Assembly: GCF_029360725.1 (NCBI RefSeq)
Contig: NZ_JARKMY010000010.1
Span: 248,001 to 312,000, forward strand
Reading direction: 5' to 3'
Source of the DNA: Chryseolinea sp. H1M3-3
Lineage (GTDB): Bacteria; Bacteroidota; Bacteroidia; Cytophagales; Cyclobacteriaceae
Length of the DNA: 64,000 bases
Numbering within the stretch: the first letter of the stretch is position 1; every line of letters starts with the position of its first letter. Position numbers and translations under genes: made by a program. Positions 1 through 64,000 of this stretch are shown here, in pieces. The notes under the pieces are model-generated. The model saw only the letters and a program-made list of their open reading frames with translations, did not search any database and was not told the origin of the DNA.

Positions 1-1926
1 GAGGAATTGGAAATTGATCTTGCCAGCGTAAAAATTATTCAAAGCGACGGGAAGCGTAAATACGGCGCACAGACTTCCGGTGGAAGCACATCCATCAGAA
101 ATCTCTGGCTGCCTTTAAGAAAAGCGGGAGCAGCTACAAAGGAAATGCTTGTCCGGGCCGCGGCTAACCGGTGGAATATTGCGATAGACCTCTGCTACGC
201 ATCCAATGCAAAAGTATTTAGGAAAGACACCAACGCAAGTCTCACGTATGGCGAACTGGTAGAAGATGCGTCGAAACTTGATATGCCAACGGAACCCATA
301 CTGAAGAAAAAACACGAATTCAAAATCCTGGGCAAGACAACAAAGCGATCGGATCTCGCCGAGAGAACAACGGGCAAAGCTGTATACGGACTGGACGTCG
401 AGGTTCCCGGAATGGTTTACGCCTGTATTTTACATAGTCCAATGATTTTCGGGAAGCTCATTTCCTTTGATGACTCGGAGACGAAGAAAATCCCTGGTGT
501 TCTTCATGTACTTCGATGCGAGCGAGCGATGATCTACCGGACTACTGATTCCGTGGCGGTCATCGCATCCAATTGGTGGGCTGCAAAAAAAGGGCGCGAT
601 GTACTCAAGGCGACATGGGATCATTCGGGGTTGGATAAAACACTTCACAACGAAGAATACTTCGGCCGCTGTTACAAGGCCGCACAATCTGAGGGGATTC
701 GATTTGAAGAATCAAACGACTTCAGTGCAAAGTTCAATGCAGCAACGCAAAAGCTAGACGTCAGTTATGAAACACCGTTTTTGTCGCACGTGCCGACAGA
801 ACCCGAGAACGCTACCGCACATGTAAAACCAGATGGCACCGTAGAACTATGGGCGCCACTGCAAGGTCCGGGCGAGACCTTGGAGGAAGTTTCAAAGTAC
901 CTCGGTATCCCAACGGTGAAGATAAAAATTCATGTTGTGTTGATGGGCGGATCTTTCGGAAGGAAAGCGTACATGGATTTTATTAAGGAGGCTTGTTTCC
1001 TGTCCAATAAAATCAAATTGCCCGTCAAAGTAATCTGGACGCGGGAGGATCATATCCGGCAGGGTCCATATCGCCCGGGAATGGTGAGTCATATGCAAGG
1101 GTTTGTCGAGGAGGGAAAGATCGTGGGTTATCATCATCATGTGATCGGTGAGTCGATCCTGGGCCAGGTGTTCCAGGGACTTGAAGACGATCAGCCTGAG
1201 CCGTGGATAGGCGGTGAAGCCAGTGTCCAAACCAATAAGTATCGATTCAAGGAGGCGCATAAAGTAAGTTGGACGAACGTGAAGACTGAAATACCAATCA
1301 TGTGGTGGCGATCTGTGAACGCTTCAAACCTGGGTTGGGGACAGGAGTGCTTTATTGATGAGCTTGCTCATCTGGCAGGGAAAGATCCGTTGCAGGCAAG
1401 AATGGAGATCATCGAGGATGAACGTTTCCGGAAAGTTTTAAATACACTTGCTGAGAAGACGAACTATGATCAGAAACTTCCGGAGGGAAGCGGGCGAGGG
1501 ATAGCTATAGTGAACTCTTTCGGATCTACCGTTGCATGTAGCATCACCGTTTCAAAATTCGGGACGGGTGTGAAGATTGATAAGGCAGTCGCCGTGATCG
1601 ACTGTGGGATGTATGTCAATGCAGATACGGTGAAAGCGCAGACGGAAGGAAACATCATCATGGGGATAACAGCAGCCATCAAGCCGGGGATTGTTTTTAA
1701 GAACGGTGTATGCCAGCAAAGCAACTATGACAACTATCCGATCATGAGAATAAGCGAGGCGCCCGAAATAGAAGTTTTTGTTATGGAAAATGAGGAGGCT
1801 CCGGGTGGCGTAGGTGAGGCAGGCCTTCCTCCGGTAGCGCCTGCGTTGGGCAATGCTATTTTTGCAGCGACGGGAGTAAGGGTGAGGAAGCTGCCGGTGA
1901 ATATTGGTGATGTGAACAGTAGGTGA
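1..1926 (+). CDS. Molybdopterin-binding subunit of a xanthine dehydrogenase/isoquinoline oxidoreductase-family enzyme, 5' truncated
   Basis: The reading frame is open from base 1 (GAG GAA TTG...), so the gene starts outside the window; the apparent TTG start at 7 is not a real start. About 641 residues remain, and family members of the beta (large) subunit type usually have about 700-750, so roughly the first 90 residues, normally with a Tat-type signal, are missing. Visible family features are the GKAVYGLDV and GGSFGRKAYMDF stretches and a C-terminal glycine-rich PGGVGEAGLPPVAPALGNA segment, which bind the molybdenum cofactor and place the catalytic glutamate (GEAG). Such subunits hydroxylate aldehydes or N-heterocycles together with a 2Fe-2S alpha subunit, which would lie upstream if present. 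The substrate cannot be inferred. Confidence 0.88.
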   Translation, partial: EELEIDLASVKIIQSDGKRKYGAQTSGGSTSIRNLWLPLRKAGAATKEMLVRAAANRWNIAIDLCYASNAKVFRKDTNASLTYGELVEDASKLDMPTEPILKKKHEFKILGKTTKRSDLAERTTGKAVYGLDVEVPGMVYACILHSPMIFGKLISFDDSETKKIPGVLHVLRCERAMIYRTTDSVAVIASNWWAAKKGRDVLKATWDHSGLDKTLHNEEYFGRCYKAAQSEGIRFEESNDFSAKFNAATQKLDVSYETPFLSHVPTEPENATAHVKPDGTVELWAPLQGPGETLEEVSKYLGIPTVKIKIHVVLMGGSFGRKAYMDFIKEACFLSNKIKLPVKVIWTREDHIRQGPYRPGMVSHMQGFVEEGKIVGYHHHVIGESILGQVFQGLEDDQPEPWIGGEASVQTNKYRFKEAHKVSWTNVKTEIPIMWWRSVNASNLGWGQECFIDELAHLAGKDPLQARMEIIEDERFRKVLNTLAEKTNYDQKLPEGSGRGIAIVNSFGSTVACSITVSKFGTGVKIDKAVAVIDCGMYVNADTVKAQTEGNIIMGITAAIKPGIVFKNGVCQQSNYDNYPIMRISEAPEIEVFVMENEEAPGGVGEAGLPPVAPALGNAIFAATGVRVRKLPVNIGDVNSR

Positions 1927-1957
1927 AATTTCGCATGAATGCCCAACGCTGCGAAAT

Positions 1958-2002
1958 GGCGCAAGTCTTCCTACGTGGGCCTAGTGGTGCAAGACTTGTG
2001 CC
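1958..2002. repeat. REP-like palindrome (GGCGCAAGTCTT / AAGACTTGTGCC)
   Basis: Arms GGCGCAAGTCTT (1958-1969) and AAGACTTGTGCC (1991-2002) are inverted with one mismatch, around a loop that contains CCTACGTGGG. A related copy lies at 18672-18745, with degenerate relatives near 20310 and 42730. Here the repeat provides the stop codon of the small minus-strand reading frame at 1981-2139, so it appears to have inserted into that gene. Confidence 0.6.
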
Positions 2003-2139
2003 CGCTCATCACTCCATGATGTAAAATCAATCACCTCCTTCTGGCATGAACCACAGAATCCTCCATTGGTAGTTTTAGTAAACGAACTCCATTTTTCATG
2101 ACAGGGTTTTGGTACGGCGATTTGGATAATCTTTTTCAT
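1981..2139 (-). pseudogene. Truncated N-terminus of a Bacteroidota protein with a Cys-His-Glu-x-Trp / Cys-x-x-Cys motif
   Basis: The minus strand from ATG at 2139 encodes 52 residues beginning MKKIIQIAVPKPCHEKW and continuing with NGGFCGSCQKEVIDFTSWSDE. From memory, the pattern PxPCHExW...FCxxCxKxVxDFT opens many Bacteroidota surface and regulatory-domain proteins of 150-400 residues. After SDE the frame runs into the palindromic repeat at 1958-2002 and stops. It is read as a gene remnant cut by repeat insertion; a genuine 52-residue protein is possible but less likely. It points toward the partial dehydrogenase gene, 3' end to 3' end. Confidence 0.55.
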
Positions 2140-3049
2140 AGGCTTCAGGTTTTGATACAACCATGATGCATCGAGCTGACGTTTTCATAAGGTTTTTAAA
2201 ATTTATCCCTCACGCGCGTTTAGGAAAAGGACGTGCGTAGATGTCTGAACCGCGATGAGAAGGATTAAGGGATTGGCTTGATTGTGTTTTTGATTTCGAT
2301 GGCTGCCTCCCCTTTCGATCCGATTTGTTGAGCGCGTATCAACCTATCTTCAACGTTATCATCACGCCCGCGAAACATCCCGAAGCTCGACGAACGCAAG
2401 TAAAGTACTCCTTGCCCTTGTTCACTTACAAATCATTGATTACAAAAGTTTTCTTCGTATTACTAACCAGCACATTTCTTATCTTCGTTGCAATGCGCAT
2501 AATCTTAATCTTATTGTCCCTCTTGTTTTTCACTGCCTCGTCCGCGGAGGTCGCGAACTCTCTTTCTAAAAATAAAACTGGCTTTACGGACATGCACTGG
2601 ATTCAGTCATTAGCATTATCAAATAAATAAACCACTTCGCGCCGTTTATGTAGGCGGCAAGGAATGTGTCAAGTCCTACTAGCCAGAACACGCTTCAAGG
2701 TGTTATCGTGAAATGGAAGCCTCCCGGAAAGTCGAAAAAAGAAAAACTGAACCTAAGAAATGATGAAATACTTGTGGCAATTTCCTGCCTCTCAATTATC
2801 CATGATGAGGTAATCGTCGTGATTTCTACCCCCCGCGAGGTGATCAGATGTACAAGTTTCAGTACTACTACCAACCCGACACGATGGACTACGAACTAAG
2901 TAGATTGATAGGGGAATGAGACTGTAGGTGCGTTTTCGTGAACTATTCCGTTTTTTTCTTTTAAGATAAATTATAACTTTCGTTTGTTCCATCCACCGCT
3001 CTGACTGAAGAGTGAGTGAGCTGTTTATTTTTTTATCAACGTTAACTGA
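2140..3049. other. Decayed intergenic region, no convincing intact gene
   Basis: Two plus-strand open frames (2325-2630 and 2666-2899) lack family features. From the internal ATG at 2493 the first reads as a signal-peptide-like start (MRIILILLSLLFFTASSAE) followed by only about 26 residues. Downstream, in other frames, protein-like fragments appear (YVGGKECVK, then VIVKWKPPGK, then QMYKFQYYYQPDTMDYEL), as expected for an old frameshifted gene. Bases about 2249-2300 resemble the left part of the composite repeat seen at 32190 and 36480. No promoter for the downstream helicase could be assigned with confidence. Confidence 0.35.
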
Positions 3050-5062
3050 ATGAATCGTCAACAAGCAGAGGCAAAACTTCAAGCACTTTTCAAGCTCGAT
3101 AAGTTCTACGATGAGCAATGGGATACAATCGATCGAATGTTTAAAGGCGAGAGGGTTTTATTAATTGAACGGACCGGTTTTGGTAAATCCCTTTGCTATC
3201 AATTCCCAGCTACTCAATTTTCGGGTATAACGGTAATTTTTTCGCCATTAATAGCTTTGATGCGAGACCAAGTTAGTAAGTTGAACGCTCTGGGAATTAA
3301 AGCACGATGTATCAATAGTGAGCAAACTCCCGAAGAGAATTCAGCGATAATTAAGGACGCAACCCAAAATTTAATTAAGATTCTTTACATCGCGCCTGAA
3401 AGACAGGAAAATGAGGAATGGATCACGGCAACCCAGAAAATGAAACTTTCTATGGTTGTGATTGATGAGGCACACTGCATATCGGTCTGGGGCCATGATT
3501 TTCGGCCAGCCTTCAGAAGAATAGTTAACCTTGTAAATCTTTTGCCGAAGGACATGCCCATTTTGGCAACCACCGCCACTGCGACAAAAAAAGTTGAAGA
3601 CGATATTTCGACGCAAATTCACGGAAGCCTTAATGTAATTAGAGGGAATCTTCTCAGGGAAAATTTGCAGTTGTTCGTTCTCAACGTTCAATCTGAAGAT
3701 GAGAAATTGGTTTGGCTAGGGCAGAATCTGTTGAACGTATCTGGGTCCGGCCTTATTTACACAGGCACTAAAGCAAATACAAAAATATACAGTCAATGGC
3801 TAGAATTTTTAAAAATTCCATCAACTTGGTACAACGCAGATCTAGACGCCGATTCCAGAATAGAAATTGAAGAGGGTTTAAAGAAGAACAAATGGAAGTG
3901 TGTTGTTTCGACGAATGCTTTGGGAATGGGGATTGATAAGTCGGATATCAGATTTATTATTCATACACAGGTTCCCCAATCTCCTATTCACTACTATCAG
4001 GAAATTGGAAGGGCCGGCAGAGATGGTAAACCTGCGTTAATTATTTTATTTTACAATGAAGACGATAAAGCCCTTCCTGAAGCTTTTATCGATGGAGGAA
4101 GACCACCAGTTTCAATGTATGAGAAGGTAATTAATGTAATTAAGCAGGAATTAGTTGGAGAGCAAGAGTTAATGAAGAAAGCTAACATGAAGCAGACTCA
4201 AGTACGGGTAATTAAAGCTGATCTAATTGACCAAGGTATTATTCGAGAAGTTTTATTTGGAGGTCGTAAGAAATATGAATACATAGTTAATGCTCCAAGT
4301 TTGAATACGAAGGCGTTCGAAGAATTAAGGGCATGGAAAAAAACTGACTTGGATAACATGTTACAATACGTACACACCACTAAATCACGAATGAATTTTT
4401 TATGTGAGTATTTAGGTGATGTTGAAAAGGGTTCATATAATAATTGTGATAACAGTGGGCTTGAAAAACTCGTTGTTAAATTGGATTCGGAATGGAAGGA
4501 ACGACTTCAGCGATTTCGTGAGGAATATTTTCCGGAATTGGAAGTGGAAAGTAAGTATTCCAATTTGGTAAACGGTGTTGCTGCCTCCTACTACGGAGTT
4601 TCGAATGTGGGGAGGGCTATTCATAGATCAAAATATGAGGCGGGCGGTGACTTTCCTGATTTCTTGATTAAGCTTACATTGCAGGCAATTAGAAAGACGT
4701 TCGGATCGCAGAAGTTTGATTTAATTTTGTTTATGCCCCCAACGAAATCTGGAGATCTGGTAAAAAACTTTGCTACTAAAATATCGGGCATCCTTAAAAT
4801 ACCGATATCGAATTCATTAGTCAAGGTTAAGACGACCCAAGAACAGAAAGTATTCGAGAATAATTTGTTAAAGGAAGAAAACGTGAAAGATGCTTTTACC
4901 TTTAAGGGCACCGAAACAATAGCTGGCCAAACTATCCTCCTAATCGACGACGTATTCGACAGTGGAAAATCCATTCGAGAAGTAGGTAAATTGTTGACGA
5001 AAATGGGTGCTGCGAAAATTGTTCCTGTGGTAATTGCAAAAACCGTCGGAGGTGATTTATGA
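3050..5062 (+). CDS. RecQ-like SF2 DNA helicase fused to a C-terminal phosphoribosyltransferase domain
   Basis: Helicase motifs are clear: Walker A RTGFGKS (41-47), DEAHCISVWGHDFRP (from 139), TTATAT (164-169) and QEIGRAGRDG (307-316), the last two close to the RecQ consensus. The usual RecQ zinc-binding cysteine cluster is reduced to two cysteines (C442, C456), so the zinc module is probably degenerate. After a winged-helix/linker part, residues about 500-670 form a PRTase-like domain whose PRPP-binding loop is visible as DDVFDSGKS (633-641), similar to ComF. Stand-alone RecQ has no PRTase. The gene overlaps the DprA-like gene by 4 bp (ATGA), so both are probably translated together. ComF-like and DprA-like functions are both competence/ssDNA-related, which suggests a module that recognises and processes invading or damaged DNA; this role is inferred. 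Confidence 0.85.
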   Translation: MNRQQAEAKLQALFKLDKFYDEQWDTIDRMFKGERVLLIERTGFGKSLCYQFPATQFSGITVIFSPLIALMRDQVSKLNALGIKARCINSEQTPEENSAIIKDATQNLIKILYIAPERQENEEWITATQKMKLSMVVIDEAHCISVWGHDFRPAFRRIVNLVNLLPKDMPILATTATATKKVEDDISTQIHGSLNVIRGNLLRENLQLFVLNVQSEDEKLVWLGQNLLNVSGSGLIYTGTKANTKIYSQWLEFLKIPSTWYNADLDADSRIEIEEGLKKNKWKCVVSTNALGMGIDKSDIRFIIHTQVPQSPIHYYQEIGRAGRDGKPALIILFYNEDDKALPEAFIDGGRPPVSMYEKVINVIKQELVGEQELMKKANMKQTQVRVIKADLIDQGIIREVLFGGRKKYEYIVNAPSLNTKAFEELRAWKKTDLDNMLQYVHTTKSRMNFLCEYLGDVEKGSYNNCDNSGLEKLVVKLDSEWKERLQRFREEYFPELEVESKYSNLVNGVAASYYGVSNVGRAIHRSKYEAGGDFPDFLIKLTLQAIRKTFGSQKFDLILFMPPTKSGDLVKNFATKISGILKIPISNSLVKVKTTQEQKVFENNLLKEENVKDAFTFKGTETIAGQTILLIDDVFDSGKSIREVGKLLTKMGAAKIVPVVIAKTVGGDL

Positions 5063-6198
5063 AGGATGCTGCTTATTGGATTGCTCTCAGCCATTTGCCC
5101 AGATGGGGATCTCAAAAAATTAATAACCTCATTATAAAATTTTATCACAATAGTGGCATCTCCATCGAAGAGTTTTTTAATCTACCCAAAGGAATTTGGG
5201 AGAAACAATACGAATTGGAGGCGAAGGATGTAAAGGATTTGGTAAATGCGAAATTGGAGGTGCCGAATTATGCCTTTCTCGCTGAGTCTTTAATTAGTCA
5301 AGGATTTGAAATGATTCCTATTACGTCAAAAGTCTATTCGCAAACGCTGAAAAATAATCTTAAAACTTCTTTTGCCCCTCCTCTCCTTTATATCAAGGGA
5401 AACACTAAACTGCTCCATGAAAATTCCGTCGCGATTGTTGGGTCTCGTGATGCTTCTGAAATTGCTCTCAAATTTGCGGATGTAATTGCAAAAAAATCTA
5501 CTGAAAGCTATAAAGTAATTGTAAGCGGGTTCGCAAAAGGAGTGGATAGGCAAGCACTTGATTCCGCAATAAAGTATAAGGGCCAAAGCATAATTGTCCT
5601 GCCGCAGGGCATTCAGACCTTTACCTCCGGTTATAAAGAATACTATAGACAAATTGTTAATGGTGATGTTCTTGTGCTCAGTACATTCTTCCCAAAGTCT
5701 CCTTGGAAAACGGCGTTGGCAATGGCTCGAAATCCCATTATTTACGGACTAGCAAATGACATTTATGTTGCCGAATCCTCAGAGAAAGGAGGTACATGGG
5801 AAGGCGTTCATGACGGTTTGAAGAAGGGAAGGAAAATCTTTGTTCGAATGCCGCAACCAGGTGAAAAAAATGCTAATAAACTCCTGATTGCATCGGGCGC
5901 AATACCAATCGATGATGTAGGTAATGTAATTTACGTAGCTCCCAAATCGGTTTCTGGATCATCAAAGATTACAGTTGTGAACGAACCTTCGGACACATTC
6001 GATGAAACCATCAGGAATCTCGTTAGAAGTAAGCCTATGACTGCTAGTGAGATTCTAGAAAAACTTAAGCTGGACTACTCTGTTAGAAAACTAAGTACGC
6101 AGCTTAAAAAGATGGACTTCCTGGAAACCAAAAAAATTAAAAATAAAATACACTACAAAGTGAAAATTAATAGTAGCGTGCAGCCTACACTTTTTTGA
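5059..6198 (+). CDS. DprA/Smf-like DNA-processing protein (SLOG/Rossmann fold) with C-terminal winged helix
   Basis: 379 residues. The Rossmann core shows AIVGSR (125-130), SGFAKGVDRQA (156-166), VLPQGI (180-185), ARNPII (223-228) and a GGTWEG loop (244-249), all typical of the DprA/Smf family that binds ssDNA and loads RecA in transformation. The N-terminal 100 residues look like a diverged helical DprA N-domain, and residues about 310-372 form a winged-helix-like tail. It follows the helicase with a 4-bp overlap. Housekeeping DprA is normally not paired with a RecQ-PRTase fusion, so this is probably a paralogue in a dedicated operon rather than the genome's only dprA. Role in defence is an inference from position beside a type I restriction system. 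Confidence 0.85.
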   Translation: MKDAAYWIALSHLPRWGSQKINNLIIKFYHNSGISIEEFFNLPKGIWEKQYELEAKDVKDLVNAKLEVPNYAFLAESLISQGFEMIPITSKVYSQTLKNNLKTSFAPPLLYIKGNTKLLHENSVAIVGSRDASEIALKFADVIAKKSTESYKVIVSGFAKGVDRQALDSAIKYKGQSIIVLPQGIQTFTSGYKEYYRQIVNGDVLVLSTFFPKSPWKTALAMARNPIIYGLANDIYVAESSEKGGTWEGVHDGLKKGRKIFVRMPQPGEKNANKLLIASGAIPIDDVGNVIYVAPKSVSGSSKITVVNEPSDTFDETIRNLVRSKPMTASEILEKLKLDYSVRKLSTQLKKMDFLETKKIKNKIHYKVKINSSVQPTLF

Positions 6199-6232
6199 CA
6201 ATTACCAACGACCATTCATTGAAACGTTAATT

Positions 6233-6940
6233 CTACGTCAAACCCTTACCCATCGGCAAACTATTTAACTCTTGCCTATACATCTTCCACTTTGGCAAAT
6301 ACCTATTCATGTACGCGAAGAAAATCTCATTATGTTTTCTTTCGAGCAAATGAACCATTTCATGCACTATAATAAATTCCAAACATTGAATCGGTTTCTT
6401 GGCGAGTTCAAGATTCAACCGGATCCGCTTTGCTTCAATTTTACATGTACCCCATTTGGTCTTCATGTGTCTGATTCCCCAGTCCTCAACAGAAACGTCG
6501 AGTATCCTTTCCCATTTTTCGATTAGGGGAGGGATTAATTGTTTTAACTGCTTACGATACCAGGCATTCAGTATCTTTTCACGTTGTTCGGCAGAGGTGA
6601 CAGGTCGGACCTGCAATGTGAGGTACTTATTAGTTAATGTAATTAAAGGCGGCGCATTTTTTTCTTCCAGTCGAAGTAAATAGCGCTGCCCAAGAAAATA
6701 GTGGCTTTCACGCGGAACATAGTCTCTACGCGGTTCTCGGTCTTGCTTTTCGAATTTTCTCTGTTGTTTTCTGATCCAACCAATTCTGGAAACGAGATAT
6801 AACCTGATTGTCTCATCATTTACGTTTCTTGGCGATGATAAACGAACGCTTCCCTTCGGCGGATAAACTGCCAAATGAATATTTTTTATGTCCTTCTTGA
6901 CGACTTGTACTTTTAATGAGCCAATCTCCATCTTTCCCAT
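6233..6940 (-). CDS. YgjP/SprT-like (DUF45) zinc metallohydrolase of the type I RM operon
   Basis: 235 residues ending the restriction operon. The metal site HEMVH (193-197) with a following His at 203 (HEMVHLLERKH) is the DUF45/YgjP signature, and KTKWGTC (161-167) is the second conserved motif of the family. The start codon shares one base with the hsdR stop (TAATG arrangement), so it is translated with hsdR. Genes of this family are often found beside hsdR in other genomes; their contribution to restriction-modification is not settled (a peptidase-like fold, and a reported nucleotide pyrophosphatase activity for a relative). The gene ends 34 bp from the convergent DprA-like gene. Confidence 0.85.
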   Translation of the reverse strand: MGKMEIGSLKVQVVKKDIKNIHLAVYPPKGSVRLSSPRNVNDETIRLYLVSRIGWIRKQQRKFEKQDREPRRDYVPRESHYFLGQRYLLRLEEKNAPPLITLTNKYLTLQVRPVTSAEQREKILNAWYRKQLKQLIPPLIEKWERILDVSVEDWGIRHMKTKWGTCKIEAKRIRLNLELAKKPIQCLEFIIVHEMVHLLERKHNEIFFAYMNRYLPKWKMYRQELNSLPMGKGLT

Positions 6941-9900
6941 TACTTATAATCTCGCTGGTTCTTTATGATTTCAAAAATCGTTTCAACTTTCTCGGGGTCT
7001 TTAACATATTTCCTGACAACATTTTTTACTTCTCTTTCTTTGATGGTGTTACCAACCCAGTTATCCTTTTTTGTGTATTGGATATCAGCATCCATCAACA
7101 CTGAAAGTTTTTCATCCTTTTCGAGGTTGTCGTAAAGAGCACGCAAGGCTTCGGTACTAATCTTATCAGGATAATCTATACTCGTACCTTTAGGTTTAAT
7201 TTTCTTTGCAAGTTCTTCGTATTTCTTCAGCTGTTCTTCGTACGCAATTGAACCTTCTTTCCGGAGTCTAATCAATTCAGCAAGTAGCACACTCATCTTT
7301 TCATAATACGCGGGATTGATAGGCATTTCCTGGATGATCGCTTTGCGCATGTTATTTTCAATCGTCTCTGCCATGGCAGATTTGCTGGCCTTGATACCTT
7401 TTGGAAGCTTGTCGATTGCTCCTCCGATGCCTTCCTCGACGATCAATTGCAACAGCGACATATCATCGAAGTTAGATAGCATGCGACTGGGATCTGCGCT
7501 TAAATACATGTCAAGCATCTGACGCATTTCAGGTTCATATTTCTTGAGGTCTATGTAATCGTTGCTGGCAATCTTGATCGAGTTTCTTAATTCAGTATAG
7601 TCACAGACTGTCTTTTTGATCTCCTCGGCTTCCCTCTCAGAATATCCTGCTTCAGTCATTTCGCTGGCCAGATTGTTATAGGCTCGAATTAAGGATACTG
7701 TTTCCTTGTATAAGGCAAGTCGTTTTTCTTCGGTTGATTTTAGGATATCCGGATCCTGGGTATTGCCACAGAAATAAGCGATGTGCTGATCCAGCTGTTT
7801 CGGAAAACTAACTGGCTCCAGTAACTGATGCATGGTCTCAAGGGCATCGTCCAATCGTTCCTTCGCTATTGTCAGTCGGTCTTTTAACAGTCCGTCGATA
7901 TCAGACTTGTCAAAATTTTCAAAGGCATCGGATGTGTAATCATTGATGGATTTATTTAGACTATCAAAGAGATTTTTATAATCGACGATGTAACCAAATT
8001 CTTTGTCTTCTTTCTCCGTTCGGTTTACGCGGCAGATCGCTTGAAACAATCCATGGTCCTGCATCTGTTTATCGATATAGAGATACGTACATGAAGGTGC
8101 ATCAAAACCCGTTAGAAGTTTATCAACCACAATGAGCAATTGCATGTTGGCAGGTTCGTCTTTGAATTTCTTCTTCGCTTCTTTTTCAAACGTTTCGCGA
8201 TCCCTGCCATTCAGCATCTTTTGGTAGATCTCGTATTGTTCTATCTTTTCCGTATCGCCATCTCCGGTGGTTTCACCTTTAGTGCTGTTGGCGTTAGGTT
8301 CAAAGGATGTGATGATGGCACATTTTTTAAAGCCCATATTCTGAAAGATCTCATAGTAGCGGCAGGCTTCATAAATGCTCCTAGCGACGAGCATGGCGTT
8401 TCCATTTCCGGTGCGTAGCCGAGGTTTAATTTTGAAATCTTTTATTATATCAAAAACAATTTTTTCAAGGCGACTCTTGGTACTCAAGACCTTTTGCATA
8501 GTACCCCATTTCTGTTTTAGTTCAGCTTTCGGGAGATCGTTCATGCCTTTGGTTGTCATTTCAAACCAGTCATCGAGACCTTTTTGATCGAGCACGTGTT
8601 GATCTACATCACGGGCCTCATATAACAAATCAAGCACTACGCCATCGGTTACAGCCTCATCAAATTTGTAGGTATGTATGTAACGGCCGAATATTTCAAT
8701 ACTTTTTTTCTTATCTGATTTTAATAAGGGAGTGCCAGTGAAACCAATAAACAACGCATCCGGTAAAATCTTTTTCATCGCCTTATGAAGTTCCCCACTT
8801 TGCGACCGGTGACATTCATCGATAAAGACAAATAGATCTCCTTTTGGCTTAAAATCCTGCGGGACTTTAAGTTCTGTGATGAATTCATAACTGTCATCGT
8901 CCGAACCACCAAACTTATGGATGAGAGAGCACAGCAGCCAGGGCTGAGTTGCATTGAGTTTTTCTATCAAGTCTCTTCCACTTTTTGTACGATAAATTTT
9001 TTCCTCAACACCAAGAAATACCCCTTCGATCTGCTCATCCAGTTCTGTGCGATCGGTAAGAATTAACAAACGGGAATCCTGTACATTTTCCCTGATCCAT
9101 TTCGCAAGCCACACCATGGTAAGACTTTTTCCGCTGCCTTGTGTATGCCAGATGATTCCGCCTTCTTTCCTTTGAATAAACTTCTGTGATTCCTTAACAC
9201 CAAAAAATTGATTAGGACGACACAACTTCTTAATGCCCCCATCAAAGAGAATGAAGTTGTGAATCATTTCAATGAGACGCTCCTTCTCACACATTTGAAG
9301 TAAATGTGTATCTAAAAGGTTTTCTTCAGGCTTGTAGGTATAATTTTCCTCTTTCCATTTCAGGAAGAATTTTTCTGAAGTTTTGGTAGTACCATATTGA
9401 ATGCCTTGCGTGTCATTGCCCGCAAGCACCAATTGTACCGTGCTATAAAATCTTTTGATGAAACGATTCTCCTGGTTATCGAGGTTTTGGCGGATGGCTT
9501 CGCTTACCGGTATACTTCCTTTTTTTAATTCAATAACGCATAACGCAATACCATTTACATAGAGAACAAGATCAGGGCGTTTGATACGTTCGCCTTTTAC
9601 AGTGACCTCTTCGGCGATGGCAAAATCATTTTCCAAAGGATTATGCCAGTCGATTAAAAACACGGTTTCTTTTTGGTCACCCGTTTCGCCTTTTACTTTG
9701 ATGCCATAGCGAAGTAGTGAATAAACAGATTTATTTACATTGTAAAGATCGTTGCTCTGATCGCTCGCAGCCTTTTTGAAATCAAAGATGGCTTTGTTGA
9801 TGAGTGTTGGATCGTATTTCTTTTTATCTCTGAGAAAACTGATTAAAATATCTTCTTCAATGTTGCTATTGTTTTCCCGCTCGTACCAGTTTCCCAAATA

Positions 9901-9972
9901 CCGATACTTCAATTGTTTTTGAAACAAATTGATTATCCTGTTTTGGGTATCGCGTTCGGACTTGACGATCAT
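6940..9972 (-). CDS. hsdR: Type I restriction endonuclease R subunit (HsdR)
   Basis: 1010 residues, a normal HsdR length. The N-terminal nuclease carries the PD-(D/E)XK motif as RPDLVLY (Asp134) and VIELKKGS (Glu148, Lys150). The motor follows with Walker A HTQGSGKS (276-283), DECHRS (from 385) and FTGTPL. The C-terminal third is helical and probably contacts the methylase core. The subunit translocates DNA using ATP and cuts far from unmethylated sites. The start codon overlaps the hsdS stop by 4 bp. No frameshift or loss of active-site residues is visible, so the system is probably functional. Confidence 0.95.
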   Translation of the reverse strand: MIVKSERDTQNRIINLFQKQLKYRYLGNWYERENNSNIEEDILISFLRDKKKYDPTLINKAIFDFKKAASDQSNDLYNVNKSVYSLLRYGIKVKGETGDQKETVFLIDWHNPLENDFAIAEEVTVKGERIKRPDLVLYVNGIALCVIELKKGSIPVSEAIRQNLDNQENRFIKRFYSTVQLVLAGNDTQGIQYGTTKTSEKFFLKWKEENYTYKPEENLLDTHLLQMCEKERLIEMIHNFILFDGGIKKLCRPNQFFGVKESQKFIQRKEGGIIWHTQGSGKSLTMVWLAKWIRENVQDSRLLILTDRTELDEQIEGVFLGVEEKIYRTKSGRDLIEKLNATQPWLLCSLIHKFGGSDDDSYEFITELKVPQDFKPKGDLFVFIDECHRSQSGELHKAMKKILPDALFIGFTGTPLLKSDKKKSIEIFGRYIHTYKFDEAVTDGVVLDLLYEARDVDQHVLDQKGLDDWFEMTTKGMNDLPKAELKQKWGTMQKVLSTKSRLEKIVFDIIKDFKIKPRLRTGNGNAMLVARSIYEACRYYEIFQNMGFKKCAIITSFEPNANSTKGETTGDGDTEKIEQYEIYQKMLNGRDRETFEKEAKKKFKDEPANMQLLIVVDKLLTGFDAPSCTYLYIDKQMQDHGLFQAICRVNRTEKEDKEFGYIVDYKNLFDSLNKSINDYTSDAFENFDKSDIDGLLKDRLTIAKERLDDALETMHQLLEPVSFPKQLDQHIAYFCGNTQDPDILKSTEEKRLALYKETVSLIRAYNNLASEMTEAGYSEREAEEIKKTVCDYTELRNSIKIASNDYIDLKKYEPEMRQMLDMYLSADPSRMLSNFDDMSLLQLIVEEGIGGAIDKLPKGIKASKSAMAETIENNMRKAIIQEMPINPAYYEKMSVLLAELIRLRKEGSIAYEEQLKKYEELAKKIKPKGTSIDYPDKISTEALRALYDNLEKDEKLSVLMDADIQYTKKDNWVGNTIKEREVKNVVRKYVKDPEKVETIFEIIKNQRDYK

Positions 9973-11228
9973 ACCAATCTTATTTTGCCTGTGAGCAGAT
10001 TCTGCATCATGCCAAATTTTAGTTTCTTAAACTTTTCAAGCTTGGCCTCAAGGCTAGTAATTTCCATATCCATGTCGTTAAGAATCATGGCGATGGCATT
10101 TTGTTCAGTCTTCTCGGTAGGGAAAGAAAGGCGTATTCTCTTAAGAGATTCTTGGTTGATGTTTGTGTTGGCGCTTACCGTGCTAGCATCCATTATTTTT
10201 TGCCGAAATCCTTCTTCGTAGAAACAATATTTTTTAAACAGGTGGTCAAAAACGTCGAAGTCCCTATATCGAATTAAAAATCCACTATACACTGTGTCTG
10301 ATAAATCTTCGTCGACCAAAGATGTCAAACCAACTCCCGTGGGTTTAACAGATGACCTAATAAATAATACATCTCCTCGTTTTAAATTGTAGGTACTTCG
10401 ATCAACTGGATTTGAATTCACTAATCCTAATTTGCTCTTCGAATTTATAGTTGGTATTCCAAAAACATCCATAAGATTTACAAACGGGAAACCAAAACCA
10501 AAATCCTCTTTACCTTTATTGATGCCGTTCCTAAATTCACCTATTTCACCTAGACTAAGATCTTTCCACAAACCAGAAAATCCTGCCAGCCTTTCGCGGC
10601 CGTTCAACAACTCCTGCATTGCGCCTTGTTTGATGTTGCGTTTTTTGGCAATGAGTTTTTCTAAACTAGTGATGAGTGCATCTGTATCGGATAAGGCAGT
10701 GGCAATAGCCGTTTGTTCGGCTTTGGTCGGTGGGACCGGAATGGGTAACATTTTATATTCCATTCCATTTATTCCTGGCTGGCCACTCCTCATGGAATTG
10801 GCCCGAATCCAATTGCTATAGATATTCGTTTGTGTCCAAAATTTCAAATAGTTTGAATCCAAAATATTTTTATTAGCCTGAACCCTAATTAGAAATCCCG
10901 CAAATACTAACTCTCCATCGTTCTTGTCATACAAATATGTTTTTCCTACGCTAGCACCAGTTCGCGCAAATACCAAATCACCCTCCTCTAAATAATAGAA
11001 CTTGGATAAAGGGTGATCAACGGAAACCTTGTCAGACTTTAGGAATTTGCCATCTTCTGATATATCTGTAATACGTAAGTATGTAGGTAAGGAATTTTTG
11101 AAAGATGTTGCTGCAGCATTTAAGCCATAATTGGGATTTCTAAACAAACATTCACCTAGGATTTTTACTTGCCAGTCAATTGGAATGTTTCCGACATCTG
11201 TTTGCTTAAAACCGTTTTCTAACCCCAT
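9969..11228 (-). CDS. hsdS: Type I restriction-modification specificity subunit (HsdS)
   Basis: 419 residues with the standard two-half architecture: a target-recognition domain at about 10-170, a conserved helical spacer (PPTKAEQTAIATALSDTDAL), a second recognition domain at about 215-370, and a second spacer (TEKTEQNAIAMILNDMDMEI). The two spacers are recognisable internal repeats, as expected for coiled coils that fix the distance between two half-sites. It overlaps hsdM by 10 bp and hsdR by 4 bp. The recognition sequence cannot be predicted from the protein. No second hsdS, recombinase or inverted partial hsdS copy is nearby, so there is no sign of phase-variable shuffling here. Confidence 0.95.
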   Translation of the reverse strand: MGLENGFKQTDVGNIPIDWQVKILGECLFRNPNYGLNAAATSFKNSLPTYLRITDISEDGKFLKSDKVSVDHPLSKFYYLEEGDLVFARTGASVGKTYLYDKNDGELVFAGFLIRVQANKNILDSNYLKFWTQTNIYSNWIRANSMRSGQPGINGMEYKMLPIPVPPTKAEQTAIATALSDTDALITSLEKLIAKKRNIKQGAMQELLNGRERLAGFSGLWKDLSLGEIGEFRNGINKGKEDFGFGFPFVNLMDVFGIPTINSKSKLGLVNSNPVDRSTYNLKRGDVLFIRSSVKPTGVGLTSLVDEDLSDTVYSGFLIRYRDFDVFDHLFKKYCFYEEGFRQKIMDASTVSANTNINQESLKRIRLSFPTEKTEQNAIAMILNDMDMEITSLEAKLEKFKKLKFGMMQNLLTGKIRLV

Positions 11229-13708
11229 ACAAATCCCATTTTCTTAAGATGTATCTTTACTTTTTCTTCCATTTCTCCAACTTCATAAGAAAGTTTAGGT
11301 AAAGGAGTTTCGTAACGTTCTGCGAGTTCCTTAATGCGCTGTGTTAGCGCCTGGCTTACGCGTTCCATTTCTGATTTAATATCCTTTTCAATAACAGCCA
11401 TCCATTTGTCATCTACGACCAAGGTTTTTATTTCATTTTCAGAAAGTGTCTTATAACGAGCGATCACTTTCATATCCAAATCAGCTGTAGTCTCACTTAG
11501 CTTCATCTTAGCTTTGGATTCAGTTTCCGTTAAGTCCAGATATTTTCTCAATACATCGAGTTCTGTTTCCAGCTCTTCAACTTCGGCTTCAGCTTTCGCT
11601 TTGTATTTGACTTTCGGCTCAGCAGCAATTTTGTATTCTGTTTTATCTTCAGCTTTTTCCAATTCCTTCATACGCTTCTGCACTGAAGCTTTGTTCACTT
11701 TTTCAATGGTTGCAAAGTATCCTTCTTCGCCCGAGTGTTCTTCCACTAAAGCTTCAATTTCTGCCGCAGCAGCTTCACGGTAAGTTTCGAATGTTTCTAT
11801 CGCTTGTTTTTCTTTTGCAAAGAATCGGTCAATAACCAACTGCGGTGGAACGAGGTCGCACGTCCAGCCTTTGTCTATATCTTTTCCCTGTTTGTTCTTT
11901 ACCAGAATTCTGTACGGTTCTGCTTTCCATCCGTCCACTGCTATAAGGTAAACATCATCCTGCATGGTCTCATTCCAATAGTTCATCAGGTGCTGATAGA
12001 TATCGTACTTATCCAGCAAGTCTTTGTCAGTATATGCTTTCAAAATATCCTCCGATATCTGAAAGATCACCTGCTTGGGCTTTACACCTGGCTTGATGTC
12101 TTTCAGGAGTTTTGAAGTCTTCTTTTTCCAATCTGCAAACACATCATCCATAAGCTTACTGAAGGATACAAATTCCTTGTGGTTGAAAATCGTCGTGTTA
12201 ATCTGATCAGCCGGAACTTTGAGCATAAAGTACTGTGCACGCTTGCCCTTCGAGAACAAGTCATTCTTTAATGTAGGATACACTTTCCAGTATTTCTCCA
12301 GCGCTTCAATATCTGCATTTGGAATATCTCCATTTAGGTGTGCATCAATATCCTGTATGTCCTCTGGCTCCTGGCTGTCAATGTACCTAGGAATATTCAG
12401 GTTGTAATAGTTCTTCTCATCACTGATCTCCTTGAACTTAACCAACCTGCTGTATTTCGGAATCTCAAGTTGCTTGTTAAACACATCCACAATCTTATGG
12501 ATGTCCTGCTCGCGCAAACGGTTTTTGTTACCGTCTTTCATAAAACCTTTGCTGCCATCGATCATGAAAATGCCTTCGCGCTTCTCTGAGTTTTCCTTGT
12601 CAACCACAATAATACAAGCAGGAATACCAGTGCCGTAAAATAAGTTTGTCGGCAACCCTATGATTCCTTTAATATATTTCTTTTCAATAAGATTTTTTCT
12701 GATCTGCCCTTCAGCACCACCTCTAAACAAAACCCCATGCGGGAGAATGCATGCCCCTTTACCAGTACTTTTCAATGAACGCACAATGTGAAGCAGAAAA
12801 GCGTAGTCACCATTTTTCTCAGGTGGAATGCCATAACCAGTGAAGCGATCGTACAGATCATCGGAAGGATTAAAACCATTGCTCCAGTTCACCAAAGAAA
12901 ACGGAGGATTAGCTACGACGAAATCAAAGGTCTTTAGATTACCGTCTTTATCCTCAAACAACGGATTAGAGAGTGTACTTTGTCCTTTCGTTATTTCGGC
13001 AGTAGGATGATTATGTAAGATCATATTCATCCGCGCGAGGGCAGCAGTCGCTACATCTTTTTCCTGACCATAGATTGTCACGGCATGTTCCGCTTCATCC
13101 ACGGCCTTGAGTAGGAGGGATCCCGAACCACACGTAGGGTCATAAATTGTCTGGCTTCTTTTTGTTGCATTATTAATCCCAATAACCTTAGCGATTACAC
13201 GGCTTACTTCGGCTGGTGTATAAAATTGTCCTTTGCTTTTTCCGCTCTCTGTTGCGAAATGCATCATGAGATATTCATAAGCATCGCCCAAAATATCATC
13301 ACCACTTGCCCGGTTCTTACTAAAGTCAAGCGCAGGATTTTCAAAGATTGAAATTAAGTCGGTAAGCTTGTCGATCATCTCCTTACCTTTTCCGAGCTTA
13401 TCTTCATCATTGAAGTCAGCCACGTCGATTACACCTTTGAGATCATTCGCATGGGCAAGCTTACCAATGATTTTGTTAAAGCCATCGCCAATCTCCTTTT
13501 TACCTTTCAGTTCGGCCATGTCTTTGAATCCACCACCCTTCGGTATCTCAATCAACGCATCAGCCTTACCAGCATATTTATCAGAAACATATTTTACGAA
13601 CAACAGGGTGAGTACATAGTCCTTATAAGTTGAAGGGTCCATACCGCCACGGAGTGCGTCGCAGCCGGCCCAGATATGAGAGTAAAGTTCAGATTTCTTA
13701 ATTGCCAT
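11219..13708 (-). CDS. hsdM: Type I restriction-modification DNA methyltransferase subunit (HsdM) with long C-terminal extension
   Basis: 829 residues. The first about 470 are a standard HsdM: helical N-domain (starting MAIKKSELYSHIWAGCDAL), GQFYTP before the methylase core, SAM-binding DPTCGSG (190-196) and catalytic NPPF (267-270), which indicates an N6-adenine methylase. The remaining about 300 residues exceed the roughly 500-residue form; they are charged, predicted helical and partly coiled-coil (alternating Lys/Glu around KAEAEVEELETELDVLRKYL). Similar long HsdM proteins exist in other bacteria. This is the first gene of the operon hsdM-hsdS-hsdR-ygjP. The 63 bp upstream, before the next minus-strand gene, may hold its promoter. 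Confidence 0.94.
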   Translation of the reverse strand: MAIKKSELYSHIWAGCDALRGGMDPSTYKDYVLTLLFVKYVSDKYAGKADALIEIPKGGGFKDMAELKGKKEIGDGFNKIIGKLAHANDLKGVIDVADFNDEDKLGKGKEMIDKLTDLISIFENPALDFSKNRASGDDILGDAYEYLMMHFATESGKSKGQFYTPAEVSRVIAKVIGINNATKRSQTIYDPTCGSGSLLLKAVDEAEHAVTIYGQEKDVATAALARMNMILHNHPTAEITKGQSTLSNPLFEDKDGNLKTFDFVVANPPFSLVNWSNGFNPSDDLYDRFTGYGIPPEKNGDYAFLLHIVRSLKSTGKGACILPHGVLFRGGAEGQIRKNLIEKKYIKGIIGLPTNLFYGTGIPACIIVVDKENSEKREGIFMIDGSKGFMKDGNKNRLREQDIHKIVDVFNKQLEIPKYSRLVKFKEISDEKNYYNLNIPRYIDSQEPEDIQDIDAHLNGDIPNADIEALEKYWKVYPTLKNDLFSKGKRAQYFMLKVPADQINTTIFNHKEFVSFSKLMDDVFADWKKKTSKLLKDIKPGVKPKQVIFQISEDILKAYTDKDLLDKYDIYQHLMNYWNETMQDDVYLIAVDGWKAEPYRILVKNKQGKDIDKGWTCDLVPPQLVIDRFFAKEKQAIETFETYREAAAAEIEALVEEHSGEEGYFATIEKVNKASVQKRMKELEKAEDKTEYKIAAEPKVKYKAKAEAEVEELETELDVLRKYLDLTETESKAKMKLSETTADLDMKVIARYKTLSENEIKTLVVDDKWMAVIEKDIKSEMERVSQALTQRIKELAERYETPLPKLSYEVGEMEEKVKIHLKKMGFVWG

Positions 13709-13771
13709 AGGGAATCAAAGGAAAATCACAAGTTTAAAGAAAGTTTAAGTCATATGCGACTGCACGTTGGA

Positions 13772-14452
13772 TTAGATGAATTTTGAAAGCGCTGTTCGCA
13801 AAACTTCGGAATCCTTTGAACGATTTCGCCTTAACCGTTTTGATGAAGTATGATCGAACTTGTCATAATTAAACTCTATAAGCGAAATGCCTTGTATGGG
13901 TAATACAGTTCTTCTGCGCTGGTCATAGAGTTTTCGCTGCTCACCTCTTCCGACACCACTCACTGTATCCCGTCGATCGAAAAATTTTGCTGGCTCAGTA
14001 TGCTGCCGTTCTTTGTATTCGATAACCAGTTTAATATCAGAATAATATGCATCTACCGGTAGTCTCGTACCTGCATCTCCAAGCAAGAAATCAAAACGGT
14101 GTTGTCGCGAAGCTTTCCGATTAAGCACTTGATCGCATAGGTCAATGATGTAACATTCGTCGCTGCTATCAGCTTTGTTGCTGGATTGGGATAAACCTGA
14201 CTTGGCTTTATTTATGGGTGCGACAGCATCGACTTTATGCGCTTTTTGGCTACCACCAATAATTTTGACAACGCGCAAAAAATCTCTTTCAGTATAGCCA
14301 CCTGATAGACCAAAATCAGATGCATAAAAACCAAGAACCCGGATTTTTGCCCTAATACCCTTCTGTTCGGCCGTCCCAGCTGAAAGCTTCTTTTTGATAA
14401 GTTTTACAATCTCATCTGCTTCTGCTTTTGTAAAAGTAGATCTGCCTTTCAT
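13772..14452 (-). CDS. Putative PD-(D/E)XK-type nuclease
   Basis: 226 residues, not recognised as a named family. The C-terminal half has a nuclease-like arrangement: FDFLLGD (Asp121), LPVDAYY (Asp134), then VIEYKERQH (Glu145, Lys147) and an Arg-rich stretch (EQRKLYDQRRR). A D-(about 10)-ExK pattern followed by basic residues matches PD-(D/E)XK and very-short-patch-like endonucleases. The N-terminal 60 residues may bind DNA. It lies 63 bp upstream of hsdM on the same strand, so it may be co-transcribed with the restriction system. Substrate is unknown; the nuclease assignment rests on motif reading only. Confidence 0.55.
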   Translation of the reverse strand: MKGRSTFTKAEADEIVKLIKKKLSAGTAEQKGIRAKIRVLGFYASDFGLSGGYTERDFLRVVKIIGGSQKAHKVDAVAPINKAKSGLSQSSNKADSSDECYIIDLCDQVLNRKASRQHRFDFLLGDAGTRLPVDAYYSDIKLVIEYKERQHTEPAKFFDRRDTVSGVGRGEQRKLYDQRRRTVLPIQGISLIEFNYDKFDHTSSKRLRRNRSKDSEVLRTALSKFI

Positions 14453-14465
14453 GGTTGTATTAATC

Positions 14466-14516
14466 TAAAAATGACAAAGCCCATCCCTGGCCACATTATA
14501 TGACCGAGGATGGGCT
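14466..14516 (-). terminator. Rho-independent terminator after the PD-(D/E)XK_4 gene
   Basis: Inverted arms AGCCCATCC (14478-14486) and GGATGGGCT (14508-14516) around a 21-nt loop. On the minus strand the hairpin is followed by a T-rich run (TTTGTCATTTTT). It would end the transcript from the Pif1-like and PD-(D/E)XK genes. The arms are identical to those of the hairpin at 17912. Confidence 0.65.
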
Positions 14517-14669
14517 CCTTGGTTCCGAAATTATAAATATTATATAAGAATTCAATCGACTCCACAAAGTCTGATCTAAAACTATGCAATTACAGGATAA
14601 CTCCCCTTCTCTTCTAAAATCAAACGTCCTGCATACTTTTACCGCTGGCGCTAGACGTTGCCTCAGCTC

Positions 14670-15803
14670 TTAAGGCTTTGCCCCGGTATTGCTTATATCG
14701 CTACCATGTAAATATTTGCGAACCATTTCATAAGCATCAGAAAAGTCTACCACAATTTTTTGATGTAATGTTTCAGCAAGATGTTCTAGCTCCGGGAGAC
14801 TTAAAGTGTAATCTTTAAATGCTAAGTGAGCCCACGACTTGTTTGATTGGTGGTCATCAGCAAGCGTGGAGTAAAATCCTTTTTCGTTTAACAGGGTTCT
14901 TAAATCTACTTCTTTTGACAATCCTTCACTATATATTTCCAATATCACTCTTATAGATGGTTCATTTGTTAGTATGTTTTCAATCCCGAAAACATAATAA
15001 ACCCATGACTTTTCATCCCAGATGTGACGCCATGAGACACTATTTCCCAGAAGTTTCATTTGTAGTTTCTCGCTTAGAATTTGGAGTTGAGTAATTACAT
15101 GGGATCGAGCTGCATCATAAGTGTCTTTTGCCCTCAAAACTTTCGAAGTATACTCGAAGAAAAACTTTGCATCAGGACTCATTGTATTACCTTTTTTTAT
15201 TGTTTCCATATTCTTAATAAAGTCAGTTAAATAGACATATTCATTGGACGTTAGATCATGAGGGAGTCCTCTGGACTTGATTCCGTTAATCCATTCTTCA
15301 TGTGTAATGTTGAGGTATTCAAGATGAGCATATTCCTTTGGTGTGTTAGTCGGGCTGACCGTAAGTAAAATTCCAACTTTATTTTCTGGTATTGATTTGA
15401 TGCTATCCCAATAATCTTCCAAGTCATTATGTATGCCGCTAAATATTTTATTCTCAACGATAATGGCAGAGTCTTCAGCCCTGCATATATCATCGCCACT
15501 TTTAATTAACAAATCAATCCTGTTCCCCTTGTTTGTAAAATATTCCGTGTAACAACGATAATTATCAAATTGAAATTTCTTATCGAATGATTTAGCTTGG
15601 ACTATTTCTAAGAGTGTAGAGAAAAATAAATCCGCAATCGCTTTATTTTTTTTGGGATTTAGAAAATATGCATAGATCATGGTGATGGTATTCTCATGAT
15701 ATTGAACTTCTACGATATCCATAAAACCATCGTCTCTTTGCTTCGGAATTGGGATTTCCAATAGTAAAAATTTTAGTAAATCATCGTCTAAATTTAATGG
15801 CAT
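14670..15803 (-). CDS. PD-(D/E)XK nuclease superfamily protein (PDDEXK_4 type)
   Basis: 377 residues. The N-terminal motif HENTITMIYAYFLNPKKNK matches the opening of the PDDEXK_4 group (E..hS..L.w.l.P..n). The active-site elements are NRIDLLI (Asp97) and AIIVENKIFSG (Glu117, Lys119), with the following LEDYW contributing the usual Q/Y helix. The C-terminal half is of unknown function. Such proteins are common in Bacteroidota genomes and defence islands, usually with unknown substrate. It lies 131 bp downstream of the Pif1-like helicase on the same strand, so the two may form a unit. The DNase assignment is from motifs. Confidence 0.75.
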   Translation of the reverse strand: MPLNLDDDLLKFLLLEIPIPKQRDDGFMDIVEVQYHENTITMIYAYFLNPKKNKAIADLFFSTLLEIVQAKSFDKKFQFDNYRCYTEYFTNKGNRIDLLIKSGDDICRAEDSAIIVENKIFSGIHNDLEDYWDSIKSIPENKVGILLTVSPTNTPKEYAHLEYLNITHEEWINGIKSRGLPHDLTSNEYVYLTDFIKNMETIKKGNTMSPDAKFFFEYTSKVLRAKDTYDAARSHVITQLQILSEKLQMKLLGNSVSWRHIWDEKSWVYYVFGIENILTNEPSIRVILEIYSEGLSKEVDLRTLLNEKGFYSTLADDHQSNKSWAHLAFKDYTLSLPELEHLAETLHQKIVVDFSDAYEMVRKYLHGSDISNTGAKP

Positions 15804-15934
15804 ATATTTTTTGGCCGTTTAGAATGACTTAAGGCGAATCAACTTGATTTCCATTTTACATAATGCAAATCGACTGACTAAGGCATTCGCACATTACATA
15901 ATCGTTAGCGTATATGCGTAATTGCATATAGTTC

Positions 15935-17749
15935 CTATATGTGTAAAATGTTTTGGCATGTTTTATAAAATTCAATCAATCTGATATCTTGGATAATGTC
16001 ATCCTTTTTTATTTTCCTTTTCAATATTATTCCGCTCAATTTTTTGCAGCGACTCAATGCAGTGTACAACTGACCATTTATAAACGCACCAGAACCTAAA
16101 TCTATGACCACATTACTAAATGTTAGCCCTTGGCTTTTGTGTATGGTTATAGCCCAAGCCAGTTTGATGGGATATTGTGTAAAAGTTCCTTTGGCTTCGG
16201 ATGTTATTCGCCCTTTGCCTCTGTCGTATTTGTATCCTCTATAGTCCCAAGTTTCTTTCTCTATACTATGGACGCTTCCATCCGGAAGCTTAACTTCAAT
16301 TATATCATCCGCTACAAATTCGACTTTGCCAATTGTTCCGTTTACCCACCTTCGATCGCCGCTTAAGTCATTTTTAATGAAGATTACTTGGGCTCCCTTT
16401 TTTAGATACAAAGTACCATTCACGGAAAGCTTTTCTTCATCGAAGTCACCCTTAACATCACCTTTGAATGTATAAAGCATTAATGAAATTTCTCCCAATC
16501 GTTTCGCGTTCTCGGTATTCGCTATCGAATTGTTTGTTGTCAGCGTTATCACATAGTCGTTCTTTTTTGGAATGTAGTTTGGATCATATCTCTCATTAAG
16601 CTTTCTTAGAATACCGTCGTCTACATCGCAATTCCTCACTTTGTCCAATAGCTCAACAAATTCTAGATCTTCTCGCTGACGCTGCGATTTGGTGAATTCA
16701 AAAAAAATTGGATCGAGTTGCTTATATGCGTCGCAATCAAAAAAGTAGGGACTGTTGTATAACTCATTAAACAGAAAACGGTCGACATCATCACTATCCT
16801 TTGTGACTGGAGGGAGTTGAAATATGTCGCCAACAAATATGATTTGTTTCCCCCCAAACAACTTTTCAGGATCGCCTCCATTATTTCGGAGAGAATAATC
16901 TATCGCTTGTAATAGATCTGCACGAAGCATTGAGACCTCATCGATGATTATGATATCGAGGTCTTCAATAATTTTTCGCTTCGGGTCATTTTCCAGAAAC
17001 ACCTTAATGTCTTCATCTCCTGGCAACAAAGCCCTCGTAGGAAATTTAAAAAATGAGTGTAGTGTAACTCCACCTATATTCATCGCTGCAATTCCTGTGA
17101 ACGCAGTGAGTATGACCTCTTTCTTTGTTTTCTGTGTAAAGAAATGAATAAATGTAGATTTTCCAGTTCCAGCCTTTCCGGAGATAAAAAAGCTCCTGCT
17201 GGAATTTTCTATTGTATCAAAGAGTTTCTTTACGACCGGATCGTCTTCGTATCCATCCGGAATTTTAAAGTCTCGCTTGGAAATATCTCTCACTTCTGAA
17301 TCGAATATTGCCAATTGCTTTTGGCCATTCTCGATACGTATGAAAAAATATATGTCTCCGATATTCTCGGAAAAAGGATTGTTAAGGCTAAGGCTGTCCC
17401 GATGATGCGCTAACGTTCTTAATAAGAAAAAACACTTTTGCATAAATACATGGAAGTCGCCTGGCGCTAAATCGAAGTGCGATATAACCGCTTCCTTTCG
17501 TAGTCTTACACCGATAAAGTGTAAATATCTAAGAGCAGTTTCAATACTAATTGATCGGTCAATTTCATAATGTCCATTGTAGAAGGTTTGGAAACCTGCT
17601 GGATACTGCTTTGGATAATCTTCTTCGGTTCTTCCGTAGAACAACTGCCGTGCGAACTTATTCTTAAAAGTGCTGGATGCTTTATCAACGAGTGGGCACT
17701 TGTTGAAATTCTCAATCCATTTTTTATGAATACTATTGTTACTCGCCAT
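15935..17749 (-). CDS. Pif1-family SF1B helicase with a unique N-terminal domain
   Basis: 604 residues. From about 170 on, the Pif1/RecD-like motor is complete: Walker A GKAGTGKS (191-198), DEVSM (270-274), GDIFQLPP (307-314), and near the C-terminus the UvrD_C_2-type signature ITIHKSQGLTFSNVVIDLG followed by YTALSR. Pif1-like helicases unwind 5'-3' and resolve G-quadruplexes or forks. The first 150 residues have no recognised motif (WIENFNKCPL, HFDLAPGDFHVFMQ) and may be a targeting domain. It is the most upstream gene of the minus-strand island. With the PD-(D/E)XK protein downstream it may be a helicase-nuclease pair; housekeeping use is also possible. Confidence 0.85.
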   Translation of the reverse strand: MASNNSIHKKWIENFNKCPLVDKASSTFKNKFARQLFYGRTEEDYPKQYPAGFQTFYNGHYEIDRSISIETALRYLHFIGVRLRKEAVISHFDLAPGDFHVFMQKCFFLLRTLAHHRDSLSLNNPFSENIGDIYFFIRIENGQKQLAIFDSEVRDISKRDFKIPDGYEDDPVVKKLFDTIENSSRSFFISGKAGTGKSTFIHFFTQKTKKEVILTAFTGIAAMNIGGVTLHSFFKFPTRALLPGDEDIKVFLENDPKRKIIEDLDIIIIDEVSMLRADLLQAIDYSLRNNGGDPEKLFGGKQIIFVGDIFQLPPVTKDSDDVDRFLFNELYNSPYFFDCDAYKQLDPIFFEFTKSQRQREDLEFVELLDKVRNCDVDDGILRKLNERYDPNYIPKKNDYVITLTTNNSIANTENAKRLGEISLMLYTFKGDVKGDFDEEKLSVNGTLYLKKGAQVIFIKNDLSGDRRWVNGTIGKVEFVADDIIEVKLPDGSVHSIEKETWDYRGYKYDRGKGRITSEAKGTFTQYPIKLAWAITIHKSQGLTFSNVVIDLGSGAFINGQLYTALSRCKKLSGIILKRKIKKDDIIQDIRLIEFYKTCQNILHI

Positions 17750-17911
17750 ATGCTATCCGAAAATATTTTAATGATTCCAGGTGGGCTATGGATCAGAGCG
17801 GATCAGGTGGGTCAAGGAATCGATGAAAGATAATTATTAAGACGGAAAGAGCAAAGCCGTTGTTCAAACCCATGTTGTCAGATGAATTTGCATTTACTAT
17901 ATTTAAAACGG

Positions 17912-17958
17912 AGCCCATCCCGAGAACAGAAAACTGTTCTTAGGATGGGCTTTTCCTT
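17912..17958 (+). terminator. Strong hairpin terminator without an upstream plus-strand gene
   Basis: A near-continuous hairpin: AGCCCATCC (17912-17920), GAACAG (17924-17929), loop AAAA, CTGTTC (17934-17939), GGATGGGCT (17943-17951), then TTTCCTTT. It lies between divergently oriented genes, so it has no obvious gene to terminate. It may be the leftover of a lost plus-strand gene or insulate the downstream gene. Outer arms equal those of the hairpin at 14478. Confidence 0.6.
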
Positions 17959-17972
17959 TAAATAAATCATAT

Positions 17973-18608
17973 ATGAGAAATAATGTAATTAAGCTTTTAA
18001 CAGAATTCGTTTTGGTGTTCTTGGGCGTTCTCCTCGCGTTTCTTACCAGCAATTGGGCCGAACGGAAAAGAGATGAAAAATACGTAAAGGCCATTTTTGA
18101 CAACCTAATTCAAGATGTGCGCAATGATAGCAGTCAGGTGATAGAAGCGATTTCTTCTTTAAAAATGCAACATGATAGTTTACAAATACTAATTGACCAT
18201 TTGGGCTCAATGAATTTGGAAAAAGCAGATCGTCATATCTATTGGACTTACTTTTCTTACAATGTATTCGATCCTACTACAAAGAGCTTCGAGTCGATGG
18301 TGTTTGGAGGAGATATGAAATTGGTAAACGATTTAAACGCTGTTAGAAGGATGAAAGAACTAGATCATCTGAATAAAAAGTTAGGCGAAATCCATGAGAA
18401 GTATTACTTAGCAATTGAATCTTTTAGAAATAGTTTTATATGTCATTACAATATGGATCAGTTTACATTCGAATCAATTCCGCGTGAGAAAAGGATTGAG
18501 TTTTGGAACAGAGTTAATTTCCTTAAAGCGAATGTTAAATACTACTATGAAGCGCTGGTACTGGCGCAAACAAAATACAATTCGCTTTTAAAGGAACTTG
18601 AATCGTAA
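17973..18608 (+). CDS. Membrane-anchored hypothetical protein (DUF6090-like)
   Basis: 211 residues. One N-terminal transmembrane segment (LLTEFVLVFLGVLLAFLTSNW, about residues 8-28), followed by ERKRDEKYVKAI and a long helical, soluble region with coiled-coil character. The pattern (hydrophobic helix ending in NWxExxK then a charged helical domain) matches a large Bacteroidota family of small membrane proteins without known function. The ATG follows the hairpin at 17912-17951 by 21 bp. It sits at the right edge of the defence island. No enzymatic motif is visible. Confidence 0.65.
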   Translation: MRNNVIKLLTEFVLVFLGVLLAFLTSNWAERKRDEKYVKAIFDNLIQDVRNDSSQVIEAISSLKMQHDSLQILIDHLGSMNLEKADRHIYWTYFSYNVFDPTTKSFESMVFGGDMKLVNDLNAVRRMKELDHLNKKLGEIHEKYYLAIESFRNSFICHYNMDQFTFESIPREKRIEFWNRVNFLKANVKYYYEALVLAQTKYNSLLKELES

Positions 18609-18671
18609 TGTAATAAGCTTGGCATGTTTGTTACCATACCATACAACGTCCAGCCCAGCGCGGTCCCCGAA

Positions 18672-18745
18672 TTGGTGCAAGTCTTCCAACGTGGGTTGAG
18701 CGGTGGCGCGAGACCTATGTTGCAGTCTTGCGGGCCGCTGCCGCA
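18672..18745. repeat. REP-like repeat, relative of the one at 1958
   Basis: The stretch containing GGTGCAAGTCTTCCAACGTG shares about 25 bases with 1955-1978 (GCAAGTCTTCC(T/A)ACGTGGG) in the same orientation, followed by a diverged second arm (GCGAGACC...GCAGTCTTGCGGGCC). Together with the copy at 1958 it brackets the island 3050-18608. The rest of 18609-18821 holds no gene. Confidence 0.5.
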
Positions 18746-18821
18746 AAAAAACTTTTAGTTATTCACTAAATTTATTTCCTCAATATGCTTCCTTCCAACA
18801 ACTCGTTCCATCTTCTGATTT

Positions 18822-19475
18822 TTAATCCAGGGCCAATACAAAGAGAAATACGATTGTTACTATGAGTAGTCCGGGAAGGAGGAGGTTTAAAATAGCTTTG
18901 CCTATAGAGAATTTTTGAACTTCTGAAATACCCACAACCGCAAAACAAATGGTCCAAATGCCGAAAACTACTTGAATGATTAAAGCGACATAATAAAATG
19001 CTTGCATAAACAGACTGCTGTCGTCCAGATTTACTTCACTTTGAAACATACGGTTTCCGAAAAATGCAATTTGTAAAATAACCACTAGCAATGATAATAT
19101 GGTAGGGAACATCGCGTAGGCTAAAATTCTGAGCACCATCGCGGTGCTGGCAACACCGTTCAGCGCTTTGCCCATCCAGCTTACCAGCGCTGCATAAATA
19201 TAATAGGTCATCCATCCAAACGCCCCACCTACAAAGATGCTCATGACAAGTACAGTGGGCAAAGACATCGTATCACCCATGTTTTTCGTTGATGCCCTGT
19301 CGAGCCCTCTTCCAATTGATGCAAGTACTAGTAAAATGTGCGTATACTTATCATGATGATAATCGGTAATGTATCTAAAAACTAAGCGGGGTTGGGACCA
19401 TAGTTTTGTAAAGATTTCTTTGTCGGCGTATTCCACCGGTTTCTTAGCCGGGTCAAGATTGCTGGCTTCTGGCAT
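18822..19475 (-). CDS. Yip1-domain integral membrane protein
   Basis: 217 residues: about 45 soluble N-terminal residues, a loop with VFRYITD, and five hydrophobic segments (around SLPTVLVMSIFVGGAFGW, YYIYAALVSW, ILAYAMFPTILSLLVVIL, FYYVALIIQVVFGIWTI and LLLPGLLIVTIVFLFVLAL). The layout and the A(Y/F)xxxP pattern in the third segment fit the bacterial Yip1 family. The molecular role of these proteins in bacteria is unknown. The next gene upstream on the same strand, also a membrane protein, is 53 bp away, so a two-gene operon is likely. Confidence 0.7.
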   Translation of the reverse strand: MPEASNLDPAKKPVEYADKEIFTKLWSQPRLVFRYITDYHHDKYTHILLVLASIGRGLDRASTKNMGDTMSLPTVLVMSIFVGGAFGWMTYYIYAALVSWMGKALNGVASTAMVLRILAYAMFPTILSLLVVILQIAFFGNRMFQSEVNLDDSSLFMQAFYYVALIIQVVFGIWTICFAVVGISEVQKFSIGKAILNLLLPGLLIVTIVFLFVLALD

Positions 19476-19528
19476 TTGTTCTGAACGGTTGGTACAACAA
19501 GTATTTTAATGGATACTGCTTCAATGCT

Positions 19529-20245
19529 TCAGCTACCTCCAAACTTTTTGAATAGGCTGAAAATAATAAGCGCTACAATGAACAATGAAAAGTAAGCTAC
19601 CCCTTTCGTCCGGGAATCGATATTCTTGTTGGTAACGCTTATGTAAAAGCTTGACACTAAAATTAAAACCAAAAGAATTCCACAGGCAATGGAGAATATG
19701 TTGTTGGTTATATAAAAATGACCCACAAAAAGTCCCGGCACAATCAATACAATCGGAAATACCATTTGCTCAACAAAAGATTTTTTGGTGTGCACAATTA
19801 TCGGTTTGATAGCATTCAATGCCTTTTCCAATTGTTCATAATTGTCTACCTGCGACGGTACACCTATTGCATTCAGCTTACTGTCACCTTCGATACAAAA
19901 GGTTCCAGACGAACGCTTAGTAATTCGCTGCACATCCTTTCTGTAGATGACCATAACTGGTGTATTCAAGCGCTCACGTGTGATCTTCTCATCGTCAATG
20001 ACAAGTTTAAAGCTTTCAAATAACGCTTTTTGTCTCTTCACGGCATTTCTTATGCTGAACGCAAAAATGCCACCAAACAAAACAATCATATAAGGTGAGC
20101 TACCCACGTTTGCAGGGTCATCTGAGATCAGCATCGGCAACCCGATTACAAAAAAAAGAACGACGCAAAAAATAAAGGCTGTAACCTTTATTATCTTATT
20201 CTGAATGTCCTTAAAGCTATCGGGTCTGACGGTGAATTGTTGCAT
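19529..20245 (-). CDS. Hypothetical membrane protein with a central PH-like soluble segment
   Basis: 238 residues. Two transmembrane helices near the N-terminus (about 18-38 and 50-66), a soluble middle of about 90 residues rich in beta-strand-like stretches (FKLVIDDEKITRERL, VMVIYRKDVQRITKRSSG), then three C-terminal helices. This strand pattern after a helix pair resembles bacterial PH-domain membrane proteins, but the similarity is weak. It precedes the Yip1-like gene by 53 bp on the same strand. Function not assigned. Confidence 0.6.
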   Translation of the reverse strand: MQQFTVRPDSFKDIQNKIIKVTAFIFCVVLFFVIGLPMLISDDPANVGSSPYMIVLFGGIFAFSIRNAVKRQKALFESFKLVIDDEKITRERLNTPVMVIYRKDVQRITKRSSGTFCIEGDSKLNAIGVPSQVDNYEQLEKALNAIKPIIVHTKKSFVEQMVFPIVLIVPGLFVGHFYITNNIFSIACGILLVLILVSSFYISVTNKNIDSRTKGVAYFSLFIVALIIFSLFKKFGGS

Positions 20246-20425
20246 TTTACATCGGTGTTAAGGAGGGTAAATTACTAACCCGATTAACAATATCATAATT
20301 CTGATTCCGCAAACTGGAGCAAGTCTTGCGGCGTTGGCTTATGAGCCCGGGAGACTGGGTACCTACTTTGATTGTCTTCCAGACTGCGGCTTCCTCGATT
20401 AAATTTGAGTCCGATACGCCCGATC

Positions 20426-20556
20426 AAATGCATCTGTTCCGCGCCAAAAAATGCGGAGGTCGATTTAGATTTTCTGTGGCGCGATGTGCGTTGACCATTA
20501 GGCGGCGGGTTAACACCCGCCGCTAGTGATGACGCCCCGTTGGGGCTATCGCAGAT
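20426..20556 (+). repeat. Composite REP-like element, copy A
   Basis: Contains ATGCATCTGTTCCGCGCCAA, a middle segment with GATTTAGATTTTCTGTGGCG, the palindrome GCGGCGGGT-TAA-ACCCGCCGC (20502-20522) and the small hairpin GCCCC-GTT-GGGGC (about 20533-20545). Related copies lie at 32185-32435 (opposite orientation) and twice in 36480-36865. Together with a degenerate GCAAGTCTTG relic near 20312, it occupies most of the gene-free stretch 20246-20642. Confidence 0.75.
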
Positions 20557-20642
20557 AAAACAGGTGTCCGATTTTATTGACCTGGCGTGGAAATAACCAT
20601 TTCCCGTCTTATCCGTATACCCGGAAATCGATTGATTGATCC

Positions 20643-21455
20643 ATGGAATTCCAACGCGAAACTGCCGTGCATCCGGCGCTCCGAAATATCATACGCCACT
20701 TCTGGCAAGTCAATCGCCACAACGGAAAACTGATTAAGGAAAAAATTATCCCAAAAGGGAGTGTTGAGATTATTTTCAATTTGCACGACGATTCCAATGC
20801 AATTCCTGGCGTCATCGGTGACCGCCATTTCACTGTACCACGTTGTTTTATTTCAGGTTTCAATACCGTGCCAATCCACCTACAGCTACCAGGGCACCAA
20901 TTCTTTTTTGGCGTATACATGAATCCCACGTCGCTGCCTAAGATTTTTCGTATCCATGGAAAAGACTATGCTAATCAGTGCGCAGACTTAACCCTGCTCG
21001 ATGCCTCCATGCATTCGCTCTGGCACCAGTTGGCAGAACAAAAGACATTCACCGAACGGATCACGGTATTTACATCCTGGATGATGAAGCGACTTCCGGA
21101 AATCTCGAAGCATGAAAAGATGTTCGACAACTTCCTGACATCATCTTTGGATCGGTCACTTTCCGCTGATGATCTGTCGAAAATGCTGTGCTATTCCCCG
21201 CGACATTTGTCGCGAAAGCTTTATGCGCTAACCGCCATGAACGTCGAACAGACCCTTGTATTCAAGCGATACAATCGGGCCATCGACTTGATGCATCACT
21301 CGTCACTACTGCTTACCGAAATAGCGCATAGCTGCGACTTTTCTGATCAGTCTCATTTCACGAAGACATTCAAATCTTTTGCCGGCATGAAGCCTACGGA
21401 ATATCGGGCGGCTAAAAGTCACGTGTCGGGTCATATCTTTGATGTTGTCCGTTAA
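20643..21455 (+). CDS. AraC-family transcriptional regulator
   Basis: 270 residues. The N-terminal half (HPALRNIIRHFWQV, then IIPKGSVEIIFNLHD) is the sensing domain common to Bacteroidota AraC regulators. The C-terminal about 100 residues hold two helix-turn-helix units: SADDLSKMLCYSPRHLSRKL and LTEIAHSCDFSDQSHFTKTF, the second with the family signature FxDQSHFxxxFKxxxGxxPxxYR. The gene is 52 bp upstream of a membrane-protein gene on the same strand, the most likely co-transcribed target. The ligand is unknown. Confidence 0.92.
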   Translation: MEFQRETAVHPALRNIIRHFWQVNRHNGKLIKEKIIPKGSVEIIFNLHDDSNAIPGVIGDRHFTVPRCFISGFNTVPIHLQLPGHQFFFGVYMNPTSLPKIFRIHGKDYANQCADLTLLDASMHSLWHQLAEQKTFTERITVFTSWMMKRLPEISKHEKMFDNFLTSSLDRSLSADDLSKMLCYSPRHLSRKLYALTAMNVEQTLVFKRYNRAIDLMHHSSLLLTEIAHSCDFSDQSHFTKTFKSFAGMKPTEYRAAKSHVSGHIFDVVR

Positions 21456-21507
21456 ATACAATTCAGACTGATTGCGTTGATGCACTTTTGCATAAAAAAA
21501 ACGCAAC

Positions 21508-22008
21508 ATGAACTTCAGAAACATTCTTTACGCTTTAACCTGTTTGTCATTTTCAGTAATTGTTGGCGCTGCCATTTATGAGCACACTGCCCTCTGGCCT
21601 GCTGCTTTTTCGGAGATCCCAAAATCGCTGACGGTATTCCAGGGAGCTTACCATTTAAATGCCCCGGCTTTCTGGATGCCGGTACATCCTGTCACACTGT
21701 TGTTGTTTGTGATCACCTTGTTCCTCAATTGGAAAACAGATAGAAAGAGAAATGTGCTGATTGTTTTCGGGAGCTATGTATTTATTTTATTGGTAACATC
21801 CATATATTTTGTCCCCGAACTAATCGACCTGACAGGAACACCATATAGTGATACGATAGATGAATCATTGCAAACCCGCGGAGATCGGTGGGTAGCTTTA
21901 AGTCTGGTGAGAATGGTATTCATGATTGTATTGGCCATGATACTTTTGTTGGGATTAACGAAGCCGGAGAAGGCCGAAGGATTGCAAGGAAAATTTCAGA
22001 AGGAGTAG
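21508..22008 (+). CDS. Small integral membrane protein (DUF1772-like) whose last codons come from a repeat
   Basis: 166 residues with four hydrophobic helices (N-terminal ILYALTCLSFSVIVGAAIY, VTLLLFVITLFLNW, NVLIVFGSYVFILLVTSIYF and VRMVFMIVLAMILLLGL). Topology and length suit DUF1772-like proteins; this is a weak match. Downstream of the AraC gene and probably co-expressed. Odd: the C-terminus GKFQKE and the bases around its stop (AAATTTCAGAAGGAGTAG, 21991-22008) are nearly identical to the last codons of the unrelated secreted protein ending at 25889, and the same tandem repeat follows both. The native 3' end seems to have been replaced. Confidence 0.65.
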   Translation: MNFRNILYALTCLSFSVIVGAAIYEHTALWPAAFSEIPKSLTVFQGAYHLNAPAFWMPVHPVTLLLFVITLFLNWKTDRKRNVLIVFGSYVFILLVTSIYFVPELIDLTGTPYSDTIDESLQTRGDRWVALSLVRMVFMIVLAMILLLGLTKPEKAEGLQGKFQKE

Positions 22009-22610
22009 TATTGTGCGGGGGACGATGATTTTAAAATTCCGGTTAAACTGTAGAGCCGCTGGGGACAGAGAGAGAGCTACGCAAAGGTTCGTCGTTCATC
22101 TTCTCTGCGATTTCTCTCAGCGGGTATTACCTCAGTGTGTTCTGCGCTTATTTGCATTAATGGCGCGACGTTCGGTCCTTTAAATTTCGCAGGTTCGTCT
22201 TAATGTTTCTTTTTACCGCAGTGAACGCCGAGAAATGCACGCAGAGAAAAATGCACGCAGAGAGAGACTCGATTAAAATCTCTGCGATTTCTATCAGCGG
22301 GCATTCCCTCAGTGTGCTCTGCGCTTATTTGCATTAATGGCTCGACGTTCGGCCCTTTAAATTTCTCGGGTTAGTCTTAATGTTTCTTTTACCGCAGTGA
22401 ACGCCGAGAAATGCACGCAGAGAGACTCGATTAAAATCTCTGAGATTTTCTCTGCGGGTATTCCCTCAGTGTGCTCTGCGCTTATTTGCATTAATGGCTC
22501 GACGTTCGGTCCTTTAAATTTTTCAGGTTCGGCTTAATGTTTTTTTTACCGCAGTGAACGCCGAGAAATGCACGCAGAGAAAAATGCACGCAGAGAGACT
22601 CGATTAAGAC
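22009..22610. repeat. Tandem repeat array 1 (unit about 158-177 bp)
   Basis: After a lead-in of about 90 bp, successive units begin at TCTCTGCGATT (22102), 22279 and 22437 (TCTCTGAGATT). Each unit carries CTCAGTGTG(C/T)TCTGCG, GCATTAATGGC(G/T)CGACGTTC, TCTTAATGTTTC and ACCGCAGTGAACGCCGAGAA, then one or two copies of ATGCACGCAGAGA and CTCGATTAA. The 158-bp spacing arises from loss of one ATGCACGCAGAGA copy. Array 2 at 25890-26645 is homologous and in the same orientation. No coding capacity is supported. Confidence 0.9.
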
Positions 22611-22619
22611 GAGCGCACG

Positions 22620-22730
22620 CACGTTGAACTAAACGAACATACATCAAGACCGACCCTTCATCATTCCCCGCCTATCGGCGGGCAGGCTTGTTCGGTGTTA
22701 GATATTCCTGATTGCCGTCAGGCAGGGCTG
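22620..22730. repeat. Fragment of the ATTCGGTGTTC palindromic repeat family
   Basis: Contains CATCAAGACCGACCCTTCAT, a CCGCCTATCGGCGGGCAGG palindrome and TTGTTCGGTGTTAGATATTC, matching parts of the repeat units near 26750 and 39131-41077. The remaining 120 bp up to the secreted-protein gene are AT-rich and may contain its promoter. Confidence 0.7.
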
Positions 22731-22850
22731 TGATATTTAGTCGATTATACAGCTCCTCTAACGTATTATATATTTTTTTGTAACTTTTAAAAGAAATTCC
22801 GTTTCTGAATTTATAATACTTCCTGTCAACACGTTTAACCAACCCACGTT

Positions 22851-25800
22851 ATGAAATTTTTACAAAAGACACAATTCACGCTCGGGATTGTAGCGCTACT
22901 CTGTTTTGTTTTTCAGGAAGCAAGCGCGCAAGCCCCTTCCTGGTCGGAAGACTTTCCTGTAGCACTCCCGGCGTTCTCTGGTCCCCAGCAGCCGAACGGT
23001 GCCTATCGTTCGAACCTCAAAATACGCGTTAGCGCCGATCAGCCCGGGACAGCGTTCTTCGTCACGTATCAGACACCGCCTGCCAACGCGCCCACCGCGA
23101 GTGAGCTGGTGACGCTTGCACAAAGTCCTAACCTGCCGCCGGGTGCTGTCGGTAAGAACTTCATCGACCTTGTGCTAGCAGATGCTACGTATTCGAAAGA
23201 TGTCCCCGGACTTCCAATGCTGGCAACTCCCTATACCACGTATGTCGTCGTTCGTAATGGAGCCGGACAATTCAGCGATGTAAGAACGCTGGTATGCTAT
23301 CTCAAGGTGTCCGGGAGACAAGTAACGAGCTCTTTTTTTTACCTCGAATATCTGCCGCCCGATTACAACACGACCACCAATGATTATCCCTTGATGATCT
23401 TCCTTCATGGACTCGGTGAACGCGGCGACGGTGTTAACGCGCTGGTGAACGTTTCCAAACACGGCCCTCCGTTCGAGCTTGCCAAAGGCCAGGATCTTCC
23501 GTTCATTATTATATCACCACAATGCCCGACTACAACTGTGTGGGAAGATCAAACAGAGAATCTTCATACATTCATTGAGTCTATCAAGACGGCCTATCCA
23601 CGTGCGGACCCTAATCGCATTTATTTAACCGGACTGAGTCTTGGAGGAATTGGAACCTGGAAATATGCGCGAACCTATCCGGGAGAACTCGCAGCGATCG
23701 CGCCAATTGCAGGACGAGGGTCTACCAGCGGAATTTGTGTTTTAGACGATATGCCGATCTGGACTTTTCATGATGATCCTGACGATGTCGTTTTATCAAG
23801 TTATACGAAGAATCTCGTGGCTGCGATAAAAGCTTGTCCCGATTATAGCAACAAACTCCGTGTTACATACTATAAGAATAAATTTCCTAATGGTAGCCCT
23901 GAGAACAGGCACGACGCATGGAAGACTGCTTACAGCCAGGATCCATCACCCCCAAACACGACCATCCTTGAAGTCGACGAGTCACCCGCAGTGCCTGAGG
24001 GCATGACACTCTATACGTGGCTACTACAACATTCACTGAATGCCGCCCCAACGGCAAATGCTGGAACTGATATCGAAATAACACCACCTCCCAATAGTAC
24101 CTTCCTGAGCGGCTCAGGTTCTGACACCGACGGGACCATCATCACATATGCCTGGACACAGCAAAGTGGTCCCAATCAAGCAACGATTCAGAACGCAACT
24201 TCCCCCACGGCCACCGTCGGCAACTTGATCACCGGTACGTATTCGTTCAGGCTTACCGTTACCGACGACGATGGTGTTACCGACACGGACGACGTACAAG
24301 TTGTCGTAAACCCCGCCAACCAGTTGGTCTGGCATTCGTACCACATTCAGATGCAGTCCGATGTAAACCAACAGGCAGTGGTGACGAGCACCAACGGTAC
24401 GGTTAAAGCAACGCTGGAATTTTATCAATCCAGCGACGACAACGGCGTACAGAAAGGCACTGCATTTACCACATATGTACCCGGCACGCATCTTGGCACC
24501 GGTGAAGCGAATCAGTATTGGATTACGAGTGCCGGCGTAAATTATCCATTCGCCGGGAAAAGTATCCATGGTAGAGGAGCGGAACTTGGGGAGGGGAATG
24601 TACCAGCGCCAACGGGGGTTCTTGACCTTCAGCTTCATCCACCGAGCACGGCGAAGTCGGTGGTATGCGCGTTTACCGCGCCGGCAAAAGGAACCTATAC
24701 AATCAACGGACTGGGTGTACGACGCGTATTGTCGCAAGCCGGAACCGTCGTGTACCGGGCCATGAACCAAGAAGGTCAACAGCTCCAATCGCTTATTGCT
24801 ACACCTGATCAGGATTGGGTACTCGATCCCGCAAGCTATTCGTTGGGCGAACTGGATGCCGGCGAGAAAATATACTTCGCGGTCGGCCGTGATGGAGTTT
24901 ACTATTATGATTTCACCGAAGTAACCTGGTCGATCTCCATGATTCCTTCCGCTTCGACCCACACCTGGAATTCGTACGATATTGCGATGCAATCCAATCC
25001 GCTGCAGCAAGGGCGTGTAACCAGTGACAACGCGCTGACAGCGTCCCTGGAATTTTACCGGTCGTCCAACGATTATGGTGTCAACAAAATTTCCAACTTC
25101 ACCACCTTTACTCCGGCCAATCATACAAATTCTAACAGCGCAGCATCGCACTATTGGGCGGATGGCACAGGCGATATTTATCCGTTTGCCGGAAAAAGTA
25201 TAGTAGGCCGCGGACTGGAATCGGGTGAAGGCAATGTGCCACAACCTCCCAACGTGTTCGACTTACAATTGCACCCACCGAGCAACGCTAAGTCTACTGT
25301 ATGCGCTTTCATCGCGCCATGGGATGGCACCTATACGATTTCCGGGTTGGGGGTCAGGCGGGTTAGTTCGGAAGCTGGCACAGCGCGCTATCGCGCCTTC
25401 AGTCCTGCAGCACAACCGCTCGCATCCCTCGTCGCTACACCTGACCAGGATTGGGTACTCGATAACAATTCCTATTCGCTTGGGACATTGACCGCTGGCC
25501 AAAAGATCTACTTTGCAGTCGACCGCGATGGCGTGTATTACTTCGACTTTACAGAAGTAGCGTGGAAGATTACCTATACGTCATCTAACGGTAATGCTAT
25601 GGGACGGATCGTCACTAATACACCACCCGCCACCGAAGTAGTGGGTGAAAACGAGGAAGAAGTCGTCTTATTTCCCAACCGGGTGAAACACGAGATCCAT
25701 TTATCCGGTCTCCGAAACTCAACCGAAGTGGTGCTCTACGACATGACCGGGCGCCAAGTCGACAAACGAACCCTTCCCGATCCCAACGGCACAGCTGACC

Positions 25801-25889
25801 TGGATGCTACTGCACTCCGGTCCGGCATGTACTACATGATCATCCGTACCGATGGCCGTGTGTTGCACAGGAAATTTCAGAAGGAGTAG
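22851..25889 (+). CDS. Secreted T9SS protein: esterase-like alpha/beta hydrolase, PKD-like domain, two large repeats, sorting domain
   Basis: 1012 residues. Signal peptide about 1-27 (LGIVALLCFVFQEASAQA). Residues about 150-395 form a poly-ester/feruloyl-esterase-like hydrolase: oxyanion-region FLHGLGERG (184-192), nucleophile elbow GLSLGG (Ser263), Asp candidates in FHDDPDD (about 308) and a His candidate in NRHDAW (354). A PKD/REJ-like domain follows (TANAGTDIEI to VVVNPA, about 401-490). Two repeats of about 200 residues come next (about 493-695 and 704-905), each with LEFYxSSxDxGV, YPFAGKSIxGRG, VFDLQLHPPS-type and ATPDQDWVLD segments. The last about 80 residues are a type A T9SS sorting domain (VVLFPNRVKHEI, YDMTGRQV, LRSGMYYMII, RKFQKE). 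Probably surface-exposed, cutting ester bonds of a polymer; the substrate is unknown. Confidence 0.88.
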   Translation: MKFLQKTQFTLGIVALLCFVFQEASAQAPSWSEDFPVALPAFSGPQQPNGAYRSNLKIRVSADQPGTAFFVTYQTPPANAPTASELVTLAQSPNLPPGAVGKNFIDLVLADATYSKDVPGLPMLATPYTTYVVVRNGAGQFSDVRTLVCYLKVSGRQVTSSFFYLEYLPPDYNTTTNDYPLMIFLHGLGERGDGVNALVNVSKHGPPFELAKGQDLPFIIISPQCPTTTVWEDQTENLHTFIESIKTAYPRADPNRIYLTGLSLGGIGTWKYARTYPGELAAIAPIAGRGSTSGICVLDDMPIWTFHDDPDDVVLSSYTKNLVAAIKACPDYSNKLRVTYYKNKFPNGSPENRHDAWKTAYSQDPSPPNTTILEVDESPAVPEGMTLYTWLLQHSLNAAPTANAGTDIEITPPPNSTFLSGSGSDTDGTIITYAWTQQSGPNQATIQNATSPTATVGNLITGTYSFRLTVTDDDGVTDTDDVQVVVNPANQLVWHSYHIQMQSDVNQQAVVTSTNGTVKATLEFYQSSDDNGVQKGTAFTTYVPGTHLGTGEANQYWITSAGVNYPFAGKSIHGRGAELGEGNVPAPTGVLDLQLHPPSTAKSVVCAFTAPAKGTYTINGLGVRRVLSQAGTVVYRAMNQEGQQLQSLIATPDQDWVLDPASYSLGELDAGEKIYFAVGRDGVYYYDFTEVTWSISMIPSASTHTWNSYDIAMQSNPLQQGRVTSDNALTASLEFYRSSNDYGVNKISNFTTFTPANHTNSNSAASHYWADGTGDIYPFAGKSIVGRGLESGEGNVPQPPNVFDLQLHPPSNAKSTVCAFIAPWDGTYTISGLGVRRVSSEAGTARYRAFSPAAQPLASLVATPDQDWVLDNNSYSLGTLTAGQKIYFAVDRDGVYYFDFTEVAWKITYTSSNGNAMGRIVTNTPPATEVVGENEEEVVLFPNRVKHEIHLSGLRNSTEVVLYDMTGRQVDKRTLPDPNGTADLDATALRSGMYYMIIRTDGRVLHRKFQKE

Positions 25890-26645
25890 TAACGTGCATG
25901 GGGGCGATGATGTTAAATGCAGGTCAAACTGCAGCGCCGCTGGGGGGCGCAGAGAGAGAAAGAGCTACGCAAAGGTTCGTCGTTCATCTTCTCTGCGATT
26001 TCTCTCAGCGGGCATTCTCGCAGTGTGCTCTGCGCTTATTTGCATTAATGGCTCGACGTTCGGCCCTTTAAATTTCTGAGGTTCGCCTTAATGTTTCTTT
26101 TACCGCAGTGAACGCCGAGAAATGCACGCAGAGAAAAATGCACGCAGAGAGACTCGATTAAAATCTCTGCGATTTTCTCAGCGGGTATTCCCTCAGTGTG
26201 CTCTGCGCTTATTTGCATTAATGGCTCGACATTCGGTCCTTTAAATTTCTCGGGTTCGTCTTAATGTTTCTTTTTACCGCAGTGAACGCCAAGAAATGCA
26301 CGCAGAGAAAAATGCACGCAGAGAGACTCGATTAAAATCTCTGCGATTTCTCTCTGCGGGTATTCCCTCAGTGTGCTCTGCGCTTATTTGCATTAATGAC
26401 TCGACGTTCAGTCCTTTAAATTTCTCAGGTTCGTCTTAATGTTTCTTTTTACCGCAGTGAACGCCGAGAAATGCACGCAGAGAAAAATGCACGCAGAGAG
26501 ACTCGATTAAAATCTCTGCGATTTTCTCAGCGGGTATTCCCTCAGTGTGCTCTGCGCTTATTTCCATTAATGGCTCGACGTCGGTCCTTTAAAGTTCTCA
26601 GGTTCGTCTTAATGTTTCTTTTTACCGCAGTGAACGCCGAGAAAC
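25890..26645. repeat. Tandem repeat array 2 (unit about 174 bp, four copies)
   Basis: Units begin at TCTCTGCGATT at 25990, 26164, 26338 and 26513 (spacing 174, 174, 175). The lead-in (GTGCATGGGGGCGATGATG to CTACGCAAAGGTTCGTCGTT) is homologous to that of array 1, and the homology extends upstream into the last six codons of the secreted-protein gene. The array ends abruptly at about 26643, where the ATTCGGTGTTC palindromic repeat begins (GAACGCCGAGAAACAAGGAA). Confidence 0.92.
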
Positions 26646-27020
26646 AAGGAATATCGAATATCGAATGATCGGAGACTGCTTCGGGATTTTTATCTTAAGA
26701 AAAAATTCTGACAATTTGATGATAACTGATGCTCTAGCGTCAAACGTGCATACGTTAAGACCGCCCCTTCATCATTCCTTGTTCCCGCCTACCGGCGGGC
26801 AGGCTTGTTCGATATTCGGTGTTCATTTTTTTTAATTATCACAGGGCAAAAGAATATTGAACAAGGAATATCGAATGATGAAGTACAATGCTCGAGCTAA
26901 ACGCGATGTTTCTCAAAATTCGCAGTCATATCTACATTGAACCTGGCACTGCACATCAAGACCGACCCTTCATCATTCCTTGTTCAGTGTTCGATATTCG
27001 GTGTTCTTTTTAATCGATTA
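26640..27020. repeat. Two units of the ATTCGGTGTTC palindromic repeat family
   Basis: Shows the unit in the orientation opposite to that at 39131: GGAGACTGCTTCGGGATTTT, TATCTTAAGAAAA, CGTCAAACGTGCATACGTTA, CCCTTCATCATTCCTTGTTC, an inserted CCGCCTACCGGCGGGCAGG palindrome, and GTTCGATATTCGGTGTTC. A second, partial unit ends next to the WYL regulator's stop codon. Confidence 0.85.
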
Positions 27021-27049
27021 TCCCCTACCCCCCTCCGCCCTATTCATAT

Positions 27050-28033
27050 TCACTTATACCGCTCCCCCATCTTTCCCACCATCTCTTTCATTTGCTCCCT
27101 CAATTTCTCCGGACCCAATACCTCAACCTCCGAACCAAATCCCAATAGCAATTGAAGCAACTCATAATTGGGTATGATCATGAGTTTAATCACCAACCCA
27201 TGCGCATCATCCTGTACAACTTCCTGCGTGTGATGCAAGAATTGCGTCTTGATATAATTGGCCTGCATAGGCGAAAAGTATAACCGCACTTCTTCAGGAC
27301 TTCCTTTTCCCAACGTAATGCCTATCGTATGTTTGAAGTATGCATCCTGATCAGTCTTTTTATTGGGTTTATACATCACACTGGCGGGCTGAAAGTTTTC
27401 GATCCGGTCAAGGCCCAGCGTAGGATAAAAGCGGATCTTCTCGCTGTAACCGCGTACATACCAACGGTTCTTATATTCTTTCAGGAAATAGGGATGAAAC
27501 GTATGAACATCTGATTTGCCTGTGAATTTTTTGTACTCCAGCCGAAGAGGTTGTTTGTCCAGGATCGCATTGATGAGCGGATCAAGGTGTTCGATACCTT
27601 TTTGATACGGCACCGTCTCGAACGAAATGATCGATTCATGCTGCTGCGAATCCACCACCCTCCCAAGCTTTTCGACAAGACCTTGAAATTGATGCACGAG
27701 CGGAAAATCTTTATACTTCTTCAACGTGTTGATAGCAAAGGTCAGCGCACGTTGATCTTTGGCGTTGAGTGGAACGCGTTCAATGGAGTAGTCGGGATCG
27801 GTATAATAATAGCCTAAATTCTTGCGGCAATATTTAATCGGCGCATTGTATCCCAGTCGTTCATCATGTCGCATCGTATGCAAGTCAGCCTCCACAGAAC
27901 GCTTGCTGACGACAAGATCCTGTTCCATGAGCTTTTCCATCAACTCTTCGATTGTCCAGTGCGTTTTGTGTTTACTTGCTAAACAAGCATGAATAATCCG
28001 GTATCGGAAATAAGGGAATTTGCCATTTGCCAT
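27050..28033 (-). CDS. WYL-domain helix-turn-helix transcriptional regulator
   Basis: 327 residues. N-terminal winged helix (HWTIEELMEKLMEQDLVVSKRSVEADLHTMR, about 25-57), then the WYL domain (PLRLEYKKFTG, HPYFLKEYKNRWYVRGYSE, TLGLDRIENF) and the C-terminal WCX extension (LYFSPMQANYIKTQFLHHTQ...ELLQLLLGFGSEVEVLGPE). WYL proteins sense nucleic acids or nucleotides, and several control phage defence or DNA-damage genes. Here no defence gene is adjacent, the nearest being more than 9 kb away. It is transcribed alone, with its 3' end against a repeat array. Confidence 0.92.
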   Translation of the reverse strand: MANGKFPYFRYRIIHACLASKHKTHWTIEELMEKLMEQDLVVSKRSVEADLHTMRHDERLGYNAPIKYCRKNLGYYYTDPDYSIERVPLNAKDQRALTFAINTLKKYKDFPLVHQFQGLVEKLGRVVDSQQHESIISFETVPYQKGIEHLDPLINAILDKQPLRLEYKKFTGKSDVHTFHPYFLKEYKNRWYVRGYSEKIRFYPTLGLDRIENFQPASVMYKPNKKTDQDAYFKHTIGITLGKGSPEEVRLYFSPMQANYIKTQFLHHTQEVVQDDAHGLVIKLMIIPNYELLQLLLGFGSEVEVLGPEKLREQMKEMVGKMGERYK

Positions 28034-28339
28034 GGTACAACGTTTTGTGTAGAAAGGGTAAGGTTTTTCTCGAGGGTTAAGGATTTATGTCTCTAACAAT
28101 GCTGGTCAGGCATTGAATTAAAATTACAAAAAAAGGAGATTTCACAAAAAGGACGATTTTAGACTAAACCTACAGATATCAACGCTTCCCGGCACCAGCC
28201 ATACGGCCACCCTTTTGAAACGACCTGAATTTAACCTTTGTGAATCGCTGACAGCAAAAACCTGTATCCAGCATAAAATGAAGTCGCTCACTAATTTCCA
28301 TCCGTACCATCCCCCATCCCTCGCACCTTCAACCTCCCG

Positions 28340-28460
28340 CAACTTCAACACCCCAACACTTCAACACCTCAACACCTAAACACTTAAACACCTAAACACT
28401 TAAACACTTGAACACCTCTCGAACTGCCATCGAATCATGATCGAATCATGATCGAATCAA
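28340..28460. repeat. Short tandem repeats
   Basis: From about 28340 to 28418 a degenerate 10-bp motif (AACACCTAA/CACTTAAACA) repeats about eight times. It is followed by CGAATCATGAT repeated two to three times (28431-28457). The rest of 28034-28605 holds no gene; the last 60 bp carry a promoter candidate. Confidence 0.75.
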
Positions 28461-28549
28461 TAGTCAGACTTTTTTGGAGCCCTGCTATTTTGTCAGCCCT
28501 CTAAAAAAAAATAATTGAAAATATTTTTAAGAAAAATAAACACCGAAAG

Positions 28550-28577
28550 TTGGCTGCGGTGTGCTGCGATACTTTTG
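28550..28577 (+). promoter_or_regulatory. Candidate Bacteroidota sigma-ABfr type promoter
   Basis: TACTTTTG (28570-28577) matches the -7 consensus TAnnTTTG, with a TTGG (-33-like) 17 bases upstream at 28550-28553. It lies 28 bases before the ATG of the gene at 28606, which fits. Confidence 0.4.
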
Positions 28578-28605
28578 AAGTATTAACTAAAACAAATAAA
28601 TACTT

Positions 28606-29166
28606 ATGGGAATTGTAAAAGAAAACCTGGCTACTAAGGGATTTAGTGGCGGGCTCGGAGACGAATTCGTCTACCGTCAAATCAAGAACAGGACGCATTT
28701 CGCAAAGCGTCCTAAAAAGCGTTCGGTGGTCACTCCTAACCAGGAGGCAGCGCGTAAGCGTTTCCAGGATGGAGTGTACTATGCAAAAGCAGTGTTGATG
28801 GATCCAGCGATCCGCGAGGATTACACAACACGTGCTAAAGAAGCAGGAATTGCAAGTCCGTATCAAGCGGCATTGCAGGATTTCCTCAAACCACTCAAGA
28901 TTGCATCCATCAGAACAGACGGATACCTGGGTGTTGTCGGCCAGCCGATCTTTATCGTCGCTGCCGATGATTTCAAAATTCAATCAATGACGGTCACGCT
29001 ACAGCGCGCTGACGGTACGGTGATTGAATCAGGGTCAGCAGTCAAGGATTCAAGCGGCTGGATTTACCTTGCCACGCAGGCTAACGCTACCCGAGCGGGT
29101 ACGAAGGTCATCGTGCAGGCGAAAGACCGTCCCGGCAAAGAAGCTACGGAGGAGCAAATTCTGTAG
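28606..29166 (+). CDS. Conserved Bacteroidota hypothetical protein
   Basis: 186 residues, no signal peptide. The N-terminal part is basic and conserved-looking (GFSGGLGDEFVYRQIKNRTH, then KRPKKRSVVTPNQEAARKRF), the middle is helical (FQDGVYYAKAVLMDPAIREDY), and the last 90 residues are beta-rich (PIFIVAADDFKIQSMTVTLQ...GWIYLATQANA). From memory, similar proteins of this layout recur in Bacteroidota without assigned function. A gene for a small hydrophobic protein follows 251 bp downstream, then a terminator, so both may belong to one transcription unit. Confidence 0.65.
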   Translation: MGIVKENLATKGFSGGLGDEFVYRQIKNRTHFAKRPKKRSVVTPNQEAARKRFQDGVYYAKAVLMDPAIREDYTTRAKEAGIASPYQAALQDFLKPLKIASIRTDGYLGVVGQPIFIVAADDFKIQSMTVTLQRADGTVIESGSAVKDSSGWIYLATQANATRAGTKVIVQAKDRPGKEATEEQIL

Positions 29167-29417
29167 GTTCTGAGGTTGGTTAGGAATTGGTTCATCACGC
29201 TCGTAAAGTCAGTTGACTGCTTTGCAACCTATCTATAATGATCAAAAGCATTTTCAACCGGACTGCACCAGCCTGAGGCTCGATTTGTAACGAACCAGCA
29301 CACCTCGCCATGCACATTCATCCGATAACTGCAGGTATCGGGTGAAATGCTTGAGAGGAAAAATTAGACGGTAAAACTGTCAAGTAAAATTATGTTAAAC
29401 CTTAAATCAAAAATGGT

Positions 29418-29645
29418 ATGAGTATCATGAATAGAATGCAGGCGCCAACGCCAAAGTTCTTCAAGATTCTTCGGACCGTAGGCATTTCGTTAGCCGCCGT
29501 TGGCGGGACATTGCTTACGGCGCCGCTTGCGCTTCCTGCTGCTGTTCTCACGCTTGCTGGCTATGTTTCATTAGCCGGTGCAGTGATCACAGCGGTCAGC
29601 CAGACAGCAGTAGAATCTGAAGAAAGGCCTACGAAGGCTGAGTAA
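29418..29645 (+). CDS. Small hydrophobic glycine/alanine-rich protein
   Basis: 75 residues: a short basic start with APTPKFFKILRTVG, two hydrophobic segments (ISLAAVGGTLLTAPLALPAAV and LAGYVSLAGAVITAVSQ), and a charged tail. Small holin-like size and topology, and small proteins with the same KFFKxLRxxGxxLAAVGGT start seem frequent in Bacteroidota; there is no phage gene nearby, so holin function is not claimed. The stop is followed by a strong terminator at 29698. Confidence 0.6.
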   Translation: MSIMNRMQAPTPKFFKILRTVGISLAAVGGTLLTAPLALPAAVLTLAGYVSLAGAVITAVSQTAVESEERPTKAE

Positions 29646-29697
29646 TTACATATGGGATAATTTTAAATTCGCTAAGAACATGGGTCAATATGACTGC

Positions 29698-29727
29698 AAG
29701 TCACGCCAGTGTGCGTGACTTTTTTTT
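29698..29727 (+). terminator. Rho-independent terminator
   Basis: AAGTCACGC (29698-29706) and GCGTGACTT (29713-29721) form a 9-bp stem with a 6-base loop, followed by a T run to 29727. It ends the transcript of the small hydrophobic protein. Confidence 0.85.
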
Positions 29728-29887
29728 GTTCGGAAGATTTTATGTTCGCGGAAATTAACCACCATTTTAATAGACGGTCCGTTGGGCTCGAATTAGCGCA
29801 GCTTATTATTTTGCAATCATAATAAATGGTTACTAACGATTACTTACCTGTATTGATCTCGAATTAGTTGTCTAAAACATTTAAAAG

Positions 29888-31117
29888 ATGAAGATTAAAA
29901 GCATACTTGCTGTAGCGTTGTTGGTTATTTCGTTTGCCTGTGATGATGATAATGATAATGTTATCCCTGAAAAAACATCTCTGCTCACGCTTACTGTTGA
30001 TGCATCATATCTCGATGATGATTCTGACGATTGGATCATGGTTCATGGGGAAGACGGGGCTTTGCTTGCGTCCGAAAGTTTTCAGCCTGATCAACAATTA
30101 GAAATTGTAACGGACAAACCTGTGCCAGGAAAGATCATGGTTACTCACTTAAAATATGTTTCGTCTAACGGCGGGGGTAAGTGGTACTTTGCAAACAGCC
30201 ATTCTAATATCGATAAAGGAAAACACATGGTTCTCAAGGGCTCCAGCCCACCACCGGCGTTAACAGGAAAAATCAATGTCTCTGTGAGTAATGTGAATTT
30301 TTTTGACTACTTCTGGTTGACTAGCCGTGTCGGCGCTGTAGTAAGTGGAGGCTGGAGTAGCGCCACGGATATTTTAGAGCTTCAATCGTACACATACACT
30401 GGTGTTTCGAAGTACATCGTCACGGTCTCTGATGGATTTTCATTGCGATACAGGGTGTTGGATAACGTGCACGCTGATGATTCCTATAGTTTTTCTTTTT
30501 ACGATATGGATCGCTTCAACCAGAGGGTAGACTTCACTTTTCCACAATCTAGTGATGTTATGCTTCGCGTAACAGGAAGCGAACCGGACGCCACGCTTAC
30601 TCCGAATGCCTATACGCTTATGACACGTTATCCTTTGAATACACAAACCACTATTGAGGCGGGATACTTAAATATTCTCACGAATTATAGAACAGTGTTG
30701 AACATCGGCTATCCGGGCTATGCCTACGAATTCAAAAACATTGGTTCTATCCCTGACGGCAACATTGCATGGCCTCAAAAATCAGATTTCAACATCACTG
30801 AAAATTCTTTCACCAACTTTTCCGCGACAACTTCGAAGTCATACGTATGGCGCCTAAGCACATGGGGTTATTCTGATGCGCCGAGCAAAACCTCTGTCAC
30901 ATGGAATGTTTCGACATCATCGGGACATCAGTTCATCAAAGAATTGCCATCCGAAATCACGAGCATTCATCCGGCGCTTTCTCTTGAGAACATGAAACAT
31001 AGTTCAACGACTTTCTACACGCAGTCGCCAACATATGAATCGCTTGTCAATAATAAATTTGAAAGTGGTCCAGAGCTCGCTGGAGTACAATTAGGAATTA
31101 AGATCATAACCGACTAG
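29888..31117 (+). CDS. Hypothetical lipoprotein
   Basis: 409 residues. The N-terminus MKIKSILAVALLVISFAC is a lipoprotein signal with Cys18 as the lipidation site, followed by an acidic run (DDDNDN), which in Bacteroidota can promote export to the outer-membrane surface. The rest is beta-rich and has no recognised domain or catalytic motif. Codon use looks like that of the neighbours. It lies 138 bp upstream of another exported protein gene on the same strand. Confidence 0.7.
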   Translation: MKIKSILAVALLVISFACDDDNDNVIPEKTSLLTLTVDASYLDDDSDDWIMVHGEDGALLASESFQPDQQLEIVTDKPVPGKIMVTHLKYVSSNGGGKWYFANSHSNIDKGKHMVLKGSSPPPALTGKINVSVSNVNFFDYFWLTSRVGAVVSGGWSSATDILELQSYTYTGVSKYIVTVSDGFSLRYRVLDNVHADDSYSFSFYDMDRFNQRVDFTFPQSSDVMLRVTGSEPDATLTPNAYTLMTRYPLNTQTTIEAGYLNILTNYRTVLNIGYPGYAYEFKNIGSIPDGNIAWPQKSDFNITENSFTNFSATTSKSYVWRLSTWGYSDAPSKTSVTWNVSTSSGHQFIKELPSEITSIHPALSLENMKHSSTTFYTQSPTYESLVNNKFESGPELAGVQLGIKIITD

Positions 31118-31254
31118 AAAAAATCCGGACATGTTGAGGATAGCTTAAGAAAAATTGAATATTGAATTCGGATGGTCTGACTTTAACATGAACTAGCTCT
31201 TAAGATGCATTGATAATAACATATTCTGCAAACTCGTTTTATAAAATAATCAAC

Positions 31255-32130
31255 ATGAAAAGCTATCTGCTCTTTTTAACATTTATTATCATGACACCTT
31301 CCTTCGCGCAGGACACAGGCTATTTGCACGGTTATATCGTTACGAACGAAAATGATACGATACTCGGTCTAGTGAAAAATAAGAATTTTACGCCCTACCG
31401 CGTTTTGCAGGATATCAAGTTCAAAAAAGAAAAAAGTGGTGAGATGGAGACATATGCTCCCAAAGATTTAAAGTCTTTCCAGGTTGGGTCAAGCCGTTAT
31501 GTTTCGAAAAAGTTCGGCGAGGATGACCTATCGTTTTTCGAAGTTTTGATTGAAGGCGATTTGAACTACTATGAATTGAGGGTGACAGGATTTGGCACAG
31601 GCAACGAGACCGTTTATCAAATGTTGCAAAAGAAAAATGAAGATGCTTTTTTTAGTGTATATGGGCCAAATTTTCAGGAAAGATTATTGGCATATTTTGC
31701 CGACGAACCAATCTTAAGCGAAAAGATAAAAGCGGGTACTTATAAAAGAAATAACATTGATAAACTGGTGAAAGAATATAACCTGATGAAGTATATTCCA
31801 CAGCCGAGCAAAACCCGTAAGACAGCAACGGTCAGCTTTTATAAGCGACTTAGCAAGACAAATGCTGAGCTATTCCTGGTATTCAATGACACGCTTGAAT
31901 ATCGTATACCGGACAAATATTTTTTTACGCTGAATGTTCCGGTTGACGTTAGAACAAAAGTGTGCTTTGGAACGAAGGATAACAAGTCATGCACACTGAT
32001 ATCAATGTTACCACATTATCCATTCCCCGACTATTACGAATTACAAACCGGAGGCGCTAAGCTGAAATTTAATATTGAAAAAAGACTTCAGAACCAAGCC
32101 CAACAGGATATAGCGGAGCTGGGTAGATGA
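31255..32130 (+). CDS. Exported hypothetical protein
   Basis: The ATG at 31255 is preferred over the one at 31210 because it begins a clean signal peptide (MKSYLLFLTFIIMTPSFAQ); about 291 residues result. The mature part opens with GYLHGYIVTNENDTILGLVK, typical of an exported Bacteroidota family whose members start with a short beta-structured 'G.i..ndg.t..G.i' segment. No catalytic motif. Two cysteines (CFGTKDNKSC) may form a disulfide. Function unknown. Confidence 0.65.
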   Translation: MKSYLLFLTFIIMTPSFAQDTGYLHGYIVTNENDTILGLVKNKNFTPYRVLQDIKFKKEKSGEMETYAPKDLKSFQVGSSRYVSKKFGEDDLSFFEVLIEGDLNYYELRVTGFGTGNETVYQMLQKKNEDAFFSVYGPNFQERLLAYFADEPILSEKIKAGTYKRNNIDKLVKEYNLMKYIPQPSKTRKTATVSFYKRLSKTNAELFLVFNDTLEYRIPDKYFFTLNVPVDVRTKVCFGTKDNKSCTLISMLPHYPFPDYYELQTGGAKLKFNIEKRLQNQAQQDIAELGR

Positions 32131-32184
32131 TACAAATAGCATGTCCCATACGATGTTCATGCATTTGCAATTTAATCCTATGAA

Positions 32185-32435
32185 TCGTGCCTGCCGGCAA
32201 CTGTGATTAAAAAGATTAATTGATTTTCTTGATTTCGGTTATCACAATTCAATACATTGTTCCAACTCATTGCATCTACAAGCTAACACTACTTCATTGC
32301 GCCTAGCCCCAACGGGGCGCCAATCAATAGCGGCGGGTTTTAACCCGCCGCCTAAATGATTAACGCACACCGCGCCACAGCAAATCTAAATCGATCCTCA
32401 CATTCCTTGGCGCGGAACAGATGCATTTTAATCGG
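32185..32435 (-). repeat. Composite REP-like element, copy B
   Basis: From left to right: CTGTGATTAAAAAGATTAAT with TTTTCTTGATTTCGGTTATC, a stretch ending CATCTACAAGCTAACACTAC, TAGCCCC-AAC-GGGGCG, the palindrome GCGGCGGGTT-TTAACCCGCCGC, ATCTAAATCGATCCTCACAT and TTGGCGCGGAACAGATGCAT. This is the fullest copy and shows the segment order of the element. It fills much of the gene-free stretch 32131-32626. Confidence 0.8.
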
Positions 32436-32626
32436 GGACTTTCGAAGACAAGAGTTCGAACCTTGCCGTTGGATGTGATGATGCTCGGGATCTATCGTTA
32501 GTGTAGCATGACATCGGCTGGAAACCTTGGATAACAATGACCTTAACTAACAAAATGGAATAACGAGACCAGCGGTTAGCATCCTGCCATTCGTTTAGGA
32601 TGTCTATTAAGATATGATGTTAAAGT

Positions 32627-33373
32627 TCACTTAAGTTCTTTAATATAAATGTTTTTGAACTGAACCAAACTCGGAGGGCTATTCCATTCTCCATCCTTTT
32701 TCGATCCATGATGTTGTAACCCGATGGGTCCCGACATGGGTATTTCGGGTAGCAGTGCGTCTTCGATCACAACAATTCCATTCAATTCCACGGAGAGCCG
32801 ATTACCTTTCATGGTGATCTTGAAGGTATTCCACTCGCCAATGTTTTTGTCTGCATTTACTTTTGGCGTAACTCCGCGCCGTACTTCCGGTGGCATTTTT
32901 TCATCCATTCTATAGCCGTACACTTCGCCTGATCCGATTGGCCAATTCCAAATATTGGCCTGACATTTTCCGACGCCGCGCAGCAGAATTCCGGAATCTG
33001 AATCAGGTACCACCATGGTTATGGGTTCACCCTTTTCGTTTTTCTTATGGAGACCACTGGGTAAAATAAGGGGTACGTTTGGATTTCTCCACGGTGTTTC
33101 CTTGATGCGCCAATCTACATAAAGTTCAAAATTCGCATATGTTTTTTCCGTCCACAGATTTTTATCTTCGGCCGCTTCGCTTTCAGCATCGTAATCAATG
33201 ACGCCATCCACAATTTTCCAGTGACCGTTATCTCCGGCTGGTACTTTCCATTGGGTAAAATCTTTACCGTTGAATAGTGAAACAAATCCCTTAGGTGCCG
33301 TCGTTGTACTCCCTTGCGCAAACGCTGCTAGCGTCATGATCAGGAGAAGGAATATGACATAAATCGATTTCAT
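32627..33373 (-). CDS. Secreted DUF1080 (3-keto-disaccharide hydrolase-type) protein
   Basis: 248 residues with a signal peptide (MKSIYVIFLLLIMTLAAFAQ). The DUF1080 beta-sandwich is recognisable from GFVSLFNGKDFTQWKV, WKIVDGVIDYDAE, NFELYVDWRI, SGILLRGVG, GEWNTFKITMKGNRLSVELNG and the terminal GPIGLQHHG with an IYIKEL strand. The family is linked to cleavage of oxidised disaccharides or to glucanase-like folds. It begins 22 bp after the SusC-like receptor's stop, so the two form an operon; exported carbohydrate handling is the natural inference. Confidence 0.88.
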   Translation of the reverse strand: MKSIYVIFLLLIMTLAAFAQGSTTTAPKGFVSLFNGKDFTQWKVPAGDNGHWKIVDGVIDYDAESEAAEDKNLWTEKTYANFELYVDWRIKETPWRNPNVPLILPSGLHKKNEKGEPITMVVPDSDSGILLRGVGKCQANIWNWPIGSGEVYGYRMDEKMPPEVRRGVTPKVNADKNIGEWNTFKITMKGNRLSVELNGIVVIEDALLPEIPMSGPIGLQHHGSKKDGEWNSPPSLVQFKNIYIKELK

Positions 33374-33395
33374 AGCGTAGATGGTTTTTAAAATG

Positions 33396-36125
33396 TTACA
33401 ATTTCACGTTAACGTCAAGGGAGAAAATCCGAGACGGTAAATAGTTTCCTCTTTGATCTATTCCACTAACGAGTGGGCTGGTGTTAACCGGAAAAGTTGT
33501 TGCACCTTTCAGGATCGGATTTTCATACGCCACTCCGGGATCAGGTCCGGAGTACTTCGTTATCGTAAAAAGATTTTGAATTGTGACTGCAACTGAGAAT
33601 TTGAAAGCTGAAGGAAAATGATAACGGAGGGAGATATTATCCAAATTCAGAAAACTTGCATTTTCAACGTACCGGCTGGAGAAGGGCGCATTTCGTAAGC
33701 GTGGATCGAAATAGGAAGTTTCTACAAGATTGGACCAGGCGATTGCTTCCGTACCTTCCTGATAAAGTCGATAGGAATTAATTTTATCATGACCGAATGC
33801 TCCCCGCAGCAGAAGGTCCATTTCAAAATTTTTATAGGAAAGGTGATGACCAAAGCCGAGCAAAACTTTAGGAAGTCCATTTCCCAATACAGCGAAGTCA
33901 TCGGGGCAATTACAGTATCCACCATCACCATTAAGATCCGCATGCTTTGGCCGTCCATCCGGATCCACACCTGAGAAAATCGGACCATGGATCTGTCCTA
34001 AAACTGCACCTTCCTGAATCAGATTAGCGGCGGAACAGCCGCATCCAGCAGATTCTGTCAAAGTTCCTATGTATATTTTCCCATCTGATCCCAGGGCATA
34101 TCCATTTCCTTGCAGGCTGTTTACTTTTGTTTTAATGCGTGATATGTTAAAATTTAAGTCCCAGCTGAACTGCATCGTTTTTCGCATCGCTATATTCAAG
34201 TTAAGCTCTACACCACGGTTTTGGATTTCGCCGAGGTTTGCAAACTTGGTACTACTTAAATTCGGTGGGGTGGCAATCGAAACGGAAGAAATCAAATCCT
34301 CAACGTTGTTATTGAACCAGTCGATATTGCCGCTAACCCTGTCATTGAGCAATCTAAAATCAACGCCAATATTCAGTTCTGATTTCCCCTCCCATTTTAG
34401 ATCTGGATTTGCATCTCTCGTTGTGTAATATGCTGGGATATAATTACCCTCGTAGTACATGTAATCCGAGGGGCTCATTAACGCGCGTGAAAGATTCGAT
34501 TGTTGAGGAATGTTGCCAGCTTTTCCCCAAGATGCCCTGAGTTTCAAATGGCTAAAGAAAGATAGGCCTTCTTCCCATTGGATGCCACCGCCCAGGGAGG
34601 GGAAAAGCCCCCATTTATTATTTTTACCGAGACGAGATGATCCGCTGGTGGTAGTAGTAGCATTTAAAAAATATTTGTCATGGAAAAGCATGGAGGCCGT
34701 ATTCGTCCAGGAAATAACCTTATAGGAATCGCGTGCCGAGGAAACCATTCCAATTCCATTTTGAAAATCCAATGATGCGCCGATATTATTATATCCAAAA
34801 GCATCCGTCAGGAAATTGCCCCCTTGCATATGGATCGACCCGATGTCATAATCCAGAAATTGATAGCCAGAAGAAATTTCAAAATGAACATTTTTTAAAT
34901 CCTTAAAATAGGTAATGGAAGTACCGGCTTGTTGTGTACGGCGAGTGTCGGTATTTCGGATGGCCATCCCGTTGGTGCTGGCACCTCTGTAGTAACTGTT
35001 TTTTGAATAATAGCTACCATTGAAATACTGATCATGCAACAACTGATAGGAAAATTTGATACCGAGGCCTTTCAACCGGGCGTCAAATTGGTATGCTCCA
35101 TTGAAGCCAATGGATGAGGACCTTTCTTTCCCCTCGTTCTTGTTTTGTTCAATGATAGCCACCGGATTAAAGTCATCGAAAAAATGACTTTGACTATAAC
35201 CGCCATCGTCAGGCTCCGCAGGATCGTACACCGGCATTGTGGGGTTAGCGCTGAAGGCATACTTGATGGCCTCCCGAAAACCAAAATCGGAGTTTCTTGA
35301 GGTGGAGGCCAATGTTACCTCCATAAGAAGCCTGTCTTTCAATGCTCGTTGCTGAAAATTAATTCTAAAATTTAATTGGTCGAATCCAGAGCCAGACAGC
35401 GTACCCCTAGCGATACGGTTGTTGATTGAAGTTCTCAGTGAGAAGGTCTCCGTACTTTTTGAAATTGTCAACGCGTTAATACTTGCAATACCCGTCCGGG
35501 TAACAAGATCTGGCCAATCTTGAGTGCTCCCCATGTCAACTGAGCCCGGAAAACTTCTATATTTTGATGCAGAGAATATGTTCATATTTCGGATCGGCTG
35601 ATCCAACCCAAGCGTAGATCGGAAAGAGACTAAAGCGTTTTCATCACCACCTTTTTTTGTGGAGATCAGCAATACACCATTGCCTCCCTGAACTCCGTAG
35701 GCAGATGCAGCTGCAGCATCTTTGAGCAACATTACTTGGCCAATATCGTTTGGATCGACCAACTGAAAATCATTAGTAATGAATCCGTCAACCACCAGAA
35801 GCGGTCCGGTTTTATTTTGAAATGTAGAAAGTCCCCTGACGCGAAGAAGAAATTCACCGTTAGGGTCATGGCCTGCCGTTGACATTCCCAGGCCCGTCAT
35901 GTGTCCATTAAATAATGGATAAGGGGTATGTATTACACCCTGATTAAAATTAGCATAATCAAGTTTTGCGACAGCGCTAGAAGCTATTACCTTAGTTTCT
36001 ATACTATCCTGTTGAACATGCTGACAGAAGGAGTTGAAGCTCCAAGTCAACACCACACAAAAAATCAAACTTGTTTTCACTGTCGCTAATTTGCGGGGAT
36101 AATTTTGGATAACTAATTTAACCAT
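33396..36125 (-). CDS. SusC/RagA-family TonB-dependent outer-membrane receptor, N-terminally short, without SusD partner
   Basis: 909 residues. A signal-anchor-like stretch (SLIFCVVLTWSFNSFCQ, about 19-35) is followed directly by the plug domain (FLLRVRGLSTFQNKTGPLLVVDGF, DIGQVMLLKDAAAASAYGVQGGNGVLLISTKKG). The usual N-terminal CarboxypepD_reg-like domain of about 80-100 residues is missing, so the protein is shorter than the common 1000-1100. The barrel contains the typical IDWFNNNVEDLI and GVDPDGRPKHADLNGDG segments and ends in FSLDVNVKL. No SusD gene lies on either side. The downstream DUF1080 gene (22 bp) is likely co-transcribed. The substrate is probably a glycan or glycoside, but this is inference. 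Confidence 0.9.
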   Translation of the reverse strand: MVKLVIQNYPRKLATVKTSLIFCVVLTWSFNSFCQHVQQDSIETKVIASSAVAKLDYANFNQGVIHTPYPLFNGHMTGLGMSTAGHDPNGEFLLRVRGLSTFQNKTGPLLVVDGFITNDFQLVDPNDIGQVMLLKDAAAASAYGVQGGNGVLLISTKKGGDENALVSFRSTLGLDQPIRNMNIFSASKYRSFPGSVDMGSTQDWPDLVTRTGIASINALTISKSTETFSLRTSINNRIARGTLSGSGFDQLNFRINFQQRALKDRLLMEVTLASTSRNSDFGFREAIKYAFSANPTMPVYDPAEPDDGGYSQSHFFDDFNPVAIIEQNKNEGKERSSSIGFNGAYQFDARLKGLGIKFSYQLLHDQYFNGSYYSKNSYYRGASTNGMAIRNTDTRRTQQAGTSITYFKDLKNVHFEISSGYQFLDYDIGSIHMQGGNFLTDAFGYNNIGASLDFQNGIGMVSSARDSYKVISWTNTASMLFHDKYFLNATTTTSGSSRLGKNNKWGLFPSLGGGIQWEEGLSFFSHLKLRASWGKAGNIPQQSNLSRALMSPSDYMYYEGNYIPAYYTTRDANPDLKWEGKSELNIGVDFRLLNDRVSGNIDWFNNNVEDLISSVSIATPPNLSSTKFANLGEIQNRGVELNLNIAMRKTMQFSWDLNFNISRIKTKVNSLQGNGYALGSDGKIYIGTLTESAGCGCSAANLIQEGAVLGQIHGPIFSGVDPDGRPKHADLNGDGGYCNCPDDFAVLGNGLPKVLLGFGHHLSYKNFEMDLLLRGAFGHDKINSYRLYQEGTEAIAWSNLVETSYFDPRLRNAPFSSRYVENASFLNLDNISLRYHFPSAFKFSVAVTIQNLFTITKYSGPDPGVAYENPILKGATTFPVNTSPLVSGIDQRGNYLPSRIFSLDVNVKL

Positions 36126-36479
36126 GTTTCAGGCAATTCCAACGATTTCACCGACTTCACTTTTGTATTGGAATGCGACTGGCTCAACCGGGTGGTGTAT
36201 AGAGAGTATGCTGGAGCTGCGCGAATTCTTGTAGTGTCATCTGCAAATTTAATTTGTAAGGCAATGGGGTTAGCCTAATGGTAGCGCTGACGTCGGTGGT
36301 TTTTCGTCACTATGCTACACGTTCAAGTTTAATCATGTCGGAATCCCAACCCCGCGAATTGGCACGAGGGTCAGCATACGGTTGGGAACCCGTCGCCATT
36401 AGGTCATCCCACTGGGCTTATTCAAGGAATAAAATCAGATTGTAGATGGCCCTGAGTTGAAATAAATTGTTCTTGTGAC

Positions 36480-36865
36480 CGCCAAAATCAGGAAAATCAT
36501 TTAATCTTTTTAATCACAGTTCAGACATTTTACGTCGACGAATGTACCTGCTTGAAATGCATCTGTTCCGCGCCAAGGAATGTGAAGATCGATTTAGATT
36601 TCCTTTGTCGGGGTGTGCGGTGATCGTTATTGCGGCGGGTTGGAACCAGCCGCTAGTGATCGCGCCCCGCTGGGGCTAGGCGCATGGCAAGTGGTGGCTG
36701 ATTGTAGATGGCATGAGCCGAAATAAATGTGGTGAATTGCGATAGCCAAAATCATGAAAATCTTTTAATCCTTCTAATCCCAGTTCAGACATTTGCGCTT
36801 CCAAAGATTTAGGCGGCGGGTTAGAATCCGTAGGTACTGCTGACGCCCCGTAGGGGCTACGCGAA
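36480..36865 (+). repeat. Composite REP-like element, two tandem copies (C, D)
   Basis: Copy C: ATCATTTAATCTTTTTAATC, CAGTTCAGACATTTTA, ATGCATCTGTTCCGCGCCAA, TTGCGGCGGGTTGGAACCAG, CGCCCC-GCT-GGGGC. It is followed by CTGATTGTAGATGGCATGAG and copy D, which is shorter: AATCTTTTAATCCTTCTAAT, CAGTTCAGACATTTGCG, GGCGGCGGGTTAGAATC and CGCCCC-GTA-GGGGC. A related GATTGTAGATGGCCCTGAG segment precedes copy C at about 36430. No gene is supported between 36126 and 37130. Confidence 0.75.
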
Positions 36866-37130
36866 ATAAAGATGATGTACATAGACTCAATCAAAAGCCG
36901 AATCATCCGTCACCGTTGCCTGCAGCTAGGATACCATTAGAGTAAATCACACCACACCTCCCGGCTGGGCCAGAAGAAAATTCAATATTTGTCGCATTCT
37001 GCCAGTTACAATGCCGCATTTACACATCCTTCGAACTAAAATTTTCATCCAACTTTGTTTTATCAAACAGGACAAAAAGTGAGGACTGTTTGCAAAAATT
37101 TAAATTAAAAACCATTAACACAATAACACC

Positions 37131-37547
37131 ATGACAACAATGCAAGCAACATTACCGGCATCAGCACCATCAACAGCAAAAATTTGGATTGGTCGAATAA
37201 TGGGTGGGCTCGTCATCCTCTTTATGCTGATGGATAGCATCTTCAAATTTATTGTTAACGAAGAAGTAATTAAAGGAACTACGGAACTTGGCTTCCAGGT
37301 TCATCACCTTCCAATTTTGGGCACACTAGGATTGGCTGCTACACTACTGTACATTTTTCCACGCACAGAAATCTTAGGAGCCATTTTATTGACGGGCTAC
37401 TGGGGTGGTGCCATTGCAACGCATGTGCGTATGGACAATCCGTTATTTTCTCATATCCTGTTTCCTGTATATCTGGGCATCCTCGCCTGGGGAGCGCTGT
37501 GGATAAAGAATGAGACGCTACGTAAATTGATCTTGAATAGGGAATAA
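37131..37547 (+). CDS. DoxX-like membrane protein
   Basis: 138 residues with four hydrophobic helices: IWIGRIMGGLVILFMLMDSIF, HLPILGTLGLAATLLYIFP, EILGAILLTGYWGGAIATH and PLFSHILFPVYLGILAWGALW. The RTEILGAILLTGYWGGAIATHVR stretch is characteristic of the DoxX-like (PF13564) family, related to quinone-linked membrane subunits but of unknown function. The two ATGs at 37131 and 37140 are both possible starts. A strong terminator follows 22 bp after the stop. Confidence 0.85.
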   Translation: MTTMQATLPASAPSTAKIWIGRIMGGLVILFMLMDSIFKFIVNEEVIKGTTELGFQVHHLPILGTLGLAATLLYIFPRTEILGAILLTGYWGGAIATHVRMDNPLFSHILFPVYLGILAWGALWIKNETLRKLILNRE

Positions 37548-37568
37548 TAATTTCATAGCCCTTCTAAT

Positions 37569-37600
37569 AAAGTTCCTGGTCATACAGGGACTTTTTTGTT
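37569..37600 (+). terminator. Rho-independent terminator of the DoxX-like gene
   Basis: AAAGTTCCTG and CAGGGACTTTTTT pair over about 9 bp (one G-T pair) around GTCATA, followed by a T run. Confidence 0.8.
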
Positions 37601-37654
37601 TTGCAATATGAATATTTATTAGAAGTAAAAATCCGTCCAAGTAGAATACGATTG

Positions 37655-37765
37655 TTGTCGATGTTCGGTGTTCGATATTTAATTAGAACACCGAATAACG
37701 AACAAGCCTGCCCGCCGGTAGGCCGGGAACAAGGAAGGATGAAGTGTCGGTCTTAACATGCGATG
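37655..37765. repeat. One unit of the ATTCGGTGTTC palindromic repeat family
   Basis: TGTTCGGTGTTCGATATT, GAACACCGAATAACGAAC, an AGCCTGCCCGCCGGTAGGC insert and GAACAAGGAAGGATGAAG, followed by the TCTTAACATGCGATGCC tail. The remaining 245 bp up to the DUF2911 gene contain no gene. Confidence 0.8.
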
Positions 37766-38009
37766 CCAGATCCAAATTTTTTTCGTTCGCCGCGAATTAC
37801 AGATTAACACCTACGCCTTAAAATCGAGCATAGTTCATCATTCGTACGTGGTGTTCCTTGTTCGACATTTACCTACGACTCTGTCGCCAGCGGACGTTTT
37901 TGTCCTGAAACGGACGCTACGCCGCTTTGAATGTGTATTAAACAATGGTTTTGATAACATAGACAAACATTGTTCCTTGGCAAACTATTTGACTTAATGC
38001 GTCAACAAT

Positions 38010-39122
38010 ATGCCTATGAACAAAAAATTACTCATTACCGCCTGCTTAGTCTTTGCTGCTACGATTGCCTTTTCACAAATCACTTTTCCTCCCGGAGGTC
38101 CAAACCGGAAAGCTTCCGTGTCACAACAGATAGGCATTACCGATGTGCGCATTGATTATAACCGTCCCGTTGTGAATGGCCGTGAAGGCAAGATCTGGGG
38201 CGAATTAGTTCACTATGGTTTTGCAGACCTCCACTATGGCACCAGCAAAGCTGCGCCGTGGCGCGCAGGCGCAAATGAAAACACGACTTTCACTTTTAGT
38301 ACTGATGTCTTTATCGAGGGCAAACCACTGAAGGCTGGAAAATATGGATTCTTTATTGCCATGGGACCTGAAAAGGCGACTTTAATTTTCTCTAACGTCA
38401 GCACAGCTTGGGGAAGCTTTTATTACGACAGTAAAGACGATGCACTTCGAGTCGATGTGCCAGTGGTAAAACTTTCAGAGAGCATAGAACGCTTAACCTA
38501 TGTTTTCAGTGACGAAACTGATGATGCAGCAATTGTTTCATTGCAATGGGAAAAGGTGAAGATACCGTTCAAAATTTCAGTCGATCTTGACAAAGAAATG
38601 ATCGCCGCGTACAGGAGAGAATTTAATTCGGGTATCTTTTATCGTTATTGGCAAAACATGCAAATGGCAGCGAATTATTGCCTCACGCACAATATCAACA
38701 TTGATGAAGCAATCGGCTGGGCGGAACGATCCATCAATACTTACTTCGGGGAAAAGAACTTTTCCACGCTTTCAACCTATGCCGGCTTGCTGGAAAAAAA
38801 GGGAATGAAAGCAAAAGCCGATTCTGCTATGCAGTTAGCCTACCCGTTAGCTACCACCCTTCAACTATATTCATATGGCAGAGGGCTGGAAAACCAAAAG
38901 CGAAATGCTGAAGCGATAGAGGTTTATAAAAAATCGTACGACAAAAATCCCAGTGATCTTTATTCGTTGATGGCTATTACGCGTGCCCATTCATTGCAAG
39001 GAAAAAACAAGGAAGCGCTGAAGTATGCAAACCAGACACTCTCGTATGCGAAGGATACTTATTTCGCCAAATATGCGGAGGAAGTGCTTGCTAATCTGAA
39101 AGAAGGAAAGCCAATTAACTAA
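38010..39122 (+). CDS. Exported DUF2911 protein with C-terminal TPR-like helices
   Basis: 370 residues. The ATG at 38016 (MNKKLLITACLVFAATIAFSQ) gives the cleaner signal peptide, two codons inside the longer form. The DUF2911 domain spans about 25-205 (KASVSQQIGITDVRIDYNRP, GKIWGELVHYG, PWRAGANENTTFTFSTDV, GKPLKAGKYGFFIAMG, WGSFYYDSKDDALRV). From about 215 the chain is helical with TPR-like units (IDEAIGWAERSINTYFGEKN, AEAIEVYKKSYDKNPSDLYS, KEALKYANQTLSYAKDTYF). Function unknown; DUF2911 proteins are exported and common in Bacteroidota. The gene ends directly at the palindromic repeat array. Confidence 0.87.
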   Translation: MPMNKKLLITACLVFAATIAFSQITFPPGGPNRKASVSQQIGITDVRIDYNRPVVNGREGKIWGELVHYGFADLHYGTSKAAPWRAGANENTTFTFSTDVFIEGKPLKAGKYGFFIAMGPEKATLIFSNVSTAWGSFYYDSKDDALRVDVPVVKLSESIERLTYVFSDETDDAAIVSLQWEKVKIPFKISVDLDKEMIAAYRREFNSGIFYRYWQNMQMAANYCLTHNINIDEAIGWAERSINTYFGEKNFSTLSTYAGLLEKKGMKAKADSAMQLAYPLATTLQLYSYGRGLENQKRNAEAIEVYKKSYDKNPSDLYSLMAITRAHSLQGKNKEALKYANQTLSYAKDTYFAKYAEEVLANLKEGKPIN

Positions 39123-39130
39123 TTAAAAAT

Positions 39131-39835
39131 CCATCGAAGCAGTATCCGATCATCATTCGATATTCGGTGTTCCTTGTTCGATATTCCCAATTCATCAAGA
39201 AACGGCCAAGAAAAACCTAAGGAACACCGAATATCGAACACCGAACAAGGAATGATGAAGTGGCTGTCTTAACGTATGCACGTTTGACGCTATAACATCA
39301 GTTATCATCAATGTGTCAGAAGTTTTTCTTAAGATAAATATCCCGAAGCAGCATCCGATCATCATTCGATATTCGGTGTTCCTTGTTCGATATTCTTTTG
39401 ATCCAAGTTCAATCTTCAAAAAAATGAACACCGAATATTGAACACCGAACAAGGAATGATGAAGGAGCGGTCTTAACGAGTGTACGCTTTGCGTTAGAGC
39501 ATCATTTCTCATCAACGTGTCAAAAGTTTTTTAAGATAAAAATCCCGAAGCAGTCTCCGATCATCATTCGATATTCAATATTCCTAGTTCGATATTCTTT
39601 TCATTGTTCAATTTTTCAAAATGAACACCGAATATCGAACACTCCTGCCCGCCGGTAGGCCGGGAACAAAGAAGGATGAAGGGGCGGTCTTGACGTGCCA
39701 GGAGTTTTCTTAAGCTAAAAATCCCGAAGCAGTCTCCGATCATCATTCGATATTCGGTGTTCCTTGTTCGATATTCTTTTGTTCCTTGTTCGATATTCTT
39801 TCTCTTGTTCGATATCCCATTTCATCTGGTTTTCC
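39131..39835. repeat. Palindromic repeat array, left half (four units)
   Basis: Units begin with ATCCATCGAAGCAG or ATCCCGAAGCAG at 39131, 39341, 39541 and 39721. A full unit reads: CGATCATCATTCGATATTCG, TGTTCCTTGTTCGATATTC, a variable spacer of 20-40 bp, GAACACCGAATATCGAACAC, CGAACAAGGAATGATGAAG, TCTTAACG with a variable stretch, and TCAGAAGTTTTTCTTAAGAT. Left and right parts are imperfect inverted repeats. The spacer of unit 1 (39185-39220) reproduces the last codons of the four-helix-bundle gene that follows the array. Confidence 0.9.
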
Positions 39836-39907
39836 GGACAATGATATTAATTGTCAAAAGTCGCATTTGTCTAGTTTTACAGCTGTGCACAAAAATTCTT
39901 TGCCGTT

Positions 39908-40303
39908 ATGAAATTTGACTTAGAAGAACGACTAATAATCTTTGCAGTTTTGATTCTTGAGATTACGGAAAAACTTCCGGAGACAAAAGGAAGCAATCAT
40001 CTGTCAAGTCAACTTGTACGAAGTGGTACAGCTCCTGCTTTGCATTATGGCGAAGCTCAATCGGCAGAATCTCGTAAAGACTTCATTCACAAGATGAAGA
40101 TTGCGTTAAAAGAAATGAGAGAATCATTAATTTGTTTGAAGATCATCGAGCGGAAAAAATATTTAGGCGATCAGTCTATTCTGCATTCGCTCACAGAATT
40201 AAATGAACTCATTTCAATATTTGTAAAAAGCATAGAAACCGCCAAGAAAAACCTAAGGAACACCGAATATCGAACAAGCTTGCCCGCCGGTAGGCGGGAA
40301 TAA
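39908..40303 (+). CDS. Four-helix-bundle (S23/IVP-like) protein inside the palindromic repeat array
   Basis: 131 residues, predicted to be four antiparallel helices; SSQLVRSGTAPALHYGEAQ followed by DFIHKMKIALKEMRESLICL is the signature of the four-helix-bundle family related to the 23S rRNA intervening-sequence protein and to Avd of diversity-generating retroelements. These proteins form pentameric, positively charged rings that bind nucleic acid. The true domain ends near KSIETAKK; the last residues NLRNTEYRTSLPAGRRE are translated repeat (GGAACACCGAATATCGAAC plus the CCCGCCGGTAGGC insert). The gene thus lies within one unit of the repeat family and depends on it for its 3' end. No reverse transcriptase or rRNA is nearby. 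Confidence 0.85.
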   Translation: MKFDLEERLIIFAVLILEITEKLPETKGSNHLSSQLVRSGTAPALHYGEAQSAESRKDFIHKMKIALKEMRESLICLKIIERKKYLGDQSILHSLTELNELISIFVKSIETAKKNLRNTEYRTSLPAGRRE

Positions 40304-41077
40304 GGAATGATGAAGGAGCGGTCTTAACGAGTGTACGCTTTCCGCTAGTACATCGGTTATCATTAAAGTGTCAGAAATTTTTTTCTTAAGATAAAAATCC
40401 CGAAGCAGCATCCGATCATCATTCGATATTCGGTGTTCCTTGTTCGATATTCTTTCCCTTGTCCAATGTCAAAATGAACACCGAATATCGAACACCGAAC
40501 AAGGAATGATGAAGTGGCGGTCTTAACGTATGCACGTTTGACGCTATAACATCAGTTATCATCAATGTGCCAGAAGTTTTCTTAAGATAAATATCCCGAA
40601 GCAGATCCGATCATCATTCGATATTCGGTGTTCCTTGTTCGATATTCTTTTTATCTAAGTTCAATCTTCAAAAAAATGAACACCGAATATTGAACAAAGC
40701 CTGCCCGCCGGTAGGCCGGGAACAAGGAAGGATGGAGGATCGGTCTTGACGTGCCAGAAGTTTTCTTAAGCTAAAAATCCCGAAGCAGCATCCGATCATC
40801 ATTCGATATTCGGTGTTCCTTGTTCGATATTCCCAATTCATCAAGAAACCGCCAAGAAAAACCTAAGGAACACCGAATATCGAACAAAGCCTGCCCGCCG
40901 GTAGGCCGGGAACAAGGAATGATGAAGGATCGATCTTAACGTATGCACCCTTGCGTGAGCATCATTTATCATCAACGTGCCAGAAGTTTTCTTAAGCTAA
41001 AAATCCCGAAGCAGTATCCGATCATCATTCGATATTCGGTGTTCCTTGTTCGATATTCTTTTCCTTGTTCGATATTC
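40235..41077. repeat. Palindromic repeat array, right half
   Basis: Starts inside the four-helix-bundle gene (GAAACCGCCAAGAAAAACC at 40235) and continues with units starting ATCCCGAAGCAG at 40398, 40593, 40776 and 41006. The unit at 40776 has a spacer of 42 bases (40845-40886) identical to the 3' end of the gene. The last unit stops at the stop codon of the MHS transporter. Several units carry the AGCCTGCCCGCCGGTAGGC insert within GAACAAGG. Confidence 0.9.
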
Positions 41078-42359
41078 AATTTTTCTTTCCTTCCATCAAC
41101 CTTTTTAATACCAGCAATGCCACGATACTAATTGCTGCTCCAACCGATAAATAATATCCGACATACTGTAGGCCATAAGTTGTGGCAAGTGTGGTGGCCA
41201 GGTAAGGCGTGAGCGATGCACCTAAGATACCGGCAAGTGTAAAGCACAATGACGCGCCCGTGTAACGAACTTCTGCTGGAAAAATATCGGCCAACGCCGT
41301 GCCTACTGTACCATAGTTCAGACCCATCAACAACATGCCGGTAGACTGGAACACCACGATGATGAGAAGGCTGCCGGTGCTGAAGAACGGCGCGAAGAAC
41401 AAACCAAAGATGAAAATGCCGATGCTCGAAAAAAATAGCATATTGTTTCTTCCTTTGCTGTCGGCTAACAGGGCGGAGAGCGGAACACCTAATGCAAAGA
41501 ATAGCATGGAGATCATCTGTGCGATCAGAAAACTATCTTTCGGATAGTGCAACGCGGACGTTCCCCAGCTCAATGAAAACACGGTGACGATATAAAATAA
41601 CTGAAAAGTAGTGATAGTCGCAGCGGTGCCCAGAAGGATTGCTTTTGTATGGTTAGCAAAGACAGCAACAACGGGTACTTTCACACGGGCTTGACTGTTC
41701 ATAACTTTAATAAAATCCGGCGTCTCGGTTATTTTCAGTCGTATGTAAAGTCCAACCCACACAAGCAGTGCGCTGGCTACAAAAGGGATACGCCAGCCAT
41801 AGCTCAGAAATTGTTCATCATTCAGTGTTTTGCTAAGAATAAAAAATGTTCCGCTCGACAATAGAAAACCAATTGGAGCACCTAACTGTGGAAACATGCC
41901 ATACCATGCCTTCTTATGTGCGGGCGCATTTTCTGTCGCCAGCAAGACGGCACCTCCCCATTCGCCTCCTAGTCCAAGTCCTTGTCCAAAACGAAACACT
42001 GCTAACAAGATTGGCGCGGCAATTCCGATGCTGTTGTAAGAAGGTAGAAGTCCGATGGCTACAGTGGAGGGCCCCATCGTCATTAACGCAGCCACAAGCG
42101 TGGTCTTACGCCCTTTGCGGTCACCAAAATGACCGAAGATTACGGCGCCAAGCGGTCTGGCAAAAAAGGCCAAGGCAAAGGTAGCTAATGATGCCAGTGT
42201 GGAGGCAACGGGGTCGCTGGCCGGAAAAAACAACTTTGGAAATACCAGGACCGCAGCGGTAGCGTAGATATAGAAATCAAAAAATTCTATTGTGGTTCCG
42301 ATTAGGCTGGCGGCTAGAATGCGGGTGGCTGGATTGGTTGGGGGTATTTGTTGATTCAT
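41076..42359 (-). CDS. MFS transporter of the metabolite:H+ symporter (MHS) family
   Basis: 427 residues with twelve predicted membrane helices. Family marks: SLIGTTIEFFDFYIYATAAVLVFP in helix 1, the motif GHFGDRKGRKTT between helices 2 and 3, and FGQGLGLGGEWGGAVLLATENAP in helix 4. MHS proteins (ShiA, ProP, KgtP-like) import organic acids or osmolytes with protons; the substrate here is unknown. The stop codon at 41076-41078 lies inside the terminal ATTCAATTTT of the repeat array, so the array abuts the gene exactly. Transcribed alone. Confidence 0.9.
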   Translation of the reverse strand: MNQQIPPTNPATRILAASLIGTTIEFFDFYIYATAAVLVFPKLFFPASDPVASTLASLATFALAFFARPLGAVIFGHFGDRKGRKTTLVAALMTMGPSTVAIGLLPSYNSIGIAAPILLAVFRFGQGLGLGGEWGGAVLLATENAPAHKKAWYGMFPQLGAPIGFLLSSGTFFILSKTLNDEQFLSYGWRIPFVASALLVWVGLYIRLKITETPDFIKVMNSQARVKVPVVAVFANHTKAILLGTAATITTFQLFYIVTVFSLSWGTSALHYPKDSFLIAQMISMLFFALGVPLSALLADSKGRNNMLFFSSIGIFIFGLFFAPFFSTGSLLIIVVFQSTGMLLMGLNYGTVGTALADIFPAEVRYTGASLCFTLAGILGASLTPYLATTLATTYGLQYVGYYLSVGAAISIVALLVLKRLMEGKKN

Positions 42360-42454
42360 AGAAGCCTTTGAGATAAGATAAAGTTGTGTGCAAGATTTGA
42401 AAGATAGCGATAGCAGGCAAGAGGTTTATTAAGAAGAAGGGTCATTTCTTTTTC

Positions 42455-42725
42455 GATGTATCCAATTGAATATTGAATATCGGACACCGAACAAGCCTGC
42501 CCGCCGATAGGCGGGGAATGATGAAGGACCGGACTTAACGTGTGCACGTTTTGCGATAATGCATCAGTGATCAACGCGTCAGAATTTTTTTTAAGATAAA
42601 AATCCTGAAGCAGTATCCAATCGTCATTTGATATTCGAAATTCCTTGTTCGATATTGTTTTCCTTGTTCGATATTCAATTTGAACACCGGATATTGAACA
42701 AGGAATGAATGACGGGGATACGATG
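42455..42725. repeat. Degenerate palindromic repeat units upstream of the hydrolase gene
   Basis: TTGAATATTGAATATCGGAC, ACCGAACAAGCCTGCCCGCC, GAATGATGAAGGACCGGAC, TTTTTTTAAGATAAAAATCC, TGAAGCAGTATCCAATCG and GATATTCGAAATTCCTTGTT all match the family but with more mismatches than 39131-41077. At 42730-42775 a relic of the GGCGCAAG REP family follows. The region between 42360 and 42865 has no gene. Confidence 0.8.
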
Positions 42726-42865
42726 CTGAAGCCCAGAAATGGCGCAAGCTTAAAACGCAGGGTTGAGCGAAGGAAGGACTTCGCCTACCCCTCCTCTCCC
42801 CCACCTTGGCTGATTTTCATTCGCACAGGTAACAAAATCCGCAGCCCGGTCGTCGTCAGAAAAAA

Positions 42866-43801
42866 ATGTCAATGAAAAAATATTTATTAGTAGTCTGCAC
42901 CTTTTCAATGTTCCTCAACACGTCTCGCGGCCAAAACAATGGCGACGTCGTTTCGCGCTCGCCGGTAGCATTTCCTTCCTATGCAGAGGTGAAAGATATT
43001 TCGTGGTATTATGAAAAGAGCACCTATGAAGATGCCATAAAAGACAGATCGATTGCGTATGAAAAATTGACTTACTATAGCAACGGGCTGAAAGTGATCG
43101 CAATTATCACCAGTCCCCTGCAAAAGACGAATCAAAAACTTCCTGTGATCATTTTTAACCGGGGAAGTTTCATTCGCAATGATATCGCCTATGTACACGC
43201 GCCGCTGTTTCAAAAGTTAGCACACGAAGGATTTATGGTGGTCGCACCTGCGCTGCGGCAAAGCGAAGGTGGAGAAGGAAAAGATGAACTCGGTGGGGAA
43301 GATCTTCATGATATCATGAACATTTGGCCGCTGTTGGAAAAGCTGCCAGGTGCTGATCGGAAGAATGTCTTTATGCTGGGTGAATCACGCGGTGGCATGA
43401 TGACATACATGATTTTGAAGAAAGGATTTCAGGTCCGTGCTGCAGCGACGATCGGCGCTATTACTGACCTACAGGCCTACATAACGGAGCGGCCATGGGG
43501 CGAAAATAATCTAAAAAAATTGTGGATTGATTATGAACAGCAAAAGAAGGTGATCCTTCAGGATCGCTCCGTGATGGCGTGGCATGACAGTATTCAAACG
43601 CCTATGTTAATCTTGCATGGCGCAAAAGATCCGCAGGTAAAACCCCAACATGCGCTACAACTCGCTCAGGCATTTTCAAATACAGGAAACGTTTATGAGT
43701 TGCATATTTTCAGCGAAGGCAACCACATTTTGTCCGGCGCGGTGTCGGAAGCAAGGGATGAAATGGTGATAGCATGGTTTCGAAAATTCATGGCGAAGTG
43801 A
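42866..43801 (+). CDS. Exported alpha/beta hydrolase (prolyl oligopeptidase/dienelactone hydrolase-like)
   Basis: 311 residues. Start at 42866 or, with the typical MKKYLLVV signal peptide, at 42872; cleavage near NTSRGQ. The fold is visible from VIIFNRGSF (oxyanion region), nucleophile elbow GESRGG (Ser174), Asp in HGAKDPQVKP and His in EGNHIL near the C-terminus, a complete triad. The sequence resembles the peptidase S9-like hydrolases that act on small esters or peptides in the periplasm. The substrate is not predictable. It converges with the S74 protein gene across a short repeat hairpin. Confidence 0.85.
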   Translation: MSMKKYLLVVCTFSMFLNTSRGQNNGDVVSRSPVAFPSYAEVKDISWYYEKSTYEDAIKDRSIAYEKLTYYSNGLKVIAIITSPLQKTNQKLPVIIFNRGSFIRNDIAYVHAPLFQKLAHEGFMVVAPALRQSEGGEGKDELGGEDLHDIMNIWPLLEKLPGADRKNVFMLGESRGGMMTYMILKKGFQVRAAATIGAITDLQAYITERPWGENNLKKLWIDYEQQKKVILQDRSVMAWHDSIQTPMLILHGAKDPQVKPQHALQLAQAFSNTGNVYELHIFSEGNHILSGAVSEARDEMVIAWFRKFMAK

Positions 43802-43814
43802 ATCCTTGGTATTC

Positions 43815-43862
43815 GAAGGGATTGGGTTGAACACCGAATATCCTTGTTCGATATTCAAATCG
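43815..43862. repeat. Palindromic repeat core between two convergent genes
   Basis: TTGAACACCGAATATC and TTGTTCGATATTCAAAT form a short hairpin exactly between the stop codons of the genes ending at 43801 (+) and 43864 (-). It may serve as a bidirectional terminator. Confidence 0.6.
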
Positions 43863-43863
43863 G

Positions 43864-45363
43864 TTAATAACCAGTCAAAATCATTCGTTTGGTATCTATG
43901 ACTTTGTTGTCAACGATCAACGTGTAAAGGTACATCCCTGCGCTCATCTCATTGCCTTGAATTTTTACAGCGATATTACCGCGCTCACGGATCGGGATAA
44001 CTTTTAATTGTTTGCCTTCCAGCGTATAAACAATAATCCTGGCTTGTAGCGTTGTTTCTGGTAATGATACCTTTATTTCGGTGTCCCTGGAAAAAGGATT
44101 CGGATTATTCTGAAAGAGAATGGCTTCCACACGCGGCTCGTTACTGACGATTCTTTCGGCGTTTGCGAGCTGATGCTTTAACACCTCTACTTCTTTTGAT
44201 AACTCCTGCACAGCCTTGACCAATGGCACGACAAATTCTGCATAACGAATGGCATAGTGATCGCCCTCATTTTGGGGAGCTTCTACGCCATGAAAAACAT
44301 ATCCGGTTTTGTTGACGACTGCTTCTACTTCCTGTGCGATAAAGCCTGTGTGACGAACACCCGATTTTCTTGATGCGGCGTTGACGGTTTGCAGACTATC
44401 GGGAATCCGTAAAAACTTATCAATCGCATTATCATCGAGGGCATAGCTAACGGGTCTCAGCTGATTAATGAATGCTAAGCCAGACACATCCTCCTTTACT
44501 TCTCTCTTAAAACGACCATCTGAGAAAGTGGACCACGATACCTTTCCGCCGATACTTGTTACAGAAGTATTTCCTATGCGAACTTGATTTGACGCGGTAG
44601 GCGTTGCGTTGTAACCCAGCGCCGTTGTATTCGTGAGATCAGTAGCATTCGGACCCGCATACGCACCGAAAGCGCTATTTAATGAACCTGTCTCATTATC
44701 GATCAAGGATTGAACACCAAAAGATGAATTGTAATGTCCCGAAACATTTTCGTACATGGACTTATGACCTGTCACGGTATTATAAGTCCCCGCTACATTT
44801 TTGTAATTTGCCCATCCGCCAACCGCGGTGTTGTTTGATCCTGTATTGTTGCTTAAAGCAAAATATCCAACGGCTGTATTCTGACTGCCGGATCGATTTT
44901 CATTCAACGTAAAACTCCCGAGCGCACTATTTCCGCTACCGATATCATTAAGATACAAACTTGACGAACCTACAGCTGTGTTGGTTGAACCTGTCGTATT
45001 ATTGTTTAGCGCAAAAAATCCAACGCCGGTGTTATTATCGGAGCTGTTGTCTTGAAGCGCTCGATATCCAATCGCCGTGTTCGCACTCTGTGTTGTCGTG
45101 CTATACAAAGCTTTAAATCCCATCGCTGTGTTCGCGATGCCAATGGTGGTGGCTTGCCCACAAAGTTCACCGAAGAAAGAGTTGTAGCTTTCTCCTCCTT
45201 CACCAGCTTCGGTCACGGATTTTCCCGCCTGATAACCGAAGTAGCTGCTTCCTTTTCCTAGTGTACCAACACCAACCCCGTAATATGTTGGTGGATTTAG
45301 TTGTGCTTGCGCGGCCGAAAACAAGCTGACGATGAACGCAAAGGACAGTAGATGTGATTTCAT
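43864..45363 (-). CDS. Secreted head-repeat protein with S74 intramolecular-chaperone domain and T9SS sorting domain
   Basis: 499 residues from the ATG at 45363 (MKSHLLSFAFIVSLFSAAQA signal peptide); the 39 residues upstream in the open frame are not signal-like. Residues about 60-260 are repeats of NTAxGxxAL(x)NNxTG, as in trimeric beta-roll/YadA-head-like or tail-fibre-like proteins. Then comes the S74 peptidase domain with Ser281 in SDGRFK and Lys286, the Ser/Lys dyad spacing of endosialidase-type chaperones, plus RHTGFIAQEVEAVV and AIRYAEFVVPLVKAVQEL; a coiled coil follows. The last about 80 residues are a type A T9SS sorting domain (ILFQNNPNPFSRDTEIKVSLP, YTLEGKQLKVI, MSAGMYLYTLIVDNKVIDTK). 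Likely trimeric and surface-displayed. Confidence 0.88.
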   Translation of the reverse strand: MKSHLLSFAFIVSLFSAAQAQLNPPTYYGVGVGTLGKGSSYFGYQAGKSVTEAGEGGESYNSFFGELCGQATTIGIANTAMGFKALYSTTTQSANTAIGYRALQDNSSDNNTGVGFFALNNNTTGSTNTAVGSSSLYLNDIGSGNSALGSFTLNENRSGSQNTAVGYFALSNNTGSNNTAVGGWANYKNVAGTYNTVTGHKSMYENVSGHYNSSFGVQSLIDNETGSLNSAFGAYAGPNATDLTNTTALGYNATPTASNQVRIGNTSVTSIGGKVSWSTFSDGRFKREVKEDVSGLAFINQLRPVSYALDDNAIDKFLRIPDSLQTVNAASRKSGVRHTGFIAQEVEAVVNKTGYVFHGVEAPQNEGDHYAIRYAEFVVPLVKAVQELSKEVEVLKHQLANAERIVSNEPRVEAILFQNNPNPFSRDTEIKVSLPETTLQARIIVYTLEGKQLKVIPIRERGNIAVKIQGNEMSAGMYLYTLIVDNKVIDTKRMILTGY

Positions 45364-45606
45364 AATGATTAAGTTAAATGCCAAAGTTTGTTCGGTCTTG
45401 ATATGATACATCAAATAATTGCGCTTTAAACATGGCGCCTCCAGTGGTGACCGTGTGTTCGCGAGACTTGAGCTCGTCATGTGTGCAGTCCTCTCCGAAG
45501 AATTGCTCCGGAGAGACTGCTAGATTAAAGCCCACATTTTAATTATTTCTTGACTGGAGTCAATCAACTTCTCGGTAAGTACCCATTCACGAAAATGTTT
45601 CTGAAT

Positions 45607-46683
45607 TCAATTACTTGCTGCACTGACCGGATCTTTAATAACGTTACTTGCAGGGATCATTGAGCTGGTGCTGTATCTCCAGAATTCGTCGATGGCTCCT
45701 ACGACCATGTATCCTACATTACCGATTGAGAAAAAATTAGCCTCATAGTCATGCTGAGGAATGGATTTTTTCAACCATTTACCTGAAGCAATAGTATATT
45801 CCCATAACACATTACACCCGGCATCGTTATCATCGCAATAGTTGTATCCTATATATAATTTATCGTTGATGTAAAATCCTCGTATAGCGTCCTGAACTGT
45901 GCCGGGAAAATCTGGCAGACTTGATGCGTATGTCCCTGAGGTTGGATCAAACGACAACCAATCTTTTCGGTAGCGTTTAATGGTTTGTCCATTCATCGTC
46001 ATTAAACTATATCCCAATCCGAAATACAGTTTATTACCGACAACGAATCCTACACCACCTATCCGCGATCCGCCTGGCATAGTTCCTTTGTTTGTCCATT
46101 GATCCAGTCCAAAATCGTACTCCCAAATCTGGTTCAAAGGTATGTTAGTATCCTTTCTGCGACCACCTATCAAATACCCTTTATTTCCGATAACAAATGA
46201 AATGTATTCTTGTGGAGGATAAGGTCCAATTGGAAGCGATGCTCTTTGTTGCTCGATTGACGTATTCATATCGTATGCACCAACGTATCCCAGTAATTCG
46301 CCACCTACAGCATCATAGTAATTGTAATAAATTTTAGATCCGTAAGAAAAAAGATATCGTTCTGAGAGATTGTGAAAATCAAAATCGCTATCGAAGCTTT
46401 CCCATCGCTTCGTACGGCTGTTTAACTTAAAAGGTAAATACTCCATATAACCTGCCAGACAGTAGGTGCTACCATCTACAATAAAAGGAAAGTTTTGGTG
46501 GTAGTAGTCAAATTCACCAAGGTCTTGATCAGGCAGACGGGTCCATACATATTCTCCCACCTCACCTATCCCACCACTGCCTCCACCATTCATAATCTCC
46601 TTTTTTACAGCCGAAAGGTTAACGGGATCGGTACATGCAAACAATAAATAGCAACTCAGAAAAAAGACGATGCTGTTTTTCAT
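45607..46683 (-). CDS. Kelch-repeat lipoprotein
   Basis: 358 residues. Lipoprotein signal MKNSIVFFLSCYLLFAC with Cys17. The mature part is a beta-propeller: Kelch-type blades are seen in YVWTRLPDQDLGEFDYYHQN, GYLIGGRRKDTNIPLNQIWEYDFGLDQWT, GGVGFVVGNKLYFGLGYS and YINDKLYIGYNY...LWEYTIASGKWLKK. The N-terminal linker is glycine-rich (NGGGSGGIGEVG). Probably an outer-membrane anchored binding protein. It lies 243 bp upstream of the S74 protein gene on the same strand. Confidence 0.8.
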   Translation of the reverse strand: MKNSIVFFLSCYLLFACTDPVNLSAVKKEIMNGGGSGGIGEVGEYVWTRLPDQDLGEFDYYHQNFPFIVDGSTYCLAGYMEYLPFKLNSRTKRWESFDSDFDFHNLSERYLFSYGSKIYYNYYDAVGGELLGYVGAYDMNTSIEQQRASLPIGPYPPQEYISFVIGNKGYLIGGRRKDTNIPLNQIWEYDFGLDQWTNKGTMPGGSRIGGVGFVVGNKLYFGLGYSLMTMNGQTIKRYRKDWLSFDPTSGTYASSLPDFPGTVQDAIRGFYINDKLYIGYNYCDDNDAGCNVLWEYTIASGKWLKKSIPQHDYEANFFSIGNVGYMVVGAIDEFWRYSTSSMIPASNVIKDPVSAASN

Positions 46684-46888
46684 ATGTATAATTTTGATTT
46701 TTTCCGGTATTCAAGAAATCGATGAACGTGCTGTAAATGTCAAGACATTTGTTATTATTGAAAATCACATGAACATGGGAGGACTTTATCACCGATTGCC
46801 TGCCGCTGATTACCGATTACCGATAACTGATTTCCTTTTTACTAATACTACTCCTTGTAATCGGTCATCGGTGCGCGGTGGAAAGCAG

Positions 46889-47524
46889 TCAAACCAGCTT
46901 TTCCTTCAGGGCTTTTGCTACGGCTTCAGTTTGGGAGTGAACGTGAAGCTTCTCATATATTTTCTTAATATGTGTTCTAACGGTATCAATGCTGATGGCA
47001 AATTCAGCGGCAATAAGTTTATAGCTGTTCCCGTTCGATAACGAACTTAGCATTTCACGTTCGCGCGGCGTTAATGAATATGGATTTGGATCACGCGCTC
47101 CTTGCTGCATAGAACTAATCACCATGCGCGCAATACTTGGAGACATCGGCGCTCCTCCAGACATCATTTCATCGATAGAATCAAACAAACGCGTTGATAT
47201 GTGTTTTTTTAGCAAATACCCCGAAGCGCCAGCACAAATGGCATCAAAAACATGATGGTCATCGTCAAATACCGTAAGCATCAAAATAGCAACATGGTCA
47301 TTAAACACACGAATCTTTTTAACCGCCTCGATTCCATTCATGCCAGGCATATCAATGTCCATCAACACAAGATCCGGTTTATCGTTTTTAATTTGTTCCT
47401 CGATGGCCAACACATTTTCGTAGGCATCCACGACTTGAACACCTTCTTTCAATCTCAACAGGCTTGTTACGCTTTCCCGTAACAGGGCGTTGTCTTCGTA
47501 TACCGAAACGCGCACATTAGTCAT
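46889..47524 (-). CDS. NarL/LuxR-family response regulator
   Basis: 211 residues. Receiver domain with the acidic pair at 10-11 (YED), phospho-acceptor Asp56 in LVLMDIDMPGMNG and a conserved Thr in LMLTVFDDD. The C-terminal LuxR-type HTH spans about 145-205 (LTPREREMLSSLSNGNSYKL, TVRTHIKKIYEKLHVHSQTE). The partner kinase ends 42 bp upstream on the same strand. Downstream at about 46795-46870 is a short GATTACCGATTACCGAT repeat. The regulated genes are unknown. Confidence 0.95.
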   Translation of the reverse strand: MTNVRVSVYEDNALLRESVTSLLRLKEGVQVVDAYENVLAIEEQIKNDKPDLVLMDIDMPGMNGIEAVKKIRVFNDHVAILMLTVFDDDHHVFDAICAGASGYLLKKHISTRLFDSIDEMMSGGAPMSPSIARMVISSMQQGARDPNPYSLTPREREMLSSLSNGNSYKLIAAEFAISIDTVRTHIKKIYEKLHVHSQTEAVAKALKEKLV

Positions 47525-47566
47525 CTTGCAACTTCTTTATAATTGTTGATTGTCACCATGCCCTGA

Positions 47567-49543
47567 TCATGTGATATCCTTTCCTTCAAGGACTATACGC
47601 GTGCCTTCACCAGGACCGCCAAAAAACTTTAGCGTGGCATGCATAGCTTCTGCCCTTTTGCGTATGTTGATTATCCCATTACCCAAGTTAGCGGACTGTG
47701 GGTCAAAACCTTTTCCATTGTCTGAAATATCCATGACCCACCCCATGTGATTTTTACTGAACAGAATTTTAAGCGCGGTAGCTTCGCTGTATTTTGCGGC
47801 GTTATTAATGATCTCTTTGAAAATAAGAAAAAGATTTTTTCGCGATTCAATATTTAATGTCATCCCGGAAAGGACTTCTGTATTTTCAAATGAATAAACA
47901 ATATCCATCGGTTCCAGAATTTCGCCGCAAAATTCTTTCATTTTTGCTGCTACCTTTTCCATCGAATCATTGCCTGGTTGTATAGACCAGACGATGTCAG
48001 CCATACTTTCCATGATGCGGCCCGAGTGATCATAGATGCGTTGAAAATGCGGGCTAAGGCCACCCTCATGTTCCTCTTTCATAGCAAGCTGGCTTATAAT
48101 ATTGATGCTGGATAATGTTGACCCAATGTCATCGTGCAAATCACGGGCAATTTGATTTCGCATGCGTTCAATTTCTATTTGTCGCTTCGTTTTATTGAGT
48201 AGTCTGAATCTATTAAGGAGTAATCCGGCAATAATAATTACTGCTACAAGTGATATAACGGTACCGGTTTGTATGATCTCCTTTCTCGCTATGGAAGCTG
48301 CTTTTATTTCCTGATCCTTACGCAACAATTCTATAGCAGCATTCTTTTTATCATTTTGATATTTCGCCTCCATTTCTTCAATGACAGCTCGGTTCTCAGC
48401 CAACCTTAGACTATCGCTTATAGCAATGTACTTTTCCCGATAAGCCAAAGCTTTCTTATATTGATGCTGTTCCTTTTCAATATCAGCAAGCACCTCGTAT
48501 GCATCCCGAAGTAAAATGGAGTGCTTAATTTCAAAAGCTAGCATGCGTGTTGAATCCATGTAGCTGGAAGCGTTTTTCCATTGCTTCAAAGAATAATAGG
48601 TATATCCTAATGCCGAATAATTATAAGCACTCAACGATTTGACTCCGATCTCCTTAGCCAGGTCAAGTGATCTCTTGTATTCGGTCATCGCTTTTTGAAA
48701 ATCTCCTAGATCATAATATAGGTTACCCATATTATTGGATACTTCGCTCATATTAAATTTGTCACCGCTCCTGTTATACAGGGTATGGGCCAGATGATAT
48801 TCCTTCAATGCCTTTTCCGGTTCCTTTTTTTGTCTGTAGATTCTTCCTGCCAGTCGATGGTTATAAGCGATGCCGCGGAAAAAAGAAACCTTCTGGGCTA
48901 TGGGATTGCTTTGCCGTATATACTCCAATGCTTTGTCATGATTGCCAAGTAAATAATGAAGATTCGCGATATTGGACAATGCTGTACTAAATCCAACCGG
49001 ATCATTCAGAAGGCTATCATAAATATCTGCCGCTTTGATATGATGCGACAGTGATTCTTTTAGGTTGTTTGCTTGCGAATAAACGTTGCCTAAATTACTA
49101 TATGCCCGGGCTTCTTGCGCATAAAGCTTTTTATCCCTCGCTAACAATATTGCTTTTTCAAGATAGAATTGTGCCGAATCTCTTAGCGACAGATTCGTAA
49201 AATTCTCAGCGAAACCCTGGTACGCGCCAACCACCTCTTCCGGGTAGTTAGCTGTCATTGCAGTTAACAATCCTCTCCGATAGAAAAACAAAGAAGAATC
49301 ATAATTACCTTCATGATGGTATAAGTCTCCTATCTCATTCAGTAGCCACGCTATTTTTGTTGCCTCTTTACCTTCACTGATGCTCCATGCCGCGATATAA
49401 AAAGCTTTAGATTCTTTTGGCAAAGAGTCACGTACAGATTTTGCATGATCGATCAATTCGTTGAAGCGCAAACTATTGACCGATTGGGCATGGAGCGATG
49501 TAAAAAATACAAATCCCGATAGGCAAGCAATAAATAATCTCAT
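47567..49543 (-). CDS. TPR-containing sensor histidine kinase (HisKA_3, NarX/DesK-type)
   Basis: 658 residues from the ATG at 49543 (MRLFIACLSGFVFFTSLHAQ signal peptide), ten residues inside the longer open frame. About six TPR units span residues about 55-380 (such as ARAYSNLGNVYSQANNLKES and SNNMGNLYYDLGDFQKAMTE), then a coiled coil, one transmembrane helix (about 424-442) and a cytoplasmic HisKA_3 domain with His470 in RDLHDDIGSTLSSI. The HATPase has the N box FKEIINNAAKYSEAT, the D box ISDNGKGFD and the G2 box GNGIINIRKRAEAM. The periplasmic TPR sensor is typical of Bacteroidota. It pairs with the response regulator 42 bp downstream. Confidence 0.94.
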   Translation of the reverse strand: MRLFIACLSGFVFFTSLHAQSVNSLRFNELIDHAKSVRDSLPKESKAFYIAAWSISEGKEATKIAWLLNEIGDLYHHEGNYDSSLFFYRRGLLTAMTANYPEEVVGAYQGFAENFTNLSLRDSAQFYLEKAILLARDKKLYAQEARAYSNLGNVYSQANNLKESLSHHIKAADIYDSLLNDPVGFSTALSNIANLHYLLGNHDKALEYIRQSNPIAQKVSFFRGIAYNHRLAGRIYRQKKEPEKALKEYHLAHTLYNRSGDKFNMSEVSNNMGNLYYDLGDFQKAMTEYKRSLDLAKEIGVKSLSAYNYSALGYTYYSLKQWKNASSYMDSTRMLAFEIKHSILLRDAYEVLADIEKEQHQYKKALAYREKYIAISDSLRLAENRAVIEEMEAKYQNDKKNAAIELLRKDQEIKAASIARKEIIQTGTVISLVAVIIIAGLLLNRFRLLNKTKRQIEIERMRNQIARDLHDDIGSTLSSINIISQLAMKEEHEGGLSPHFQRIYDHSGRIMESMADIVWSIQPGNDSMEKVAAKMKEFCGEILEPMDIVYSFENTEVLSGMTLNIESRKNLFLIFKEIINNAAKYSEATALKILFSKNHMGWVMDISDNGKGFDPQSANLGNGIINIRKRAEAMHATLKFFGGPGEGTRIVLEGKDIT

Positions 49544-49793
49544 GAATTTTGTATCAAGGGTACGGAAAATCAAGAGGGCACTTCCGATGCTTGTGATTCT
49601 AACTTACGAAAAAGGATAGTAAAGCCAAATTGGTGGTGATAAGATGGCAATATGGTAGGCGTATGTTGTGGCGGGCAGCTTGTAGGAGGTAATCGGTAAA
49701 CAGTAATGGGTAATCGGATTGTGAGAGCAAAGGTCGGATGGGTGGGATGGTGAGCCTCGATACTTAACATGAGTTGACCACCTACGCCGAATG

Positions 49794-50327
49794 CTAGCTG
49801 CTTGAAGAGGATTTGAAATCCGGTGTTGAGATTGTCACATTCACCGGCACTCCCACTTTTAATGTTTGGAATACAACGCAATACCTTTCGGTCAATTTCA
49901 GCAAGGCGTCCACACGCTCCCCAGTCTCCCTGGTATCTAACTCAAACGTTAAGCGAATATCTTTAAATCCAACGTTAACATCTTTTGAAACGCCTAGGGT
50001 ACCACGGAAGTCAAGATCACCTTCTGCGCAAACAACGCCCCCTTCAAGTTGAAAACTGATCGCTGTCGCAACTGCGGATAATGTTACGCCCGCACAGGCA
50101 ACAAGAGCTTCCAGGAGCATATCGCCGGAACAAGCTAGCGCGCCACTACCGCCGGTGGCAGGATGTAATCCTGCTTCGACCATCCTTTTCCCGGTTTCAA
50201 CATTGCATGATATTTCTTCTCCTATTTTGCCAATGGCTTTAAGGGTGACGAATGCTTTATCAGGAGCTGTCTTGTACTTTTCCTTGAGTGGCGTTTGTAT
50301 CTTTTTTAAATCGTCGGATGATATCAT
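49794..50327 (-). CDS. OsmC/Ohr-family peroxide-reducing protein
   Basis: 177 residues. The pair Cys78 (EALVACAGVTL) and Cys150 (TERYCVVFQTLKVG) is the active-site dithiol of OsmC/Ohr proteins, which reduce organic hydroperoxides. HPATGGSGALACSGDMLL precedes the first cysteine. The C-terminal poly-Ser is unusual but short. Minus strand, with the HxlR regulator 110 bp upstream on the same strand and the NAD(P)-binding oxidoreductase divergent beyond it, together suggesting a redox or electrophile stress cluster. Confidence 0.88.
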   Translation of the reverse strand: MISSDDLKKIQTPLKEKYKTAPDKAFVTLKAIGKIGEEISCNVETGKRMVEAGLHPATGGSGALACSGDMLLEALVACAGVTLSAVATAISFQLEGGVVCAEGDLDFRGTLGVSKDVNVGFKDIRLTFELDTRETGERVDALLKLTERYCVVFQTLKVGVPVNVTISTPDFKSSSSS

Positions 50328-50437
50328 GGTTCCAAACTATTTAGGTAATCTGTTAATATACTCTCAAACCGTAACTCTATTGATAGAACTTTTGAACTAA
50401 GGAAGTCTTCCTCTGGTTCAAGCATCGATTCGTTCCA

Positions 50438-50878
50438 TTAACAGATGGAAATCATCTCGACATCATTCCGTCTAAAATTTCCTTTGGTATCATGTGACGT
50501 AGTGACGGGATTTTCATCGGATCCCTCCAGAACCATCGCCATTTGTTGCTTTACAAATTCTTTATGCGTCTCGCCCCATTGGGCCATTTGTGCCAGCACC
50601 GGCAAGATACTTTCTCCAAAGGGCGTCAGATAGTATTCGACATACAAAGGATATCCCGATTGATTTGTCCTGGCAACAACCCCAAAGTCTAGCAACTCTT
50701 TTAGCTGCATATCAAGTACCCGTGGACTCGTCGAGGTGATCTGTTTGTGGATTTCACTTGGACGCTTCGCTCCACGCGCAATGGCATCAATAATACAGGG
50801 TTTCCATTTTGCGCCAAATATTTTCATTGTCACATACAAGCCGCAGTCCAGATCTTCTTTTTTCTTTCTTTTGTACAT
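50438..50878 (-). CDS. HxlR-family transcriptional regulator
   Basis: 146 residues. Winged helix with CGLYVTMKIFGAKWKPCIID, RPSEIHKQITSTSPRVLDMQLKEL and YVEYYLTPFGESILPVLAQM, the HxlR/DUF24 pattern. Cys12 in DLDCGLYVT near the N-terminus is the position used by redox- or aldehyde-sensing HxlR members such as YodB and HypR. Divergent from the oxidoreductase at 51023, with inverted-repeat half-sites in the 144-bp gap, so it probably controls that gene and perhaps itself. Confidence 0.9.
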   Translation of the reverse strand: MYKRKKKEDLDCGLYVTMKIFGAKWKPCIIDAIARGAKRPSEIHKQITSTSPRVLDMQLKELLDFGVVARTNQSGYPLYVEYYLTPFGESILPVLAQMAQWGETHKEFVKQQMAMVLEGSDENPVTTSHDTKGNFRRNDVEMISIC

Positions 50879-50921
50879 GCTTTTTATTTAAAGTTAACGA
50901 ATTCAGCCGGGACTCGTTGAC

Positions 50922-50962
50922 TTCGGTGATACCGAATAATTTCTCGGTACCTGAATAAGTTT
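50922..50962. promoter_or_regulatory. Candidate HxlR operator with repeated TCGGT/ACCGA half-sites
   Basis: TTCGGT-GAT-ACCGAA (50922-50936) is a perfect inverted repeat. It overlaps TACCGA (50930-50935) / TCGGTA (50944-50949) with an 8-base gap. Another TTCGGTTA follows at about 50960. The sites lie between the divergent HxlR regulator and oxidoreductase genes. Binding by this HxlR protein is inference. Confidence 0.5.
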
Positions 50963-51022
50963 TCGGTTATTCTTCATCGCCATATCGATGTACAACTTTG
51001 CACCTCACTAAAAGTAAAGCGT

Positions 51023-51907
51023 ATGTCGAAAAATATTTCACAGAAAAAGGTCTCGGTAATAGGGCTGGGCCAAATGGGCAAGAAGATAGCAGAAATGTTA
51101 TCCCAAAAAGATTATGAGGTAACAGTGTGGAATCGTACCGAAGAAAAAACAAGGCAGGTAAACGCGTCGAAAATTACGAAGCGTGTCGAAGATGCCGTGG
51201 CGCTAAGTACAGTCAATATCATTTGCGTACTCGATAACCTAGCGGTGATGGAAATTCTTGAGGGTGTTAGTGACAAAAAAGTATTCGCCGGCAAGACGAT
51301 CATCAATTTTACTACGGGAACTCCTGCCGAAGTTAAAAAACTGGAGGCATGGTTTAGGGATTTAGGTGCTGTGTACCTGAACGGGGCTATACAAGTAGCG
51401 CCAGACCAAATGGGATTGCCAGATACAACCATTCTTATGGGAGGAAACCGTGAAACGTATGGCTCATGTAAAGAGATGCTTGATATTCTTGGTGGCAATA
51501 TTAAATTCCTGGGCGAACATGCTTCGGCCTCTCCGGCAATGGACATGGCAACGCTTTCCTGGGTATATGGATCTTATGTTGGACTCATGTACGGCGTAGC
51601 ATTTTGTCAGATGGAAGGCATCAACCTCGAAGATTATAGCACCATCATTGGTGAGATTGCCCCCGGTTTTTTGGAGTTTTACAAATATGAAATCAATACG
51701 ATACGTGAGGGTAATTTCAATGTTACACAAAGCCCCTTGTCCATCAGCATTGGCGCTTCACAGCGAATAGCAGACACCGTTAAATCGATGGGATTAGATA
51801 CGGAATTCACAGATGTGATTGCTAGTCTGCTTCGTAAGGCGAAAGAAAAAGGATTTGAGCACGAGGAGGTATCCGCACTTATCAAAGTAATCAGGAACCA
51901 GTCATGA
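51023..51907 (+). CDS. NAD(P)-binding beta-hydroxyacid dehydrogenase/imine reductase-like protein
   Basis: 294 residues. N-terminal Rossmann fold with GLGQMG (14-19), VWNRT at the end of strand 2, and FTTGTPAEVKKLEAW, as in 3-hydroxyisobutyrate dehydrogenase/6-phosphogluconate dehydrogenase-like and imine-reductase proteins. The C-terminal helical domain (about 170-290) has ASASPAMDMATLSWVYGSYVG instead of the canonical G-x-x-x-K catalytic lysine segment, so it is closer to the imine reductase-type branch. Regulated probably by the divergent HxlR protein. Substrate unknown. Confidence 0.85.
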   Translation: MSKNISQKKVSVIGLGQMGKKIAEMLSQKDYEVTVWNRTEEKTRQVNASKITKRVEDAVALSTVNIICVLDNLAVMEILEGVSDKKVFAGKTIINFTTGTPAEVKKLEAWFRDLGAVYLNGAIQVAPDQMGLPDTTILMGGNRETYGSCKEMLDILGGNIKFLGEHASASPAMDMATLSWVYGSYVGLMYGVAFCQMEGINLEDYSTIIGEIAPGFLEFYKYEINTIREGNFNVTQSPLSISIGASQRIADTVKSMGLDTEFTDVIASLLRKAKEKGFEHEEVSALIKVIRNQS

Positions 51908-51987
51908 GATGATTTGAGATAGATGGAGAGACAAGATCGGATTAAACATTAGGCGCATACCTATAGCGTTGTTTTCAAGGTAATGGA

Positions 51988-52232
51988 TTATGCGCAAGAA
52001 AGAATTCTATTTGCTCCTATCGGTTCTGGTCGGGATAAGCGCGTTATTAGTTTTAAACATGAGCTCATTCGGCAACGGTGACATCCTTGGAGAATGCTAT
52101 TGTTGACCCTTCAAAGAGAATTTTGCTCCAATCTTATATACGCTTTTTTGTTAAGGGTCTTTTAGGGTGGATGTCATTTGTGACGATTCATTTTAGCCGT
52201 GAGCACCGCGCTATCCACGATCTCGCGGGATC
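51988..52232 (+). pseudogene. Decayed small membrane-protein gene (RDD-like tail), copy 1
   Basis: From ATG 51990 the frame reads MRKKEFYLLLSVLVGISALL, continues to GNGDILGECYC and stops. In another frame, from about 52120, it continues as LLQSYIRFFVKGLLGWMSFV and REHRAIHDLAG, similar to the C-terminal HD motif of RDD-family membrane proteins. A frameshift and stop codons mark it as a relic. A copy about 95% identical is at 54761-55005, flanking the DUF3857 gene. Remaining sequence 52233-52536 has no gene. Confidence 0.6.
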
Positions 52233-52536
52233 ATCATTCAATTTCATAATAATCAACTAAAAAGATTCAGAACAATAAAAAAATGAAGAGCGTAAGACCA
52301 ATCACTTTCCGCTGACCTGGGGTAAGATTCATTCGGCAACGACACGTTTAAGAGCAGTTCAAGAAATCCATTTCCGGGGATGAATACAATAAATGTTCAG
52401 TCTTGAAAAAACTTGCGTGATGTCGCTCTCCGCAGCATATCTGACTACAACAGTACGGCTATGGCATGGCTACAGAGCAATGGAAACTCTCGTTTCATCT
52501 TTCAAATGACCTCGCATAGGAAATCGTTTTGTTCCA

Positions 52537-54393
52537 CTATTTCTTCTTCAACACAATTTGCTCTGCTTGTTTGGCAACGATACGATTATAGAATTCTTTT
52601 AGTATAGGATACTCGTCAGGCATAAAAACTCTTTCGTTGATGTGTATGTTGCTTACAACAGTTAACCGATTACCTATTTGACTTGTTGCGTAGGTGAATT
52701 TTCCTTTGTTGTCAGGTAGCGTTAACACAAGTGTCTTCGGGATCTCATCTACCAGGTACCCATCAGGAATTGTGATGTTAGTGAGATAGACTTTTTCATT
52801 GAGTACCACAAAGTCAATCGAGAATTTTCGCTGATCAACTTTGAATGGGTTTTCCTCTTCTTTCAAAGCGATAAACGGATCAATATAAATGAAGCCACCA
52901 GCATCGTTGCCATGTTGCTTAATCAGGATCTCGTGCGTCTCAATAGCAGGTTTTTCAACATCGTCTAAATTTTGAAATTCACTTTTTAGAACACTCCATG
53001 GCCGGTTCTTTACAAAGTCTTCCATGTAAGGCGTTTTTCCTTTTCTCGCAAAATCATCGCGCATTTCATAGGCTGCATACCCTTGTCTTGTGTACGTAAG
53101 TCTGCCCTGTAGGTCCCCTTGACCATTTAGTGTGACATCCGCGGTCACCACGGTTCTCGATTTTACTTTTGTATTTACATCTATCCAAGTGTAACCCTTG
53201 TCAGAAACCACAAGGCCTACGCCATTCAGACATCGTTTCGGTAATACATTCCATGGTAAATGTTTTTCCGTGGCATCCAATAGATAGGCTGTGGTATCCG
53301 CGTAGGCAACACAGATTGTATAATTAAACTGCCGTGTCGTTGGATAATCCATACGGACAAAGCCATTCCCCCTGGTACTTAGCAACACCATTTCAACGCG
53401 GATGCCCGCCTTGTGGAGCATTGAAGCCATCGCTAAATTGATGTCTGCGGCCGTTCCCGCTTTTCTTATGAAATTATCCTTAAGGTTGTCGGCAGCATAA
53501 ATATCTTCTGTTCCATCCCAGGTGAAATGATTCTTTATATAATGTTGAATAGCAATGATTTTTTGTTTCGGATCTGTCAATTTCGCGGTGACCTCCTGTG
53601 CCTCTTTTTTTAAGAAAGGAAATCCATTGATAGTACCCCAAAAATTTTCATCATGCAACATCCTAGAGTTTATGCCATCCCAGGTGCCCAAAGAATATAA
53701 AAAGGATATCGCAGATACGTAGTCGCTTTCGTTTGGCATAAGTGGTTCGGCTTTGAATGCGGGAACATTGTTTAATGTCCATTTTCTCACGCCCTTTTTT
53801 TCTAAGAGCTGCGGAGAAAGCAGACCTGTAATAGAATGACGAAGTATAAAAGCTACAGGCACATCAACTGTATACTCACTCCGTATTACGGGGATACTAT
53901 ATTGAAATTGCCACGGCGGCAAACCATCTCCCTTTATAGCATAACTATATTCAATGACCGATCCTTCTTTGACCTGAGGCAGGGTAAATTTGATCTCATC
54001 AATATGCTTGTTGAAGCGTTTTTTAAAGATTGAGTTATCGTCGATTTCAGATTTTACAACCCTCCCATTTTCAAGATTATACGTGACACCTTTCAATTTT
54101 GAAAATGCTCCGCGTTCCACTAACAACGCCACATTGGCCCATTCATCAAATGCGTCTTTCCTAAAAATCTTAATCTTAACATTCCGTTTGTAAGTAAGGG
54201 CACGTGCGCCCACCGAGGCAAGTGTCGAAGAGCCATTATCAAAAATAATTACAGCTCCTGCAGTACTATCCGCCGAATACCGTCGCATCGAGAGTTCTTG
54301 CCATAGGACATCGTCGGGCTCTACAGCATCTCCCTGTGCCACAGTAACAAAGTAAGTTGTGAGCAGAAGAGGGATAATAAAAAGATACTTCAT
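52537..54393 (-). CDS. Exported DUF3857/transglutaminase-like domain protein without catalytic Cys
   Basis: 618 residues, signal peptide MKYLFIIPLLLTTYFVTVAQ. DUF3857 spans about 60-230 (LTYKRNVKIKIFRKDAFDEW, FTLPQVKEGSVIEYSYAIKG, WQFQYSIPVIRSEYTVDVP). The transglutaminase-like core follows (about 270-390): IIAIQHYIKNHFTWDG and KAGTAADINLAMASMLHKAGI, where the usual G-x-C is replaced by GTA, and QFNYTICV, where the usual NH is NY; LLDATEKHLPW is preserved. So it is probably a non-catalytic binding fold, as seems usual in Bacteroidota members. It lies alone between two copies of a decayed gene. Confidence 0.88.
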   Translation of the reverse strand: MKYLFIIPLLLTTYFVTVAQGDAVEPDDVLWQELSMRRYSADSTAGAVIIFDNGSSTLASVGARALTYKRNVKIKIFRKDAFDEWANVALLVERGAFSKLKGVTYNLENGRVVKSEIDDNSIFKKRFNKHIDEIKFTLPQVKEGSVIEYSYAIKGDGLPPWQFQYSIPVIRSEYTVDVPVAFILRHSITGLLSPQLLEKKGVRKWTLNNVPAFKAEPLMPNESDYVSAISFLYSLGTWDGINSRMLHDENFWGTINGFPFLKKEAQEVTAKLTDPKQKIIAIQHYIKNHFTWDGTEDIYAADNLKDNFIRKAGTAADINLAMASMLHKAGIRVEMVLLSTRGNGFVRMDYPTTRQFNYTICVAYADTTAYLLDATEKHLPWNVLPKRCLNGVGLVVSDKGYTWIDVNTKVKSRTVVTADVTLNGQGDLQGRLTYTRQGYAAYEMRDDFARKGKTPYMEDFVKNRPWSVLKSEFQNLDDVEKPAIETHEILIKQHGNDAGGFIYIDPFIALKEEENPFKVDQRKFSIDFVVLNEKVYLTNITIPDGYLVDEIPKTLVLTLPDNKGKFTYATSQIGNRLTVVSNIHINERVFMPDEYPILKEFYNRIVAKQAEQIVLKKK

Positions 54394-54760
54394 GAGCTAT
54401 AAAAATTACTAAAATTTTAAAGCTTTTATTTAGCCAACGGTTTGCAAATTTGATGAGGAATGAACAGTTGCGCACCATACATTCTTTTTTGACCGTGTTT
54501 GTAACCTTTTTTTATTTTCAAATTGGTACATCGGGCTCACGAAGTTTGACACCAACTTCAGAATATGCAATGTGCTGGTTCGTTTATTAAATAACACCCA
54601 AAAATTGCCGAAACAAAAGTGCTTTGACTTCAGTCTTCAGGAAACGCCGTTCACTGATTAAAGTTAAATCTTAATAAATTTTATAAACTAACTCAATTTA
54701 TCAAAACCAGTTGCTTACCACAGTTCGCAAAACCGTATTTACTTGGTCGAAAATAATTTG

Positions 54761-55005
54761 TTATGCGCAAGAAAGAATTCTATTTGCTCCTATCGGTTCT
54801 GGTCTGGATAAGCGCGTTATTAGTTTTAAACATGAGCTCATTCGGCAACGGTGACATCCTTGGAGAATGCTATTGTCGACTCTTCAAAGAGAATTAATTT
54901 GCTCCAATCTTATATACGCTTTTTTGTTAAGGTCTTTTAGGATGGATGTCATTTGTGACGATTCATTTTAACCTTGAGCACTGCGCTATCCACGATCTCG
55001 CGGAA
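54761..55005 (+). pseudogene. Decayed small membrane-protein gene, copy 2
   Basis: Near-identical to 51988-52232, starting MRKKEFYLLLSVLVWISALL; the frame runs to FKEN then stops because of two extra bases (AAGAGAATTAATTT). The homology begins (TTATGCGCAAG) and ends (CACGATCTCGCGG) at the same points as copy 1. No other gene is visible in 54394-55362. Confidence 0.6.
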
Positions 55006-55362
55006 TCAAGCGCGATGATTAGAGCGAAGTAGAAAATGTGCACGATAACAATTCACTAGCAATTAAGCTCGGATTCAGAGTATCAGATTAACCGCAGTTG
55101 TGAATTGAATCCACCACTTGTTTATAAATTGGCCAGGCGCAGTCGGACTGTGCAGCGAACATAATCTTCCATGTTGTTCAATGTTTACTAATCTATTCAA
55201 GCGGCAAACAATATAATACAATTCAATCCGTTTAATTCCGAAACCCATCTCAATAACGACTTATAATAAGTCATCAGCATTTTCTTTTTTTTAAACAACA
55301 TTCATTTCGATGTTGACGGTAGTAACATTTTCATGGTTAGGATTTATTCACATAAAACAAAA

Positions 55363-55767
55363 ATGAATATGAATTGCAAACCATCACCAGCCTTCGTGGG
55401 CGCATCATGGGTCGCCCTGGGAGCAGGAATGATCGGATATTTCATCGGCCTCTGGCGCTCCGAGATGCAGCTCAATGAGAAAGGGTATTATTTCACTACA
55501 CTGATGTATGGACTTTTTTCTGTTGTCTCCCTTCAAAAAGCAGTACGAGACCGACTGGAAAATCTTCCGGTAACCGATGTCTATTATGGACTGAGTTGGT
55601 TCTCAACAATTCTGTGCATTGTACTCATGACCATCGGACTTTGGAATGCGGAACTGCTACCAAGTGAAAAAGGGTTTTATGCCTTTGCTTTTTTACTCGC
55701 CATGTTTGCGGCGGTTGCTGTACAAAAAAATGTAAGGGATACACAGGCCGCTGAAAAAAATGATTAA
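55363..55767 (+). CDS. YiaAB two-helix-domain membrane protein
   Basis: 134 residues from the ATG at 55363 (MNMNCKPSPAFVGASWVALG), ten residues inside the longer frame. Two YiaA/YiaB units: ASWVALGAGMIGYFIGLWRS with EKGYYFTTLMYGLFSVVSLQK and VRD, then SWFSTILCIVLMTIGLWNA with EKGFYAFAFLLAMFAAVAVQK and VRD; the two halves are internal duplicates. Four membrane helices. The function of the family is unknown. A strong terminator follows the stop by 13 bp. Confidence 0.9.
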   Translation: MNMNCKPSPAFVGASWVALGAGMIGYFIGLWRSEMQLNEKGYYFTTLMYGLFSVVSLQKAVRDRLENLPVTDVYYGLSWFSTILCIVLMTIGLWNAELLPSEKGFYAFAFLLAMFAAVAVQKNVRDTQAAEKND

Positions 55768-55779
55768 TTGATATCTCCG

Positions 55780-55812
55780 CAGAGTCCCCGTTTTTTTCCG
55801 GGGACTCTGTTT
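55780..55812 (+). terminator. Rho-independent terminator of the YiaAB gene
   Basis: CAGAGTCCCCG (55780-55790) pairs perfectly with CGGGGACTCTG (55799-55809) across a T-rich 8-base loop. The following T run is short (TTT). Confidence 0.75.
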
Positions 55813-55970
55813 GAGGAAAGGCTGGGCTGGTAGCTCTTGGGTGAATGCTCCAGCCACTTCGTTGTTTTTTTTAAGTTAAAACAATAGGAGTCTTGACAAG
55901 GTTTTCGGGTTGTGTACCTTGAGAAAGGTTTGTAGGCTCAACATACCGTTTCGCTGATGGGAAACGAAAA

Positions 55971-56198
55971 CTAAAACCAGATTTTAATGGCACCTACTAA
56001 ATCAGAGAACATTATTTTCGGCGTTTCTAAAAGATGAGGTACGCTGGCCTGAAAGAGATCTGCAGCGTGAACATCGTCATGCATCAAAGTAATCGCACAA
56101 AGAATAGCAGTCACTATTCCAACAAGGGCAAGTATGAAGCGAACGCGCACATGGCTAATGGTAACGTTGGCTGGTGTGATTGTATGGAACGTTTTCAT
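55971..56198 (-). CDS. Possible small single-helix membrane protein
   Basis: 75 residues with one hydrophobic segment (FILALVGIVTAILCAITLM) and a soluble tail. Its ATG overlaps the stop of the minus-strand frame at 56195-56404 by 4 bp (ATGA), as in a real operon. No family recognised; could be chance. Confidence 0.35.
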   Translation of the reverse strand: MKTFHTITPANVTISHVRVRFILALVGIVTAILCAITLMHDDVHAADLFQASVPHLLETPKIMFSDLVGAIKIWF

Positions 56199-56404
56199 AG
56201 GCTTGCAATTATGATGTAAATAACGGCGCCCGAATGGAGAAGGGCTATCACAAAAAGGCTGGCTCCGGCAGCTTGTAGGTGAACGACAGCAATCAGGCGG
56301 TGAATAATTCTAAGCCGGCGCAACATCCAACCCCCGTTAAACGGTAGTCGCGACTCACACTTGATAGCATTTAGGTTGAAGGGAAATCGAACTCTGAAGG
56401 CCAA
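56195..56404 (-). CDS. Possible small membrane protein
   Basis: 69 residues, or 43 from the internal Met in GGWMLRRLRI, ending with a hydrophobic segment (ASLFVIALLHSGAVIYIIIASL). Overlaps the next small frame by 4 bp. Coding status uncertain. The gap to the antiporter gene (56405-56531) holds a repeat fragment. Confidence 0.3.
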   Translation of the reverse strand: MAFRVRFPFNLNAIKCESRLPFNGGWMLRRLRIIHRLIAVVHLQAAGASLFVIALLHSGAVIYIIIASL

Positions 56405-56531
56405 CCTAACATCATTTCAACGTTAGTTTTTTGTTGTTCGATATTACTTTCATTCCTTGTCAATAATAATCTGGACACAGCGTGTCGAACACCGAGCAAA
56501 GAATGATAAGTGCCGGCTAAAACATACAGGC

Positions 56532-57785
56532 TTACCGTTGATGTTCGTCAGTGGGTTTATTCGGCGTCAGGAATCTATCACCTAAGCGTTTCATTATATA
56601 GGACGCGGTTGACCCATGGATGACCAGGGAAAATAAAACTACGGCCGAAACGATCGACCACAACAATTTTTCGTCGACGAAATCTGCATGTTGCAACGCA
56701 AAAGCAAGATAGAAGAATGAACCGATTCCCTTGATTCCAAAAAAACTAATAGCGAGTCTTTCTTTTGGATGAAGCTCCGTTGAATAAAGGGACGCCCACG
56801 CTGTAAACGGGCGAATAATAAAAATACAGGCAAGAGCAAACAATACCAACCTCCACGAAAAATTTTCGATCACGCCATGTACCAATGCACCACCAAATAA
56901 AATAAGGACAATCGCCAGTAAGATGCGCTCAATTTGGTCTGTAAAGGAATGGAGTTTACGATGATACTCGTGATCAAGCTCGTAATTGCGGATGGTAATT
57001 GCGGCCACAAACACCGCTATGAAGCCATACCCATGTAGCATCTCCGTAACACCGTACGTGACCAGCGTTGCACAAATCGCCACAAATCCATCGCGTATAA
57101 ATATTTCTCTTTCTTTCGAAACTTTAAACACAGCATAAGCCAATGCTTTGCCTATAAAATAGCCACCCGCTATACCAATGGCTATTTTCATCAACAGTTC
57201 TTTCAATACCCAATCATGCCAGACAAATCCTTCGCGTGCCGACAAGGCCACTGCGATCGCAAGCCAGGTGAATGGAAAAGCCATTCCATCGTTCATACCC
57301 GCTTCCGCAGTGAGTGAGAAACGAATGTTATCTTTGTTCTTTTCTAACGGAGGACCTACCTGTACGTCGGACGCCAATACAGGATCTGTCGGCGCAAGCA
57401 CGGCACCCAACAATAACGCTGCTGCAAGATCTAAACCAAACATCCATTGACCTAATAGGGTTACAACGGCGATACTCAAAATCATTGTAAGGGTAACTAA
57501 TCTAAAGGGTACTTTCCAGGAACGAAATGAAAACGGCTGATCTATCTTCAGCCCTGTTCCCATGAGGGATATAATGACAACTAATTCCGTAAGTCTCAAT
57601 GTGGTTTCGGGTGCCTGTATAGGATCAGGAAATGGCAACCGATCCGTTACTGCATAGATTATTGCCCCGCCTGCAACATACGGTAGCGCGTAGGAAATAT
57701 TCGTCCGTTCTGTAAAGTAAGGCATCCATGCCATGCCCAACGCAGCAATACCAATCAATGTAATCAAGACCAAATATGAATCCAT
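56532..57785 (-). CDS. Cation:proton antiporter (CPA1/NhaP-type)
   Basis: 417 residues with about twelve membrane helices. Diagnostic stretches: LGAVLAPTDPVLASDVQVG (unwound helix with TDP) and LTAEAGMNDGMAFPFTWL, the acidic ND pair that binds the cation in NhaP/NHE-type exchangers. SFFGIKGIGSFFYLAFAL near the end is also conserved. The protein lacks the long cytosolic regulatory tail of some members. It exchanges Na+ or K+ for H+; selectivity cannot be predicted. Transcribed alone. Confidence 0.9.
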   Translation of the reverse strand: MDSYLVLITLIGIAALGMAWMPYFTERTNISYALPYVAGGAIIYAVTDRLPFPDPIQAPETTLRLTELVVIISLMGTGLKIDQPFSFRSWKVPFRLVTLTMILSIAVVTLLGQWMFGLDLAAALLLGAVLAPTDPVLASDVQVGPPLEKNKDNIRFSLTAEAGMNDGMAFPFTWLAIAVALSAREGFVWHDWVLKELLMKIAIGIAGGYFIGKALAYAVFKVSKEREIFIRDGFVAICATLVTYGVTEMLHGYGFIAVFVAAITIRNYELDHEYHRKLHSFTDQIERILLAIVLILFGGALVHGVIENFSWRLVLFALACIFIIRPFTAWASLYSTELHPKERLAISFFGIKGIGSFFYLAFALQHADFVDEKLLWSIVSAVVLFSLVIHGSTASYIMKRLGDRFLTPNKPTDEHQR

Positions 57786-57929
57786 GCAAGTCCGCGGAAA
57801 ACAAATCCCGGTAGTTTCGTCTATCTGATAACACCTTTGGTATGCAGTGGTTCAAAGAAAAAGGAAATAGCGGGAGCGTTAACTCAACAACTATCTAGCC
57901 GACGAATGAGTAAGCACGCCTTTAGATCG

Positions 57930-58195
57930 AGCGTCATTCATCATCAATATTCCTTGTTCGATATTCTTTTCCTTGCTCAATTTTTCAAATGAACACCGAA
58001 TATCGAACAAAGCCTGCCCGCCGGTAGGCCGGGAACAAGGAAGGATGAAGGAGCGGTCTTGACGTACCAGAAGTTTTCTTAAGATAAAAATCCCGAAGCA
58101 GTATCCGATCATCATTCGATATTCGGTGTTCCTTGTTCGATATTCTTTCCCTTGTTCGATATTCTTTCCCTTGTTTGATATTCTGAATTGTAACG
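57930..58195. repeat. Palindromic repeat units between the antiporter and DoxX-like genes
   Basis: GAACACCGAATATCGAACA with the GCCTGCCCGCCGGTAGGC insert, GAAGGAGCGGTCTTGACG, AGTTTTCTTAAGATAAAAAT, CCCGAAGCAGTATCCGATCA and three terminal repeats of TTGTTCGATATTCTTTCCC that end at the stop of the DoxX-like gene at 58203. Confidence 0.88.
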
Positions 58196-58202
58196 TTAAC
58201 CT

Positions 58203-58601
58203 CTACGCCGTAATTGGGATTCCTTCTTCCATACGTTTTTTATGATAGTAAATGTAGGATAGAACACCAGGCGCAATGAACACGAGCATACCCAGTTGCG
58301 CTGGATGAAACCCATCTACTACAATACCTGAGACAGTTGCGGCAGCGAGGTCGAAAAACAGTCCGGCATAGGCCCATTCTGTTACCCGTGGATAACCGGG
58401 AATGAGAATGCCAATTACTCCCAGTATCTTCACGATACCGATAAACATAATAAAATACTGGGGATAGCCGAGCCTGGTATGGATAAGGTCTATCGAATCC
58501 TGTGACATCAGCACGTTCGGTACCGCGGTGGAAAACATGATCAGTGCAAATAGTATAGTGAAGATCCAGTATAAGGTTTTGGTCTTTTTCGTAGCAGCCA
58601 T
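58203..58601 (-). CDS. DoxX-like membrane protein
   Basis: 132 residues from the ATG at 58601 (MAATKKTKTLYWIFTILF); the open frame extends upstream from a TTG but without plausible protein. Four membrane helices; SQDSIDLIHTRLGYPQYFIMFIG and KILGVIGILIPGYPRVTEWAYAGLFFDLAAATVS are typical of the DoxX-like family, in which the protein may be linked to quinones or thiol stress. Function unknown. The 3' end abuts a repeat array. Confidence 0.88.
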   Translation of the reverse strand: MAATKKTKTLYWIFTILFALIMFSTAVPNVLMSQDSIDLIHTRLGYPQYFIMFIGIVKILGVIGILIPGYPRVTEWAYAGLFFDLAAATVSGIVVDGFHPAQLGMLVFIAPGVLSYIYYHKKRMEEGIPITA

Positions 58602-58717
58602 TGGGTAGAGTTTTAAATTTAATTTAGTGATTGGTTTTCTAATTGTACAAATGTGCAGTATATAATTCATACAGACAGGTGGTGAACCCGACATTTGATA
58701 TGCATGATTGCGCCACA

Positions 58718-58957
58718 TCAGCAAGGCGTATCGGCAGCGTGGATTAGAAAACCATATTTACCACGATTCAACTGAACGCCGAAATAGATCCAGGAAGAAC
58801 GAAAATCGGATTGAGATCCCTGTTCTGGACTCGGGGTTAAATCCCGTTCAATATTCTTTACCGCTTCATTATCCCCCAGGTAGCTAATCACACTCATTCG
58901 CCCGCTTGCGAACACGGTTGCACCAAGGTGGACACCCAAAACCGTTAATCGCGGCAA
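58718..58957 (-). pseudogene. Possible remnant of an outer-membrane beta-barrel C-terminus
   Basis: The minus-strand frame reads GVHLGATVFASGRMSVISYL and then DFRSSWIYFGVQLNRGKYGF near its end, an alternating pattern ending in Phe like that of outer-membrane barrel strands. No start or upstream domains remain. It sits in the 414-bp gap between the DoxX-like and permease genes. May be chance. Confidence 0.25.
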
Positions 58958-59015
58958 ATTCCAGTCTTTCGCCTTGTGGCATTGTTTTCGTCGTGCTCGA
59001 TGGAAACCTTTACAG

Positions 59016-61430
59016 ATGATAAAAAACTATCTCCGAATTGCATGGAGAACGCTCCTGAAGAACATCGTCTTTTCGTATATCAATATCCTTGGCCTTGCGA
59101 TTGGGATTGCGGCTTTTTTATTCATCGCCCAATACGTCAGATTTGAGAGAAGTTATGAGGATTGTCATGTCAACGCTGACAACATATTCCGGCTTACGAC
59201 AGATTTCTACAACGGGTCTGAGTATGTGATGACGGACTGTGAAACGTTTGCACCGCTGGGTCCCCTTGTCAAAGAGAAAATGCCAGAGGTGATTGACTAC
59301 GTGCGATTTTATGGACACGATGGATTTACCAATGTAAAAACAGGAGAACGCAATTTCCTGGAGTCAGGTGTATACTGGGCCGATCCTTCTGCCTTTAAAA
59401 TATTTACCTACGAGATTTTGGATGGCGATGCGAAAAAAGCTTTGATCGCTCCATTTGAAGTCGTGCTGACCGAGTCGATGGCGAAAAAATATTTTGGGCG
59501 TACCAATGTCACGGACGAGTCGATCGAGATTGACAAGAATATCTATCGCATCAAAGCGGTGATAGCAGATATCCCCCCGAACACACATCTCAAATTTTCT
59601 TTCCTGCTTTCAAGGCTTTCGTTGAAGACGCTTAAGCCGTGGTATCCGGATGATCGGTGGAATAACAACAATGAGTTTACTTTCGTACTCACAGTACCGG
59701 GCATTGACCTTCCAACGTTGAATACGAAATTGGCTGCAGTGACACAACCAATAAAAAGTGTTGTCCCAGACGCAGTATTTCTGGGCGAACGCATCAAAGA
59801 TATCCATCCCTACTCTACCAAGTCGTATGAACCGGAGCCAACAGGTAATGGCAAGGTTGTATATTATTTTTCTCTCATTGCTTTGTTTATCATCGTCATT
59901 GCGTGGGTAAACTATATCAACCTATCCACTGCACGTGCTGTAGAGCGTGCACGTGAAGTCGGTATCCGTAAAGTGATGGGATCGCTAAAAGTGCAGCTCG
60001 TTATACAATTTCTTCTCGAAGCCACAATCCTTAACGTGGTGGCTGGTGTATTGGCGCTGATGTTGTTTCAGCTTGCGTTCCCATTCTTCCGCGATCTTTC
60101 CGGACAACCGTTACCATTCAATCTCATGGAGGATCGGTCGTTCTGGATTTTACTGGCAGGCCTCGTCAGTGGCGGTGCGCTGCTATCCGGTCTTTATCCG
60201 GCGTTCGTGCTGGCCTCACTCCAGCCCGCCTCCGTACTAAAGGGAAAATTTTCTTCTTCAGGCCATGGCCGGTTTCTGCGCAAAAGTTTAGTGATATTTC
60301 AATTTTCTGCAACGGTCGTGCTACTGATTAGCATGGGCACTGTCTATCTCCAGGTAAAGCATCTGCGAAAACATGATCTCGGCATGAACATCGACCAGAC
60401 ACTGGTCCTCACTGGGCGGCAATTGAATATGCCTGACTCGTTGTTCAGGCTTACAAGCCGCACGTTAAAGACCGAGTTGTTAAAAACTGCTGACGTAAAA
60501 TCGGTATCGCGTTCCGCGAGTCTGCCGGGCGTCGATATGCAAGACCTTAGCACCACTTCGATTACGCGACTCAGTGCGTCAAAAGCAGATGAAGGAGGAT
60601 ATATATATTACTATTTCCCTGTCGATGCAGACTTTATTCCTACGCTTAACATGACATTGCTTGCGGGCCGTAATTTTGAACATGATGTTCCCAATCACGA
60701 CCAGATAATCATTAATGAAGAAGCCGCGAAGGCGCTCGGGTTTTCTAACGCAGAAGAGGCAGTCGGGTCGCGCGTTACATTCCGGACACGCGGCGATACA
60801 GATGGATCAACCATCATAGGTGTGTTGAAAAATTTTCATTTCCGCTCGCCCAAAGAAGGACATTTGCCGATGGTAATCTACTACCAAGAACGCTCTGATT
60901 ATTTCGCGCTCCAGGTGCAGTCAAACGAAATGTCAAAGACGCTTGCAACAGTGGAGAGCATCTGGAGAAAGGTATATCCCAATACCGTGTTTAATTATTT
61001 TTTCCTCAACGAAAAATACAACCAGCAATACCGCGCCGATACGCAATTCGGTAAGGTGATGGCAGCTTTTTCCGGGCTGATCATCTTCATTGCCTGCCTG
61101 GGATTATTTGGCCTCTCCTCATACACGATCACGCAACGCACCAAAGAGATAGGTATACGAAAAGTTCTGGGATCTTCCGTTATGGGCATTGTTAGGTTGC
61201 TGACATTCGATTTTACAAAAATAGTATTGATTGCTGCACTGTTGGCGCTGCCAGTTGCTTATCTGGTAATGGAAGAATGGCTTTCGAGCTATGCTGTCCG
61301 GATCAGCTTGAACGCCTGGATATTTGTTTTGGCGATCATCGTCATACTGCTTATCGCAATCATTACCGTCAGCTTTCAAACTATCAGGACTGCCGTGGCC
61401 AATCCCGTAAATTCTTTGAGGCAAGAGTGA
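59016..61430 (+). CDS. ABC transporter permease (MacB/FtsX-type)
   Basis: 804 residues from the ATG at 59016 (MIKNYLRIAWRTLLKN); the 14 residues upstream in the frame are not conserved-like. Architecture is doubled: transmembrane helix (SYINILGLAIGIAAFLFIAQY), MacB-type periplasmic domain (about 55-270), FtsX domain of three helices (about 290-430, with ARAVERAREVGIRKVMGS), then a second periplasmic domain (about 440-670), and a second FtsX set (AAFSGLIIFIACLGLFGLSS, QRTKEIGIRKVLGSSV). Bacteroidota members are common and usually work with a separate ATPase not found here. Role: probably peptide or lipoprotein export, or signalling. No operon partner. Confidence 0.9.
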   Translation: MIKNYLRIAWRTLLKNIVFSYINILGLAIGIAAFLFIAQYVRFERSYEDCHVNADNIFRLTTDFYNGSEYVMTDCETFAPLGPLVKEKMPEVIDYVRFYGHDGFTNVKTGERNFLESGVYWADPSAFKIFTYEILDGDAKKALIAPFEVVLTESMAKKYFGRTNVTDESIEIDKNIYRIKAVIADIPPNTHLKFSFLLSRLSLKTLKPWYPDDRWNNNNEFTFVLTVPGIDLPTLNTKLAAVTQPIKSVVPDAVFLGERIKDIHPYSTKSYEPEPTGNGKVVYYFSLIALFIIVIAWVNYINLSTARAVERAREVGIRKVMGSLKVQLVIQFLLEATILNVVAGVLALMLFQLAFPFFRDLSGQPLPFNLMEDRSFWILLAGLVSGGALLSGLYPAFVLASLQPASVLKGKFSSSGHGRFLRKSLVIFQFSATVVLLISMGTVYLQVKHLRKHDLGMNIDQTLVLTGRQLNMPDSLFRLTSRTLKTELLKTADVKSVSRSASLPGVDMQDLSTTSITRLSASKADEGGYIYYYFPVDADFIPTLNMTLLAGRNFEHDVPNHDQIIINEEAAKALGFSNAEEAVGSRVTFRTRGDTDGSTIIGVLKNFHFRSPKEGHLPMVIYYQERSDYFALQVQSNEMSKTLATVESIWRKVYPNTVFNYFFLNEKYNQQYRADTQFGKVMAAFSGLIIFIACLGLFGLSSYTITQRTKEIGIRKVLGSSVMGIVRLLTFDFTKIVLIAALLALPVAYLVMEEWLSSYAVRISLNAWIFVLAIIVILLIAIITVSFQTIRTAVANPVNSLRQE

Positions 61431-61675
61431 GGTTCTGGTCCAAGTAGCTTACATTATCGGGAGATTGCCGGTACCTCCCTATCCAATTTTTTCGACCTCG
61501 CACAGTGGGTTATTTTGCGATTTTGCGATCTCATTCCTAAACCAAGGAGTATATCCCACTGCCCAGATACAACGGGTGGGATACCTAGTAAATAAGTGGC
61601 AAAGGGAATGTATACAAACACGACCAATCGTAACAGAACGGCATTTGCCGCAAAGTTTCTAGGTGGTTTTAGTAC

Positions 61676-62620
61676 TCACTTCGCAGGCGTAATCACCACG
61701 CTTCTAAAATCAATTGGACCATGATCGCCTTGGAAATAGATTGGGCCTGGTTCACCTTCTTTACTGTCAAGCGCACCGCCGGTTATACCAGGAATTTCTT
61801 GATTTGAAATAACGGTCTTGCCATTAGCGACTACCGTTACCATTCTTCCAATGAGGGTGATGTCAAATGTCTGCCATTCGCCAGCATCTTTTGCAGCCAT
61901 TTCACTTGGTGGTAAGAAACCATAAATGGCGCCAAAGAATCCTTTCCATGGATCTTTCCCTTTATCATCTGCAATCTGTACTTCATATCGTCCACGAAGG
62001 TAAACACCACTGTTGCTTCCTTTCTCGTAACGAAATTCAACATGCAGTTTAAAATCGTTAAAGGTTTGATCGCTTACTAAATTGGAGCCTGATTTCTTAC
62101 TCCGCAGAATTCCATTTTCCACTACCCATTGATTTTCTCCAGTTGCATGCCATCCCTTAAGATCAACACCGTTGAAAAGTTTAATGGGTTTGCCCCAGGT
62201 GGGTTCGTTTGTTCTTTTCAAACTTGGTGCGCGTTGAGCCGTCCAGTTGTAGGTTTTTCCGTCAACAAAAACCATGGTACCTTTTAACTGATCACCAACT
62301 AATTCAAATTCAAAGTCCAGATTGCGTGTGCTTTCTTCCCATTGCGGCGGAATGGAGAAACTATATTTTCCGTTGTTTGAATTGATGACTGATATTGGTC
62401 GGGCACTGCCTCCGGCGTAAACAAAGCGTCCTACCAATGTTTTGATTCCGGAGTGTTCTATCTCAAGCCAGGATGGAAGAGATTTTCCATTCGATTCAAT
62501 AACCATATCCCAGCGGCCTTCAACTGCTTCAGCACTAGATGCTTTTATGGAATGACTCATGACCAACAGCAGCAATGCGCCGGTAAAAAAAAGATATCTG
62601 TGCGTGTGTATTTTTTTCAT
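61676..62620 (-). CDS. Exported DUF1080 protein with an extra N-terminal beta-domain
   Basis: 314 residues from the ATG at 62620 (MKKIHTHRYLFFTGALLLLVM signal). Residues about 35-130 form an additional beta-domain (EGRWDMVIESNGKSLPSWLEIE, LVGRFVYAGGSARPISV), and the DUF1080 domain spans about 140-313 (PIKLFNGVDLKGWHATG, WVVENGILRSK, FKLHVEFRYEKGSNSGVYLRGRYEVQ, GEWQTFDITLIGR, GPIYFQGDHGPIDFRSVVI). DUF1080 proteins of this two-domain form are frequent in Bacteroidota and linked to carbohydrate use. The second DUF1080 gene of the window. Confidence 0.9.
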   Translation of the reverse strand: MKKIHTHRYLFFTGALLLLVMSHSIKASSAEAVEGRWDMVIESNGKSLPSWLEIEHSGIKTLVGRFVYAGGSARPISVINSNNGKYSFSIPPQWEESTRNLDFEFELVGDQLKGTMVFVDGKTYNWTAQRAPSLKRTNEPTWGKPIKLFNGVDLKGWHATGENQWVVENGILRSKKSGSNLVSDQTFNDFKLHVEFRYEKGSNSGVYLRGRYEVQIADDKGKDPWKGFFGAIYGFLPPSEMAAKDAGEWQTFDITLIGRMVTVVANGKTVISNQEIPGITGGALDSKEGEPGPIYFQGDHGPIDFRSVVITPAK

Positions 62621-62828
62621 AACTTTTAGAATTTGACGATGATGCAAGGCAATATGAGAAATAAAATTAAATGCAGCGCATTGGAATTTCCTGGTCGGTG
62701 AAAAAAATAAATGAATAGAACGAATGGAACAGAATGTCGAACAAAAAAATTATTGCCTCATTATTTCTGTAAACGACATTAGTCTACCGCCACCTCCTAT
62801 GGTCAGGTCCATGTCCTCTTTTCGATAC

Positions 62829-64000
62829 TCAGAATTTATGTACCACTAGTCCGCTTCTCAACTTGGGTTCAAACCAAGTAGTTTTGGGCGGCATGATTTT
62901 ACCGCTGTCGGCAATGTCAATAAGTTGCTTCATGGAAACCGGGTAAAGCGCGAACGCAACAGCCATCTCACCGCTGTCGACCCGGCGTTCCAATTCCTTG
63001 AGTCCGCGCATACCACCAACGAAATCAATTCTTTTATCAGTGCGCAGGTCGTGGATATTGAGAAGCGGTTTTAAGACTTTCTCCGAAACGATGGTGACAT
63101 CAAGCACCCCAATAGCATCATGATCATCATACATACCCGGTTTTGCCTGGAGGGCGTACCACTCACCCGCCAGGTACATGCCAAATTCATGGAGGCGTGA
63201 GGGCCGATACGCTTCGGTTCCCTTCTTCGTGACAACAAAACCAGCGGTTAATCCGTCGAGGAATGATTTCGGCGTGTGGCCATTAAGATCTTTCACCACG
63301 CGATTGTAATCCAGGATCGCCAGTTGGTTATCAGGAAAATGAACGGCAAGGAAATAATTGTATGATTCCTCGCCGGTATGACCGGGATTTTCCTTTCTCA
63401 GATCATTGCCCACCAACGCAGCGGCTGCTGTACGGTGATGTCCATCGGCAACGTAGGTCGCTGGAATTTTTTCGAATGCATTGATAATGCTTTCTATTTG
63501 CTCAGCTTTATCGACCACCCAGAAACGGTGTTGGATATTATCGTCCGTTGTAAAAGAATAAACCGGTTTGGTTTGCTTGATGGTCTCAACAATATTATCA
63601 AGTGATTTATTGGCAGGGTAAGCAAAGAAGACGGGTTCTGCATTCATCATGGAAATACGCACATGATTTTTCCGGTCAGCTTCTTTGTCGGGACGGGTGA
63701 GTTCGTGTTTCTTAATACGTCCCGCCATATAATCGTCTACCGACGCACAAGCGACAATTCCATTTTGCGACCGTCCGTCCATGATCAACTCGTATATATA
63801 AAGACATTCTTCTTTGTCTTGAACAAATACACCCTCTTTTACCAGCTTTTGAAAATTATTTTTACCGGCTTCATACACATCCATGCTGTAATGGTCAGTT
63901 GCCGGAGGAAGCGTTATCTCTGGTTTGACAACATTCAAAAAGGACCATGGATTTCCCTTTGCCTCTTCACGAGCCTCCTCTGAATCCAACACATCGTACG
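62829..64000 (-). CDS. DUF1015 protein, 5' end outside the window
   Basis: The frame is open to base 64000; the GTG at 63992 is the Val of PYDVLDSEEA rather than a start, so about 25-30 N-terminal residues are missing. About 390 residues remain. Conserved family features are GNPWSFLNVVKPEI near the start, PATYVADGHHRTAAAAL (with the DGHHR motif), FLAVHFPD and the C-terminal PVSMKQLIDIADSGKIMPPKTTWFEPKLRSGLVVH. The family (once called SpoIIE/HTH-like 'DUF1015') has unknown function; in several Bacteroidota genomes it appears near serine-pathway genes such as serA/serC, which would lie outside the window. No catalytic assignment is made. Confidence 0.88.
   Translation of the reverse strand, partial: YDVLDSEEAREEAKGNPWSFLNVVKPEITLPPATDHYSMDVYEAGKNNFQKLVKEGVFVQDKEECLYIYELIMDGRSQNGIVACASVDDYMAGRIKKHELTRPDKEADRKNHVRISMMNAEPVFFAYPANKSLDNIVETIKQTKPVYSFTTDDNIQHRFWVVDKAEQIESIINAFEKIPATYVADGHHRTAAAALVGNDLRKENPGHTGEESYNYFLAVHFPDNQLAILDYNRVVKDLNGHTPKSFLDGLTAGFVVTKKGTEAYRPSRLHEFGMYLAGEWYALQAKPGMYDDHDAIGVLDVTIVSEKVLKPLLNIHDLRTDKRIDFVGGMRGLKELERRVDSGEMAVAFALYPVSMKQLIDIADSGKIMPPKTTWFEPKLRSGLVVHKF

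Follow-up and report, generated by a model that had tools for sequence, protein, structure and literature searches.

MITEs and REP/RAYT systems are, by definition, short palindromic elements that form clusters and internal-deletion derivatives. In the 23S rRNA intervening sequence (IVS) of Coxiella, as described in the part of PMC4990558 available to us, an S23 open reading frame (ORF) lies in a stem that is cut by RNase III, with tandem GACAGAT heptads before the ORF whose number varies between strains; the same part of that paper, citing Lin et al. 2006, gives the S23p of X. campestris as a homopentameric torus. Insertions in CPR rRNA encode an S23/IVP protein, and short ORF-less versions of them exist (PMC11270868, accessible portion). 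For heptads elsewhere, the accessible text of PMC4476775 reports that the heptad class of the Nostoc P6b stem was replaced between lineages and states its origin as unknown, and PMC4692102 and PMC4679880, in their accessible parts, describe some Xanthomonas heptads as rearranged into inverted repeats. The accessible texts on Coxiella, CPR and the Nostoc intron do not tie heptads to S23 genes as a general rule, and among the papers listed by literature searches with most subscription journals outside their reach, none joins S23 or four-helix genes to heptads as a rule.

The heptad array of the window and its S23-type gene

We analysed a stretch of 64,000 nucleotides from the genome of Chryseolinea sp. 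H1M3-3 (the window, G000:C2:248001-312000), and coordinates given without a contig name count from its first letter. A dense array of repeats at 39149-41076 is flanked by a DUF2911 gene (38010-39122, plus strand) and by an MFS transporter gene (41076-42359, minus strand). The array arms, 38-45 nt each, consist of tandem heptads GAWNNNN (GAACACC GAATATC GAACACC GAACAAG GAATGAT GAAG) that read TTC in the opposite orientation, and the array opens and closes with a TTC arm. The terms GAA arm, TTC arm, canonical, and type A and type B linker were coined in this analysis. The features of the window are listed below, with the basis of each call in brackets.

26852..27006, no strand: further copy, consisting of GAA arm, linker and TTC arm (chain count)
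37657..37873, no strand: degenerate copy, with a linker of the second kind by eye (word matches)
39149..39193, minus strand: TTC heptad arm, 7 anchors (chain count)
39199..39221, plus strand: relic of the gene's 3' end in unit 1, one mismatch (letters, genome search, conservation)
39222..39259, plus strand: GAA heptad arm, 6 anchors (chain count)
39358..39395, minus strand: TTC heptad arm, 6 anchors (chain count)
39426..39463, plus strand: GAA heptad arm, 6 anchors (chain count)
39560..39597, minus strand: TTC heptad arm, 6 anchors (chain count)
39623..39681, plus strand: GAA heptad arm broken by a GC-rich palindrome (letters, word matches)
39739..39776, minus strand: TTC heptad arm 5' of the gene, 6 anchors (chain count)
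39815..39907, plus strand: gene leader, with a homologous leader in the sister genome G004, where a GAA arm precedes it; that arm is absent here (alignment)
39908..40303, plus strand: predicted S23/IVP-family four-helix-bundle gene, 131 aa (PF05635, TIGR02436, AF2 model)
40258..40315, plus strand: GAA heptad arm over the gene's end, broken by a GC-rich palindrome (letters, word matches)
40415..40452, minus strand: TTC heptad arm, 6 anchors (chain count)
40476..40513, plus strand: GAA heptad arm, 6 anchors (chain count)
40610..40647, minus strand: TTC heptad arm, 6 anchors (chain count)
40678..40736, plus strand: GAA heptad arm broken by a GC-rich palindrome (letters, word matches)
40795..40839, minus strand: TTC heptad arm, 7 anchors (chain count)
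40845..40867, plus strand: relic of the gene's 3' end in unit 2, exact (letters, genome search, conservation)
40868..40926, plus strand: GAA heptad arm broken by a GC-rich palindrome (letters, word matches)
41021..41058, minus strand: TTC heptad arm, 6 anchors, array end (chain count)
42470..42715, no strand: degenerate copies past the transporter gene (word matches)
57943..58145, no strand: further small arm cluster (chain count)

The window contains 16 chains of at least 4 GAW anchors (20 local shuffles gave 0.05 on average) and 30 occurrences of TTCGATATTCGGTGTTC at up to 3 mismatches, against 0.25 expected; these excesses exclude chance as the source of the window repeats. At the gathering score no Rfam family was matched anywhere in the window, and the array holds no transposase ORF, its sole family-matching ORF being the S23-type gene. 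A GC-rich palindrome (CCTGCCCGCCGGTAGGC(C)GGG) splits GAA arms at 39644-39664, 40280-40299, 40700-40720, 40890-40910 and 37707-37727, a related palindrome (CCTGACTGCCGTCAGGCAGG) is present in G004, and this palindrome is perhaps a second mini-element nested inside the first. At 26300-26645, directly beside a heptad unit, lie tandem copies of another repeat, which by eye measures about 175 nt and contains CGCAGAGA / TCTCTGCG pairs.

The window protein scores 51.1 bits against PF05635 (cut-off 33.8) and 75 bits against TIGR02436 (cut-off 24). Its AF2 model (pLDDT 93.8) matches the structures 2rld and 2gsc (Xcc0516), with chains A-E of both among the listed matches, as well as Avd 4dwl (TM 0.81 by target, with a weak E-value) and Avd in DGR particles (8ubb, 8ub7 and 8ube, with weak E-values and TM of about 0.8 by target). 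Judged by these matches, the predicted protein belongs to the S23/IVP family and has an Avd-like fold, as the earlier note had proposed. The title of a solved relative's structure reads unknown function. In the alignment of 36 sequences made for folding, composed of the window protein and of 35 from the best 80 of 193 loci, residues E49, D58, H61, K62, K68, E69 and E72 are invariant and E54 is nearly so.

Gene-less units and the order of the arms

In two gene-less units of the array, at 39131-39340 and 40776-41005, the TTC arm is followed by a leader fragment joined to GAAAC(C/G)GCCAAGAAAAACCTAAG, and then by the GAA arm. GAAAC(C/G)GCCAAGAAAAACCTAAG encodes the ETAKKNLR of the gene's end, apart from a single change in unit 1. 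Aligned over 16 columns to the leader of the gene, GATATTCCCAATTCATC shows one gap and one mismatch, and 40845-40886 is identical to 40235-40276 over 42 bases, comprising 23 of the gene (40845-40867) and 19 of the arm. Across the best 80 of 193 homologous loci the encoded C-terminus, IETAKKNL, is conserved (T111 in 74/80, A112 in 72/80, N115 in 61/80). When the own genome was searched with 39800-40300, no second gene copy was found, and only these two units matched the coding end, all other matches being to the arm. Since both units hold 23 nt of the conserved 3' end of the gene, they are internal-deletion products; the direction from gene to relic follows from the conservation of the C-terminus in homologues and from the fact that just two units reach the coding end. 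The earlier note had reported both units and had explained them by deletion from a parent at 39721-40397. Its coordinates and letters were right, the 42-base identity and the one-mismatch relic were both verified, and the conserved C-terminal codons and the leader fragment in both units speak for deletion; the proposed parent is not supported in this form, the window copy being best read as rearranged and G004 showing the order GAA arm, leader, gene.

This order was read from several places. A GAA arm, a linker of about 95 nt and a TTC arm follow each other in a single copy, G000:C6:249900-250083 (G000 being the genome of the window), in the copy at 26852-27006 and in the C1:371-372k array, and the remaining array edges have mixed order. 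In G004 the orthologue of the window gene is cut by a contig end, and a GAA arm and a 124-nt leader precede it. As the order with the GAA arm first holds in a single copy, in the C1 array, in G004 and in most relatives, 39721-40397 is best taken for a gene between neighbouring elements, and a gene in the loop of a hairpin was rejected as the natural unit of the window. The window copy is best read, on its sequence, as rearranged, with the gene sitting in the gap between two neighbouring hairpins, and a like arrangement is seen by eye at loci L120 and L096 and in part at L119 and L076. At L119 the homologue is broken by a stop and lies, by eye, between direct heptad-arm copies, which in addition overlap the stop of the gene before it.

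The window leader, which adjoins a TTC arm, unlike the G004 leader behind its GAA arm, aligns to the G004 leader with a local score of 39, against 9.8 +/- 1.65 in 300 shuffles. The gene-less linkers of G004 have their first 60 nt or so in common with the leader of that genome: among ten linkers compared with it, six beat all 300 shuffles (z up to 14), two tie the highest shuffle and two show no resemblance. With z up to 9, type B linkers of G000 match those of G004. Type A linkers, which are the most frequent kind in the window array, have no similarity to the G004 leader or linkers and were rejected as leader derivatives for this reason. The comparison thus indicates that some linkers look like gene-deleted leaders and that others do not.

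Inverted heptad arms around homologous genes

The best 80 of 193 confirmed stretches in the genome collection served as homologous loci, which by record title come from Bacteroidota, Neomarinimicrobiota, Cloacimonadota, Verrucomicrobiota, Planctomycetota, Chlorobiota, KSB1, Ignavibacterium and unnamed bins. Identity at lag 7 was 0.38/0.374 within 200 bp of the gene and 0.264 farther away (80 upstream, 74 downstream and 571 far segments), with peaks also at 14 and 21, and the raised identity at these three lags is confined to about 180 bp either side of the gene. On the gene strand, a GAW chain stands upstream in 65 and an inverse chain downstream in 60 of these best 80 of 193 loci, against a background of 1.8-2.6% of 851 segments. 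Both chains are present in 57/80, a strict count that agrees with the earlier note's view of the gene as carried by palindromes and withstands the refutation that the note had set, namely a gene usually lacking the repeats in related genomes. Arms in the inverse order are additionally present in 13/80. Chains have 6 anchors as their modal length (29/86 upstream, 35/78 downstream) and are longer in 6 of 164 cases.

A sample of 73 Bacteroidota genes matching PF05635 (30 loci as given plus 43 genes on 40 stretches chosen among the matches listed, best first) has words that differ among loci and a mean identity that rises at lags 7 and 8. Single flanks exceed 97.5% control periodicity in 28 upstream and 29 downstream cases of 73, mostly at lag 7 (17 and 19) or lag 8 (9 and 9). 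Arm matching on 70 loci, short or N-containing flanks being dropped, gave the pair of one locus a median score of 15.5 versus 8.0 for swapped arms; the own pair surpassed 95% of swaps in 53/70 and 99% in 37/70, and none of 143 shifted control intervals reached the median of 15.5. In the window family the own pair surpassed 95% of swaps in just 30 of 76 loci, because the arms there share words between loci. Ten of 20 matching plasmid homologues were read (seven from Cyanobacteriota and one each from Chloroflexota, Bacteroidota and Spirochaetota): heptads are seen by eye in all ten, the computed best lag is 7 on both sides in six and on one side in four, and own arms beat all swaps in five, the other five being Nostocales with mutually similar words. 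The own genome has four other PF05635 genes, and arms are clear at one of them (period 8), weak at another and missing at two; PF05635 genes occur in 71 of 99 sampled Bacteroidota genomes, in up to 15 copies. The rule that the gene lies between inverted heptad arms is strong but not universal, and it is this general architecture that counts as the real finding.

The arms are related to each other as the proteins are. Similarity of arm 6-mers correlates with protein identity (rho 0.334, 3160 pairs) and does so across phyla, with labels taken from record titles and each unlabelled bin treated as its own group (rho 0.355, 1880 pairs); neither value was reached in 500 permutations. The far-flank controls gave a rho of 0.079 (37/500) and, across phyla, of 0.109 (18/500). 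In a protein tree of 67 of the best-80-of-193 loci and the window, which is limited by its small number of columns and by the many MAG bins, supported branches join members of different phyla, one of them (100/97) uniting Bacteroidales with Neomarinimicrobiota and KSB1. Gene and arms appear to move together between phyla.

At several loci the neighbourhood was also recorded. PF05635 genes with differing arm words recur in gaps of apparent fatty-acid oxidation operons (L161, L165, L168, L170, L174, L186 and L205; L206, L214 and L223), where, as read from translations, a thiolase-like ORF follows them or they separate a thiolase-like ORF from an acyl-CoA-dehydrogenase-like one. On plasmids of two phyla (L231, L237) a PF05635 gene with heptads lies between helicase and DNA methyltransferase genes, with one extra hypothetical gene in this interval at L231, and is perhaps inside a defence operon. 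On a Pseudanabaena plasmid (L238) such a gene with heptads lies between csx2 and cas1.

Of the six genomes of the genus that were compared, just G000 (49 unit pieces) and G004 (41 matches, mostly units) carry units, and both of them bear the gene. Three congeners (G001, G002, G003) have homologues of the flanking genes but nothing that matches unit or gene, and in G005 nothing matched at all; one of the two gene searches behind these absences failed, too, to pick up the G004 gene that is cut off by the contig end. The DUF2911 and MFS genes are not adjacent in congeners where both were found, no array follows DUF2911 by eye in G001, G003 or G004, these comparisons reached no exact empty site, and no target-site duplication is seen by eye at hairpin copies. 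The window subfamily is present in 44 of 296 Bacteroidota genomes (E 1e-18). The word GAATATCGAACAAGG occurs in 15 genomes, 11 of them with the gene, versus 33 with the gene among the 281 lacking the word (p 2e-7), and its reversed control gave one match. On reading the fetched sites, true arrays with this exact word are found in 11 of the 296 genomes, with the gene in 10/11 versus 34/285 of the others (p 2e-8); inside family f40 the counts are 8/24 versus 0/11 (p 0.03), all p values at genome level ignoring kinship between genomes. The genome G309 has arrays and no gene.

Explanations of the element and its place among known systems

The gene is probably, though far from surely, part of a small mobile element made of a heptad arm, a leader, the S23/IVP gene and an inverted heptad arm. 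Its mobility is strongly suggested, an exact empty site not having been found, and the gene, its arms and the gene-less leftovers point to an overlooked family of tiny mobile elements; against this, no transposase, nuclease or reverse transcriptase is linked to the gene. The best reading is that of an intergenic relative of 23S rRNA intervening sequences that spreads with its protein acting in trans. The protein would form a pentameric ring like Xcc0516 and Avd, and the heptad array that this ring may bind could be RNA or single-stranded DNA, perhaps with one GAW anchor per subunit. Such a ring would bind an arm of five heptads and a tail; that heptads and subunits both number five is no more than suggestive. 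Gene-less derivatives would be copied in trans, with copying and joining presumably carried out by an enzyme encoded outside the element. The known 23S rRNA intervening sequences could then be copies of such an element inside rRNA, where we propose that excision of the stem from the transcript lets them survive. Recombination among the tandem copies of the window may have put the gene between two hairpins and made the two deletion products. We can only tentatively go further, and lean somewhat against doing so, in supposing that inverted GA-phased heptad arms with an S23-type ring protein are bacteria-wide minimal mobile elements lacking a transposase or reverse transcriptase of their own, that their traces are rRNA IVSs, cyanobacterial intron heptad stems and the heptameric repeats of Xanthomonas, Nostoc and Beggiatoaceae, and that the ring reads about five heptads per arm.

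TRAP, an RNA-binding regulator, is the model for an explanation in which nothing is mobile: the arms would be regulatory sites, arising by mutation and slippage, through which a TRAP-like protein controls its own and other mRNAs at heptad arrays just after the stop codon. This bears on the arrays at the ends of other genes. From 46 listed GAATATCGAACAAGG sites, 33 were fetched as 32 stretches (13 G000 sites being left out), which after removal of four in coding sequence and one non-array left 27 gene-less arrays. Of these, 12 start -5 to +15 nt from a same-strand stop codon, as the regulatory explanation would have it, and 19 lie within 150 nt of one. The modal array length of 6 anchors also suits such sites, as do arrays or remnants kept at an orthologous gene end across two genera: among 12 genomes this end has five clear GAW arrays, six cases of other words or remnants by eye and one with none, a pattern that replacement, local turnover (slippage, conversion) and movement fit equally. 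We nevertheless regard a purely regulatory role as unlikely, given that gene-less units hold coding relics or resemble the leader, that G000 and G004 have tandem unit clusters, that the gene appears to travel with its arms between phyla, and that another array is absent by eye from the orthologous gene end in all five congeners. Replication slippage and template switching might generate heptads and palindromes by themselves, with PF05635 genes tolerated nearby or hitchhiking. Words that differ between related genomes at one gene end are in keeping with this, and heptameric tandem repeats are reported to be over-represented in bacteria (PMC4692102, accessible part). It is an improbable account, as periodicity is restricted to about 180 bp each side of the gene, arm complementarity at the observed median is absent from all shifted intervals, and arm composition tracks protein kinship between phyla.

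Enzymes that could move the units in trans were sought in the genomes that carry them. With its fold like Avd 4dwl and the Avd of DGR particles, the protein could be the Avd-like helper of a reverse transcriptase encoded elsewhere, as in a DGR-like retroelement, and PF00078 is matched in the array-bearing genomes G337, G165 and G309 of other genera. It is also matched in the unit-free G002 and G003, while neither of the two unit-rich genomes, G000 and G004, gave a match; a resident reverse transcriptase is therefore disfavoured, and was rejected, as the mobiliser there, and a DGR-like origin seems very improbable to us. Still less credible is that the units are REP-like palindromes moved by RAYT or Y1 transposases. 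Y1_Tnp genes are present in G000 (2) and G004 (4), one of them about 3.6 kb from the unit cluster on C6, but they also occur in the unit-free G001-G003 and G005 and have no match in the array-bearing G309. At 8 of 15 Y1 loci, read in four unit- or array-bearing genomes, there is no heptad chain of at least 4 anchors at the gene, only palindromes of other kinds or none, and REP/RAYT mobilisation was rejected on these grounds. Four of the Y1 transposase genes (L358, L359, L363, L364), which we take to be RAYT-type, lie by eye near other REP-like palindromes that differ between genomes. The earlier note's interpretation is in this way kept in part: deletion, carriage by palindromes and the lack of a transposase in the array hold, the parent unit is not supported in the form proposed, and copying via RNA by a resident reverse transcriptase is disfavoured in G000 and G004.

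Returning to the mobile element, its general rule, a gene between inverted heptad arms that vary by locus, offers a concrete substrate to test. It would connect rRNA intervening sequences, the Avd fold and several unexplained heptad repeats, and it raises the question of how an element spreads with no known recombinase. The element resembles MITEs in having terminal inverted repeats and deletion derivatives of a larger element; it differs from them and from REP/RAYT systems in that its only protein is a four-helix bundle, with no transposase, and from REP/RAYT in that palindromes of its kind flank none of the 8 Y1 genes read in 4 genomes. The fold is like that of Avd in diversity-generating retroelements, which differ in having a linked reverse transcriptase, a partner that the window gene lacks. 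Heptameric repeats of Xanthomonas (GGGAATC), Nostoc (GGGGAYT) and Beggiatoaceae (TAACTGA) are tandem and mostly intergenic according to the accessible parts of PMC4692102 and PMC4679880, in which the term 'four helix' is absent from both and 'S23' from the latter. The P6b stem of the Nostoc trnL intron, built of degenerate complementary heptads TDNGATT and NNTGAGT, is alike in design; it lies inside a group I intron, the accessible text of PMC4476775 contains neither 'S23' nor 'four helix', and a link of such stems to S23 elements is only proposed. The 23S rRNA IVSs of Coxiella, Leptospira and CPR, as the available parts of their descriptions have it, share with the element the protein family, an ORF in a stem loop (here found in relatives, the window copy being rearranged) and ORF-less short forms; by contrast, the element described here is intergenic, at a site between DUF2911 and MFS genes with no Rfam match to rRNA, and is dispersed, with many gene-less copies and heptad arms on both sides.
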